Shown here: positions 1-37,317 of the stretch, in pieces
How positions within the stretch are numbered: position 1 is the first letter of the stretch
Layout of the letters: each line of letters begins with the position of its first letter
Assembly: GCA_030591685.1 (NCBI GenBank)
Contig: JAUVAX010000024.1
Coordinates: forward strand, 1 to 37,317
DNA: 37,317 bases
From: Pseudobdellovibrionaceae bacterium
GTDB lineage: Bacteria > Bdellovibrionota > Bdellovibrionia > Bdellovibrionales > UBA1609
Direction: 5' to 3'
Made by a program: the position numbers and the translations under genes
The notes under the pieces: generated by a model
What the model was told of the DNA's origin: nothing
Database searches by the model: none
The model's input: only the letters and a program-made list of their open reading frames with translations

Positions 1-2
1 TG

Positions 3-110
3 TCCCCAGTGTCAGATATAGATGACCAGTACTCTACGGCGAGCTTTTCATCTATGAGCCAGCAAATACAAACAGACTGCGACGACGCACTCCTCACCGG
101 CTGCTTTTAA
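3..110 (+). CDS. Possible C-terminal fragment of a gene cut by the window edge
   Basis: Only one plus-strand frame stays open from the window edge. It encodes about 35 residues and stops at TAA 108-110. The other two plus frames meet a stop within the first 32 bases, and the minus frames are broken. The peptide is polar, rich in S, D, Q and T, and ends in Gly-Cys-Phe. I recognise no domain. A hairpin followed by a T-run at 161-193 lies downstream, where a terminator for this gene would be expected. The start, length and function cannot be seen, and this may be chance read-through. Confidence 0.35.
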   Translation, partial: SPVSDIDDQYSTASFSSMSQQIQTDCDDALLTGCF

Positions 111-160
111 GGTCCGGTGCTAGGCACAGGTCCAACATCTTGACTGTATTTTTTCGTCAA

Positions 161-193
161 TGGCTCTGTTGAGCCAATCATTCATTTTTTTTT
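161..193 (+). terminator. Candidate Rho-independent terminator
   Basis: TGGCTC (161-166) and GAGCCA (171-176) form a 6-bp stem with a TGTT loop. A run of eight or more T follows at about 185-193. The gap between stem and T-run (9 nt) is longer than usual, so this is a candidate only. It would end transcription of whatever gene stops at 110 and insulate motA. Confidence 0.4.
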
Positions 194-422
194 GCCTGAG
201 ATGCCTTTGTAACAAGAAGGTGTTTTTTTTACCCCTGCGAACCCTTGTTATACCTGAGGGGGACCATTCTGGCTCGCGTCTCTATTTTTCACAAAATTTT
301 AAGTAATCCTCAAACTGAGGCTTTAAACGGGCACGGGTCCACTGGACTAAAGCCGCGATTCAAGGGCAAAACTGAAGTCTGTCCTAGATATGCCGAAAAA
401 GACCCTAAGGAGAATTCACGTT
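194..422. other. motA upstream region with inverted repeats
   Basis: This non-coding stretch before motA contains several inverted repeats. TAACAAG (210-216) matches CTTGTTA (244-250). CCTCA (308-312) matches TGAGG (316-320). GTCCA-C-TGGAC (336-346) is a compact operator-like palindrome. I could not find a convincing sigma70, sigma28 or sigma54 promoter. A 90-residue reading frame at 245-517 overlaps motA in another frame and looks spurious. Confidence 0.35.
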
Positions 423-1283
423 ATGGGAATTGTTGGCTCGTTAATTGTTATTATATCTGTTTTTGGCGGCTTTTTAGCTGCCGGTGGTCACTTGACGGTG
501 ATTTGGCAGCCCTTTGAAGTGATCATTATTTGTGGTGCCGCACTGGGTGGGTTTATAACCGCCACACCTATACCTAGAATAAAAATGACCATGTCTCTTG
601 TTGTAAAAGCCATCTTTGGTAAACCTTATACTAAAAGAGAGTACCTCGATGCTTTACAAATGCTCTTTCAACTTTTTCAGATTTTTAGAAAAGACGGCCC
701 CCAAGCGGTAGAAAAACATATAGAAGAGCCCAATAGTAGTGAGATCTTTAAAGCCTACCCTAGTTTTAAGAAAAACCATCACGCCGTAGATTTTTTATGC
801 GATACAATGAAAATAACCCTCTCGGCTGATTTATCTCAATACGATGTGGATGAATTATTAGACCAAGATATAAAAGTCGGCCACGAAGAAGAGCACGCTT
901 GTCAAAGTGCCGTGGCCTCTGTGGGGGATGCTATGCCTGGGTTAGGGATTGTTGCCGCCGTACTGGGGATCGTGCATACGATGTCCTACCTAGATCAAGG
1001 GGTACAAACCATTGGTAACTTGGTGGCCGCTGCCCTAGTGGGTACTTTTTTAGGGATTTTACTTTCATACGGATTTTTACAACCTATCGCTACAAAAATG
1101 GGTGGGGATATTGAAAACGAAGGCCGGTATTTATCGGTGATAAAAGCGGCCATGGTCGCTTTGCAAAGGGGCGCTCCGCCTTTAGTTTGTATTGAGTTTG
1201 CAAGAAGGTCGATCTTTCCATCAGAGAGACCGACTTTTGAAGAGATGGATACCGCAAGTAAAGAAACAAAAAAAGCCGCCTAA
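423..1283 (+). CDS. motA: Flagellar stator protein MotA
   Basis: This is the proton-channel subunit of the flagellar stator; it drives motor rotation together with MotB. I chose ATG 423, giving 286 residues, because TAAGGAG at 406-412 lies 10 nt upstream. An in-frame ATG at 390 would add 11 basic residues and has no such site. With this start the key residues fall one position from E. coli: P172 (in AMPGLG) and P221 for Pro173 and Pro222, and R89 and E97 for the rotor-contacting Arg90 and Glu98. There are four membrane segments: two at about 2-21 and 33-49 before a large cytoplasmic loop, and two after about residue 170. motB follows after 15 nt, so the two are an operon. The family call is firm; which motor it serves is unknown. 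Confidence 0.93.
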   Translation: MGIVGSLIVIISVFGGFLAAGGHLTVIWQPFEVIIICGAALGGFITATPIPRIKMTMSLVVKAIFGKPYTKREYLDALQMLFQLFQIFRKDGPQAVEKHIEEPNSSEIFKAYPSFKKNHHAVDFLCDTMKITLSADLSQYDVDELLDQDIKVGHEEEHACQSAVASVGDAMPGLGIVAAVLGIVHTMSYLDQGVQTIGNLVAAALVGTFLGILLSYGFLQPIATKMGGDIENEGRYLSVIKAAMVALQRGAPPLVCIEFARRSIFPSERPTFEEMDTASKETKKAA

Positions 1284-1298
1284 GAATAAGGAGTATTC

Positions 1299-2204
1299 GT
1301 GGCCGAAAAAGAACCTGTCATAGTTATAAAAAAAATCACAGTTCAGGCTGCTGGGCACCACGGTGGAGCTTGGAAGGTGGCCTTTGCTGATTTTATGACA
1401 GCCTTGATGGCGTTTTTTCTTGTTATGTGGCTTGTATCACAAACAGATGATGTTAAAAAAAATGTCGCCGATTACTTTTCTACCCCAAGTATAATTGAGT
1501 ATAACTTTTCAAACTACGGGGTCGAGCTGACACTAGAGAAATTATTTTTAGACCTAATCAATGAGCCCCTCCAGTTTTTTGAACAATTCATAAAGCCGGT
1601 CGATTACACGCCAAATATTATGGCCATGGGGTCTAAAAAAATAGTCATGCATCACATCGCTGATCAGCTTAGTGATGTGGCCGGTTCGGTAGAGATCTCA
1701 GGCAACACTATAGAGTTCGAAATCGAAGACAAGCATTTGTTTTTACCCGGCACAGCTCGGCCTAATACAAAGTTTGTAGAAATTATGGACAAAGTAAAAA
1801 AATTAACAGCCGGTTTAGAGGACTCTAACATATACCTCAACTCCATACTCTACATTCAGTCCGTTGAGGGGCAGCAAAAAAACAAGGCTAAAAACGTAGC
1901 CGAAGAGCGCTTAGACTTAATTTCAAAAAAAATAGAGGTAGGCCTAGAGCATGAACGAGTAGACCTTTTAGGTAAGACCACAGTAGAGGACTACCCAAAA
2001 CCGTTACCACACGGGCAGAGGCCTTCTGGTAAAATTAAAATAAAAATCACACAAAAAAGCTTCACTAAAGACGGAGAAGTACAAAGATCCCTCGACGAGG
2101 CCTTCGGTAACTCAGATGAGCAAATGGATATTTATCAAAATTTTGTAAAAAATATCTCATTGAGAAAAAAAATAAAAGACACCTCTAAAAATAAAAGTGA
2201 GTAA
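1299..2204 (+). CDS. motB: Flagellar stator protein MotB with divergent periplasmic domain
   Basis: MotB anchors the stator to peptidoglycan and supplies the proton-binding aspartate. It starts at GTG 1299, with AAGGAG (1288-1293) 5 nt upstream. The N-terminal signature HGGAWKVAFADFMTALMAFF holds the membrane helix, and D31 matches E. coli Asp32. The C-terminal half, about residues 130-275, occupies the place of the OmpA-like peptidoglycan-binding domain but is poorly conserved. I do not see the usual TD and NWxLSxxRA motifs, only a related pattern, KNVAEERLDLISKKI. The last 25 residues are basic and polar. Family identity is secure from the N-terminus. How tightly this version holds the wall is open. 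Confidence 0.9.
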   Translation: MAEKEPVIVIKKITVQAAGHHGGAWKVAFADFMTALMAFFLVMWLVSQTDDVKKNVADYFSTPSIIEYNFSNYGVELTLEKLFLDLINEPLQFFEQFIKPVDYTPNIMAMGSKKIVMHHIADQLSDVAGSVEISGNTIEFEIEDKHLFLPGTARPNTKFVEIMDKVKKLTAGLEDSNIYLNSILYIQSVEGQQKNKAKNVAEERLDLISKKIEVGLEHERVDLLGKTTVEDYPKPLPHGQRPSGKIKIKITQKSFTKDGEVQRSLDEAFGNSDEQMDIYQNFVKNISLRKKIKDTSKNKSE

Positions 2205-2305
2205 CTCTCGGGCGTGCTTATAGGTCAAGCGACTAGGCTAAAGTCAGGGTTTACAAAAGCACTATTTTTTTTAAAAACTTAAATTCTAAAAGTTAAACGA
2301 CCGAT

Positions 2306-3292
2306 ATGTTAACTATGAGCGAGAGTAAAAATAGTTTTATTGCCATCCCCATGAGTGAGTTTTCTGTTGGCTTACCATGCCCTGTTGATTTGTATGTGCA
2401 GCTTTCTTTATCTAAGTACGTTCTTGTTGTCAGAAGGGGCGAGAGGCCCGATCAAGATCGCTTTGATCAGTTTAGAGATCGTAATTTAACTCACCTTTGG
2501 GTCACAGAAGATGAGTACCAGGCGTTTACAAAACAAATAGTCCTCGTCGCAGGTGTCGCGGTATTAAAAAAGAATTTTTCAAATACTCTAAAAACAAAAT
2601 TTTTGGCAAATGCTGCGACTTCTGTATTTAGAGAGTTTGAAACAATAGGTTTAACAGCTGAAAACTACGAGTTTGCTAAAGACATCAACCAATCCACTCT
2701 ATCACTCATTGATTCGCAAACGTCCTTTCAACAAATACTAGATGACCTTAACCAATGTAGCGACGATGTCGTTAAGCACTCTATGGCAGTGAGTGTATTA
2801 AGTGTGCTTATTTCTAGTCAGTTGGGGTGGGAGTCTAAGATTAATATTGAAAAAGTATCTCTAGGGGCCATGCTTATTGATATAGGCCTTAAGCAGTTAC
2901 CAAAAGAAACAGTTTCAAAACCTATTATGAACATGACCCCTGAAGAGGTTTTTATGTACGAAACCCACCCTTTTAGAGGCATGGAGATGTGTCTACTTTT
3001 AGGCAACGTACCTGATGACGTGGTTTCGATTATTTATGAGCATGAAGAGAACATTATTGGTCAAGGCTACCCTCGGAGAATCAGAGCCTTTCGAATGCAT
3101 CCCATGGCCAGAGTGGTCTCGTTAGCTAACGCCTATGTGAGGCTTGTGTTGCCAACAAAAAACAACCCTGTGCCTAAAAACCATAGAGAGGCCTTAGTTT
3201 ACATTGAGCACACTCAAGGGCAGCCTCATGACAAAGAGGCCTTTAGCGCCCTTATCACAGTGGTGACACGGCAAAAATTAAAAGCATCTTGA
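2306..3292 (+). CDS. Degenerate HD-GYP domain protein
   Basis: The C-terminal half, about residues 140-320, aligns by eye with HD-GYP cyclic-di-GMP phosphodiesterases. It has H158 in VVKHSMAV, H221-P222-x-x-G225, H246-E247, and the GYP triplet at 254-256. The central HD pair is replaced by I191-D192 (LIDIGL in place of LHDIGK), and the D.YDAL stretch reads NAYVRL. Loss of the metal-binding His suggests it does not hydrolyse cyclic-di-GMP and may be a sensor or scaffold. The N-terminal 130 residues resemble the uncharacterised domain often found before HD-GYP. ATG 2306 and ATG 2315 are both possible; neither has a clear ribosome site. Its 3' end overlaps the convergent RND gene by 15 nt. Confidence 0.75.
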   Translation: MLTMSESKNSFIAIPMSEFSVGLPCPVDLYVQLSLSKYVLVVRRGERPDQDRFDQFRDRNLTHLWVTEDEYQAFTKQIVLVAGVAVLKKNFSNTLKTKFLANAATSVFREFETIGLTAENYEFAKDINQSTLSLIDSQTSFQQILDDLNQCSDDVVKHSMAVSVLSVLISSQLGWESKINIEKVSLGAMLIDIGLKQLPKETVSKPIMNMTPEEVFMYETHPFRGMEMCLLLGNVPDDVVSIIYEHEENIIGQGYPRRIRAFRMHPMARVVSLANAYVRLVLPTKNNPVPKNHREALVYIEHTQGQPHDKEAFSALITVVTRQKLKAS

Positions 3293-6200
3293 GACCAGGC
3301 GCCTGGCGCCAGACTTAACATCATCGGCGATGGCTATAAAGCTTGGAAAAAACAAACCCGTAAGTATAGACCCAAAAGCTAAGCCCCACCCTAAAGACAA
3401 TGCCAGAGGGACAATAAAGGGGTCGTCCCCCCCCACACCAAAAATTTTATATAAAAACCCACCATAAGCCGTCGGCAGCAAGCCGCAAACGGTAGTTGTA
3501 GTTGTGAGTACAATGGGCCTAAGGCGCGTTGTAGCGGCCTCAATAATCGATTCATCCCGTGAGCCGCCCCGAGCCCTTAGCTTATTAACAAAATCAATCA
3601 TGACAATAGAGTTATTTACAATCACCCCAGCAAGAGCAATAACACCTAATAGGGCCATAAAACTAAACGGTCTATTATGCACCGCCATGGCCACCGAAAC
3701 ACCCATAAACCCCAAAGGCACAGAGGTTAAAATAAGCACCGGCTGCACAAAACTTTTAAACGTCACAATGAGTAAACAAAATATTAAAGTGGCTGCCACA
3801 ATAAAAGCATAACCCAGCGACTGCATGGACTCTTGAGTGTCCTCGCTCTCACCACTGTATTTAATTTCATAATTAGGATAATTTTTTAAAATATTTTTTA
3901 TTTGGGGGGCAACAAGTTTAATCGTAGCATTGGCCGTGGTTTTTTTAGTGTCTACATCTCCTGAAATATTAACCACTCTTTTAAAATTAATGTGTGAGAT
4001 AGCACTCATTGTGGGTGATTTTTTAAAATCCGCCACAGAGCTTAACGAAATTAAGTTCCCCTTTGAATTGCCAACTTTAACGGTTTTGAGTTGCTCAAGT
4101 ATGGGGCCTTTTAATTGAACTTGTTTAACTAAAATATCTATCTCTTCGTCAAAGTCCCTAATAGTACTGGCTGTTAAGCCAGCAAAAGAGGCCCTGAGCG
4201 TTTGCGCAATTAAAGAAGAGCTTAACCCAGAGGCCACAACATCCTTGCTTCGTGGGAGCACCTGCCACTCATCCTTGCCCCTTATATAAGAGTCCCTTAA
4301 GTCAGTGACGCCCTCGATTTTTAAAAGCTCCACGGATATTTTTTCACTAATCTCAGTTAGGGTTTTAAAATCTTTGCCTAAAATATTAATAGATAAAGCT
4401 CGACCCTGCGGAGGGCCCTCTTTGGCAAAATCCACGTTGATTTTTACGAGCCCCTCGGGAAGGCCTATTTTTTTACGGACCTCCTCTGAAATCTCTCGAA
4501 CACTTCTTTGCCTTGTATGCTTAGGGGTTAAGGTCACTCGGATATTGGCATAGTTAGACCCCCTTCTTGTTTGTGGGTCATTGGGGTGTTGGCGCACAAG
4601 CCCAATAATAGAGACAAAATCTTTAAGCTCCGATGCTGGTAGATTATTAATAGTTTTCTCAATGGGTTTTAGCTTTTCGGACATTTGCTCTAAGCTCATC
4701 CCCTTAGGCCCCTCAACTTGTACAAAAAAGAATCGCTCCCCCTCAGACGGAAACAAAATAAACCGACCCGTGACTTTTAACAAAACACCAATGCCGACAA
4801 ATAAAGTTAAAATCACCCCGAGCATTTGATATCTTTTACTTAAAGTCCAGCGGACATAACGGTTGTATTTTAAAACATACTTATCATACCAACGAGTCGA
4901 TGGGGTGGGTAATTTAGGGGCCTGTTTTTTTCGTTTAATACTCGGCCCCACCCACGATACAAAGTGGGCCGGCATAATGATGAAGGCTTCAAATAAAGAA
5001 AAGAACAACGCGATAATAACCATTTGTGGTATTTCGTAAATAAACTTTCCAAAAATCCCAGTCATAAACAGCATAGGGGCAAAGGCACAAACTGTGGTTA
5101 AAACAGAGGCGAGCACGGGCCCAAAAACCTCCATAGTTCCGGTAACAACAGCCTGCTGCATAGGTAGGCCCGACTCGACATGTCGCCAAATATTTTCACT
5201 CACAACAATGGCATCATCAACAAGCATGCCGAGTACAATAATTAATCCAATCAGGCTAATGAGATTTATTGTGGAACCCATAAGAAAAATAGCACAAACC
5301 GCCGATAACAGAGCAATGGGCAGACCTAAAGACACCACAAGCGTAACTTGCCAAGGTAAAAATAAAGTTAAAACAATAATAACTAACAACAGACCTATAA
5401 GTAAGTTCGAGCTCAAGGTGTTTAATCGAATTTTTAAATACTGAGAAAAATCATTAGTAAACCCTACAGTAATGCCGTCCGGCAGTTGTGCCCCCCATGA
5501 CTGCACCTCTTTAGTGAGCCTTTCAACAAGCTTTAAAGCATCAGCATTTGATTTTTTAAGAACAAGGAGGTTTATAGATTTTTGACCATTTGTTTTATAC
5601 AAAATAGAAGGGTCAGCAAAGGTCTCTTTAACGGTGGCCACATCTTTAATTTTTGTACTAAACCCCGAAAAGTTAGCTTTAATAACAGTGTTTTCAATTT
5701 CGGCCAGAGTTTTAAGCTCAGATTCAGTTTTAAGTAAAATTTGATTATTTTGCTCATTGTAAGCATGGCCTGAGGGCAGGGTAATGTTATTTGCCTTTAT
5801 GGCATTAACAATATCAATAAGAGAAACTTCATTTTTAGCAAGGCGCGCAGGGTTTGTATTAATATGTATTTCTTTATCGAGGTAACCGCTTTTTGTAACC
5901 TTACCGACGCCTTTTAAAAGAGTGAGCTTTTCGTAGTAGTTTTTTGCTACTTGGCGGGTGAGGCGTTCATTACCGCCTCCCGAGATAGCCAGCTCAATGA
6001 CAGGCCTCATGCTCGTATTGGCCTCTTTAACTAAAGGGTCACTGGCCGCTGAGGGGAGGGTTGTGATTGAGTCCACAGCCGACCTTAGGTCACGGTTTGT
6101 TTTAACGTTATCTCGGGCGTTAGGGTCGAGTTGTACAACAACAACCGCCGTCCCCTCAGTCGCTGTTGAGAATACTTTTTTTATACCCTCAACCTCTCTT

Positions 6201-6415
6201 AAGGCTTCTTCAATAGGGTTAACAATGAGGTTTTCAACTTGTGAGGGCGAAGCTCCGGGGATAGAGGTCACAACGGTTGTCGTGTCAAAATCTACACTGG
6301 GCCATATTTCGCGCCGAATAAGTATTAACGAGGCGATGCCAAATAAGAGCAATACAAAGGTGAGTAAATTACCTAAAAGATGCTCTTTTGCGAAAAATCG
6401 TACGATGCCTGTCAT
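3278..6415 (-). CDS. RND-family efflux permease (AcrB/HAE1-like)
   Basis: This is a 1045-residue inner-membrane, proton-driven exporter of the AcrB type. It has one N-terminal helix (about 15-33), a first periplasmic porter domain, a helix bundle at about 335-490, a second periplasmic domain, and a final helix bundle. The adjacent aspartates D400-D401 in GMLVDDAIVVSEN are the proton-relay pair of helix 4. The later VNNSIVMIDFVN stretch matches helix 10. The length is typical. No membrane-fusion protein or TolC-like gene is adjacent, so the partners must be elsewhere. The gene is monocistronic here and divergent from the exonuclease gene. Substrates, whether drug or metal, cannot be told from sequence. 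Confidence 0.88.
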   Translation of the reverse strand: MTGIVRFFAKEHLLGNLLTFVLLLFGIASLILIRREIWPSVDFDTTTVVTSIPGASPSQVENLIVNPIEEALREVEGIKKVFSTATEGTAVVVVQLDPNARDNVKTNRDLRSAVDSITTLPSAASDPLVKEANTSMRPVIELAISGGGNERLTRQVAKNYYEKLTLLKGVGKVTKSGYLDKEIHINTNPARLAKNEVSLIDIVNAIKANNITLPSGHAYNEQNNQILLKTESELKTLAEIENTVIKANFSGFSTKIKDVATVKETFADPSILYKTNGQKSINLLVLKKSNADALKLVERLTKEVQSWGAQLPDGITVGFTNDFSQYLKIRLNTLSSNLLIGLLLVIIVLTLFLPWQVTLVVSLGLPIALLSAVCAIFLMGSTINLISLIGLIIVLGMLVDDAIVVSENIWRHVESGLPMQQAVVTGTMEVFGPVLASVLTTVCAFAPMLFMTGIFGKFIYEIPQMVIIALFFSLFEAFIIMPAHFVSWVGPSIKRKKQAPKLPTPSTRWYDKYVLKYNRYVRWTLSKRYQMLGVILTLFVGIGVLLKVTGRFILFPSEGERFFFVQVEGPKGMSLEQMSEKLKPIEKTINNLPASELKDFVSIIGLVRQHPNDPQTRRGSNYANIRVTLTPKHTRQRSVREISEEVRKKIGLPEGLVKINVDFAKEGPPQGRALSINILGKDFKTLTEISEKISVELLKIEGVTDLRDSYIRGKDEWQVLPRSKDVVASGLSSSLIAQTLRASFAGLTASTIRDFDEEIDILVKQVQLKGPILEQLKTVKVGNSKGNLISLSSVADFKKSPTMSAISHINFKRVVNISGDVDTKKTTANATIKLVAPQIKNILKNYPNYEIKYSGESEDTQESMQSLGYAFIVAATLIFCLLIVTFKSFVQPVLILTSVPLGFMGVSVAMAVHNRPFSFMALLGVIALAGVIVNNSIVMIDFVNKLRARGGSRDESIIEAATTRLRPIVLTTTTTVCGLLPTAYGGFLYKIFGVGGDDPFIVPLALSLGWGLAFGSILTGLFFPSFIAIADDVKSGARRLVSRCF

Positions 6416-6577
6416 AGGGGAGTGTCCGCCTGTTTATTCAGTAAAGCTGAGCATATACATAAGTAAGGGCCATTGCTAGGGGTCTGATGACATATTTAAA
6501 CTCACTTTTTAATTAAACTACGGTTGCTGAAAGAAGAGGGGCTATGATAGGCTCCCTGACTGAGAAACGAGGCCTTA

Positions 6578-7408
6578 ATGAGCTTAAATATACCCTGGAA
6601 AGACGCCACCCTAATTGCCCTTGATCTTGAAACTTCTGGCCAGTACCCCATTCAATCTGAAATCTGCGAAATTGGAGCTGTTAAATGGAAGGGCGGGGAG
6701 ATTATTGATAGATACTCCACCCTCATTAAGCCCACCCGTATAATGAGCCCCGAAGTGATTAAAATTCATAATATCACAAACGAAATGGTGGCGAACGCTC
6801 CTTCGATTACAGAGATGCTCCCCTCACTGGATGCCTTTATTGCTGATGGATACATAATGGCCCACCATGCCCCCTTTGATATTGGTTTTTTAACCCTTGA
6901 GTATGAAAAGCATAATATGAGGCTGCCTCTTAAACCTGTTTTTTGCACAAGTCTTCTTTCAAGACGGGTGATCAAGGGGACCGAAAACCACAAGCTACAA
7001 ACACTCATCAAGCATTTTGGTATTGATGGGGGCAAAGCTCACCGTGCTGACGATGATGCAAAAGCCTGTTTAGAGGTGGCGTTTAAATGCTTTGAGGTCG
7101 TAGGCCCTAACCCCACTTTAGAAGATCTTTTTAAAGCCCAAAACCGCAAGCTTCACTGGTCTCAATACTCAATTGAGACCTTAACAAAAAGCTTAGCTTT
7201 TAGCCCTCTTGTCGAGGCCTGTCGGCAACAAAAGCCTCTTCACCTTAGGTATAGAGGGGGGTCAAGCCCCGGCACCACTCGGCTAGTTTACCCACAAGGG
7301 GTTGTGCGCAGCCCGACAGGTGATTTTTTAGTCGCCAGTGATGAGCCCGGCGGCATTGTTAAAAGGTTTTACTTAGCTAAAATAAATGAATGTGCCGTTG
7401 TGGATTAA
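6578..7408 (+). CDS. DnaQ-like DEDDh exonuclease with C-terminal WYL-like domain
   Basis: Residues 10-175 form a 3'-5' exonuclease of the DNA polymerase III epsilon type. D16 and E18 (LDLET), D101 (HHAPFDIGFL), H155 and D160 (HRADDDAKA) complete the DEDDh set. This domain removes nucleotides from DNA or RNA 3' ends. Residues about 208-271 match the WYL pattern: a helix LVEACRQQKP, a strand LHLRY, then RLVYPQGVV, DFLVASDE and KRFYLAKI. WYL domains bind ligands, including nucleic acid, in DNA-damage regulators and in CRISPR or helicase proteins. The combination suggests an exonuclease gated by a bound ligand, which is inference. It is a stand-alone gene whose stop overlaps the convergent lspA-like gene by 4 nt. 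Confidence 0.82.
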   Translation: MSLNIPWKDATLIALDLETSGQYPIQSEICEIGAVKWKGGEIIDRYSTLIKPTRIMSPEVIKIHNITNEMVANAPSITEMLPSLDAFIADGYIMAHHAPFDIGFLTLEYEKHNMRLPLKPVFCTSLLSRRVIKGTENHKLQTLIKHFGIDGGKAHRADDDAKACLEVAFKCFEVVGPNPTLEDLFKAQNRKLHWSQYSIETLTKSLAFSPLVEACRQQKPLHLRYRGGSSPGTTRLVYPQGVVRSPTGDFLVASDEPGGIVKRFYLAKINECAVVD

Positions 7409-8373
7409 TTTTTTTTAGGCTCTTTGGTGTCAGTACTCTCTTTTAGGGCCTCTGCTTTTTTATGTTCTTCGTCAAGCCCCTGAACTTTAAGTGTGAGTTC
7501 ATTACCAAGGTCCTCAAGGTGCAAAAATTCGTCGTGGGCGCGAAGCCTTAAAAATCTGTAATTACCCTCAACGAGGTCTTTTAAGTAAAGTTCAAAAGCA
7601 TACAGTGGACCCGCTATTCTATGGCTCAGTATTCGCCCAATCACAAATAAAAAGATCACAAACCCTAAGCTGATTAATAAAAAGGTGTACAAATAGGGGA
7701 TTAAAAATTGAGCCTCGGCCTGTTTTGTAGAGCCTACTGTGATTTCATCAATCATAATTTTCATATAAGTGTAATTAAAAACCCCTATTATAATAGCAAA
7801 CGCTGAACCCACAGATATAAGTACAAATATATATTTAAGTTGAAACTGAGGGTTCACCCAAATGCGTTTACGCGTGTTTTTAGTGGGCCAAAGCAGGTGA
7901 CCATCGCGAACAAGGGCATAGACCACCATAATGTATCCCACCCACTGTATGGCATCGGCAAAGTTAAATGCAGGGGTGTGAAAATTTCGAGTGCCTAAAA
8001 TAATAAAATCAACAACAGACCCCCAGAGGGTTCGATCGGTGACATTACCTAATATACCGCCGAGTAAAAACGACATCCCCACCCTTAGCATGATAGATTT
8101 CATGGGGAGCAGGTACTGAATCACAGCGTACACAAAAATTAAAAAAGCCCCTCCGGTTGATAATGTGACAATCCTTAATACAGGGGGCAGGTCTGAAAAC
8201 ATGCCCAGCATGGCCCCCGGATTGCGATGGAGTACCCAGCCTATTGGACCCCAAAACTTTAACGTGTTGGGGGAAATAGCGGCAAGCGCCCACTGCTTAG
8301 TCCCAAAATCAATGAACCACACCAAAAAAACAGCACCTATAATATAATACCAATCTGTATTTTTAACCTTCAT
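7405..8373 (-). CDS. lspA: Signal peptidase II (LspA) fused to two helices and a HAMP-like domain
   Basis: Residues 8-165 are a complete lipoprotein signal peptidase, which cleaves the signal peptide ahead of the lipidated cysteine. D22 (FIDFGTK), N51 (RNPGAMLG), the GNVTDR motif with D113, VVDFI, and PAFNFAD with D140 are present. D113 and D140 match E. coli catalytic Asp114 and Asp141. Ordinary LspA ends near residue 165. Here about 155 residues follow: helices at about 182-202 and 228-247, then a HAMP-like stretch at 248-300 (HRIAGPLYAFELYL, EGN, LRLRAHDEF, LGNEL) and a charged tail. No kinase or other output domain follows. The reading frame is continuous, so it is a true fusion. It is divergent from the dacB gene. 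It may be the only LspA of the cell; that cannot be seen here. Confidence 0.87.
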   Translation of the reverse strand: MKVKNTDWYYIIGAVFLVWFIDFGTKQWALAAISPNTLKFWGPIGWVLHRNPGAMLGMFSDLPPVLRIVTLSTGGAFLIFVYAVIQYLLPMKSIMLRVGMSFLLGGILGNVTDRTLWGSVVDFIILGTRNFHTPAFNFADAIQWVGYIMVVYALVRDGHLLWPTKNTRKRIWVNPQFQLKYIFVLISVGSAFAIIIGVFNYTYMKIMIDEITVGSTKQAEAQFLIPYLYTFLLISLGFVIFLFVIGRILSHRIAGPLYAFELYLKDLVEGNYRFLRLRAHDEFLHLEDLGNELTLKVQGLDEEHKKAEALKESTDTKEPKKN

Positions 8374-8530
8374 AGTAGATTATTTTAACAACTGTTTTGT
8401 GGGGGTAAAAGGTAATAGTTTTAAGCTAGACCTGGACACGAAAAAAATAGGATCCAAGTAATGCGACGCAAAAGTCTAGGTCGTAAACCGGCTCAAGTAG
8501 TGGTAGCCTTTTGCCAAAGGGGAGAAACAA

Positions 8531-9970
8531 GTGAAGCTCACAGTATTGCTTATTTTTTTATTTTCAGCTCATTTGCAAGCACAGCCAAAGAGCTGGGGTG
8601 AAGAGTTAAAAAGTAAAATCAAAAGTCTTGTTAAAAAAAGTGCCCTAAAAAAAGAGCACCTAGGGGTTTATATTAGTTATGAGGCCTTTGATAAGGACAC
8701 TTCGCTTTTCGAGTTAAACTCGAGTAAAAAAATGATCCCCGCCTCTTTAAGTAAACTGTTTACAGCTGGGGCTGTGCTGACAAAGTTTAAAAATGGATAT
8801 AAATTTAAAACTCAGCTTGTAACCCCTTCTCCTATTGAAAAAAATATTCTCAAAGGTGATTTGTACTTAGTGGGCGGCGGGGACCCGGCGTTTGTGTCTG
8901 AATCCCTCTGGAATTTAGTAAATAAGTTTACCCGCACAGGTATTTTAGAGATTGAGGGCAATATTGTTGTGGATGCCAGTATGTTTGATAATGTACGCTT
9001 TGACCCGGGTCGAGACCCCTCACGGGTGGACAGGGCTTACGATGCCCCCATAGGCGCTATGTCTTTTAACTGGAATAGTGTAAATATATTTTCAAGGCCC
9101 AACACTCAAAGGGGCCAAGGAGTAAAAGTGGTTGCTGACCCCTTAAGTCAGTATATTGAACTAAAAAACAGGGCCATCACAGGGGCTAGAGGGTCTAAAA
9201 ATACCATAGCCATAACACGTACTAAAAACGAAAAAACAAAAAAAGATTTAATTACAGTGACCGGCTCGCTACCGCTTGGACATAAAGAGATCGTTTCATA
9301 TAAGGGGATCTCTAGCCCCAGTCTATGGAGTGGTGACAACTTAAAGGCCTTTTTAAACCGCCGAGGTGTTCAGGTGAGGGGTGTCGTTAAGGTGGGTCAA
9401 GCCCCTCGGTCTGTACAGGTCCTTGCCGAAGAGGAGAGTCAGCCCCTTGAGCGCCATGTGAGCGATATGATGAAGTTTTCAAATAACTATATCGCAGAAA
9501 TGCTCACAAAAAATCTCTCAGTTTTGGCAGGGCACAGGCCCGGAAACATGACCAGTGGGCTTGAGCAAATTAAAAAATTTATCATCCGCTCAGGGGTGAG
9601 TGTAAATGATTTTACCCTTGTAAACCCCTCAGGGCTTTCAAGAAAAAATAAATTTAAACCAAAAAGTATAGCTCAGGTTTTAAACCATTTAAAAAGTCAG
9701 TATAGAAACTTTCCAGAGTACTTAGTGGCCCTCCCCGTCGCCGGAGTGGACGGCACACTCAAAAAACGATTTAGGGGTTCAAATGTGAAGGCCTGGATTC
9801 GAGCCAAAACCGGTCGCCTCAATGGTGTCATCGGGCTTGCCGGTTTTGCTAAAAGTAAAAGAAAGCCTCTTTTTACCTTTGTGGTGCTTTTTAACGGCCC
9901 CCATTCGCAGCTTAACAAAGCCATGCAGTTGTCAGACCGTATAGCTAAACTATTAGTCAATGAGTCTTAA
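8531..9970 (+). CDS. dacB: D-alanyl-D-alanine carboxypeptidase/endopeptidase (PBP4, DacB family)
   Basis: This is a periplasmic penicillin-binding enzyme that removes the terminal D-Ala from stem peptides or cuts cross-links. It starts at GTG 8531 after an AGGGGAG site. An N-terminal signal peptide ends near residue 17 (AHLQAQ). The three active-site motifs are S72-L-S-K75, S317-N-N319 and K426-T-G428. At 479 residues, with about 240 between the first two motifs, it has the full class C PBP4 layout, including the inserted domains. The next gene overlaps its last 11 nt, so the two wall hydrolases are probably translated together. Endopeptidase versus carboxypeptidase preference cannot be told. 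Confidence 0.92.
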   Translation: MKLTVLLIFLFSAHLQAQPKSWGEELKSKIKSLVKKSALKKEHLGVYISYEAFDKDTSLFELNSSKKMIPASLSKLFTAGAVLTKFKNGYKFKTQLVTPSPIEKNILKGDLYLVGGGDPAFVSESLWNLVNKFTRTGILEIEGNIVVDASMFDNVRFDPGRDPSRVDRAYDAPIGAMSFNWNSVNIFSRPNTQRGQGVKVVADPLSQYIELKNRAITGARGSKNTIAITRTKNEKTKKDLITVTGSLPLGHKEIVSYKGISSPSLWSGDNLKAFLNRRGVQVRGVVKVGQAPRSVQVLAEEESQPLERHVSDMMKFSNNYIAEMLTKNLSVLAGHRPGNMTSGLEQIKKFIIRSGVSVNDFTLVNPSGLSRKNKFKPKSIAQVLNHLKSQYRNFPEYLVALPVAGVDGTLKKRFRGSNVKAWIRAKTGRLNGVIGLAGFAKSKRKPLFTFVVLFNGPHSQLNKAMQLSDRIAKLLVNES

Positions 9971-11402
9971 AATGATTTTTTTTAAGTTAGTCCTTTTTTT
10001 ATTAGCACCATCATTTGCCATAGGCGCCAGTGAGCCCACGCCGGTTATGTTTGCCGATTTACATACCGGCCTAAAATTAAAAAACACAAGGCCTTGGCGG
10101 GGCCCTGATTACACTAAGCAAAAGGCCCTAGGCTACACAGTGGGTACTTTTGCCGTCCCCTCTGGCATGGAAGAGCGAGTGACTTTTTGGCTAGATATTT
10201 ACACCAAGTACACTGCCGACGAGGGGCTACTGCACGACAGTCGAAACGTGCATATAATATACGAAGAGGTTGATTTTTCAGACATTATGAAAAACAAAAA
10301 ACTAAATCTTTATCAAAAACAAAAGGCCCGAAAAAAGAGGGTTGATGTAGCGAAAAAGCGCATTAAAAAAAGACTCTACCGGTTACAAAGACTAAGAAGC
10401 TCCTCGGGGCTAGAGGGTGAAGACCTTCGGTACTGGGTGATGTTTAATAAGGTCAATGAGAAAAATAAATACATTAAGGCCAGTAAAAGGGGGCGCTTGC
10501 GTTTTCAGTTGGGTCAAAAGAATTTATTTTTAAAAGGTATTTATTACTCAGGTCGATATTTAGAGCAAATGGAGAAGATTTTTAAAAAAAATGGGCTCCC
10601 TATAGAGCTCACAAGATTGCCCTTTGTTGAGTCCTCTTTTAATTATAGAGCCCGCTCGAACGTGGGGGCCAGTGGCATTTGGCAGTTTATGCGAGGGACG
10701 GGGCGACAGTATTTAAAAATGAACATCTCCGTAGACGAGCGCAATGACCCTATTGAGGCCACCCATGCTTCGGCAAAAATGCTTAAAAAAAACTTTGAGA
10801 TGTTAGGTAATTGGCCGCTGGCTGTGACGGGTTACAATCATGGTCCCTATGGCGTGAGAAGACTTGTTAGTAAGTATAAAACAAACAACTTAGTTGAGCT
10901 TATTGAGATTAGAAGGGGGCGATTTGGCTTTGCCTCGGCAAATTTTTATGCCAGTTTTTTGGCCGCTATAGAGGCCGAAAAACAAGCTCTTAAATACTAT
11001 GGTGAAAAGGTGGTTTGGTCTGAGCCCATCGAGGGAGAGACCATTAAATTATCTAAAAATATAGGCATTAAAGATCTATTAGGTTTTTTTAACGGTAATT
11101 TTGAACGCACTAAGTTGTTTAACCTGCATCTAAGGCCCTCGGTGTGGAAAGGTCGAATCGCTATAAAGAGTAAAAACTTTATCAGAGTCCCTAAGGAGAG
11201 CTTAATTCAAACGCAAAAAAAACTATCTTTATTAAAGTCAGTACCACTTTATAAAAGCAAAATTTACCGGGTTAAAAGGGGAGATACTCTTTCTGAAATT
11301 GCAGAAAACTTCAGGGTGGGCCTTAGTAAGCTAGTGCGTGCTAACGGGCATATCAACCCGCATCGATTACGAATTGGGCAAAAAGTATATTTACCCAAAT
11401 AA
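9960..11402 (+). CDS. Membrane-bound lytic murein transglycosylase with LysM (MltD-like)
   Basis: This enzyme cleaves glycan strands with formation of 1,6-anhydro-MurNAc. It has a signal peptide over residues 1-23 (FAIGA) and no clear lipobox. A basic, helical N-terminal region of about 190 residues follows, then an SLT domain at about 205-340 with catalytic E224 in LPFVESSFNYRARS and the GIWQFM and TGYNHGP motifs. A single C-terminal LysM repeat (YRVKRGDTLSEIAENF to GQKVYLP) binds peptidoglycan. ATG 9960 overlaps dacB by 11 nt; ATG 9972, just after the dacB stop, is also possible. It converges on hpt with only 8 nt between, with no visible terminator. Confidence 0.9.
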   Translation: MSLKMIFFKLVLFLLAPSFAIGASEPTPVMFADLHTGLKLKNTRPWRGPDYTKQKALGYTVGTFAVPSGMEERVTFWLDIYTKYTADEGLLHDSRNVHIIYEEVDFSDIMKNKKLNLYQKQKARKKRVDVAKKRIKKRLYRLQRLRSSSGLEGEDLRYWVMFNKVNEKNKYIKASKRGRLRFQLGQKNLFLKGIYYSGRYLEQMEKIFKKNGLPIELTRLPFVESSFNYRARSNVGASGIWQFMRGTGRQYLKMNISVDERNDPIEATHASAKMLKKNFEMLGNWPLAVTGYNHGPYGVRRLVSKYKTNNLVELIEIRRGRFGFASANFYASFLAAIEAEKQALKYYGEKVVWSEPIEGETIKLSKNIGIKDLLGFFNGNFERTKLFNLHLRPSVWKGRIAIKSKNFIRVPKESLIQTQKKLSLLKSVPLYKSKIYRVKRGDTLSEIAENFRVGLSKLVRANGHINPHRLRIGQKVYLPK

Positions 11403-11410
11403 ATAGAAAT

Positions 11411-11941
11411 TTAATTTAAACTAGCCACTTGCCCAATAAAGGGGAGGTTGCGGTGGTACCCTTGATAATCAAGGCCGTAGCCCACAACAAAATCATTAGG
11501 GATTTTAAAACCGTAAAAATCTATTTCACACTCTTCTTTAAGAGCATCGGGCTTAAAGAGCAACGAAACTGTAGTTATTGATTTAGGGTTTCTATTTTTA
11601 ATGTTTTGTTGCAGATAGTTCATGGTGAGCCCTGTATCTATGATATCTTCGACAATTAAAACATGTCGCCCGGCTACGGAGCTATTTATGTCTGAAGTCA
11701 TTTTAACCTCACCACTTGAAACTGTTGCATCTTTATAGCTCGATAGGCCCATAAACTCACAAATGATATCCGAGTCGATGGCACGAACAAGGTCTGAAAA
11801 AAACATAATCGAACCCTTGAGTACGCAAATGGCAACCACTTCATCGGAGTTAAATTTTTTAGTTAGCTCCGCTCCAATTTCTTTTACTCGGGTTTGGATT
11901 TGTTCCTCTGAGATCAATTGTGAAATTTGAAGATTAGACAT
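11411..11941 (-). CDS. hpt: Hypoxanthine phosphoribosyltransferase
   Basis: A purine-salvage enzyme that joins hypoxanthine or guanine to PRPP, giving IMP or GMP. The PRPP-binding loop is VLIVEDIIDTG with E98-D99 and D102-T103. The L41-K42-G43 cis-peptide region and the SSYK flexible-loop motif are also present. At 176 residues it is the usual bacterial length. It is on the minus strand downstream of tdk, with about 127 nt between, so the two salvage genes may be co-transcribed. Whether guanine or hypoxanthine is preferred cannot be told from sequence. Confidence 0.92.
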   Translation of the reverse strand: MSNLQISQLISEEQIQTRVKEIGAELTKKFNSDEVVAICVLKGSIMFFSDLVRAIDSDIICEFMGLSSYKDATVSSGEVKMTSDINSSVAGRHVLIVEDIIDTGLTMNYLQQNIKNRNPKSITTVSLLFKPDALKEECEIDFYGFKIPNDFVVGYGLDYQGYHRNLPFIGQVASLN

Positions 11942-12068
11942 TCTAGCCCCTTTTTAAGTCCTTAAGCTAGCGAGTATAGATCGTATTTTATTATGATGCT
12001 AGGGCGATTTTAGGTCATATCGCAATGTGCAAAATGAAGGCACCTTTAGGGCGTGCACACTATGCGCA

Positions 12069-12695
12069 TTAGGCTTGTGGCTGATCGAGTGTATCTGAAG
12101 GGTTAAGTGAGGCGAGCCTTAGGCTTAAAGTAGCGTCAAAACAGGTTCTGCAACGAGCCTCGTAGTATTCAGCCGACCCTACAAGTATACTATTACTTGC
12201 AGGGACGAGGCGTTGGGTCCTTGTCGCCGGCTCACCACAGCTCATGCAAATGGCATATTGCTTTTGAATCGTATCAGCGATGGCCATGAGGTGAGGGATA
12301 GGGCCAAAGGGTTGGCCCTGCCAATCGGTATCAAGCCCTGCGATGATGACACGCTTTCCAGAGTCAGCGAGTTTTGTAACCACCTCACTTATATCCGTAT
12401 CAAAAAACTGCCCCTCGTCTATGCCGACGACGTCTATATTGCGACCCACATAATTGAGGATCTCCTGCGAGGTCTCAACAGCCGTTGATGGAAAGGTGGT
12501 GTTGTTATGTGAAGCCACGTCTGTGTCATGGTACCGGTTATCTATTTTTGGTTTAAAGGTTTGGCAGTGGAGTTTGGCGAGTTCTGAACGACGGAGCTGT
12601 TTAATAAGCTCCTCTGACTTGCCACTAAACATACACCCAACAATGACTTCGATCCAACCGGGTTTAAATTTTTGACGCAAAAACCTCTCTGACAC
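12069..12695 (-). CDS. tdk: Thymidine kinase (type II)
   Basis: It phosphorylates thymidine to dTMP in pyrimidine salvage. It has the P-loop G20-CMFSGK-S27 and the DEGQF motif with the catalytic-base E94. Four zinc cysteines are present: C150 and C153 in CMSC, C182 and C185 in CRTC. At 208 residues it is full length for the tetrameric zinc-lasso family. The start is GTG at 12693-12695, with AAAGGAG (complement of 12701-12707) 5 nt upstream. It lies upstream of hpt on the same strand, which makes a small nucleoside-salvage group. Confidence 0.94.
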   Translation of the reverse strand: MSERFLRQKFKPGWIEVIVGCMFSGKSEELIKQLRRSELAKLHCQTFKPKIDNRYHDTDVASHNNTTFPSTAVETSQEILNYVGRNIDVVGIDEGQFFDTDISEVVTKLADSGKRVIIAGLDTDWQGQPFGPIPHLMAIADTIQKQYAICMSCGEPATRTQRLVPASNSILVGSAEYYEARCRTCFDATLSLRLASLNPSDTLDQPQA

Positions 12696-13165
12696 TCTTT
12701 CTCCTTTGACCTCGAACGATCATTTTATAAAAAAGAACCTTATAGGAGGCGCTCTTAGAGTCACCCCTTTGCTGCACGCATCACCGCTGAAGTGTTTAAA
12801 AATAAGAAAAGCGCTAAAGATATGTTTATTAATTGCACACTTATGCATTAGTTTTATCAGTTTAAGATAAATATTGAGTGGACAATCGGTGATGGCTAAA
12901 GCAAAAAAAGTTACATTAATGTATGTCAGAGTACATAAGCATATTTTTTTGTCTAAATAGTAATCACTTAAAAGTGGAGTTTTTGTTGTTTCTTTTTTCA
13001 CTGGGTCGTTAGGCTTTTGATTGAAAATTAAATATTCATTTCAAATAGTTAGGTCTATTACCCTCAAAAATATCTACATTAAGTTTAAAATTTCACCTTG
13101 AAATCACTGAGTTTTTTTTGGCCTGCACCTTGCTATGTAGTGAGGTACTAGGGGGATAAGAAATT
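12696..13165. other. AT-rich intergenic region, no gene supported
   Basis: These 470 bases separate the divergent tdk and VWA-lipoprotein genes, so both 5' leaders and promoters must lie here. I found no promoter with good -35 and -10 matches at correct spacing. A 93-residue minus-strand frame at 12720-13001 has no start signal, odd Cys/Ile/Lys-rich composition and no family look, so I do not call it. The plus gene has AGGGGGA at 13150-13156 as its ribosome site. Confidence 0.5.
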
Positions 13166-14140
13166 ATGGGCAAACTAAGCGTAAGACAATTATTTACAAT
13201 CGTATCACTAACGGCCTTAATGGTGCCGTTTCAAAACTGTAGTCAGGGTGTTGAGTTTAGTGCCTTGCCAGATCAAGGTTCTTTGGATGCTGGGCTTGGG
13301 CCCATTGTTGATATCCGGGATGGAAGCTCACTTAAGGTCACCGATCGATTTAGCGAAAAGGTGACTAAAACCGAAGGACAGGTGGATCTCATATGGATGG
13401 TCGATAATTCAGGCTCTATGAATGCCGAGGCCGAGATTGTGAGAGATAATTTATATGCCTTTTTGGATTTTGTAGAAAATAAATCAGATATAAAATTTAA
13501 GTTGATTTCACGAACTGGAGTCACTGGCACGAGTGTAAGTATCCCTTTTTCAACGTCTGAACGGTTTTCTCAAATAGACTACGCAGTGGGCAGTCTGAAT
13601 AGTATCTCAATTTTGACAACTATAATGAATAATGGCCAGCTCGATAATTTTTTTAGACCAGGGGCTCTTAAGTATGTTGTATTTGTAACTGATGATAACT
13701 CTAAACACCCGGCAACAGACCTTCAAAATCTATTTAGTGTCAACTTACCCGGAGAGGCACTTAAGGTTTCTGGATTCATTGGCTTAGGCGGCGTAGCCTC
13801 ACCTTGTCAGTATAACACTGGTAATGTTTATAAAACTTTAGCTGACTCCAGTGGCGGACATATGTTCAATATTTGTAACCAAGATTGGTCAGCAAACTTT
13901 GAAAAATTAGCCTCTCACATTGTTGACTCTGCAAATAATAAATTTAGGCTCACATACTCGAACGTAAAGTCCGTAGATAAGGTCACCGTAAATGGTAATG
14001 AAATTGATATCAGCGCGGTAGAGCTTACTGGCGACAGCATTATTATCAATACCGATATTAAAACCTACGCAATAGGTGATGATTTAGATATAGAAATTAA
14101 ATACACATTACATACTCAAAGCAAATTAGCCGCGAGATAA
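13166..14140 (+). CDS. VWA-domain lipoprotein
   Basis: The N-terminus is a short signal sequence ending in VPFQNCSQ, so C25 is the likely lipidated cysteine. The -1 Asn and -2 Gln are unusual for a lipobox, but FQNC-type ends may be a lineage feature. A von Willebrand A fold begins near residue 72. The metal-adhesion motif D80-N-S-G-S84 follows strand VDLIWMV, and VVFVTDDNS is a later core strand. Two cysteines in the domain (SPCQYN and NICNQD) could form a disulfide. The remaining 80 residues are beta-rich. VWA domains bind protein partners. The partner is unknown, and nothing around it hints at one. It starts at ATG 13166, with AGGGGGA 9 nt upstream. Confidence 0.8.
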   Translation: MGKLSVRQLFTIVSLTALMVPFQNCSQGVEFSALPDQGSLDAGLGPIVDIRDGSSLKVTDRFSEKVTKTEGQVDLIWMVDNSGSMNAEAEIVRDNLYAFLDFVENKSDIKFKLISRTGVTGTSVSIPFSTSERFSQIDYAVGSLNSISILTTIMNNGQLDNFFRPGALKYVVFVTDDNSKHPATDLQNLFSVNLPGEALKVSGFIGLGGVASPCQYNTGNVYKTLADSSGGHMFNICNQDWSANFEKLASHIVDSANNKFRLTYSNVKSVDKVTVNGNEIDISAVELTGDSIIINTDIKTYAIGDDLDIEIKYTLHTQSKLAAR

Positions 14141-14168
14141 ACCAAAAATCCCAACGCCTCATCTTTAG

Positions 14169-14200
14169 GCCCTTGTCTCTACAGGCAAGGGCTTATTTTG
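14169..14200 (+). terminator. Bidirectional terminator between convergent genes
   Basis: GCCCTTGTCT (14169-14178) pairs with AGGCAAGGGC (14183-14192), a 10-bp stem with one G-T wobble and a CTAC loop. A T-rich TTATTTTGTTT tail follows. It lies between the VWA gene and the convergent zinc-ribbon gene, whose stop codon it touches. Confidence 0.75.
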
Positions 14201-15110
14201 TTTGAATAAAAATAATAAATTCAGTGTCGTTATTTAAAAACTCTTTTGAGGTCAAGACATTAAGAGGTGAAGGCCCCAGTAAAGAACGCTCCTCAGCCGC
14301 CAAGTTCCGTTGGGAGGAGAGAATATCAGTAATAATCAATATTTCATTGGGCAACAAAGTGATCTCATCCTCAAGGCTGACTTGCATATCAGGCAGGTTG
14401 AGGGGTTCGTTGGCTGGCAGTGAGGCATTGATTTTAAGTGTAAAGGTAGATCCGCTCGCGGCAATCTGTGAGGGGAGGGCTTCAATAAAAAAACCATGCT
14501 CCAGCTCCTCAATATTTGCAGTAAAAGAGATAAAAGCAGGGCTATTGAGGGAGAGGCCCTTTGTTGCCCCTCCAGGCAAGACATCAATCATTGAATACTT
14601 ACCAATGAAGTTTGATATAGTGCCCTGGTCATTAACCGAAAGAGCTTGTATTTGCGAACCCTTACGCGTGGTTGGAGTTTGAATGCTGTTTAAAAAGCCA
14701 GCAGACACCTCGGCGAATTTTATGGTTATTTTTGTAGGAGCCTTGAGTGTTTGGACTTTTTTTTGTGATTCCGGTCGAGGGGACTTTACTTCAACAAGGG
14801 CTGTTTTAGTAGAAGCTTTTTTTAAAGATTTGAGGCCTTTTTTTTGAAAAGACTTTGGGCTTTTTGTAGTTAATTTAGTAATTTTTTGATCTGTAATTTC
14901 GATCTCTGGTGTGAGTTTGTTTTTATACAACAAATAATTAACTGTCGCTGTGAGCAATAGAATCATGATGCAAATCTGGGTCCATGGGTTGTTCCAGATT
15001 CTTGACAATGCCGGTGGCTTTTGGGGCTTGTAGTTCTCTATATCAAGGCCACAGTTAGCACAGTACCGGTCTTTGGGCTGGGTAAACTCACATCTAGGGC
15101 ATGTCACCAT
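14193..15110 (-). CDS. Zinc-ribbon, single-pass membrane protein of unknown function
   Basis: The N-terminus is a four-cysteine zinc ribbon (C4-x2-C7 and C17-x2-C20) in the cytoplasm. One membrane helix follows at about 43-62, then a Lys/Thr/Ser-rich linker to about residue 130, and a beta-rich C-terminal domain on the other side of the membrane. I do not recognise the C-terminal domain. The layout, a zinc ribbon followed by one helix and an extracytoplasmic domain, resembles zinc-ribbon membrane sensors but gives no reaction. It is divergent from rsmH, the first dcw gene, with 109 nt between, so the two may share regulation. It is likely a real gene, since codon use matches its neighbours. 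Confidence 0.65.
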   Translation of the reverse strand: MVTCPRCEFTQPKDRYCANCGLDIENYKPQKPPALSRIWNNPWTQICIMILLLTATVNYLLYKNKLTPEIEITDQKITKLTTKSPKSFQKKGLKSLKKASTKTALVEVKSPRPESQKKVQTLKAPTKITIKFAEVSAGFLNSIQTPTTRKGSQIQALSVNDQGTISNFIGKYSMIDVLPGGATKGLSLNSPAFISFTANIEELEHGFFIEALPSQIAASGSTFTLKINASLPANEPLNLPDMQVSLEDEITLLPNEILIITDILSSQRNLAAEERSLLGPSPLNVLTSKEFLNNDTEFIIFIQTK

Positions 15111-15182
15111 TATAAACCTTTACCTTATATAAAGTAATTATAACTTAAAAAACAAATCTATCTATAAGTTTCATGACTCTTC

Positions 15183-15219
15183 TAGACGTTAGGGGCTTGG
15201 ATGTGGGATAATATCCCCC
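15183..15219 (+). promoter_or_regulatory. Candidate promoter and palindrome directly before rsmH
   Basis: TAGACG (15183-15188) and GATAAT (15207-15212) are 18 nt apart and resemble a sigma70 promoter. A start 7-8 nt after the -10 would fall at the rsmH ATG (15220). No ribosome site precedes that ATG. The -10 lies inside a perfect 6-bp-arm palindrome, GGGATAATATCCC (15205-15217), which could be an operator. The -35 is a 4 of 6 match, so this is tentative. Confidence 0.4.
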
Positions 15220-16155
15220 ATGAGCGACCTAGAAACTTCAGCAAAAAATCACACACCTGTTTTACTCGAAGAAGTACTGCGCCATTACCCGTTAAACGAT
15301 AAACCACAAAGGTATGGGCTGGACGGTACCTTCGGTAGAGGTGGTCACACTCGGGCCCTCTTGGATCATGACCCCAGGCTCACTATGATAGCTCTTGACC
15401 AAGATCATGAGGCTATTGAGTGTGCAAAGTCTGAATTTAAAGAGCTTATCGCCCAGGGGCGCCTTTTTGCTAAAGCTGCAAACTTTGTAGACTCACCAGA
15501 GGTGATGATTAAATTTAAACAAGAGTTAAACTTTGAGGGGCTTGATTTTATTTTATTAGACTTAGGGGTGAGCTCGCCCCAATTGGATTGCCCAGAGAGG
15601 GGTTTTAGTTTTTATCACGATGGCCCCCTTGATATGCGTATGGACCAATCAAAAGAGTTAAAAGCTGAGGAAATCATCAATGATTGGCCCCAAGAGGATC
15701 TTGTTGAAATTTTTCAAACTCTCGGAGAGGTGCGTAGCCCCCATAGGGTTGTTCGCGCCATTGTTCACGATAGAAAAGAAAAGCATTTTAACTCGACATT
15801 GGATCTGGCAGAAATGATTGCTCGCATCGATGGGTGGAGAAAAAAGGGCCATCATCCGGCCACAAAGTATTTTATGGCTCTTCGCTTGAGAGTTAATGAG
15901 GAGTTAGATGTTATTAGCCAAGTCATCCCAGGGTTAATTGATGAGCTCACCCCCGGGGGGCGTTTAATGATTATAACATTTCACTCTCTTGAGGACCGAA
16001 TTGTTAAAAGAGCGTTTAAAGCTCAGCTTGAAAAGGGACGGCTTGTTAATAAAAAAGTAATCATAGCAACAAGAGAAGAGCAAAAGCTCAACGCACGATC
16101 TCGAAGCGCTAAATTAAGAATATTTGAAAAGGGCTTAGTTAATGAGGAAACGTGA
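15220..16155 (+). CDS. rsmH: 16S rRNA (cytosine-1402-N4) methyltransferase RsmH (MraW)
   Basis: It methylates C1402 of 16S rRNA using S-adenosylmethionine. Motifs are HTPVLLEEVL, the SAM loop LDGTFGRGGHT, LLDLGVSSPQLD, GPLDMRMD and the C-terminal HSLEDRIVKR. At 311 residues it is the normal length. It opens the dcw cluster. The usual mraZ regulator in front of it is absent. Its last 14 nt overlap the ftsL-like gene, which implies coupled translation. ATG 15220 has no visible ribosome site. Confidence 0.96.
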   Translation: MSDLETSAKNHTPVLLEEVLRHYPLNDKPQRYGLDGTFGRGGHTRALLDHDPRLTMIALDQDHEAIECAKSEFKELIAQGRLFAKAANFVDSPEVMIKFKQELNFEGLDFILLDLGVSSPQLDCPERGFSFYHDGPLDMRMDQSKELKAEEIINDWPQEDLVEIFQTLGEVRSPHRVVRAIVHDRKEKHFNSTLDLAEMIARIDGWRKKGHHPATKYFMALRLRVNEELDVISQVIPGLIDELTPGGRLMIITFHSLEDRIVKRAFKAQLEKGRLVNKKVIIATREEQKLNARSRSAKLRIFEKGLVNEET

Positions 16156-16447
16156 TAAACCTAAAGATGATTTAAAACCATATTTAGGAATTATAATAAT
16201 TATATTAACGTTGTTTATGGTGGTGTTTGCGAAGATGGAAGTTCGAAGGTTGGGGTATGTTTTATATAAAAAATCAAAGTTGCAAAAAAAAGCCCTAGAT
16301 AATTATTATTTAAAAAAAATAGAGTACGCGAGAGTTACAAGGCCTGATTATTTAAGGTATATAGCTTTGACACAACTTTCATTGAATGAGGCCCAAAAGG
16401 GACAAATAATTCAGCTTTCGGGCGATAGAATTGTAGTGCCACAATAG
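16142..16447 (+). CDS. ftsL: FtsL-like division protein
   Basis: A 101-residue bitopic membrane protein with a short basic cytoplasmic tail, one helix at about 15-31, and a periplasmic helical segment to the end. FtsL forms a coiled coil with FtsB and joins FtsQ to activate FtsW/FtsI. The sequence itself is too divergent to be diagnostic. The call rests on topology, size and position between rsmH and ftsI. It overlaps rsmH by 14 nt, and ftsI starts 13 nt after it. Confidence 0.8.
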   Translation: MRKRDKPKDDLKPYLGIIIIILTLFMVVFAKMEVRRLGYVLYKKSKLQKKALDNYYLKKIEYARVTRPDYLRYIALTQLSLNEAQKGQIIQLSGDRIVVPQ

Positions 16448-16460
16448 GAAGTAAAGTAAA

Positions 16461-18416
16461 GTGAAGAGTAGGATTGTTTTTTTATTTTTTATCATGACTA
16501 TGGTTTTTGGTATTCTTATTACAAGAGCTTTTTATTTGCAATTACTGCCCCAAGAACGCCTCACAGAGTTACAAAAGCGGCAATACAAAACAAATGTGAC
16601 GTTAAGATCACGGAGAGGGTCTATTTTTGATCGAAATGGGCAGGAGTTAGCCGTATCGATAGCCTCGTACTCTTTGTACGCAGACCCTAAAATCATCAAA
16701 CACCCCTATGCGCTCTCTAAAAAGGTCGCACGTATATTAAAAACTTCAAGATCGAAGATAATGAAGAAATTTAAAAATAAAAAAAAGAGATTTGTTTGGG
16801 TAAAGCGACAAGTTAGCCAAAAGTTAAAAGATCAGCTTTTAAAGCTAAAAGAAAGGGGCTTAGGTTTTATTGAGGAGCCAAAAAGAGTTTACCCTAACAA
16901 TCACGTTCTCTCTCAGGTGGTGGGCTTTACTGGGCGCGAAGGTGATGGTTTAGAGGGGCTAGAAAAGAGTATGAATACCTACATAGCTGGTCAAAAAAAG
17001 AGGGTTTCTCTGCAAAGAGACGCTCGGGGGAGACCCTTACTTATGGATTTAGATATATTTGAACCCCCAAAGGACGGGTCAGATGTGCACTTAACCATAG
17101 ATAGTGAGCTTCAGTATATGCTGGAGAGGGAGCTATCAAACTCCGTTCGTCAGTACCGAGCCGACTCTGCTGTGGGTGTTCTTTTGGACGCTCAAACCTC
17201 TGAGGTGTTAGCTCTTGCTAATGTACCGACTTATGATTTAAATTCACCCTTTCAGTACGCCCCCTCATACCGCCGAAACAGAGCTGTTTCAGATATATTT
17301 GAGCCGGGCTCTACAATGAAGCCCTTTGTTATTGCGGCGGCACTCGCGGAGAAGGTTGTGAAGGTGAATACAAAAATAAATTGTGAAGACGGAAGACTAA
17401 AAATAGGACGCCAGGTGATTGGAGAGGCTGATGCTAAACATAATTTTAAATTTTTAACAGTCAGTGAGGTACTTGCGCACTCTTCAAATATCGGGACCTC
17501 AAAAATTGCATTTAAATTAGGGGCCAAAAAGTTTCGTAAATATTTATCTCGATTTGGGTTTGATAAAAAAGTAGGTACTGTGTTCCCTGGAGAAAGCAAG
17601 GGTCTACTTAAGCCTCTGGGTTGGAATAAGCATTTGTTAGCAAATATATCTTTTGGCCACGGTATTGCTACGACTCCATTGCACATTGCTCAAGCCTATG
17701 CGGTTATTGCTAACGGAGGGGTGCTAAAAACGCCTTCTATGATTAAATCTATAAATGGTGTTGAGCCCGGGAGCTGGGAGAAAGAGCGGGATATAGACAG
17801 AAGAGTACTCGACCCAAAAGTGGCTCAAACTATGAGGTACTTGCTAACGGCCTCCACATCAAGGGGCTCTACTGGTTTTAAAGCGCGAGTTTCTGGGTTT
17901 CAGGTGGCGGGTAAAACGGGGACGGCACAAAAGGTAGACTTTAAAAAGGGGGGGTATTTAAAAAATGCTTACATTTCAAGTTTTTCAGGCTTTGTGCCCG
18001 CACATAAGCCTAGATACGTCATTTATATTGCTGTAGATAACCCTCAAGGTAAATATTATGGGTCCCAGGTGGCGGCACCCATTTTTTCAAAAGTAGCAGG
18101 TTACGCACTGAGAAGGGCTGGAGTAGAGCCCATATTGCTGAGTAAAAAAAATCTTCTCGAATCTATGAACCCATTTGCTAGGGGTAAAATAAAATCATCA
18201 AAAATAAAAAGACAACTTAAAAAAGACCTGCAGGGTAAAGACTATATGCCAGACATTAAAGGCTTAAGTTTAAGAGAGGTTTTAAAAGTATTTAATAAAA
18301 AAGATATAAGCGTAAGTGTTAAGGGTGTGGGGCTTGTGATTGACTTTGAGCCCCGCCTGGGAGAACTATTAACAGAAAAATCAAAAGTAAAGTTAATATT
18401 AGAATCCTATAAATAG
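16461..18416 (+). CDS. ftsI: Division transpeptidase FtsI (PBP3) with C-terminal PASTA domain
   Basis: A septal class B penicillin-binding protein that cross-links new wall with FtsW. It has an N-terminal membrane helix (about 5-22), a pedestal domain containing RRGSIFDRNG, and a transpeptidase domain with S284-T-M-K287, S341-S-N343 and K485-T-G487. Residues about 590-651 form one PASTA repeat (MPDIKGLSLREVLKVF to VKLILES). E. coli FtsI lacks PASTA; some other groups carry it. It starts at GTG 16461, preceded by the purine-rich stretch AGGAAGTAAAG. 130 nt separate it from murE. Confidence 0.95.
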   Translation: MKSRIVFLFFIMTMVFGILITRAFYLQLLPQERLTELQKRQYKTNVTLRSRRGSIFDRNGQELAVSIASYSLYADPKIIKHPYALSKKVARILKTSRSKIMKKFKNKKKRFVWVKRQVSQKLKDQLLKLKERGLGFIEEPKRVYPNNHVLSQVVGFTGREGDGLEGLEKSMNTYIAGQKKRVSLQRDARGRPLLMDLDIFEPPKDGSDVHLTIDSELQYMLERELSNSVRQYRADSAVGVLLDAQTSEVLALANVPTYDLNSPFQYAPSYRRNRAVSDIFEPGSTMKPFVIAAALAEKVVKVNTKINCEDGRLKIGRQVIGEADAKHNFKFLTVSEVLAHSSNIGTSKIAFKLGAKKFRKYLSRFGFDKKVGTVFPGESKGLLKPLGWNKHLLANISFGHGIATTPLHIAQAYAVIANGGVLKTPSMIKSINGVEPGSWEKERDIDRRVLDPKVAQTMRYLLTASTSRGSTGFKARVSGFQVAGKTGTAQKVDFKKGGYLKNAYISSFSGFVPAHKPRYVIYIAVDNPQGKYYGSQVAAPIFSKVAGYALRRAGVEPILLSKKNLLESMNPFARGKIKSSKIKRQLKKDLQGKDYMPDIKGLSLREVLKVFNKKDISVSVKGVGLVIDFEPRLGELLTEKSKVKLILESYK

Positions 18417-18436
18417 CTTTTTCATTGGGGCCTAGT

Positions 18437-18464
18437 TTGAAGCATTCAATAAACAATGTAGTAT
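18437..18464 (+). promoter_or_regulatory. Candidate internal promoter before murE
   Basis: TTGAAG (18437-18442) and TAGTAT (18459-18464), 16 nt apart, lie in the ftsI-murE gap, about 80 nt before the murE ATG. Both hexamers are fair sigma70 matches. It may provide mur expression independent of ftsI. No strong terminator is seen in the gap, so read-through is also likely. Confidence 0.35.
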
Positions 18465-18546
18465 ATTCTGGGGGGCAGAGCTCCTCAGGGTTGTTTAAAA
18501 AAACGACGACAGGGCTTTTTTTACTTATAAATAAAGTGATTCAGTT

Positions 18547-20040
18547 ATGAAACTCCTCCAGTTATTAAATATTTACTCTGAATTTCTCGTTGGAGAGAGC
18601 CAAGATGCTGAGGTCACCTCAATATGTATGGATTCGCGCAAAGTAAGCCCCGGTAGCTTATTTGTAGCGATTTCGGGCTCTCAAACAGATGGTCATAGGT
18701 TTATAGAAATGGCGATTAAAAAGGGGGCGGTGGCTTTAGTGGTTGAAAGTAGTGAACTTGTCCCAAAAACTTATTCGGGTGCTATTGTTAAAGTTGGTGA
18801 TGCAAAACGAGCTCTAACAAAATTATGTGCTAAATTTTATGGTTACCCTGCGAATGATTTTTTTTGTGTTGGAGTTACGGGCACTAATGGTAAAACCTCA
18901 ATTACATATTTAATAGAGCATATTTTAAATCAATTTAATTGGAAGACAGGGGTTCTTGGGACTATTGATCACCATATAGGTGATAAACATTGGTCCTCAC
19001 AATTAACGACCCCTGACGCTATCACGCTACAAAAGCGTTTGAGAGAAATGCACGATTTAGGCGCTAAGGCTGTTGCTTTTGAGGTGTCCAGTCACGCCAT
19101 AGAGCAAAACCGTGTTTACGGAGTCCCCTTTAATGGAGCTGTGTTTACAAACCTCACTCGTGATCACCTGGATTACCATAACAGCATGGAGAGTTATTTT
19201 TTAACAAAACAAACTCTCTTTAGAGAACTACTCGTTGACTCGAGTAAGCCTCACAAGTTTTCAATTATTAATATTGATGACCCTTACGGGCAAAAAATTA
19301 AAAGCACTCCTTTAGTGAAAACTATTTACTATGGTCAAGGGGCTAAGAGTGATTATCGATTTAAAATAAGCAAGATGGATTTTAGTGGGAGTCACTTTGT
19401 ACTGCAAACTCCTTTTGGCGAGGCCTCGGCTTTTTTATCCATGCCGGGTTTGTTTTCGGTTTATAATGCTGTTGCTGCGGTGGCCGTAGCGCTGCAGGCG
19501 GGGTTGTCATTAAAGTTAGCGTTGGATTCACTAGAAAGTTTCAAAGGGGTTCCGGGGCGACTTGAGTTTGTTGAAAATAAAAAAGGATTACATATTTTTA
19601 TTGATTATGCGCACACGGATGACGCTTTAATGTCTGTGCTTAAAACTTTAAGTGATATTCGTAAGCAGTCTGGCCAAGGAGGGCAAATACATGTTGTTTT
19701 TGGTTGCGGTGGGGACAGAGATAGGGGGAAGCGGCCCTTGATGATGAAGGCGGCTTTAGCGGGGGCTGATAAAGTCATAGTAACGAGTGATAACCCCAGA
19801 ACAGAGGGGCCGCAGCAAATTATAGATGAGATCCTATCTAATACTCCTAAGGACTTATTGAATAGCAAAGTTTTTATGGACGTTGACCGTAAGTCGGCTA
19901 TACAATCGGCACTGAGCCGAGCTCAACAGGGGGATATTATTTTAATTGCGGGCAAGGGACATGAGAATTATCAAATCATTGGCACTGAACAGAGGCCTTT
20001 TAGTGACGCGCAAGCGGTGAGGGAGATTTTAAAGGCATGA
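18547..20040 (+). CDS. murE: UDP-MurNAc-tripeptide synthetase MurE, meso-DAP type
   Basis: It adds meso-diaminopimelate to UDP-MurNAc-L-Ala-D-Glu with ATP. The P-loop is GTNGKTS (112-118). EVSSHA, and FTNLTRDHLDYH follow, then the amino-acid selecting motif D415-N-P-R418. The Arg in that motif marks meso-DAP enzymes; lysine enzymes differ there. At 497 residues it has normal three-domain size. The murF start overlaps its stop (ATGA), so they are coupled. This is the best marker here for an A1-gamma, Gram-negative type wall. Confidence 0.96.
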   Translation: MKLLQLLNIYSEFLVGESQDAEVTSICMDSRKVSPGSLFVAISGSQTDGHRFIEMAIKKGAVALVVESSELVPKTYSGAIVKVGDAKRALTKLCAKFYGYPANDFFCVGVTGTNGKTSITYLIEHILNQFNWKTGVLGTIDHHIGDKHWSSQLTTPDAITLQKRLREMHDLGAKAVAFEVSSHAIEQNRVYGVPFNGAVFTNLTRDHLDYHNSMESYFLTKQTLFRELLVDSSKPHKFSIINIDDPYGQKIKSTPLVKTIYYGQGAKSDYRFKISKMDFSGSHFVLQTPFGEASAFLSMPGLFSVYNAVAAVAVALQAGLSLKLALDSLESFKGVPGRLEFVENKKGLHIFIDYAHTDDALMSVLKTLSDIRKQSGQGGQIHVVFGCGGDRDRGKRPLMMKAALAGADKVIVTSDNPRTEGPQQIIDEILSNTPKDLLNSKVFMDVDRKSAIQSALSRAQQGDIILIAGKGHENYQIIGTEQRPFSDAQAVREILKA

Positions 20041-21455
20041 TGGTATTGAGCTTAGCCCAGGTCGTCCAGGCCGTGGGAGGGGACATTGTATCTGAGTTCA
20101 TCAGTGAGTTTAAGGGACTTGCCACAGATACTCGTGAAAAAATGCCTTCAAAGCTTTTTATTGCTCTTAGGGGTGAAAATTTTGATGCCCATGAATTTTT
20201 AGAAAAAGCGGTAGCTCAGGGGGCTGTGGCTTTAATTATCGATAAAGAGCCCGACAATTTTTTAGAGTTAAAATCACAAGTCACAATAATAAAAGTTAAA
20301 GATACTTTAAGAGCGCTTCAAGACTTAGCCCTTTTTTGGAGAAGGCTTGCGGGCTTTAAGGTGGCCGCCATCACGGGTTCAAATGGTAAAACCACAACAA
20401 AACAATTTTGTGCAGATATTTTAAAAACTAAATTTAATATTTCATATAGTGAGGGGAGTTTTAATAATCATTGGGGGGTTCCCATCACGCTATTAAATGC
20501 TCCCAAGGATGCAGACCTTGTTATAGTTGAAATGGGCATGAATGCTAAAGGTGAAATTAAAAGATTGTGTGAAATTGCTGAGCCAAACATTGTTCTTGTA
20601 ACAACGGTAGGGTATTCACACGTAGGTGGATTGGGGTCTCTTGAGGACGTTAAAGAGGCCAAGGAAGAAATATATAAATACTCCCCCTGCTCTATTGCCA
20701 TATTCAACGTGAGTAACGAGCACACTATGGAGATGTACGAGTCGGCTCTTGCTAATAATCATTTTAAAAAGCGAATGACATTTTCAAATTTTTCAATTGA
20801 GGCTTGCGATGTCATTTTAAGGATGACCGCAATGGATCTCCACAGCTTATCTGTTACGGGTGAAATTGGAGGGGTTGAGGGTCAGTGCACAGTCCCTGTT
20901 TTTGGCCGGCAAAACATTAATAACCTTATGGCGGCAGCAAGCATAGCTTTTGCTGCGGGGATGAGGCCTGAGGATATTTGGCAAGCCCTGCCCCTGTGCA
21001 AGACCATTTGGGGGCGTAACCAACTGCTTAAATTAAAGTCAGGGGCCCTTGCTATTTTTGATGGCTATAATTCAAACATGGAAAGCGTGGATGCTTTAGT
21101 TAAAAACTTGTATGAAGTTGAAATTACTGGCAAAAAATTCATTGTTTTAGGTGAAATGTTTGAGTTAGGGTTTTATACACGGTCTTTTCACCATCAGCTG
21201 GGGCTTTTAGTGGGGCGGTCATTACTTGATTATGTGTGGTTTATGGGGCCTAGTTTTAAGGACTTTAAGCAGGGTCTTGAGTCCTCTGGGTTTTCAAAAA
21301 ACATTGAAATATCAGAAGGTTACAAAGAAACACTTGCTACTGACCTGCGTAATATGCTAAATGAAGGGGACATAGTTGCGATAAAAGGTTCTCGTGCCAT
21401 GAAGCTAGAGAGAGTGCTTCAGGTTTTAGAGCCCGTAGACTTTAACCCTAAATAG
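20037..21455 (+). CDS. murF: UDP-MurNAc-tripeptide:D-Ala-D-Ala ligase MurF
   Basis: The last cytoplasmic amino-acid ligase: it adds D-Ala-D-Ala to UDP-MurNAc-tripeptide. It has the P-loop GSNGKTT (114-120), VEMGMNAKGEI, and FDGYNSNMES near residue 340, the variant here of the family's DxYNANP motif. At 472 residues it is typical. ATG 20037 overlaps the murE stop; a second in-frame ATG follows at 20040. mraY follows after 22 nt. Confidence 0.95.
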   Translation: MMVLSLAQVVQAVGGDIVSEFISEFKGLATDTREKMPSKLFIALRGENFDAHEFLEKAVAQGAVALIIDKEPDNFLELKSQVTIIKVKDTLRALQDLALFWRRLAGFKVAAITGSNGKTTTKQFCADILKTKFNISYSEGSFNNHWGVPITLLNAPKDADLVIVEMGMNAKGEIKRLCEIAEPNIVLVTTVGYSHVGGLGSLEDVKEAKEEIYKYSPCSIAIFNVSNEHTMEMYESALANNHFKKRMTFSNFSIEACDVILRMTAMDLHSLSVTGEIGGVEGQCTVPVFGRQNINNLMAAASIAFAAGMRPEDIWQALPLCKTIWGRNQLLKLKSGALAIFDGYNSNMESVDALVKNLYEVEITGKKFIVLGEMFELGFYTRSFHHQLGLLVGRSLLDYVWFMGPSFKDFKQGLESSGFSKNIEISEGYKETLATDLRNMLNEGDIVAIKGSRAMKLERVLQVLEPVDFNPK

Positions 21456-21477
21456 ATAAATTTGAGAGTTTTCATAA

Positions 21478-22554
21478 ATGTTGTACAAGTGGTTATATGA
21501 TTTATCCGACACTATTTCTGTCCTTAATATTTTTAGGTACATTACTGTTAGAACCTTTATCACTTTTTTTACATCCTTTATTGTTTGCTGGGCAATGGGT
21601 CCTCTTTTTATCCGTCGGTTAATAAAACGCCAAGTGAGTCAATCTATCCGCGACGACGGGCCGGAGTCCCACAAAAAAAAGGAAGGCACGCCAACTATGG
21701 GTGGTGGTCTTATTTTATTGGGGCTTATTGTTCCGGGCTTGTTATGGATAGACCTTACTAACCCCTTGGTGTGGGGAGCCCTAATTGTAACCCTTTGCTT
21801 TGGTGGCATTGGGTATTGGGATGATTCTTTAAAAATTAATAAAAAAAACACAAAGGGTCTGTCAGGCCGGCTTCGGTTAGTTTTTGAATTTTTGATCAGT
21901 GGTATCGTTGTGGGTTACTTAGTTCATTCAGGGCATATAACAACGACTTTACACATTCCTTTTTTTAAAAATGTTATTTTTAATTTAGGTTGGGCTTATG
22001 TGCCTTTTGCTATGTTTGTTGTTGTTGGCTGTGCGAATGCTGTTAACTTAACAGATGGCCTCGATGGTCTTGCCATTGTCCCGGTGATTGTGTGTGCCGG
22101 TACTTTTATGTTATTTGCCTATGTGGCCGGTCATATTGAGATTGCTGAGTATTTAAATATCCCCTATATTTCAGGCTCTGGTGAGTTAGCTCCTGTCTCA
22201 GCAGCAGTGATAGCTGCGGGGTTAGGGTTTTTATGGTTTAACTCTTATCCAGCACAGGTCTTTATGGGAGATGTAGGTAGTTTAGGTTTAGGTGGGTTTT
22301 TAGGGGTTATGGCTGTGTTGACTAAAAATGAACTTATACTATTGCTTCTTGGTGGCATATTTGTTGTCGAGGCGGTTTCTGTGATCACTCAAGTGGCCTC
22401 ATTTAAGCTCACGGGTAAACGCATTTTTAAGATGGCCCCGATACATCATCATTTTGAATTAAAGGGTATAGATGAAAATAAAATTATTGTGAGGTTTTGG
22501 ATTATATCAATTTTATTAGCCGTTTTAAGTTTAAGTACTTTAAAACTAAGGTAG
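21478..22554 (+). CDS. mraY: Phospho-MurNAc-pentapeptide translocase MraY
   Basis: An integral membrane enzyme that transfers phospho-MurNAc-pentapeptide to undecaprenyl phosphate, making lipid I. Motifs are [17 protein letters not shown], the magnesium-binding [24 protein letters not shown] and the [12 protein letters not shown] loop. It has about ten membrane segments and 358 residues, as usual. The stop TAG (22552-22554) overlaps the ribosome site of murD. Confidence 0.97.
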
Positions 22555-22562
22555 GAGAAAAA

Positions 22563-23948
22563 ATGTTTAATTATCGGGACATAAAAGATAAAAAAGTAAT
22601 GGTCATAGGCCTCGGGCGTACGGGTGTAGCCGTATCACGTTTTTTAGTTTCTAAGGGCGCGAAGGTGACAATTAGTGATCACAAGTCAAAACCTGAGCTA
22701 ACTACTCAACTAGAGGACATTGAAGGTTTAGATGTTGAGTATGATCTTGGGGGACACACTCCTAAGTTATTTTCACAACAAGACTTAATTATTTTAAGCC
22801 CTGGTGTTTCTCCAGCATTAAAAATATTTGATTATGCAAGAAGCCGAGGTGTGACGGTCACTGGTGAATTTGAATTTGCGGCCGCCTGGTTAGATGTCCC
22901 CGTTGTTGCTATTACGGGTACAAACGGTAAATCTTCTGTGTGTCGTATTATAAAAAGTATTTTTGATGAGTCGGGTATCCCCTCATGGCTTGGGGGTAAT
23001 TATGGCTGTCCTTTGAGTGAGTACTTAATACAAGAAAAAAAGGCCGATATAATTATAGCGGAGGTTTCTAGTTTTCAGCTGGAGCTTTGCGAGCAGCTGA
23101 CGCCTAAAAACATTGTATTTACAAATTTGGCTGAAAACCATTTGGACCGTTATAAATCAATGGAAGATTATGTAAATGCAAAGAGAAAAATATTTTTAAA
23201 CACCAGCCAATCAACTACGAGCATGCTTAATGCCGATGACAATGCTGTTGTAGAGTTAGCCCGTGACCCGGCCGTACAAAAGGGGCGGATTTTTTACTTT
23301 TCAAGAAAGCCAGCATTAGAGCCACAAATTATGAATATTGGTGGTGCTATACTTGTTGATAATGAGCTTCGGATCCGAAGGGGCCCAGAGGTTGAGTATT
23401 TTGATGTTTCAAATGTTAAGGCAAGGGGGGCTCATCAGATTGAGAACATAATGGCCGCTGCTTTAGTGACGCTTGAAAATGGAGCTTCAAAGGAGGCTGT
23501 GCAAAAAGTGATTAATACATTCAGGGGCTTACCGCATCGCCTTGAGTATGTGAGAAGAGTTGGCGGGGTTGAGTTTTATAATGACTCAAAGGCGACGAAT
23601 GTGCACGCGGTGGCAAAGGCGCTGGATTGTTATGATGAGAATGTGATTTTAATTATGGGTGGTAAGGATACGAATTTAAACTACGAGCCGTTGAAGGATA
23701 GGGTTCGTAGAAAGGTGAAGACGCTGATCCTTGTGGGTGAGGCGAAGGAGCGTATAAATAGGGACATTGGGGACTTTTCGGAGACGTATCTTATTGGTAC
23801 GTTTGAGGAGGCGGTGTTGATTTCGTATCAGAAGTCGAGGATTGGGGATTGTGTGTTGTTGGCGCCTGGGGCGTCGAGTTTTGATATTTTTGATAGTTTT
23901 GAGGATCGTGGGAACTACTTTAAGGAGCTGGTGAATAAGTTCCAGTAA
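22563..23948 (+). CDS. murD: UDP-MurNAc-L-alanine:D-glutamate ligase MurD
   Basis: It adds D-Glu to UDP-MurNAc-L-Ala. I chose ATG 22563 (461 residues), because AGGAG (22553-22557) lies 5 nt upstream and the domain begins with KVMVIGLGRTG. A longer frame from 22497 would run 58 nt into mraY. The P-loop is GTNGKSS (119-125). Also seen are NLAENHLDRY, and YNDSKATNVHA in the C-terminal domain. From about 23580 to the stop, Lys is nearly always AAG, Glu GAG, Ala GCG and Thr ACG, unlike the AAA/GAA-rich remainder. The gene is intact. A mobile element begins about 40 nt after its stop. Confidence 0.95.
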   Translation: MFNYRDIKDKKVMVIGLGRTGVAVSRFLVSKGAKVTISDHKSKPELTTQLEDIEGLDVEYDLGGHTPKLFSQQDLIILSPGVSPALKIFDYARSRGVTVTGEFEFAAAWLDVPVVAITGTNGKSSVCRIIKSIFDESGIPSWLGGNYGCPLSEYLIQEKKADIIIAEVSSFQLELCEQLTPKNIVFTNLAENHLDRYKSMEDYVNAKRKIFLNTSQSTTSMLNADDNAVVELARDPAVQKGRIFYFSRKPALEPQIMNIGGAILVDNELRIRRGPEVEYFDVSNVKARGAHQIENIMAAALVTLENGASKEAVQKVINTFRGLPHRLEYVRRVGGVEFYNDSKATNVHAVAKALDCYDENVILIMGGKDTNLNYEPLKDRVRRKVKTLILVGEAKERINRDIGDFSETYLIGTFEEAVLISYQKSRIGDCVLLAPGASSFDIFDSFEDRGNYFKELVNKFQ

Positions 23949-24260
23949 GACCCAAAGGGGCGGCATATATATGTATGCCGCAACCAAAAGGGGACGGAGC
24001 TCTTTCCCAGCCATTTCAGCTCCTTACGCACACACACCACCCGCTAACCAAGAGATTTCCAAAAAATAACTTATCTATTTCCCAAAGCAGCAAAGCAGGG
24101 TTGACCGGCCGGCATATTTGCCACCATTAACCCTCATGAACCACTTTTTTAAGTTAAAACAAGCTAAACAGCCTAGATCTTATTTGTTTTGATTAAGCCT
24201 CTCCATTGAAGTTACATGAACCGCTTAATTATTTATTTGAATTATTTTGAATTTATTTTT
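23949..24260. other. Gap after murD: hairpins and left end of mobile element
   Basis: There is no gene here. CGGCATA (23961-23967) and TATGCCG (23974-23980) form a 7-bp hairpin with no T-run, so it is not a normal terminator. GGGACGGAG (23991-23999) is repeated inverted at 25038-25046. GGAGCT (23996-24001) pairs with AGCTCC (24018-24023). CATGAACC is followed by A/G-CTT at about 24136 and 24216, a small direct repeat. The rest is AT-rich 3' flank of the transposase. Confidence 0.5.
23961..23980. repeat. REP-like hairpin downstream of murD
   Basis: A perfect 7-bp inverted repeat, CGGCATA/TATGCCG, with a 6-nt loop TATATG. It lies just outside the inverted 9-mer that bounds the transposase region. 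No T-tract follows. It may be a REP-like palindrome used by the transposase or an mRNA 3'-end stabiliser for murD. Confidence 0.5.
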
Positions 24261-25047
24261 TTAAGTTGTATTCAGCTCTGTAAGTTTAAACTGCGCTTGG
24301 TTTATTAGGCTATTAACTTTGCAAACCATCTGATCTTGCCATAGTGGGCTGCCTATGAACTTTTTATAGATCCATTGAGAGCCAAAAACCTCATTTGTTA
24401 AGTACGATAAAAAAAGCTTTCTGTATTTTGACCTTCTTATCGCCATCGTCTTGCCGAGCTCCATGTACCAATCAGGCAGTGTTATGAGCTTAGACCATTC
24501 ATCTTTTATGCCAAAGGCAAAGAATTTATAACTGGAGTACTTAAAGTATTTTAACTTCTCCAGTTTAACCATATTAGCTCTTACTGGATTTGCTTCAATA
24601 TAAAAGTGAACTCTCATTAAGTGATCTGAGTTTTCGATTAATGGGGTTTTAGGGCGTTCGTTTGCAACCTTTCCACTTCGTCTAAAAATTTTATTAAAAG
24701 TAGCTCCAAATTGAGCATGTGACACTCTCATAAAGCTTGAAAGATATGAGGAGCACTCATCATAACTCATCTGCATATGAACGTGATTATCCATTATACA
24801 ATAGGAGTATAAATGGACCTTTGAACTTACGCTTTTGTGGTTGAGTGCATACTTTGTGCACTTCATATAGAGATCCTTGGTCGGGGTGGAGTTGGTAGGT
24901 TCTTGAGATCCGCATGGGAAGATATGAGTGCAAGATTGAGGGAAGGTAGGGAAGGGTTTAAATGGGGTCTGAGGAGGGAGTTGGGCAGGGTGTGTCCGGC
25001 AGGCGGATTTGGCCCACGTATCTGTCCGGGGGGCGGACTCCGTCCCT
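23990..25047. mobile_element. RAYT/IS200-like insertion between murD and ftsW
   Basis: About 1.06 kb bounded by a 9-bp perfect inverted match: GGGACGGAG (23991-23999) and CTCCGTCCC (25038-25046). It contains one Y1-type transposase gene on the minus strand and, at its right end, two tandem 30-nt units with hairpins. No target-site duplication is visible; Y1 transposases do not make one. It interrupts the normally contiguous murD-ftsW order. The exact ends are inferred from the repeats only. Confidence 0.6.
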
Positions 25048-25076
25048 GTGTGATATTTGGTATTAGTCGTTGGCAT
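24261..25076 (-). CDS. REP-associated (RAYT) Y1/IS200-like transposase
   Basis: A single-strand DNA transposase of the HUH Y1 group. The metal-binding motif H98-V-H100 sits in CIMDNHVHMQM, and the candidate catalytic Y159 is in FYIEANPVRANMV, both typical of TnpA-REP proteins. The convincing domain runs from about residue 50 to 200. The first 50 residues, Pro/Thr-rich, are encoded across two G-rich hairpin repeats and contain no internal start, so the true N-terminus may lie further in at a non-ATG codon. The last 70 residues are a basic tail. No frameshift is seen, so it may be active. It is opposite in direction to the dcw genes on both sides. Confidence 0.75.
   Translation of the reverse strand: MPTTNTKYHTGTESAPRTDTWAKSACRTHPAQLPPQTPFKPFPTFPQSCTHIFPCGSQEPTNSTPTKDLYMKCTKYALNHKSVSSKVHLYSYCIMDNHVHMQMSYDECSSYLSSFMRVSHAQFGATFNKIFRRSGKVANERPKTPLIENSDHLMRVHFYIEANPVRANMVKLEKLKYFKYSSYKFFAFGIKDEWSKLITLPDWYMELGKTMAIRRSKYRKLFLSYLTNEVFGSQWIYKKFIGSPLWQDQMVCKVNSLINQAQFKLTELNTT
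24991..25050. repeat. Two tandem 30-nt REP-like units
   Basis: Units 24991-25020 and 25021-25050 match at 20 of 30 positions by eye. Each holds a hairpin in phase. In the first, TCCG (24995-24998) pairs with CGGA (25004-25007). In the second, GTCCG (25024-25028) pairs with CGGAC (25034-25038) around a GGGGG loop. Each loop is 5 nt. They lie immediately upstream of the transposase gene, as REP elements do beside RAYT genes. Confidence 0.55.
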
Positions 25077-25097
25077 TGTTAATCATCATGGTACAAT
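25070..25097 (+). promoter_or_regulatory. Candidate ftsW promoter
   Basis: TTGGCA (25070-25075) and TACAAT (25092-25097) are 16 nt apart, each 5 of 6 matches to sigma70 consensus. A start about 7-8 nt downstream would fall on or just before ATG 25106 of ftsW. The promoter lies right after the mobile element, so it can drive ftsW even though the insertion separates it from murD. Confidence 0.5.
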
Positions 25098-25105
25098 CTT
25101 TCCAT

Positions 25106-26278
25106 ATGGCTAAAAGATCTAAAGAATTTCAACTTGGGTTTGATAAATCACTTTTGCTAATCACTATTTTTTTGATTGGCCTAGGGCTTGTGCAAGTTTT
25201 TAGCTCAAGTTTTATATTTGCAATTGAAAAGTATGACGATGGGTTTTTCTTTTTTAGAAAACAAGTGTTCTATGCTTTTTTATCAATTTTTGTTCTCATC
25301 GTGACGGCACTCTCCCCATGGAAATATATAAAAACAGCCGGCAAGACCCTATGGGTGTTTGCCTTTTTAGGAGTTTTTTTAACTTTATACTCTGGCCTAG
25401 GAGTTGAGTCCGGTGGTGCCAAAAGGTGGCTTTCGCTGCCCTTTGGGTTTAGAGTTGAGCCAGCTGAGGCTTTAAAAATTTGCTACCCCTTTTGGGTCGG
25501 ATTTTTTTTACACTGGTCCCCCAAATTAAAATCAAGCTTTAAGGTGGGAGCACAATTTTTAATGTTATCACTGCCCTTAGTTTTTTTACTACAACAACCT
25601 GACTTTGGTACTTTCGTTATTTGCATAGTTGTAATTATGAGTATGTACTTTGTTTTTGGCCTCTCGTTAAAGCACATATTTGTTGGGTCCATTGTTTCAA
25701 TATCAGGGTTCGCAGCACTAATTTTAACGTCTCCTTATAGGCTCTCTCGTGTGCAGGCCTTTTTAAACCCTTGGGCAGACCCCTCTAATAAAGGCTTTCA
25801 GGTGATTCAAAGCATGTTAAGTGTTCATGCGGGCGGATTATTTGGTAAAGGGCTTGGGCAAGGGCAGGCAAAATTATTTTTCTTACCAGAGGCGCACACA
25901 GATTTTATATTTGCCATTTTTGCCGAAGAATGGGGGTTTATTGGTGTCCTTGGAATCTTATTACTCTACGCATTTTTAATTTATAACGGACTTAAAATTA
26001 CAGCTCAATGTAAAGACTTGTATGCTAAATCTGTGAGCATAGGCATTACAATGGTCATTGCTTTAAACATATTTGTTAATATCGGTGTTGTATTTGGTTT
26101 GTTGCCGCCAAAAGGGTTAACTTTACCATTTATGAGCTATGGCGGTAGCTCGTTATTAACAATGAGTTTTGGCGTAGGAGTTTTACTGTGTATTAGCCGT
26201 CATATAAATACAGACCCTGGCTTTGGGCGACGTAAGCACTCAGGTCGATACTATAAAATTAATGGAGTCTTTTCTTGA
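25106..26278 (+). CDS. ftsW: Septal glycan polymerase FtsW (SEDS family)
   Basis: An integral membrane SEDS glycosyltransferase that polymerises lipid II at the septum with FtsI. Motifs are GAKRWLSL, RVEPAEALKI, FLPEAHTDFIFAIFAEEWG and the PPKGLTLPFMSYGGSS loop. I chose ATG 25106 (MAKRSKEF, 390 residues). Upstream TTG 25070 and ATG 25088 are in frame but lie in the predicted promoter and add no family-like residues. No ribosome site precedes 25106, which agrees with a leaderless mRNA. Its stop overlaps the TTG start of murG. Confidence 0.93.
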   Translation: MAKRSKEFQLGFDKSLLLITIFLIGLGLVQVFSSSFIFAIEKYDDGFFFFRKQVFYAFLSIFVLIVTALSPWKYIKTAGKTLWVFAFLGVFLTLYSGLGVESGGAKRWLSLPFGFRVEPAEALKICYPFWVGFFLHWSPKLKSSFKVGAQFLMLSLPLVFLLQQPDFGTFVICIVVIMSMYFVFGLSLKHIFVGSIVSISGFAALILTSPYRLSRVQAFLNPWADPSNKGFQVIQSMLSVHAGGLFGKGLGQGQAKLFFLPEAHTDFIFAIFAEEWGFIGVLGILLLYAFLIYNGLKITAQCKDLYAKSVSIGITMVIALNIFVNIGVVFGLLPPKGLTLPFMSYGGSSLLTMSFGVGVLLCISRHINTDPGFGRRKHSGRYYKINGVFS

Positions 26279-27345
26279 ACAAAGACATCATATTTATTGC
26301 CGGTGGGGGTACAGGTGGGCACGTATACCCAGCACTGGCTATTGCTGAGGCTCTAACGGCGATAAACCCTCAATGCGAAATTCATTTTTTTGGTACAAAA
26401 AGAGGGATTGAAAAATTAGTGATCCCAACAAAGGGTTACCCCCTACATCTTATCCCTATTGGTCGCTTTAATAATATTAGTAGTTTTGAAAAAATAAAAA
26501 CAATTGTTTTTTTACCCATTGCTTTTTTAAAGGCCTTTTTTTTACTTTTAAAGTATAAGCCAAAAGTAGTGCTTGGAGTGGGGGGCTATGCCTCACTACC
26601 CGTCGTATTAGTGGCGGCGTGGATGGGTAAAAAAACCTTTATTTGGGAGCCGAATGCGCATGCAGGGATGGCAAACCGGATTTTATCAAAATGGGTTGAT
26701 AGGGCTCTTGTGGTATTTGAGAACACCAAAAAGCATTTAAAAAGTAAAAACATACAGCTTGTGGGTCTGCCGGTAAGGGCAGAGATTGAAAGTGCCCCTG
26801 CCTCGCTCGATCATACAACATTTAATGTACTTGTTTTCGGAGGCAGCCAAGGGGCTCGTGGGATTAACAAAACCGTAAGTGACGCTATTGTACATGGTGG
26901 GTCATGGCTAGATAATGTAGAAATAGTTCATCAGGTTGGAAAGTACGATTTAGATGAAGTCCGCAAAAAGTATCAAGGCTTAAAAACAACGATTCAAGCA
27001 CATGAATATTTGCACGACATGGAAGCGCGCTATACGTGGGCTGATTTGGTGGTTTGTCGCTCAGGCGCCAGCACTGTGGCAGAGCTTGCGGCCTCCTCAA
27101 AGGCCGCCTTGCTTATCCCCTTTCCGGGGGCCGCTGACGAACACCAACAGAAAAATGCAGAGAATTTAGAAAGTAAGGGTGCGGCTGTTATGTGCTTGCA
27201 GTCAGACTTTAGTACAGACTATTTTATCGAACAAATAAGAGCCCTAAAATTAGATTTTTCAAAATTAAAATCTTTATCAAAAAATATAAAACAGTTTCAT
27301 CACCATCAGGCGGCAAAGCAAATAGCTGAAATAATTTTAAAATAA
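26275..27345 (+). CDS. murG: Lipid II-forming GlcNAc transferase MurG
   Basis: A peripheral membrane GT-B enzyme that adds GlcNAc from UDP-GlcNAc to lipid I. Motifs are GGGTGGHVYPALA near the N-terminus, GGYASLP, WEPNAHAG, FGGSQGARGIN and FPGAADEHQQKNA. At 356 residues it is the usual length. It starts at TTG 26275, which overlaps the ftsW stop (TTGA). GGAG at 26264-26267 is the ribosome site. After it the plus-strand run stops, and a PilZ gene converges from the other strand. Confidence 0.96.
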   Translation: MNKDIIFIAGGGTGGHVYPALAIAEALTAINPQCEIHFFGTKRGIEKLVIPTKGYPLHLIPIGRFNNISSFEKIKTIVFLPIAFLKAFFLLLKYKPKVVLGVGGYASLPVVLVAAWMGKKTFIWEPNAHAGMANRILSKWVDRALVVFENTKKHLKSKNIQLVGLPVRAEIESAPASLDHTTFNVLVFGGSQGARGINKTVSDAIVHGGSWLDNVEIVHQVGKYDLDEVRKKYQGLKTTIQAHEYLHDMEARYTWADLVVCRSGASTVAELAASSKAALLIPFPGAADEHQQKNAENLESKGAAVMCLQSDFSTDYFIEQIRALKLDFSKLKSLSKNIKQFHHHQAAKQIAEIILK

Positions 27346-27485
27346 ATAAGAATACTCTATTAAAAATTGTAGTCGATAGGGTTTACTATAATAGTATCGG
27401 TGGTTTTTAACTCAAGACTCAAAAACTCTGATTATTAAGAGCGGGGCCCTATAAGCAAGTTCACTTTAACTTTATTTAGCGGGTA

Positions 27486-27938
27486 TCAGGTCTCTTGGGC
27501 GATGAGCTTATTAATGAGTATTTCATTTTCTGGGGACTTGTTGATAAATTTAAATCCTAAAATTTGCGTTTTAAGTTTTTCATCTTTTAGTGTCCGAACA
27601 AGTCGAGCCGCGAGGGAAAACTCAGGGGTAGTCTCTGAGGGGCTAATATTAATTTTATATATATTATCTAACTCAAAGACCCCCTCAAAGCTGTAAATAC
27701 AAACGCCATGAGTGTTTAAGTCAATGCAGTTTCCATCAAGTGCTAAGCCGGTAGAAGAGTCAACTACGTTCATTTTATGCATAAATACATAGCGCTCACT
27801 TGTTCTTTTATTGCGATCCTTTGGAGAGGGGAGGGCCCCCTCTAAATTGGTGATAACCTCTATGGCATCACTTTTTTGATGAATCTCATTGGCAATAAAT
27901 TTTTTTAATTCTTCGATCTCATTGATATTTGAGCCCAT
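27486..27938 (-). CDS. PilZ-domain protein
   Basis: A 150-residue soluble protein. Residues about 43-145 fit PilZ, the cyclic-di-GMP receptor fold. The RxxxR motif is in KRTSERYVF, and the second motif reads D-L-N-T-H-G in place of the usual (D/N)xSxxG. The Ser-to-Asn change may weaken binding. The N-terminal 40 residues are helical and acidic. It lies on the opposite strand inside the dcw cluster, between murG and murC. The downstream partner, whether division, motility or surface, is unknown. Confidence 0.72.
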   Translation of the reverse strand: MGSNINEIEELKKFIANEIHQKSDAIEVITNLEGALPSPKDRNKRTSERYVFMHKMNVVDSSTGLALDGNCIDLNTHGVCIYSFEGVFELDNIYKINISPSETTPEFSLAARLVRTLKDEKLKTQILGFKFINKSPENEILINKLIAQET

Positions 27939-28303
27939 ATAACCTCTTTTAAAAAATCATATCAAATATGCTACGGCCGTCCAGGTAAAAATTAGTTTAT
28001 GGAACATAATAGTTAAAGGTAATTAAGTCTTCAAGGCTTGAGGGCAAATATAACTACTAAATGCAACGGCCTAAAAAATAGGCCTTTAAAATAAATGAAA
28101 GGCTCTGGATTAAAGTGGGAGGGGGGGGTAAGTTAAGGCTCCGTAAGTGAGTATAGGATTAAATAAGAGGGCTGAGCAGCAGCCTGAGATGCCAATAAAA
28201 GCTTATGAGCTGGACTTATTTAGTCATTTTATTTTGCAAAAAGCCCGCTAAAGGGATTAATGGTTAGATTGCAATATTTAAAAATTAGGATTATAAAGGT
28301 TCT
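27939..28303. other. Gap between PilZ gene and murC
   Basis: 365 bases holding the divergent 5' regions of the PilZ gene and murC. GGCCTA (28068-28073) and TAGGCC (28079-28084) form a 6-bp hairpin with an AAAAA loop and a short TTT tail, a weak terminator or attenuator. A G-run of eight or more lies near 28120-28131. No coding frame of note was seen. The murC promoter is at the right end. Confidence 0.45.
28269..28297 (+). promoter_or_regulatory. Candidate murC promoter
   Basis: TTGCAA (28269-28274) and TATAAA (28292-28297), 17 nt apart, match sigma70 well. The expected start would be at about 28304, the A of the murC ATG, which would make the mRNA leaderless. AAAGG at 28295-28299 could alternatively serve as a ribosome site if transcription starts further upstream. 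Confidence 0.5.
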
Positions 28304-29662
28304 ATGCGTATAGCCACATCAAGAGTACATTTTATAGGAATTGGCGGTATAGGTATGTGCGGCCTTGCAGAGCTCTTACATAATATGGGGGCTAGGGTTT
28401 CTGGTAGTGATTTTTTAGCAAATGACCAGACCGCTCACTTAGAGTCAATAGGGGTTACTGTTTTCAAGGGCCACAGTGCCGAAAATTTATCGGACTGTGA
28501 TGTGGTTGTATACTCTAGTGCAGTAAAGTCGAATAATATAGAGTTTGAAGCCGCCATTAATAAAAGGATCCCCCTCATCCCTCGCGCGGAGGCATTGGCC
28601 GAAATTATGCGCTTAAAAAGAGGTGTTGCTGTTGCGGGGACTCATGGCAAAACAACAACAACAAGTTTAGCAGCTTCTATTTTTTTATCGGCTCATTTAG
28701 ACCCGACTATTGTTGTGGGAGGGCGTTTAGACCTCATTCAGTCAACAGCTAAACTTGGTTCGGGGGAGTGGCTTATTGCTGAGGCCGATGAGAGTGATGG
28801 GAGATTTTTAAACCTCTCACCTGAAATAGCTATTATAACGAACATAGACAAGGACCATCTTGATTATTATAAAACCTTTACGGCCTTAAAAAAAACCTTT
28901 TACGATTTTGCTCAAAGAATCCCTTTTTACGGCAGTCTCATTGCCTGTGGTGATGACCCTATAGTTAAAGATGTTTTTGGTAGTTTTCCAAAAAAATGTT
29001 TATTTTATGGTTTTAGTAACTCAAATGAATACCATCTTGAGGGTTCAAAAAGTCACTATAAAGTTTTCTTTAAGGGCTTTTTACTGGGTGAAATAACTAT
29101 GCCGCTGCCGGGGCGTTATAATGCGTTAAATACATTAGCAGCTATAATTTCAGGGCTTGTCGCGGGGTTAACTTTTGATCAGTGCAAAGTTGGGATTGAG
29201 TCCTTTAAAGGGGTTGATCGAAGATTTCAACATAAAGGGCTTCGTTCGGGAGTTGATTATTATGATGATTACGGCCACCACCCAACCGAAGTGGTGTCGG
29301 TAATCTCTGCATTTAAAGAACAGTATCCGGAGCGACATTTGCGTGTGCTTTTTCAACCCCACAGGTATTCGCGAACTAAAATCTGCTGGAATGAATTTAT
29401 TAAGGCCTTTGATTTGGCCGATGAGCTTATCATGTTAGATATCTACGCGGCCGGCGAGGACCCTATTGAGGGGGTGACATCTGAAATTTTAGCCTCTGAT
29501 ATTACGGGCACAAAGGTCACATACTTGCCATCTAACGACGAGCAATTATTAATCAATGGGCTTAAAGATATTCAATTAAACTTTAAGCGCGGCGATATAT
29601 TTTTAAGCTTAGGCGCCGGTAATGTGGGGCGTATAGCCGAAAGCCTTATCGATTCGGACTAA
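28304..29662 (+). CDS. murC: UDP-MurNAc:L-alanine ligase MurC
   Basis: It adds L-Ala to UDP-MurNAc, the first Mur ligase step. Motifs are FIGIGGIGMCGLAE, the P-loop GTHGKTT (112-118), EADESDGRFL, TNIDKDHLDYY, DDYGHHPTEV and FQPHRYSRT. At 452 residues it is normal. It begins the third plus-strand block of the dcw cluster, and murB follows after 3 nt. Confidence 0.96.
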   Translation: MRIATSRVHFIGIGGIGMCGLAELLHNMGARVSGSDFLANDQTAHLESIGVTVFKGHSAENLSDCDVVVYSSAVKSNNIEFEAAINKRIPLIPRAEALAEIMRLKRGVAVAGTHGKTTTTSLAASIFLSAHLDPTIVVGGRLDLIQSTAKLGSGEWLIAEADESDGRFLNLSPEIAIITNIDKDHLDYYKTFTALKKTFYDFAQRIPFYGSLIACGDDPIVKDVFGSFPKKCLFYGFSNSNEYHLEGSKSHYKVFFKGFLLGEITMPLPGRYNALNTLAAIISGLVAGLTFDQCKVGIESFKGVDRRFQHKGLRSGVDYYDDYGHHPTEVVSVISAFKEQYPERHLRVLFQPHRYSRTKICWNEFIKAFDLADELIMLDIYAAGEDPIEGVTSEILASDITGTKVTYLPSNDEQLLINGLKDIQLNFKRGDIFLSLGAGNVGRIAESLIDSD

Positions 29663-29665
29663 ATT

Positions 29666-30574
29666 ATGTCATCAAAATTAATTGTAAAAAATCACAGTCT
29701 AAAGCCCTATAGCTCATGGCAGGTGGGCGGAGAGGCGGAGTTCTTTGCTTTGCCCAAAACGTTAGACGAAATAAAAGATTGTATTTATTGGTCTAAAAAA
29801 AATAATAAAACCCTGACCGTATTGGGTGATGGGAGTAACGTACTGATCAGCGATCAAGGCGTAAAAGGGCTTGTGATTTGCTTGTCAAACTTTAAGGGTA
29901 TTGAGTCTCAAAATAGTAGCGACAATCGATTTCAAATTATTGCTAAAGCCGGTACAAGTAAAGTAGATTTATTGAGAGCTTTTATGAAGCAAAAGTTAGC
30001 CCCGGCCTTGTTTTTATCGGGCCTTCCGGGGCAGTTAGCAGGTGGCATTGTTATGAATGCGGGCGTGAGTGAAGCCCGAGTGCCAAAAGAGTTTTGTGAA
30101 ATCGTAGATTGGGTTGAGGTTTTAAAAACAGGCCCTGATGATGACCTTGAAACAAAGCGATATCAAAAAAGTGAAATTTCATGGAGCTATCGCGGATCTT
30201 CAGGTTGGCAGCCTGGAGTTATTGTTCGAGCCCAGCTCAGTTGGCCGAACAGTCCAGACGCTGAAATCCCAAAAAAAGTAATTGCCGCAAATAAGTTAAG
30301 GCTATCAAACCAACCCTTAGAGCTGCCAAGTTGTGGTTCGACGTTTAAAAACCCAGGCCCCATTAGTGCTGGTCAGTTAATTGAAGAGTGTGGGTTAAAG
30401 GGGTACCAAGTTGGGGGTGCTAAAATATCTGAAAAGCACGCTAATTTTATTGTGAATATTAACAGTGCTAAGGCTTCAGATATTGCTAATATTATAGCCC
30501 ATGTAAAGCTTGTGGTTAAAAATGAAAAGCAAACGGACCTTGTCACAGAAGTTAAATATATAGGCTCATGGTAA
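29666..30574 (+). CDS. murB: UDP-N-acetylenolpyruvoylglucosamine reductase MurB
   Basis: An FAD enzyme that reduces UDP-GlcNAc-enolpyruvate to UDP-MurNAc with NADPH. FAD-binding motifs are GDGSNVLISD and GLPGQLAGGIVMNAG. The catalytic Ser is in CGSTFKNP, and the catalytic Glu near the end is in LVTEVKYIG. At 302 residues it is the short, type II form. It lies 3 nt after murC and is surely co-transcribed with it. Confidence 0.95.
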   Translation: MSSKLIVKNHSLKPYSSWQVGGEAEFFALPKTLDEIKDCIYWSKKNNKTLTVLGDGSNVLISDQGVKGLVICLSNFKGIESQNSSDNRFQIIAKAGTSKVDLLRAFMKQKLAPALFLSGLPGQLAGGIVMNAGVSEARVPKEFCEIVDWVEVLKTGPDDDLETKRYQKSEISWSYRGSSGWQPGVIVRAQLSWPNSPDAEIPKKVIAANKLRLSNQPLELPSCGSTFKNPGPISAGQLIEECGLKGYQVGGAKISEKHANFIVNINSAKASDIANIIAHVKLVVKNEKQTDLVTEVKYIGSW

Positions 30575-30691
30575 GCGGAGCTTTAAATTAAAATGTTGCT
30601 AAAAAGCCTATGAAAACTCAAAAATTTAGGGGCTAGTCGGATACAGGCTTGCGTGTTACTGTTGTCATATTATCTGGGAGGGTTTTTTAAA

Positions 30692-31618
30692 ATGAAATAT
30701 AAAAAAATAGCCCTAGTTAAAGGCGGCATGGGCTCAGAGAGAGATGTTAGCTTGTCTACGGGCGCTGCGTTTGAGCAATCACTTAAAGATTTAAATTTAG
30801 AATACGTAGTCATTGATGCTAAAGAGGACTTCCCGAGGCTTCTGATGGAGTCCGGAGCTGACGTGGCTCTATTAGCCCTTCACGGTAAATATGCTGAGGA
30901 TGGTGTTGTTCAGGGGATATGTGAGTATTTAAAAATACCCTACTCAGGCAGCGGTGTGCTCACCTCTGCGCTTTGTATGAATAAAGTCTTAACTAAGCAG
31001 ATTTTTTTACAAAATGGCGTATCGACCCCTGAATATCAGTTAGTAGATCTTTCTATGACCTCTGTGGATAAAGTGGATATATTTTTACAAGCCCCAGTTG
31101 TAGTAAAGCCCTCACGAGATGGGTCAAGTGTTGGCATTACTATTTGTAAAACTAACGCCGAAATCAGGCCCGCTATTGAAGAGGCCAGTAAGTTTGATGA
31201 CCAAATACTCATTGAAAGGTTTATTTCCGGCATTGAGTTGACCGTGCCGGTAATTATGGGCAAAAGCCTAACTCCTATTGAAATTTTGCCTAAGCTTGAG
31301 TTTTATAACTATGAAAACAAATACACGGCCGGAAATACCGATTATTTTCTCCCAGCAAGGGTTGAGAAAGAGGCCTTAGAGGATCTAAAACAACTCTCAG
31401 AGAAAATTTATACGATCTTTAATATAGGGACCTACTGCCGTATTGACTATATGATGGACAGGAACTCTAAACTATATGTATTAGAAATAAACACTCTCCC
31501 CGGGTTTACGCCCACCTCGCTTGTGCCAAAATCAGCAAAACATGATGGCATTCAATTTAACGACCTCATCTTAACTCTTATCGAAGGGGCGCACTTAGAT
31601 TACCAGGGTGTTAAGTGA
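30692..31618 (+). CDS. ddl: D-alanine-D-alanine ligase
   Basis: An ATP-grasp ligase that makes D-Ala-D-Ala for MurF. ATG 30692 (308 residues) is preferred because GGGAGGG (30676-30682) lies 9 nt upstream and KKIALVKGGMGSERDVS begins the fold. A GTG at 30653 would add 13 residues. Motifs are LHGKYAEDG, VKPSRDGSSVGI, YENKYTAGNTDYFLPA and LEINTLPGFTPTS. The tyrosine-containing omega-loop favours D-Ala over D-lactate. Confidence 0.95.
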   Translation: MKYKKIALVKGGMGSERDVSLSTGAAFEQSLKDLNLEYVVIDAKEDFPRLLMESGADVALLALHGKYAEDGVVQGICEYLKIPYSGSGVLTSALCMNKVLTKQIFLQNGVSTPEYQLVDLSMTSVDKVDIFLQAPVVVKPSRDGSSVGITICKTNAEIRPAIEEASKFDDQILIERFISGIELTVPVIMGKSLTPIEILPKLEFYNYENKYTAGNTDYFLPARVEKEALEDLKQLSEKIYTIFNIGTYCRIDYMMDRNSKLYVLEINTLPGFTPTSLVPKSAKHDGIQFNDLILTLIEGAHLDYQGVK

Positions 31619-31699
31619 TATTGAAAATTTGACGAGGTCATTGTTCATGCATTAGACTTTTAAAAGAGCACCACTTCCCATATTAGAGAACAGAGGTTT

Positions 31700-32419
31700 T
31701 TGTTGAAAAAAAAAGTATACTTACCTTTAGGCTTCGCTCTTTCAATATTTTTGGCTTACACACTGTATTCATTTAGCTCCATGCCGATTAAGGCTGTTGA
31801 GTTTAGGTCTGTAGCCGCTGTAGATGGTCTATTATTTAAAAAAGTAAAAACCCAACTGGAGAGCTTATCTCAAGAGTACGTAGGCCAGAATTTAATAAAG
31901 CTAAATTTAAGAATGCTTGCCAATAGGTTTGAAGAGTATAAAGAGATAAAAGAGGCCCGAGTTTTCAGGCGGTTTTCGGGGCGAGTAAACGTCGATTTAC
32001 TGTTTCATAAGCCGTCGGCGGTTTATTTGTCAAAAAGAAATAAGCTGTACCCTGTTTCAGTAACAGGGGTTTTGTTGAGTGAAATTGCGGTCAAAGAATT
32101 CCCGGACTTGCCAATTATTCGGGGTGAATTATTTATGACAGATAAAAAAGCTAGACTAAGGGCTGTAAAAATTTTGGAATTTTTACCTCAAGCCGGGCGG
32201 TTTTCAAAAGAAAACATATCAGAAATCTATAAATCAAAAACTAACGGGTACACTCTTGTATTGAAAAGCACAGGCACAGAGGTCTTTCTGGGAGAGAGTT
32301 TTATAAATAAAAAACTTTTATCTGTAGCTAAGGTTTTAAAATACATGGATGACGGACGACTTGAGGGCCGCGTCATTGATGCTCGGTTCTTAAAGAAAGT
32401 GGTTGTCAAGGTATACTAA
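31700..32419 (+). CDS. ftsQ: Division protein FtsQ (DivIB)
   Basis: A bitopic division protein that links FtsL/FtsB to the septal synthase. It has a short basic tail, a membrane helix at about 6-25, a POTRA domain at about 29-95 (PIKAVEFRSV to VDLLFHKPSAVY), and a beta domain after it. At 239 residues it fits. The start is TTG 31700 or the next codon, TTG 31703, with AGAGG just upstream. The call rests on fold pattern and position between ddl and ftsA. Confidence 0.88.
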   Translation: MLKKKVYLPLGFALSIFLAYTLYSFSSMPIKAVEFRSVAAVDGLLFKKVKTQLESLSQEYVGQNLIKLNLRMLANRFEEYKEIKEARVFRRFSGRVNVDLLFHKPSAVYLSKRNKLYPVSVTGVLLSEIAVKEFPDLPIIRGELFMTDKKARLRAVKILEFLPQAGRFSKENISEIYKSKTNGYTLVLKSTGTEVFLGESFINKKLLSVAKVLKYMDDGRLEGRVIDARFLKKVVVKVY

Positions 32420-32479
32420 CAAACCTTAGCCTATACTTAGGGACGGAGCTTCTTAGAAACATAGCATCAAGGATTTTAG

Positions 32480-33709
32480 ATGGTAGAAAAAGGCAGCAAA
32501 GAGCTTATCGCAGGTTTAGACATTGGTACTACCAAAGTCTCCTGTATCATTGGTCAGTCGGGCCCTCAAGGATTAGATATTATAGGAGTTGGTACCTCTG
32601 CTAACAGAGGTGTTCGGCAGGGGGCTGTGATTAATATAGACATCACAGCTGAGGCCATTACAAAAGCCAAAGAAGAGGCCGAGCTCATGGCTGGGCAAAA
32701 GGTATCAGAGGTTTGGTTAGGTGTGGCGGGCTCCCATATGCAGTCGTTTGATTCAAACGGGATGATCGCAGTTAGAAACCAAGAGGTGGATCAAGATGAT
32801 GTCGCCCGTGTTATTGAGGCCGCTCAGGCCGTAGCCATACCCAGTGATCGAGAGGTACTTCATGTTCTCCCAACACAATATATGGTTGACGGTCAGTCAG
32901 GTATTTTGGACCCCGTTGGTATGTCAGGGGTGCGGCTAGAGGCATCAGTGCATATTATTACGGGGGCTAAATCGGGGTTACAAAACGCCATTAAGTGCAC
33001 TCAAAAAGCGGGTTTAAAGGTTAAGGGTTTAGTTTTACAGCAGTATGCTTCGGCTCTTGCGGTATTATCTGAGGATGAAAAAAACTTAGGCGTATGTACG
33101 GTTGATATGGGCGGCGGGACTTGTGATTTAATTGCTTTCACATCAGGTGCTGTGACTTACACTGGCGTTGTCCCTGTAGGGGGTCAAAACTTTTCGCATG
33201 ACATAGCTATGGGCTTGCGAACGACTCAAAACAATGCCGAAGAATTAAAGCGAAAGTACGGCAGTGCTTTAACAGAAACCGTTTCGCACGAAGAAACCAT
33301 AGAGGCTGAGAGTGTCGGGGGTCGACAAAAAAGAATGCTCAGTCGTTATGACCTTTGTGAAATAATAGAGGCCCGGGCTGAAGAAACATTAAAATTAATT
33401 AAAACAAAAATTGAAGAGGCCGGCTTAACTAAAAAACTCGGCAGCGGTATCGTGCTCACAGGCGGAGTCAGTCAACTGAATGGACTTAACGAAATGGGTG
33501 ATTTTATATTTGATATCCCTGTACGTAAAGGTTTTGCAAGTCGCACGGGCGGGCTTAAGGACATTGCTAAGTCCCCTCAGTACGCAACAGCAGTGGGACT
33601 GCTACTTTATGGGTTAAAACAAAGCCCAGTAAAAAAGCAAAGCAGACCTCGTGAAAAAACAAATAAATTTATTAATAAGGTTCGTCAATTTTTTGAAGAA
33701 GCACTTTGA
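32480..33709 (+). CDS. ftsA: Division protein FtsA
   Basis: An actin-like ATPase that tethers FtsZ to the membrane. It has LIAGLDIGTTKVSCIIGQ (phosphate 1), VDMGGGTCDLI (phosphate 2), GIVLTGGVSQLNG (adenosine loop), and a C-terminal amphipathic helix NKFINKVRQFFEEAL for membrane binding. At 409 residues it is typical. AAGGA precedes ATG 32480. ftsZ follows after 15 nt. Confidence 0.97.
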   Translation: MVEKGSKELIAGLDIGTTKVSCIIGQSGPQGLDIIGVGTSANRGVRQGAVINIDITAEAITKAKEEAELMAGQKVSEVWLGVAGSHMQSFDSNGMIAVRNQEVDQDDVARVIEAAQAVAIPSDREVLHVLPTQYMVDGQSGILDPVGMSGVRLEASVHIITGAKSGLQNAIKCTQKAGLKVKGLVLQQYASALAVLSEDEKNLGVCTVDMGGGTCDLIAFTSGAVTYTGVVPVGGQNFSHDIAMGLRTTQNNAEELKRKYGSALTETVSHEETIEAESVGGRQKRMLSRYDLCEIIEARAEETLKLIKTKIEEAGLTKKLGSGIVLTGGVSQLNGLNEMGDFIFDIPVRKGFASRTGGLKDIAKSPQYATAVGLLLYGLKQSPVKKQSRPREKTNKFINKVRQFFEEAL

Positions 33710-33724
33710 TCCATTGGAGGGATT

Positions 33725-35227
33725 ATGTTTGAGCTAGAAGAAGATATAAATTTAGGGGCAAATATAAAAGTTGTTGGCGTTGGTGGCGGCGGCAACAATG
33801 CCGTGCAAACAATGATCGATGGTGGCTTGCAGGGCATTGAGTTTATTGTGGCCAACACAGATAGGCAGGCTCTTGCAAAAAATAGTGCCGACACAAAAAT
33901 TCAGTTAGGTTCAGAGCTCACAAAGGGCCTTGGGGCCGGAGCGAACCCTGAGGTTGGCAAGCGAGCAGCTATTGAGTCTTATAATGATATTGTTGAAAAA
34001 CTAGATGGTGCCGACATGGTCTTTGTAACTGCCGGTATGGGCGGGGGCACAGGTACTGGTGGTGCGCCTATTGTTGCAAAAATAGCTAAAGAGCTTGGAG
34101 CCTTAACCATAGGTGTTGTGACCAGGCCCTTTTTATTTGAAGGTAAAAAGCGAAAACGACATGCTGATGCCGGCATTCAGGAGCTTAAAGAAAATGTAGA
34201 TACCTTAATTGTTATCCCAAACCAAAAGCTTTTATCTATTTCGGGAGAGAGAACTCAACTTTTAGAGGCTTTTAAAAAAGCAGACGAAGTGCTCTTGCAG
34301 GCTGTAAAAGGGATTTCTGACCTGATTAATATACATGGCTTAATTAATTTAGATTTTGCAGATATAAGAACAGTTATGGCCTCAAAAGGTATGGCCATAA
34401 TGGGCGCGGGTATAGCTACTGGCGAAAACAGAGCCGTTGAAGCCGCTACAAATGCTGTTTCAAGCCCTCTGCTTGAAAACATAGCTATTGATGGAGCCAC
34501 TGGTATTATAATAAATGTAACCGGAGGCCCAGAGTTGACCTTATGGGAGGTAAATGAGGCTTCAACACTCATTACTGAAGCCGCCCATGAGGATGCTGAA
34601 ATTATTTTCGGAGCTGTTATTGATGAAAACATGTCCGAAGAGGTTCGGGTTACTGTGATTGCCACAGGGTTTGGGAGCGAAAATAACCTGAGCGTGAACG
34701 ATCAAATACATAAGCTCCAGCAAATGGCACAAGCCCAGTTAAGTATGCAGGCTAACCAAAGCACATTAGCGGCCAATGAATATATAATGCCGCCGAACCC
34801 TAATGCAAACATTCAAATTCAACCAACGTATCCTCCGCAGATGCCCCAAGAGATGGCCCCTGTTGCGCCACAAACAATAAATCAAGCGATTTTGCCGCCA
34901 ATGAGTGAGCCTTTGGTGCCTCTTCAACAAGTAGAGACTTTGACTCAAGCACCTCCAGTAGTAGAGGCGCCAGTGAATACGGCACCCGAACTAGAGGCTA
35001 CACCAAGGGAGCTTCTTCTTGCCAAAGCCAAGGCTTTTAAAGAAAACCAAACAACAGTTAGCCCGGCTCAACAACAGTTCCCTTTAGGGTCTGAGGGTAT
35101 GAACCCCCTAGAGCAAGCCAAGCAAATGGCACAACAAGCAGGGGCATCACCCTTTAATAACCAAGATAATTTAGACGTGCCCTCTTATTTAAGAAAGCGT
35201 CATGAAGATGATGGTGCGGGCTTATAA
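33725..35227 (+). CDS. ftsZ: Division GTPase FtsZ with long linker
   Basis: The tubulin-like GTPase that forms the Z ring. It has [11 protein letters not shown] at the N-terminus, the tubulin signature [10 protein letters not shown] at 106-115, and the T7-loop NLDFADIR. The conserved C-terminal peptide [10 protein letters not shown] binds FtsA. At 500 residues it exceeds E. coli FtsZ (383) by a Gln/Pro/Met/Ala-rich linker from about 320 to 480. The ribosome site GGAGGG lies just before ATG 33725. A terminator follows the gene. Confidence 0.98.
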
Positions 35228-35253
35228 CTAAAGCCCTGCACTCGCTATATGTA

Positions 35254-35279
35254 AGGGCCCATAACAGGGTCCTTTTTTT
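35254..35279 (+). terminator. Rho-independent terminator of the dcw cluster
   Basis: AGGGCCC (35254-35260) pairs with GGGTCCT (35267-35273), a 7-bp stem with one G-T pair and an ATAACA loop, followed at once by a run of seven T. It lies 27 nt after the ftsZ stop and closes the division cluster. Confidence 0.85.
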
Positions 35280-35318
35280 AAAAATATTTTTTAAATTCAT
35301 GTTGATATAGAAGGCTTA

Positions 35319-36062
35319 ATGGATAAGGCTTATTTTGTTTCTGATGTTCATTTAAACTCTGAAGAGGATCCTCGTTGGCCTCAGTTTCTTAATTTTTTAT
35401 TATCTTTAGACAATAAAAAAATAACGCATCTTTTTTTAGTGGGTGATATTTTTGATTTGTGGATTGCAGATCATTACTGTTTTAAGGATAAATATCGCCC
35501 ATTTATTGCTGAAATTAAACGTTTACAAGATAGTGGCGTTGAGGTGCATTACTTTGAGGGCAATCATGATCTCTACCTCAAACATTTTTGGTCTAAAGTC
35601 ATAGGGGTTCAAGTTCATGAGGAGTTTGGTAGTTTTGAGCTTAATAAAAAGCTTATTAGAGTAGAGCATGGAGATTTAATCGACCCCGATGATAAGGGTT
35701 ATTTGGCTTTAAGGCATATCTTAAGAACAGGCTTTATGAAATTATTTGCACTCTATATGCCAGCTTTCATAGTTGTTAAGCTTGGCGAATTTGCAAGCAG
35801 AAAATCTCGTCACTATACATCCGAAGTCAAAACCATTGATAAGCCCTTAGCTATTAAAAAAATAAGAGCACATGCTGAAAGAGTCTCTCGAGATGTCCCG
35901 TATAACTTTATTATCTCCGGACATATGCACGTACGTGATGATTTTACAATTAAAGAGGACCACTGGAAGACCAGGTCTATTAATTTAGGCAGCTGGCTTT
36001 CGGGTAAAATAAAAGTTTTTTACATAGATAAAAATAAGCAAAAATTTATTGATATTAAATAG
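35319..36062 (+). CDS. lpxH: LpxH-like metallophosphoesterase (UDP-2,3-diacylglucosamine diphosphatase family)
   Basis: A calcineurin-type phosphoesterase with all metal motifs in order: SDVHL, GDIFDLW, EGNHD, VEHGD and SGHMHVRD. The GDxFDxWI stretch and 247-residue length fit LpxH, which cleaves UDP-2,3-diacylglucosamine to lipid X in lipid A synthesis. The GNHD motif differs from E. coli GNRD, as seen in related LpxH-like proteins, so the substrate is not certain. AAGG precedes ATG 35319. It stands alone after the ftsZ terminator. Confidence 0.75.
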   Translation: MDKAYFVSDVHLNSEEDPRWPQFLNFLLSLDNKKITHLFLVGDIFDLWIADHYCFKDKYRPFIAEIKRLQDSGVEVHYFEGNHDLYLKHFWSKVIGVQVHEEFGSFELNKKLIRVEHGDLIDPDDKGYLALRHILRTGFMKLFALYMPAFIVVKLGEFASRKSRHYTSEVKTIDKPLAIKKIRAHAERVSRDVPYNFIISGHMHVRDDFTIKEDHWKTRSINLGSWLSGKIKVFYIDKNKQKFIDIK

Positions 36063-36074
36063 CTATTTAAGGCG

Positions 36075-36470
36075 CTATTCATGTGTCCCTAAAAAATCGC
36101 AAAGCTGCTTCATTATGACCTCTTCTCTTACATGAAGCTGCTTATCTGAAACAATAATTTGCTGGGCAATTTGAATCAAAAAATCAGTAATATTTTTTTT
36201 GCCCTTAAATCTTTGTAAATGCTCCTTGGTGGTATCTATAGCGCTTTGGTAGTCGTGAAGGTATATATCTTTTGCATCTAACATGTCCATGTCAAACTCT
36301 TGAGTGCTTAAGTGTTTGTAAAGCTCAGAGCCTTCTATTATTTGAGAGATCTTAGCTTGCTCTTCATCACTTATGCTGCCATCAGCAGTGCTGATTAAAT
36401 AAAATATCAAAGCAATACACTTAGATAGTGCACCTTTGTTCTCTGCATATAAGTCCCAGTTGATTTCCAT
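36075..36470 (-). CDS. TerB-like helical protein
   Basis: A 131-residue all-helical, acidic, soluble protein. The pattern IALIFYLISTADGSISDEEQAKI resembles the TerB fold, in which ADGxIxxxE acids may bind a metal. TerB-like domains occur in tellurite-resistance and membrane-associated stress proteins, but also in many unrelated single-domain proteins, so no resistance role is claimed. GGAG (complement of 36476-36479) lies 5 nt before the ATG. It converges with the LpxH-like gene, with 12 nt between. Confidence 0.65.
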   Translation of the reverse strand: MEINWDLYAENKGALSKCIALIFYLISTADGSISDEEQAKISQIIEGSELYKHLSTQEFDMDMLDAKDIYLHDYQSAIDTTKEHLQRFKGKKNITDFLIQIAQQIIVSDKQLHVREEVIMKQLCDFLGTHE

Positions 36471-36779
36471 AAACGCTCCGTTTTTTTAAATACTACAAAG
36501 TAAGAGCCTGAGACTCAAGTGATATGTTTCTATCCAGTGACCTAAGCCCTCGAGTCTATTTTTACTATTCAGCTTAAAGGTATCAAAGTAACCTAAGTTA
36601 AAGGAAAGGTGTTGAACTTGTGATCAGTTTATAGAGTTACCTGTGTTTTTTTCAATTTTGATAGGGGGTCGTGAAGTGTGCCCTTAAATGTGGTAGTTTT
36701 TATTTTCAGTGCATGTGTGTTTCAAAAGAAAGTATGGTCCAAAGGGCCATCGCAGCCTAACTATTCGAGGACTACAGCT
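36471..36779. other. Gap between TerB-like gene and small ORF
   Basis: Besides the minus-strand promoter above, this stretch has a plus-strand hairpin ATGGTCC (36734-36740) / GGGCCAT (36744-36750) with an AAA loop, just upstream of the small ORF. I saw no convincing plus-strand promoter. A longer frame from 36678 exists, but its first 34 codons have no ribosome site. Confidence 0.4.
36490..36518 (-). promoter_or_regulatory. Candidate promoter of the TerB-like gene
   Basis: On the minus strand, TTGAGT (complement of 36513-36518) and TAGTAT (complement of 36490-36495) are exactly 17 nt apart. The expected start would be near 36483, giving a short leader that contains the GGAG ribosome site. 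Confidence 0.45.
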
Positions 36780-36986
36780 ATGACCTATTTTAAATTCGTG
36801 TTATTAATAAGTACTGTTTACTCAATGAGTTTATTTGCAGAGCCAGAGGCTCAATTAACTGAAATTACGATCACACCTATAAAATCCTGGATAAAAAAGG
36901 CCGTGGGATTTAGCGCCCCACGGCCTTTTGTTGAATCAGAACTAAAAAAACCGTGGGATCCTCTGGAAGGGCCCCACGGTTTATGA
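36780..36986 (+). CDS. Small secreted-peptide ORF, doubtful
   Basis: The ORF encodes 68 residues from ATG 36780, with a CGAGGA site about 9 nt upstream. Residues 1-20 look like a real signal peptide (MTYFKFVLLISTVYSMSLFA before EPEA), leaving a mature peptide of about 48 residues. Its second half is encoded by two GC-rich hairpins that act as terminators on the other strand, so that part is shaped by RNA structure. It could be a true small periplasmic protein overlapping an antisense RNA, or chance coding. No family recognised. Confidence 0.35.
   Translation: MTYFKFVLLISTVYSMSLFAEPEAQLTEITITPIKSWIKKAVGFSAPRPFVESELKKPWDPLEGPHGL
36895..36929 (-). terminator. Second tandem terminator (minus; also usable on plus)
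   Basis: AAAAGGCCGTGGG (36895-36907) pairs perfectly with CCCACGGCCTTTT (36917-36929), a 13-bp stem with a 9-nt loop. Read on the minus strand, it ends in a run of six T; on the plus strand in four T. It backs up the terminator at 36944-36982. Confidence 0.8.
36944..36982 (-). terminator. First terminator of the candidate small RNA
   Basis: AAACCGTGGG (36948-36957) pairs with CCCACGGTTT (36973-36982), a 10-bp stem with a 15-nt loop. On the minus strand it is followed by seven T (36950 down to 36944). Its core CCGTGGG/CCCACGG is the same as in the neighbouring terminator, so the pair looks duplicated. Confidence 0.82.
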
Positions 36987-37097
36987 ACTTGCTATCTTAT
37001 GTCAGCATTACTGTAGTGGGTGCACCTCTCTCCTGGAGACAGGCCACCACCAGCCTTTAAAAAATTGAGAAGCGTTCTTTTCTGTCCATGAATACAT
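36945..37097 (-). ncRNA. Candidate small RNA, about 153 nt, family unknown
   Basis: A transcription unit with no convincing ORF on its strand. It has a near-perfect sigma70 promoter at 37104-37132, an expected start near 37097, and a strong terminator ending near 36945, backed by a second one. Its middle folds. Positions 37025-37043 are a 19-nt near-palindrome (CCTCTCTCC-T-GGAGACAGG) with one mismatch, flanked by GTGGG and CCACCAC, which extend the stem. Three GGA triplets are present, two in predicted loops. I compared it by memory with 4.5S, 6S, tmRNA, RNase P and cyclic-di-GMP riboswitch signatures and saw none. The start is inferred from promoter spacing. Confidence 0.6.
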
Positions 37098-37103
37098 ATT
37101 TTA

Positions 37104-37132
37104 TTTATAGCCGGGTATTAAAAAATTGTCAA
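37104..37132 (-). promoter_or_regulatory. Strong sigma70-type promoter of the small RNA
   Basis: On the minus strand, TTGACA (complement of 37127-37132) is a perfect -35. TATAAA (complement of 37104-37109) is a 5 of 6 match to the -10. The spacer is exactly 17 nt. This is the best promoter I found in the whole window. Confidence 0.75.
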
Positions 37133-37317
37133 TGAAAAATATTCGACCTATGTAGTTAGTGTCTGAACGAAAACCCAATAAAAGATATGAATACAAGGGC
37201 TTAGTGCCGAATTACGGAAGTGAAGATTTTAAGTTTTCGGCCACGAACTAGCTAATCCCGAATAAAGGCCTTGCACTGCTGAGTAAAATTGAATCAGAAC
37301 CCAAAAAAAACTTCACA
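37133..37317. other. Right edge, no gene supported
   Basis: No coding frame of useful length and no RNA gene is seen. The stretch is upstream of the small-RNA promoter on the minus strand and may hold activator sites or the flank of a gene beyond the window. Confidence 0.4.

Follow-up and report, generated by a model that had tools for sequence, protein, structure and literature searches.

Does the short minus-strand segment near the end of this contig, with its promoter and two terminators, constitute a gene of its own, and, if so, of which kind? The window, that is, the whole stretch of 37,317 nt that was analysed, is contig C94 of an assembly of 98 contigs and 2.66 Mb rated 100% complete, and it stops with the contig at position 37317. 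Its right part holds a cell-wall and division cluster (MurG-type glycosyltransferase, Mur ligase, MurB, Ddl, FtsQ, FtsA and FtsZ), after which comes an LpxH-like phosphoesterase. The signals described below point to a lineage-specific, free-standing small RNA (sRNA) gene on the minus strand, with predicted RNAs of 154 or 205 nt, a reading to which we assign a probability a little short of even; an sRNA gene of this sort, an ordinary kind of thing, is the most likely explanation of the locus.

The promoter, described in the original prediction as TTGACA, a 17-nt spacer and TATAAA on the minus strand, is located exactly as claimed (37132-37104), with the -35 hexamer at 37132-37127 and the -10 hexamer at 37109-37104; the usual distance of 6-7 nt from the latter places the predicted +1 close to 37097. 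No other 11/12 sigma70-type site occurs on either strand of the 37-kb window, and a promoter scan in which position 6 of the -10 hexamer has to be T misses this one. Dinucleotide shuffles hold a mean of 0.9 such sites per window, and the chance expectation of one within 250 nt ahead of a given terminator on a given strand is about 0.003. The two terminators, T1 (36944-36981, minus strand, 7-T tail) and T2 (36893-36929, minus strand, 6-T tail), share the core CCGTGGG/CCCACGG, which bears out the earlier claim about their tails and common core; with -20.3 and -20.5 kcal/mol, respectively, they surpass in stability every other terminator-like hairpin found there, the next-ranked one, after ftsZ, reaching -12.5 kcal/mol. 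The only 11/12 promoter is thus followed, in the correct order and within 240 nt, by the two strongest terminators of the window. The direction of the unit is taken to be minus because the T tails are long on that strand (T7 and T6) and short on the plus strand (T3 and T4).

The pattern CCGTGGG N3-30 CCCACGG occurs at two places in the 2.66-Mb assembly, T1 and T2, and the reversed-pattern control gave zero matches in the same assembly; since the palindrome is restricted to one site of the genome, it is not a dispersed repeat, and a REP/BIME element was ruled out. The two copies differ in two outer pairs, GG/CC in T2 and AA/TT in T1, and these differences are found on both sides, so that pairing has been kept while the copies diverged.

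A search of the whole window against Rfam 15 returned no family at gathering score, in agreement with the original prediction that the RNA matches no common family, and this null result, together with the promoter and the terminator pair, supports the description of a compact, probably strongly promoted and doubly terminated unit, as far as sequence signals can indicate. Neither BLASTN in 59 genomes nor a covariance model, R1, run against 144 genomes of the class, found relatives of the RNA; phage and plasmid collections gave nothing meaningful, and no tRNA or tmRNA was found. A search with FtsA gave one relative, the MAG UBA1609 (L133), labelled Bdellovibrionaceae, which is 72% identical in this protein and the closest named genome that was found; gene order is shared with it up to ftsZ and breaks thereafter, which makes the RNA region lineage-specific. 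A terB-like gene (36075-36470; PF05099, E 8e-7), the next one on the minus strand past the terminators, had no close relative that could serve as a synteny anchor. A CsrA-binding sRNA of the CsrB/RsmY type was also considered: the GGA triplets once suggested to lie in loops number three in the T1-ended RNA and are mostly paired in the predicted fold, so that the speculation about CsrA is unsupported.

From the promoter and terminator positions, the predicted RNA on the minus strand extends over 36944-37097 (154 nt) when it ends at T1 and over about 36893-37097 (205 nt) when it ends at T2. It includes hairpin H1 (37010-37054, minus strand), with a folding energy of -20.4 kcal/mol (z -1.5), whose tip is the 19-nt near-palindrome CCTGTCTCCAGGAGAGAGG at 37043-37025. 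The palindrome of the original prediction is thus present, with one mismatch, but it lies in the interval from the promoter to the terminators and not between T1 and T2, where it had been placed. The whole RNA folds with a z of -5.25 and the body alone (37097-36983) with a z of -0.6; the excess folding energy of the RNA is due to the terminators and not to the body. The 5' 40 nt folded alone reach -0.7 kcal/mol, no better than shuffles. For the preferred sRNA gene we infer transcription, the RNA ends and the mode of action as follows: RNA polymerase would start at about 37097 from the near-consensus sigma70-type promoter and stop at T1, with T2 as a fail-safe, and the mature RNA would consist of an AU-rich, weakly structured 5' part of about 40 nt, H1, a small hairpin and a U-tailed terminator, most likely acting in trans by base-pairing through its open 5' part.

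The same strand is gene-free for about 420 nt downstream of T2, up to the terB-like gene, which counts in favour of the sRNA gene; counting against it are a body no more structured than shuffles, the missing conservation in the searches above, the prediction that, in the complete RNA, 37089-37083 within the 5' part pairs with the segment preceding T1, and a tryptophan-rich reading frame at the +1 that it leaves unexplained. For Bdellovibrio, lineage-restricted intergenic sRNAs with lengths of 98-655 nt have been documented (PMC3627812), and the candidate resembles the attack-phase sRNAs of Bdellovibrio bacteriovorus in being intergenic, lineage-restricted, within this size range and devoid of homologues. 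FliA promoters were reported, however, for three of eight members of that set (PMC3627812), whereas the promoter here is sigma70-like and a search for a FliA-type promoter at the predicted RNA gave no good match; moreover, the organism is only distantly related to B. bacteriovorus. If the locus is only an sRNA gene, it would add one more lineage-specific RNA in a group for which very little is known about regulation by RNA.

Two other explanations, both less likely than either the sRNA gene or the leader-type device discussed below, take the surroundings of the unit as their starting point. The RNA might silence in cis a 68-aa ORF on the plus strand (36780-36986), a doubtful gene antisense to its 3' half, by overlap of the 3' ends, the arrangement seen in convergent type I toxin-antitoxin pairs. 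The predicted overlap takes in 31 codons at the end of this ORF, GAGG stands 9 nt before its ATG, its start is hydrophobic, and no more than 2 of 54 non-coding runs match its codon score, a borderline value; nevertheless, it yielded no family and no relatives, its N-terminus looks less like a toxin than like a secretion signal that is cleaved off, and the tandem hairpins T1 and T2 break its reading frame, since their spacing of 50-56 nt shifts the plus-strand frame, which indicates that the hairpin has been kept and not a protein. We regard this antisense role as improbable indeed. It is also rather improbable that there is no separate RNA gene and that T1 and T2 end a minus-strand operon located beyond the contig end, the promoter being fortuitous or weak. 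Such an operon would accord with the position of the window edge, and the T1 tail and spacer recur at 37289-37308 (TTGAATCAGAAC..AAAAAA; strand unassigned), a direct repeat of 36931-36950 that is 18/20 identical, 358 nt apart and reached by one of 200 shuffles. This copy hints, at the level of sequence, at a further terminator just past 37317 and so at further units there, and it may also mark a tandem copy of the unit itself; against the operon stand the low chance expectation of an 11/12 promoter so close before the terminators and the at least 180 nt devoid of a convincing gene between the contig end and the promoter.

The main rival to the sRNA gene, unlikely as it appears to us, is an orphan trpL-like attenuator, a leaderless mini-mRNA of the rnTrpL kind. 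The statement of the original prediction that the strand holds no convincing ORF is doubtful, as it overlooked a leaderless frame of 29 codons, MYSWTEKNASQFFKGWWWPVSRREVHPLQ (37008-37097, minus strand; TAA at 37010-37008), whose ATG stands at the predicted +1, whose codons 16-18 (37052-37044) are three consecutive tryptophan codons (WWW) situated in the 5' arm of H1, and whose stop lies about 26 nt before the T1 stem. A WWW run is present in one of 475 small ORFs of the window, and an ATG ORF with such a run arises in 5e-5 of body shuffles; however, some triple run among W, H, F, L, T, I and V, mostly of Leu, occurs in about 6% of the small ORFs here, so that the discovery is partly post hoc, and the G-rich stem favours TGG codons. 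The codon score of the frame is low and relatives of the peptide were missing from the 141 genomes of the order; the weak matches that were inspected closely, including the top small-ORF ones in L111 and L117, are antisense to longer ORFs. A Shine-Dalgarno sequence is missing ahead of the frame, which is not decisive against translation because rnTrpL of Sinorhizobium meliloti likewise carries the ATG of its leader ORF at its very 5' end (PMC7298713). In such an attenuator, ribosomes would initiate at the 5'-terminal AUG and, when Trp-tRNA is short, come to a halt at WWW, where they occupy the 5' arm of H1; its 3' arm would then pair with the 5' arm of T1, T1 would fail, and its freed 3' arm would pair with the 5' arm of T2, so that T2 could fail as well and terB be transcribed. 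In the presence of tryptophan, the short RNA and the peptide, which may act in trans, would be released. The predicted duplex between the 3' side of H1 and the 5' arm of T1 reaches -17.7 kcal/mol, compared with -11.1 +/- 2.6 kcal/mol in shuffles, 15 of 1000 of which are as strong, so that this alternative pairing beats 98.5% of them. The relay pairing of T1 with T2, predicted at -19.5 kcal/mol, is available because the cores of the two terminators are identical, and a relay that defeats both is conceivable, as we infer from these models. Once the whole RNA has been made, however, the state with both terminators is favoured over the ON state by 14 kcal/mol, and the relay could therefore work only kinetically.

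The model of the enterobacterial Trp_leader (RF00513) can be aligned here from end to end, its Trp codons matching those of the frame in position, and the predicted layout shares with it the order of a hairpin with Trp codons in its 5' arm, a rival pairing and a terminator; in contrast, the ORF stop here falls after and not before the pairing segment, and neither a Shine-Dalgarno sequence nor trpE is present. The match was not accepted as a sign of membership, as its score of 21.2 bits, at noise level and below the cut-off of 41, is equalled or exceeded at many other places, where the scores reach 25 bits in this genome and 31 bits in relatives; several of these other matches come from the two strands of a single site, which is what palindromic hairpins should produce. 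The rnTrpL of S. meliloti, the attenuator of trpE(G), which encodes the 14-residue peptide peTrpL (PMC7298713), is similar in being a short terminated RNA with a 5' end that coincides with the ATG of a Trp-rich ORF and with no Shine-Dalgarno sequence (PMC7298713), the +1 being a predicted one in the present case; it differs from the locus studied here, with its 29 codons, its two terminators and no trp genes. No amino-acid gene lies downstream, only the terB-like gene, and both trpA and trpC are absent from this genome, trpC also being absent in 46 of the 47 genomes of the family, which argues against a tryptophan attenuator; in a tryptophan auxotroph, the device would sense imported tryptophan. 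The full scheme, in which a member of the Bdellovibrio lineage auxotrophic for tryptophan has an orphan, leaderless trpL-like attenuator that combines stalling at WWW, a two-terminator relay and a choice between sRNA and peptide release and terB read-through, with no link to tryptophan biosynthesis, is quite unlikely in our estimation. If the Trp-rich frame is translated, an attenuator-type sensor would occur in a family seemingly unable to make tryptophan, and such devices could exist apart from biosynthetic operons.

The single trpC (IGPS) match among the 47 family genomes (G015:C44:6450-7199, L134) comes either from contamination or from a gene that has, in a rare case, been retained or acquired. 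The only chorismate-binding protein found in the present genome (L031, G000:C77), which also weighs against the attenuator, adjoins MenD and is taken as MenF; this MenF-MenD pair has a DAHP-synthase-like gene and a MenG/UbiE-like gene as neighbours.
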